Assembly (NCBI GenBank): GCA_002394525.1
Contig: DGUF01000193.1
Location: 12,504 to 18,903 of the forward strand
Reading direction: 5' to 3'
DNA from: Lachnospiraceae bacterium UBA4317
GTDB taxonomy: Bacteria > Bacillota_A > Clostridia > Lachnospirales > Lachnospiraceae
Length of the DNA: 6,400 bases
Positions 1-6,400 of the stretch are shown one piece after another (positions within the stretch are counted from its first letter, which is position 1; every line of letters begins with the position of its first letter). Both the position numbers and the translations under genes were made by a program. The notes under the pieces are model-generated. The model did no database searches. It was not told the DNA's origin and saw nothing but the letters and a program-made list of their open reading frames with translations.

Positions 1-4
1 TGTC

Positions 5-37
5 CCCTTGTCACACCCTTGTCACACCCTTGTCATA
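5..37. repeat. Three 11-bp tandem repeats
   Basis: The unit CCCTTGTCACA occurs three times head to tail (5-15, 16-26, 27-37), with one C-to-T change in the third copy. On the minus strand it reads as spaced TGTGACAAGGG words. The array reaches almost to the window edge, so more copies may lie outside. The 11-bp period is close to one helical turn, so each copy would face the same side of the DNA. That would suit an iteron-like or regulator-binding array, but it is inference; a simple microsatellite is equally possible. Confidence 0.75.
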
Positions 38-110
38 CCCGCTCTGATTACTTCCCCGCATGTGTAAATCGTGTCCTATGACAAAAAACGCCAAAATAAG
101 CCGGAAGTTA

Positions 111-159
111 CACAGAGGCGCAGCCCTGGTCCCGTTCGGGTTCAGACTGCGCCTCTGTG
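111..159. repeat. Long inverted repeat, terminator-like hairpin
   Basis: Arms CACAGAGGCGCAG (111-123) and CTGCGCCTCTGTG (147-159) are perfectly complementary over 13 bp. The 23-nt interval contains a further stem (CCCG-TT-CGGG flanked by CTG/CAG), so the whole 49 bp folds into one long imperfect hairpin. It lies about 75 bp downstream of the regulator's stop codon. As a transcript from the regulator, the hairpin is followed only after a gap by TTATTTT and then a T6 run. On the other strand a T7 run is more than 20 nt away. It is therefore not a canonical intrinsic terminator. It could be a weak or bidirectional terminator, an mRNA 3'-end stabiliser, or a dispersed palindromic repeat. Confidence 0.7.
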
Positions 160-197
160 CTGCTTTCCTGTTGATTTCACTTCTTTTTTTAGTGTAA

Positions 198-214
198 TGA
201 CCTGTAACAGGTCA
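198..214. promoter_or_regulatory. Perfect 17-bp palindrome, possible operator
   Basis: The arms TGACCTGT and ACAGGTCA are exact inverted copies around a single central base. The palindrome begins 18 bp downstream of the regulator's stop codon. No T-run follows it on the regulator's strand, which argues against an intrinsic terminator. Its size and symmetry suit a dimeric DNA-binding protein such as a LacI-type repressor, though classical LacI-family operators usually have an even CG centre. The call as an operator is inference. Confidence 0.35.
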
Positions 215-232
215 CAGATTATTGGTCATTTA

Positions 233-1327
233 TTAAATATTGCACATTCCCAGCATCGGTTCCATCGGAAATCCGGCCTTTCGATAAGAGCCCGCGGAAA
301 ATTCTGCGGCCGTCCCTCCTTCCAGAAATTCCCCGCTTACTGTCCTCACCGGACTGACGATGCTCTCAGGATCCTGGATCTCCTGCAGCAGGAGGTCTGC
401 CGCCTCCCTGGCGATCCGGCCGACCGGAATCCTCCAGGATGTGACAGTATTCATACATCCCCCGTTCTCTGCGGGCATGCACATGGAAACAGCCGACAGG
501 TCCTGCGGGATTCTCTTTCCCAGCGCTTTCACTGCCTCCATACCTCCCTCCAGCAGATAGTCGTCCCCGTACAGGATACAGGTGGGCCGGGTCTGAACAT
601 CCTCCTGCAAAAGCAGGGTGGTCTTTCGATAGGATTCCATCACATTTTCGGCCTCCAGCCCGCAGTTGTACTGCGGAGGGATCCAGATTCCCTTTTCGCG
701 CAGCAGGGCTCTTATGGTCTTCTCCCATATGTTTTCATTTCCGATGTCCCTGCCGTAAACAAATGCGATCCGTCTGTGTCCGAGTTCATATACATACTCA
801 AACAGGTTTCTGATCCCGGCCTCATAATCAGGCAGCACACAAGCGCAGGAGGCGAAGCGGCAGTCGACCGCAACGACGGGGATCTCCCCGAAAATCAGGT
901 CCCGCAGTTCTTTCCGCTCCTTTTGCAGGCAGAACTCGTCTTCCCGGATGGAACTGAACAAAATGATCCCGTCCAGCTGAAGGAGCCTGGCTCTGGAAAG
1001 GTATCCCGGTCTTGTACCTGCTTCTGTTTCTCCGTCCACGGGGCTGAGGATCACCAGATCATAGCCCCTGTCTACCAGACAATTTCTGATTTCCTGTAGG
1101 ATCTCTCTGTGAAAAATGCTGTTGCCGCTCCCTGTGGCCAGGATGCCGATCCGTCTCGAAGGCTGCCTCTTTTTCACAGTTCTGATATTTCCGTAGCCCA
1201 TTTTTTCGGCCACATCCCGTATCCTCTGCTTCGTAGCTTCACTGATGTCGTGATGATCACTGAGCGCCCTGCTGACTGCGGCGACGGACACTCCGCATGC
1301 CGCGGAAATATCTTTCTGCGTTACCAT
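233..1327 (-). CDS. LacI-family transcriptional regulator
   Basis: This is a DNA-binding regulator of 364 residues that presumably binds DNA as a dimer and responds to a small ligand, typically a sugar in this family. Residues 4-45 form the N-terminal helix-turn-helix: the VSVAAVSRALSD recognition region is followed by SEATKQRIRDVAEKMGY, closely matching the family. Residues 59-340 match the periplasmic-binding-protein-like core: RRIGIL strand, LDGIILF, IPVVAVD, GHRRIAFVYG, GKRIPQDLSAVSM, and a closing SGEFLEGGTA segment in place of the usual LxxRxST. The start at 1327 is chosen for its strong SD and because the HTH begins at once; the frame is open further upstream but lacks an SD. Two oddities stand out. 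The usual hinge-helix ARxL motif is replaced by a basic stretch (IRTVKKRQPSRR), and about 22 residues extend past the usual end. The ligand and target genes cannot be told from this window. Confidence 0.93.
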   Translation of the reverse strand: MVTQKDISAACGVSVAAVSRALSDHHDISEATKQRIRDVAEKMGYGNIRTVKKRQPSRRIGILATGSGNSIFHREILQEIRNCLVDRGYDLVILSPVDGETEAGTRPGYLSRARLLQLDGIILFSSIREDEFCLQKERKELRDLIFGEIPVVAVDCRFASCACVLPDYEAGIRNLFEYVYELGHRRIAFVYGRDIGNENIWEKTIRALLREKGIWIPPQYNCGLEAENVMESYRKTTLLLQEDVQTRPTCILYGDDYLLEGGMEAVKALGKRIPQDLSAVSMCMPAENGGCMNTVTSWRIPVGRIAREAADLLLQEIQDPESIVSPVRTVSGEFLEGGTAAEFSAGSYRKAGFPMEPMLGMCNI

Positions 1328-1335
1328 GTAACATT

Positions 1336-1342
1336 CCTCCTT
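1336..1342 (-). promoter_or_regulatory. Shine-Dalgarno site of the LacI-type gene
   Basis: On the minus strand AAGGAGG stands 8 nt before the ATG at 1327. It is nearly the full consensus and decides the start codon. The alternative in-frame GTG at 1465 has no comparable site. Confidence 0.88.
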
Positions 1343-1358
1343 TCTATCCAGGTACCGT

Positions 1359-1388
1359 TTTATACAGTGCCTTAACTGGTAGTAGTAA
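1359..1388 (-). promoter_or_regulatory. Candidate promoter of the LacI-type gene
   Basis: On the minus strand TATAAA (1359-1364) matches the -10 consensus at five of six positions. TTACTA (1383-1388), 18 bp upstream, is only a weak -35 match. Transcription would start near 1352, giving a short leader of about 25 nt that contains the SD. The call rests mainly on the -10 box and its well-placed distance to the gene. Confidence 0.45.
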
Positions 1389-1401
1389 CAGTACTCTGTC
1401 A
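1386..1401. promoter_or_regulatory. Imperfect palindrome over the -35 region, possible operator
   Basis: On the minus strand TGACAG-agta-CTGTTA has arms complementary at five of six positions, and it overlaps the candidate -35 box. This placement would fit autorepression by the encoded LacI-type protein. Its half-site resembles the TGAC start of the palindrome at 198-214, but the match is short and could be chance. Confidence 0.22.
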
Positions 1402-1438
1402 CAGACCGCCGGCAGGTCATCTCCTCCGGCGGTCCTGT
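1401..1438. repeat. GC-rich inverted repeat upstream of the regulator gene
   Basis: GACCGCCGG (1404-1412) and CCGGCGGTC (1426-1434) are perfect 9-bp arms around a 13-nt loop. The stem extends by ACA/TGT past a single bulged C. It lies between the surface-protein gene and the regulator's candidate promoter. No T-run follows on either strand, so it is not a standard intrinsic terminator. It might mark the 3' end of the upstream transcript or block read-through by structure alone. Confidence 0.6.
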
Positions 1439-1595
1439 AATCAGGATATCAAACCGCTTTTGCACAATTCAATTGACTGTAAGTCGCAGAATTGTCTGAA
1501 AGTTTCCCAATCACGTTTTTTTCATTTCATTTTTTTCAGGATCCCTCCGCCGGACCCGCTTTGCCCTTTTCTGATTCATATCAAAAAAAGTAAAG

Positions 1596-4500
1596 TCACA
1601 AGCCCCGGCTCCCGGCAGATCCTTTTTTTCTGCAGGCAGCCGCCAAAAAGAGCGCAAGCAGAGCCGGGACAAGGACCGCGGCGGCGGGCGCGGAGGGTTC
1701 GATCAGGGCCAGGAAACGGACCAGGGGGTCCGTAGTGACCAGAAAACGAAGGCTCGTATCCGTGTTTTCATTTCTCGCCCGGTCCCTGGTGACGATCTCG
1801 ATCAGCTGCCATCTGGCTTCCTCCTCCAGATGGACCGGAATCTCGATCCTGCCGTTCCTGGTCAGATTGTGGAGATCCAGTTCTGTCTGTGCTGCGGCCT
1901 CCGGATCAGGAACCTTCGGATCCATATAGCGGCAGATCAGGACCCTGTCCGGCGCCCTGCCCGGTATATCTCTCCCGTTCCCGCGCCAGCCGGTCCGGAA
2001 ACGGAGCTCCACCGAGGAGACGCCGGACTGGCCGTCCTCCGGAAGGACTGTCAGATCCAGGGATCTCGCCCGGATCCTCCGTTCGTGCGGGTCCACCCCC
2101 GCGATCCGGATGGACGGCGGCGTGCGGTCGACGCAGAAGGCGATCGGAAAGCTCGTGACCCTCATAATCTGCGGGTCCGCGCCGTCCTCCATCATCTGGG
2201 CCGTCGAGTTTTCATTGCCCTCCCGGTCCCTGCTTTCCGGCTCCGCGACGTCCTCCATCATCTGGGCCGTCGAGTTTTCATTGCCCTCCCGGTCCCTGGT
2301 GACCAGGAGGAAGCTGTAGTGGCCGTCTCCCGCAAAGACCCTGTCGTCGATCTCATAGCGGTAGCGGCAGTCTCCGTCGGTCTCTTTTTCCGTGATCCGC
2401 CTGTATTCCTCCCCTTCCTTCAGTTCTCTGGAAAAGCCATCCTTCGTCCTGTAGATCCGGTACTGCGTGATCCTGACCGGGCTGATCTCCCGCACACTGA
2501 CGGGGCCGTCGACCCGGTTGTTGTAATACCTGCGGACATAGGCACAGGTCCGGCTGTTTTCGGGGTCCGGCCTCCCGCCGCCTGCGTCCCCTTCCTCAAA
2601 GGTCGATCCAAAGCGGTTGAGGCTGAAGCGGAACCGGGCCAGGGGACTGCGGTTGCCCGCCAGGTCCACGGCACAGGCCTTCACATAATAGACATCGTCG
2701 AAGCTCTTCTTTATCTCAAATTCCGGCAGGCAGAGGTCAATGCAGCGGTTCTGCGTTTCTGTACACGCCCCCTCAAAGGGCGTGTACATGCAACGTTGCG
2801 CGCGGCGATTCCAATACGCTTTGCGTGCGCCGCGCGCCGTTAAACTCGGGTTTTGCGCAAAAAGCGTGCGCAAAACACCTCGCGTTTCGGGTGAATCTGA
2901 ACTGTAACGGTTCTGCACCTTAGCCTCCGGCCGGGCTCTGTATACAGTCCCCCTGCCGGCCCCCTCCGCAGTAAAATAAGACCGGTCCGCGTCAAACCAG
3001 GTATCCTCCACCCTCACACGCGGCCGGAAGAGCCCCCCTGTGTAAATGCAGTCGTCCAGGGGGAGGTCTCCGGACCAGCCGCTGCCATCCGCGCCGAAGC
3101 GGAAGGGTCCGCTCCTGTCAAAGAGAAGCTTCGGCGGGGTCATGTCCACGACAAACTCCCCGCAGACTGCCTCCCGGGCCCGGTTGCCGGCGGGATCGGT
3201 ACAGCTGACCCGGATGGAGTAGCAGCCGTCCCTGTCAAAGCGGACACTGGCCGTGTGGAAGTCTCCGTCCGCGGAAAAAGCCGTCGGCTCCGGCTCCGGC
3301 GGCCGCGGATCATCTCCCCCGGCTGACGCGGTCAGCTCCAGCTTCAGGTCCTGGCGCCGGAAATTGTGCTCGCGGACCGTGATCAGGGCTGTCTGGGCCC
3401 TGTTGTAGTACCTGCCGTTCCGGACATCGGTGTTCTGGAGAAAAATACTGATCACGGGGACAGTCCTGTCGACCGTGAAGGCCTGCGGGGCCGGGCCCTT
3501 CCACTGGACCTGTCTGATCCGGTTGCCCAGGGCATCGGTCCCATCCAGGTCCAGGCTGTAGTCGCCGTCCCGGTCGGCGGCCAGCCTTTTGACCCAGCGG
3601 TCTCCGTCTCCCTTCTCCCCCCTGCCGTCCGAAGTCCGGTTGGGGTGGGGGGCCTCAAAGCCGCCCTTCGCTTCCATATTGGTCCGAATCCTGATCTTTT
3701 CGCTGTCCATGTTGCGGTCAGTCACGATGATCTCCGCCTGCCGGCTGCCCGCGAAATATTTTTCATTGACGGGCGGAGCCTGATCCCGGTAAACGACCTC
3801 GACCAGAGGCCCCACCGTGTCGATCCCCAGGCGGACCAGGCCGCCGTCCCGGGAGACCGAGGACCGGTTGCCGCTGTTGTCGGCCGCCTCGACCCGGACG
3901 GTGATGTCGTTGGACTGGGCAAAGGAGGCGGTCGGTATGTGGATCGCCGCGTCCCGGATCTCATAGAGGAGGTCCGGGTCTTTTATGTTCGTATTTCCGT
4001 TTTTATCCATCTTTTTCCTCTTTTTTATATTGCTCTCATAAGGAATGCCCTCCGCTGTCACCCTGTCCGTGATATCCACATCGCCCGCGGTCACCCTGAG
4101 GCTGACTTTGGAGAGGCCGGAGCTGCGGGCGGCCCCTCCGGGGTCCGTGACCGAGACTTTGAGGTCGAGCGTCTTACCGGCAGGCCGGTAGATATAGCGC
4201 TCCCCGTCGGCCTCGTGGCGGGTAAACCGCCCGTCTGCCAGGATCCTGACCTCGGGGGCCTCCGCATCCGTGACCGGAGACACCCGGGGCGAATCTGTAT
4301 CCAGGTAGATCCTGCCGCTCTCCGCCATGGTCCAGGCGGCGCCGGGCTCATTGATCCGGACATTGCCGGCCCGGTCCTCCAGCAGGATCTTCTCCAGGTA
4401 AAAGACCTGGTCCCCGCTGACCTTCATCTCCAGGGAATTGTCCTCGTTCCAGCCCCTGTCTCCTCCGCTCACGACCGGGTTTGAAGCGGCAAAGATCCTG

Positions 4501-6400
4501 TCCCTGTCCCGGTCCAGAGACCGCAGGGCGCAGGTGACCCTGGTCGGGGACAGGTCCCTGGTCCCGATCAGCGCGGCCGCCCGGGATTCACTGCGGAAGG
4601 GCTCATAGCGGACAGGCCGGTTGGCATCCATATCGAAGCGGAATTGATAGAATGCCTCCCCAGCTTCCTGCCCTCCTTTCCCTCCTTTTCCGCCTCTTCC
4701 GCCCGCTCCAGCCGTTCCGGCCGGGCCGGATCCGGCAAAGACCCTGAGGTCTCCGGTCGGAGGCGTGACATCGATCACCTTGCGCCCGCTCCAGTACTGC
4801 CCGTTGTTTTTTGCCCCGGAGGAACTACCGCTGGTCCCGCAGGGGTATGTCGCGGCCGCCCGGGCTCTGAGGGCCCCGGACCTGTCGTTCTGCTCCTGGG
4901 CGGCAGAGGGCCGCAGGAGATTGCCGGCCATATCACTGCCCCCGATCGAGAAGCGGTAGCTCCCTTCATTGCGGCTGCAGGCCTCGACCTGCATTTCAAA
5001 TACGGCCTTTGTCCTGCCCCCGCTGACCGAGGTCCCTGTGCATTCCAGGGCGGGCGGCTCCCAGGCCGGGAAAATCCGGGAGAAGCTTTCGGAGTCCGCC
5101 CCGCTTTCTTCATGATCCGGCCCGCCACTTCCCGCAGCCAGCTGACTGCAGATCCCGGACCTGATCCTGTTCTTATCAAAATTCATATCTTCCACCCTGT
5201 AGACTGCCCGGATCCCGGAAACCGCCCTCCCGTAATAGACGATCTCCCTGTCCCTGGCGGCATCGAACCTGTCCGCCAGCTTGGCAGGCTGGTTGATGGA
5301 AAAGCTGTAGACCGGCGGAGTCGTATCGATAATGACGGTAAAAAGAGGCCTGTAGCCGGTCCCGCAGTCTCCCGCTGCCCGGGCTGTGCTGCAGCCCACA
5401 GGGGCGTACTGCCTGTTGACCCGGGTCCCGGCAGCAAATCTCTCGGTCACAGCCGCGGGATTTCCGGCCCGGTCCCGGCCCCAGGCCCCGAAGCTGTAGG
5501 CGCCGTCCCCGCTTCCTGCCGGGAGCCGAAAAACGGCCGTCTTCCGCCAGCTGCTCCTGATCCGGTCCGCCTCTTTGGGGGCCGTCAGATATGGCCGGAA
5601 GGACCTGTTGTAAAAAAGCCGGCTCCGGTCCGGATTTTCCTCCTCCAGGGAAAAAACCGCCTCCGCCTTCCCGCTGATGCAGGCCTGAAGGCCGGCGGCG
5701 GAACTTCCGGCACCTGCCGGTCTTGCTCCGCCATCGTCTGTCCCGGTACCGCCGGAGGATCTTCCAGTCCCGGCCGGGTCAGCTCCGGCGCCGGCCGCCG
5801 CGCCTGAAGCCTCTCCGGAGGCCTTCCCGGCTCCGGCTGCCTCATCCGCATAGACAAAGGCCGTGGCGCCCGGAAGACTGTATTCGAGCGTGATCTTCGG
5901 CGGAGTCCTGTCAATGACCAGACTGCAGCGGGAGGCATATCCGGTCCCGCATCCCTCTGTTCTCTCCTTCAGCCCCTTCTTAAAGGCCGCTGCGCTGCCG
6001 GTCCTGTTTTCCGTCTTTCCCTCAATGACCTCCGTGACGGCAGCGGGGTTGCCGGCCTTGTCCTCGCCCCAGATGCTGAAGTGGTACTCCCCCTCCCGGT
6101 CTGTACACAGGAGGTCCATGCCGGCCTCCCGGTCCCACTTCTTTGCGCCTGTCTTTTTCCCCTTTCCTTCCGCACATATATAAAAGAGGCGTCCGGGGTC
6201 AATATGTTCATTTTTTACGGTCGCGGAGGCTTTCACTTCCACCTTTCCCGACAGGAAAGCGTAAACATGACCGGCATCAGAACCTGCCGAACCTGCTTTT
6301 GCAGTGTCCGGCGTCACAGAGGCCGCCGGCACTGTCTTCGCTTTAGGTCCTGTTCCGCCCGCCGGTACTGTCTTCGCCGCGGTTCCTGTTCCAGCCGCCG
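1596..6400 (-). CDS. Giant Ig-like repeat surface protein, N-terminus outside window
   Basis: The frame stays open from the stop at 1596-1598 to the right edge: 1600 complete codons, with no in-window start needed, so the 5' end is missing. The GTG at 6332 is internal, since the same repeat-bearing frame continues upstream of it. The product is a chain of about ten Ig-like modules. Each runs from a strand plus an E-x-NFD-like motif (VREHNF, VEDMNF, VTDRNM) to a D-x-AGN turn and a closing D-x-TPP linker. Near the C-terminus one hydrophobic helix is followed by RKKGSAGSR, predicting an outside body anchored in the membrane. No LPXTG sorting motif is present. Alanine/glycine-rich and glycine/lysine-rich linkers interrupt modules. 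One module contains a palindromic insert and another a 22-residue duplication. No catalytic domain is recognisable in the visible part. Adhesion, or a stalk carrying an unseen N-terminal domain, is plausible but inferred. Confidence 0.9.
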   Translation of the reverse strand, partial: AAGTGTAAKTVPAGGTGPKAKTVPAASVTPDTAKAGSAGSDAGHVYAFLSGKVEVKASATVKNEHIDPGRLFYICAEGKGKKTGAKKWDREAGMDLLCTDREGEYHFSIWGEDKAGNPAAVTEVIEGKTENRTGSAAAFKKGLKERTEGCGTGYASRCSLVIDRTPPKITLEYSLPGATAFVYADEAAGAGKASGEASGAAAGAGADPAGTGRSSGGTGTDDGGARPAGAGSSAAGLQACISGKAEAVFSLEEENPDRSRLFYNRSFRPYLTAPKEADRIRSSWRKTAVFRLPAGSGDGAYSFGAWGRDRAGNPAAVTERFAAGTRVNRQYAPVGCSTARAAGDCGTGYRPLFTVIIDTTPPVYSFSINQPAKLADRFDAARDREIVYYGRAVSGIRAVYRVEDMNFDKNRIRSGICSQLAAGSGGPDHEESGADSESFSRIFPAWEPPALECTGTSVSGGRTKAVFEMQVEACSRNEGSYRFSIGGSDMAGNLLRPSAAQEQNDRSGALRARAAATYPCGTSGSSSGAKNNGQYWSGRKVIDVTPPTGDLRVFAGSGPAGTAGAGGRGGKGGKGGQEAGEAFYQFRFDMDANRPVRYEPFRSESRAAALIGTRDLSPTRVTCALRSLDRDRDRIFAASNPVVSGGDRGWNEDNSLEMKVSGDQVFYLEKILLEDRAGNVRINEPGAAWTMAESGRIYLDTDSPRVSPVTDAEAPEVRILADGRFTRHEADGERYIYRPAGKTLDLKVSVTDPGGAARSSGLSKVSLRVTAGDVDITDRVTAEGIPYESNIKKRKKMDKNGNTNIKDPDLLYEIRDAAIHIPTASFAQSNDITVRVEAADNSGNRSSVSRDGGLVRLGIDTVGPLVEVVYRDQAPPVNEKYFAGSRQAEIIVTDRNMDSEKIRIRTNMEAKGGFEAPHPNRTSDGRGEKGDGDRWVKRLAADRDGDYSLDLDGTDALGNRIRQVQWKGPAPQAFTVDRTVPVISIFLQNTDVRNGRYYNRAQTALITVREHNFRRQDLKLELTASAGGDDPRPPEPEPTAFSADGDFHTASVRFDRDGCYSIRVSCTDPAGNRAREAVCGEFVVDMTPPKLLFDRSGPFRFGADGSGWSGDLPLDDCIYTGGLFRPRVRVEDTWFDADRSYFTAEGAGRGTVYRARPEAKVQNRYSSDSPETRGVLRTLFAQNPSLTARGARKAYWNRRAQRCMYTPFEGACTETQNRCIDLCLPEFEIKKSFDDVYYVKACAVDLAGNRSPLARFRFSLNRFGSTFEEGDAGGGRPDPENSRTCAYVRRYYNNRVDGPVSVREISPVRITQYRIYRTKDGFSRELKEGEEYRRITEKETDGDCRYRYEIDDRVFAGDGHYSFLLVTRDREGNENSTAQMMEDVAEPESRDREGNENSTAQMMEDGADPQIMRVTSFPIAFCVDRTPPSIRIAGVDPHERRIRARSLDLTVLPEDGQSGVSSVELRFRTGWRGNGRDIPGRAPDRVLICRYMDPKVPDPEAAAQTELDLHNLTRNGRIEIPVHLEEEARWQLIEIVTRDRARNENTDTSLRFLVTTDPLVRFLALIEPSAPAAAVLVPALLALFLAAACRKKGSAGSRGL
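1632..1691 (-). other. C-terminal transmembrane anchor of the surface protein
   Basis: About 20 residues rich in Ala, Leu and Val (starting APAAAVLVP and ending LAAAC) are followed at once by RKK and an eight-residue tail. The positive-inside rule places the tail in the cytoplasm and the Ig-like modules outside. Sortase anchoring is unlikely because no LPXTG-type motif precedes the helix. Confidence 0.85.
2176..2298 (-). repeat. 66-bp in-frame tandem duplication
   Basis: The segment 2176-2232 recurs at 2242-2298 with a single mismatch (2183 against 2249) and a period of exactly 66 bp. In protein, DREGNENSTAQMMED occurs twice, 22 residues apart, at the D-x-x-GN turn of one Ig-like module. The near-identity at DNA level marks a recent slippage or unequal-crossover event. 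The frame is kept, and the following VDRTPP linker is intact. Confidence 0.95.
2760..2788. repeat. Hairpin 1 of the palindromic element
   Basis: TGTACACGCCC (2760-2770) and GGGCGTGTACA (2778-2788) pair perfectly over 11 bp around a 7-nt loop. Confidence 0.92.
2792..2841. repeat. Hairpin 2 of the palindromic element
   Basis: GCGCGCGGCG (2798-2807) and CGCCGCGCGC (2828-2837) pair perfectly over 10 bp. An outer AACG/CGTT stem (2792-2795, 2838-2841) follows past a two-base bulge. The 20-nt loop holds its own small hairpin, ACGC-TTT-GCGT (2816-2826). Confidence 0.9.
2850..2876. repeat. Hairpin 3 of the palindromic element
   Basis: GTTTTGCGCA (2850-2859) and TGCGCAAAAC (2867-2876) pair perfectly over 10 bp around a 7-nt loop. 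Flanking GG/CC and AAAC/GTTT (2842-2845, 2884-2887) could lengthen the stem with internal loops. Confidence 0.92.
3978..4028 (-). other. AT-rich, basic patch within an Ig-like module
   Basis: The encoded segment (from IKKRKKMDKNG to NIKD) is Lys/Asn-rich, and its DNA is visibly AT-rich within a GC-rich gene. It sits in a loop between the strand-forming parts of the fifth module and may be a slippage-grown or foreign insert. Confidence 0.5.
4653..4733 (-). other. Glycine/lysine-rich linker
   Basis: About 27 residues are mostly Gly with Ala, Lys and Arg (GRGGKGGKGGQ core), placed just after the third D-x-TPP motif. It is probably a flexible, unstructured linker between modules. Confidence 0.75.
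5682..5834 (-). other. Alanine/glycine-rich low-complexity linker
   Basis: About 50 residues are dominated by Ala, Gly, Ser and Thr, lying after the first D-x-TPP motif and before the next strand (AVFSLEEENPDRS). It is probably a disordered spacer, similar in style to the repeats at the right edge of the window. Confidence 0.75.
6325..6400 (-). repeat. 36-bp in-frame tandem repeat near the missing N-terminus
   Basis: The segment 6325-6356 recurs at 6361-6392 with six mismatches and a 36-bp period, and a further copy seems to begin at 6393. The protein reads as 12-residue units (GTGTAAKTVPA, then GTGPKAKTVPA), rich in Ala, Gly, Thr and Pro. The array runs off the window. It probably forms an extended linker ahead of the first Ig-like module. 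Confidence 0.75.

Follow-up and report, generated by a model that had tools for sequence, protein, structure and literature searches.

A MITE inserted in frame in a surface-protein gene of a Lachnospiraceae bacterium and its likely IS66-type mobiliser

Introduction

How does a block of consecutive hairpins come to lie within the open reading frame of a large surface-type protein? The question is raised by a stretch of 6,400 nucleotides, here called the window, from Lachnospiraceae bacterium UBA4317 (contig DGUF01000193.1, positions 12,504 to 18,903). A preliminary description, made from the letters alone, took the block for a non-autonomous mobile element that is adapted in length and codon phase to coding sequence and has been domesticated in the gene. 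Rickettsia palindromic elements (RPE), which Ogata reportedly described in 2000 and 2002, are said to be about 150 bp long and palindromic, and a number of copies are said to lie in frame within metabolic genes that are unrelated to each other. The review PMC10969869 describes in-frame MITE fusions as not unusual and such fusions by the Rickettsia palindromes as unusually frequent, and regards the same in-frame route outside Rickettsia as conceivable.

Results and Discussion

The element in the window and its host gene

The block was found to be a complete copy of a MITE family, here called family A, which carries no transposase gene within its 154 nt (Table 1). Its nearest complete relatives in the family are 89-90% identical to it. 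The 9-bp direct repeat that had been noted at a distance of 162 bp is real, but its length is not: it consists of an 8-bp target-site duplication and one chance base, since the last C of the element equals the flanking C. Likewise, the block itself stands, while its core measures 154 nt instead of 153. The element and one duplication add up to 162 bp, or 54 codons, and the minus-strand ORF remains open through them, so that exactly 54 residues are added without a stop, as had been described. The three consecutive hairpins were also read correctly, all with perfect 10-bp arms and two with loops of equal size. In the family, a short outer stem encloses hairpin 1, and the stem of hairpin 3 reaches into the terminal repeat. 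Folding of positions 2740-2920 gave z-scores of -4.2 as RNA and -5.6 as DNA against 200 dinucleotide shuffles, none of which (0/200 in either case) was as low. Searched with the Rfam covariance models at E values of up to 1, window positions 2600-3050 gave no hit. No match to the block was found in plasmids or phages, and none to the insert peptide in viral contigs.

Table 1 Features of the element and its host gene in the window.
Feature	Position	Strand	Basis
MITE family A, complete, 154 nt	2755..2908	- (consensus orientation)	whole-element profile match, 140.1 bits
Target-site duplication copy 1, GGTTCTGC	2747..2754	.	exact repeat of 2909-2916
Target-site duplication copy 2, GGTTCTGC	2909..2916	.	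exact repeat of 2747-2754
Terminal inverted repeat, element 5' end, GTTACAGTTCA	2898..2908	-	same ends, with up to 2 substitutions, in 99 copies and in IS66-type element L186
Terminal inverted repeat, element 3' end, GTTTCTGTACA	2755..2765	+	1 substitution relative to GTTACTGTACA
Hairpin 1, perfect 10-bp arms, 7-nt loop	2850..2876	.	folding; helices 1-2 of pair count
Hairpin 2, perfect 10-bp arms, 20-nt loop	2798..2837	.	helix 3 of pair count
Hairpin 3, perfect 10-bp arms, 7-nt loop	2761..2787	.	folding; helix 4 of pair count
Host gene, large surface-type protein with Ig-like modules (Big_13, Big_3_4)	1596..6332	-	ORF and domain matches

When read from stop to stop, the host ORF is open past the end of the window, and the gene is probably longer than the window. 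An empty site in an orthologous surface protein, one of the signs expected of a mobile element, was found in the closest orthologue (L176 in genome G003), which lacks the 54 residues. Its junction reads RGARITSR-AENEEENRFFDLCMPEFEI, compared with RGTVYRARPEAKVQNR-54 residues-CIDLCLPEFEI in the window, and it shares 65% identity with the window protein on one flank and 45% over the aligned region. A second orthologue (L177 in G030; 33% identity) also lacks the block, with a wider gap. A search for the window gene in the genus gave hits in 10 of 62 genomes, many of them to the element alone.

Other repeats are present in the window. The host gene contains a 66-bp in-frame tandem duplication (2172-2298; 97% identity over 61 nt, encoding SRDREGNENSTAQMMED-like residues) and an adjacent pair of 36-bp repeats (6323-6394; 78% identical) coding for a sequence rich in Ala, Gly, Thr, Lys and Pro. 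At its start (5-40), the window has the 11-bp unit CCCTTGTCACA three times in tandem. A LacI-family regulator is encoded on the minus strand (233-1465). Its HTH match begins at residue 51, which makes the ATG at 1327, 46 codons into the ORF, the probable true start.

Copies in other genomes

A search with the insert peptide, which the preliminary description had proposed as a check, confirmed 20 loci in six Lachnospiraceae/Eubacteriales MAGs, out of 210 stretches that fitted the pattern. With one DNA copy as query (E <= 0.001), the six genomes other than that of the window host yielded 61, 21, 45, 43, 13 and 20 matches; in three of the six, 40 candidates were scored, and their figures may therefore be too low. 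Many dispersed copies per genome, as in a MITE, were thus present in all six. The element was detected in 11 of 61 genomes of the genus of G001. A DNA search of 397 genomes across the family, in which at most two candidates were scored per genome, gave matches in three, namely G001 itself and two genomes with partial matches of 40-67 nt. Within the genomes sampled, the element is nearly confined to one genus. The records of some element-bearing MAGs indicate, in our reading, an origin from rumen or sheep gut.

The copies end in GTTACWGTWCA. We collected 99 distinct copies that are 140-195 nt long and have a terminal repeat on each side, with up to two substitutions per end, and compared the 8-mers adjoining them. 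These were identical in 57 copies and differed at one position in 21 (78/99), compared with 4, 0, 0, 0, 1 and 0 of 99 when one side was shifted by 1, 2, 3, 5, 8 and 11 bases, respectively. Of the other 21 pairs, seven had two mismatches, two had three, and twelve had five to seven; these may be old copies or pairs that arose by chance. Elements identical in sequence were found with different duplications at 5, 3 and 2 sites, indicating recent movement. Complete family A copies (111-192 nt) are short and free of transposase genes, carry terminal inverted repeats at both ends, and are flanked by duplications of a fixed length of 8 bp. The claim of a non-autonomous mobile element, for which multiple copies with variable flanks had been named as support, is borne out by these copies, by their differing duplications and by the empty orthologous site. 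The likeness to bacterial MITEs as described in PMC10969869 extends to short gene-less bodies, inverted ends, target duplications, high copy number and ends linked to insertion sequences; the three-hairpin interior with exchanged stems sets the window family apart.

These data also bear on the notion that the block is native sequence of the Ig-like protein that forms hairpins by chance. The uninterrupted ORF agrees with it, but the same 154-nt sequence recurs between 8-bp duplications at many sites that are unrelated to each other and for the most part intergenic. The sequence is neither unique to this gene nor shared by all orthologues, as L176 demonstrates, and we consider this already refuted reading to have next to no probability.

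Insertion sites and the question of adaptation to coding

The gene context was analyzed for 82 copies of 111-192 nt. These had been selected to carry both ends and a duplication that is either exact (61 copies) or has a single mismatch. Once joined, the empty site lay within an ORF of at least 200 aa, with 15 codons or more on each side, in nine of the 82; among random positions of these loci the figure was 767 of 1000. The copies thus lie mostly between genes, and several of the nine ORFs are themselves frames next to a recognisable gene, either antisense or extended. Copy lengths of 153, 154 and 155 nt were represented by 20, 23 and 12 copies, and the net length was divisible by three in 31 of the 82.

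Among 198 distinct hits, six had a frame that crosses the element without a stop and continues for 40 codons or more in both directions: the window gene, trpF (L172), L030, L072, L256 and L076. The last four, together with L041, were considered as in-gene copies and rejected, because their long frames adjoin genes on other frames or strands, which places these copies between genes; the neighbour genes were recognised by Pfam for L030, L041, L072 and L256 and by eye for L076. Seven other loci (L007, L033, L200, L225, L143, L226 and L238) were assessed by eye only. Two copies lie at gene ends. At L057 (1953-2104), miaA (PF01715) runs at its 3' end into the copy, from which it takes its final residues and its stop codon. 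At L219 (1590-1744), its first bases, GTAAC, give the stop of an otherwise complete iron-alcohol dehydrogenase gene. The insertions recognised in genes are thus two internal in-frame ones and these two, in a method that frame-breaking insertions may escape.

The two internal insertions concern unrelated proteins, the window protein and TrpF, and to this extent the expectation of in-frame copies in unrelated proteins was realised. A shared frame or peptide was not found: counted from the start of the element, the first full codon has an offset of 2 in the window and of 1 in trpF, and the peptides differ. Nor was a relative of the window insert peptide found in proteins of 868-2761 aa or of about 140-446 aa by searches that need shared 5-residue words and cover one frame only. 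These two inserts, with their different frames and peptides, give no support to domestication, and adaptation of length and codon phase to coding finds no support in the avoidance of genes and the copy lengths above.

Could the element nevertheless be a coding-adapted palindrome of the Rickettsia kind, with length and peptide selected for life in proteins? Frames are open in a fraction of 0.240 of the cases compared with 0.166 in shuffled copies, an excess that is common to related copies, and this agrees with such a reading, as do the two internal in-frame insertions. However, the sites avoid genes, copies of 154 nt are hardly commoner than those of 153 nt, the two inserts share neither frame nor peptide, and the window peptide had no relative in the proteins searched. 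We regard coding adaptation as decidedly improbable. Most simply, an insertion survives in the rare case that it is in frame, free of stops and placed in a loop; the data support a mobile element inserted in frame, and not one that is domesticated or built for coding.

The likeness to RPE, as these are described in PMC10969869, consists in the length of about 150 bp, the palindromic structure and the in-frame copies. Here, by contrast, in-frame copies are rare, their frames differ without a shared peptide, and there are 8-bp duplications and an IS partner. We regard the family as a new MITE family with Rickettsia-palindrome-like behaviour. In the open-licence literature, we found neither this family nor in-frame insertions of IS66-derived MITEs described, and in the passages of MITE papers checked for IS66 the name appears only in insertion-sequence tables.

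Filled and empty forms of TrpF

The second in-frame copy lies in locus L172, where trpF (PF00697; 1628-2392) follows genes with trpD-type and IGPS (trpC) domains. It is 154 nt long (2062-2215 of L172), in frame, and flanked by duplications with one mismatch. Two TrpF proteins of the PDB align on both sides of the insert and lack it. Among the 120 TrpF homologues listed of 1376, P0003-P0006 are uninterrupted (FDWSRAESFRRPFILAGG), 200 aa long and 95-96% identical, and the filled form P0002, from a cluster of 57 member sequences, has 254 aa, 54 residues more than the empty forms. Only P0002, P0016 and P0001 matched the insert among those 120. P0016 lacks a stretch elsewhere in the protein. In P0001 (190 aa), the reading changes within the insert and the enzyme is truncated, which suggests either that some filled alleles are broken or that a short contig was misassembled. 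If P0001 is genuine, filled TrpF seems to occur in tolerated as well as broken forms.

An AlphaFold2 model of the filled TrpF (46 aligned sequences) had a mean pLDDT of 81.4, with 170 of the 254 residues above 90 and residues 150-198 below 50. The insert is accordingly predicted to be a disordered loop that leads up to the strand of residues 204-207.

A probable mobiliser of the IS66 type

In G001, the same ends were found 2,628 bp apart within an exact duplication, CAAAAATT (L186, 1077-3704). This element encodes a 568-aa ORF with a DDE_Tnp_IS66 domain (PF03050; E = 1.3e-10, 41.6 bits vs a cut-off of 23.1) and a second ORF of 124 aa for which no match was found in Pfam or NCBIfam; it represents a probable autonomous partner with the ends of the MITE. 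Its protein scores below the NCBIfam IS66 equivalog cut-off (NF033517; 110.5 bits vs 180), and L186 may be a divergent IS66 member or belong to a sister group. At the 5' end, the MITE still resembles the insertion sequence outside the 11-bp core (many copies read GTTACAGTACAGACCCACCTGAAA, L186 reads GTTACAGTTCAGACCCATCTGAAA), and the 3' end matches over the core only.

Four more elements (in G052, G032, G040 and G021) were picked up by the similarity of their transposases (35-42% identity) and not by their ends. All four are bounded by GTTACWGTTCA and flanked by 8-bp duplications without mismatch; the G032 and G040 elements are almost alike and occupy different sites. The duplication of 8 bp, as in IS66, is exact in L186, L208, L209, L210 and L211. 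A close transposase (93% or more) occurs in two of the 11 element-bearing genomes, G001 and G028, in the latter cut by a contig end. Elsewhere it may have been lost from the draft assemblies or be gone. From the shared ends and duplication length, we infer that an IS66-family element likely mobilises the MITE.

According to PMC12898284, ISDge4 of the ISBst12 group has ends GTGACTACTCAGCA/GTAACTGCTCAGCA and an 8-bp repeat, CCTCGATG. It resembles the elements described here in its ends, close to GTTACWGTTCAG, in the 8-bp duplication and in the IS66 transposase domain. L186 differs from the IS66/ISBst12 group in its additional 124-aa ORF and in starting with GTTAC, and the window element differs in carrying no transposase gene.

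The G003 genome harbours a second MITE family, family B (L113-L130), of 72-207 bp with GTTACAGTTCAG ends, the same as those of family A. Many of its members derive from one long palindrome by internal deletion and nevertheless transposed. Duplications of 8 bp with at most one mismatch flank 17 of 18 loci, which were picked for having both ends; the exception is L128. This speaks for a transposase active on these ends in the G003 lineage.

Two other candidates were discarded. An IS110-type element at L111 sits between matching ends and was considered as the autonomous partner; comparison with intact copies revealed it to be an insertion inside a family B MITE. The gene for the IS110 family RNA-guided transposase (NCBIfam; L111:1045-2923) lies some 96 bp inside the left end of this MITE, immediately ahead of the GCTTTTTGC stretch at its centre, and IS110 elements may use the family B MITE as a target. 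At L112, an inverted pair of ends encloses an adk-like gene (by eye) and has no duplication, and was therefore interpreted as two separate copies.

Strong conserved hairpins and mostly intergenic copies would also suit a REP-like palindrome that uses its hairpins as substrate and owes its dispersal to a RAYT (Y1) transposase or to some other non-DDE route. Duplications of 8 bp and terminal inverted repeats are unexpected for Y1/RAYT transposition, but both are common to our copies and the IS66-type elements, and such a route is very unlikely.

Conservation of the stems

Stem conservation was assessed in an alignment (A1) of 51 copies of 150-156 nt, 44 of them distinct. The RNAalifold consensus omitted hairpin 1, so the pairs were counted on a structure of 39 pairs written from the sequences by hand. 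This three-hairpin structure was formed in 96.0% of cells vs 86.0% in shuffles, and slid versions reached at most 57.0%, a comparison biased in its favour because it was derived from the same sequences. Both sides of a stem had changed in 163 cells, compared with 52.8 in shuffles. The middle hairpin (helix 3) was paired in 99.3% of cells, with paired changes in seven of its ten pairs. Its arms are swapped among copies as whole paired blocks of few types (GCGCGCGGCG-, GCGAAAATCG- and GCGTTCGCCC-like), suggesting a small number of independent events. Hairpin-templated repair could yield paired stem changes too. The pattern of paired changes argues that the stems are retained, as a property of the element at the nucleic-acid level and not as a feature of the protein.

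The stems might be functional RNA or terminator modules kept for the regulation of neighbouring genes and not for transposition, a proposal compatible with a MITE. The excess of cells changed on both sides and the intergenic bias of the copies are in its favour. However, Rfam gave no match, paired changes may also arise by hairpin-templated repair or inverted-block exchange, and the stem-2 types are few. We consider this role fairly unlikely.

Origin of the insertion and its implications

The block in the window is, with high probability, a MITE that an IS66-family transposase probably moved in trans. A transposase of the IS66 family (ISBst12-group-like) would recognise the GTTACWGTTCA ends of this short gene-less element, move it in trans and make the 8-bp duplication, and one copy would have inserted in a loop of an Ig-like module. 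Since 154 and 8 add up to 162 and the needed frame happens to be stop-free in the window copy, the gene would have survived with 54 extra residues. The interrupted gene is presumably expressed, with the insert tolerated as a loop.

A wider proposal is tentative, and we would put it at somewhat less than an even chance. An ISBst12-type MITE may add disordered loops of about 54 residues to working enzymes and surface proteins outside Rickettsia; its stems may be selected on the single-stranded element, for transposition or for muting its effect on mRNA, and alleles like that of trpF may persist in populations because they are translated.

Whether such inserts are tolerated or useful is an old question that comes from the Rickettsia palindromes, and here it arises in an ordinary gut lineage. 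TrpF with 254 or 200 residues (otherwise 95-96% identical) and the surface protein provide natural filled and empty forms. Together with the known ends, the duplication and the probable transposase, they would make the question testable in laboratory strains.
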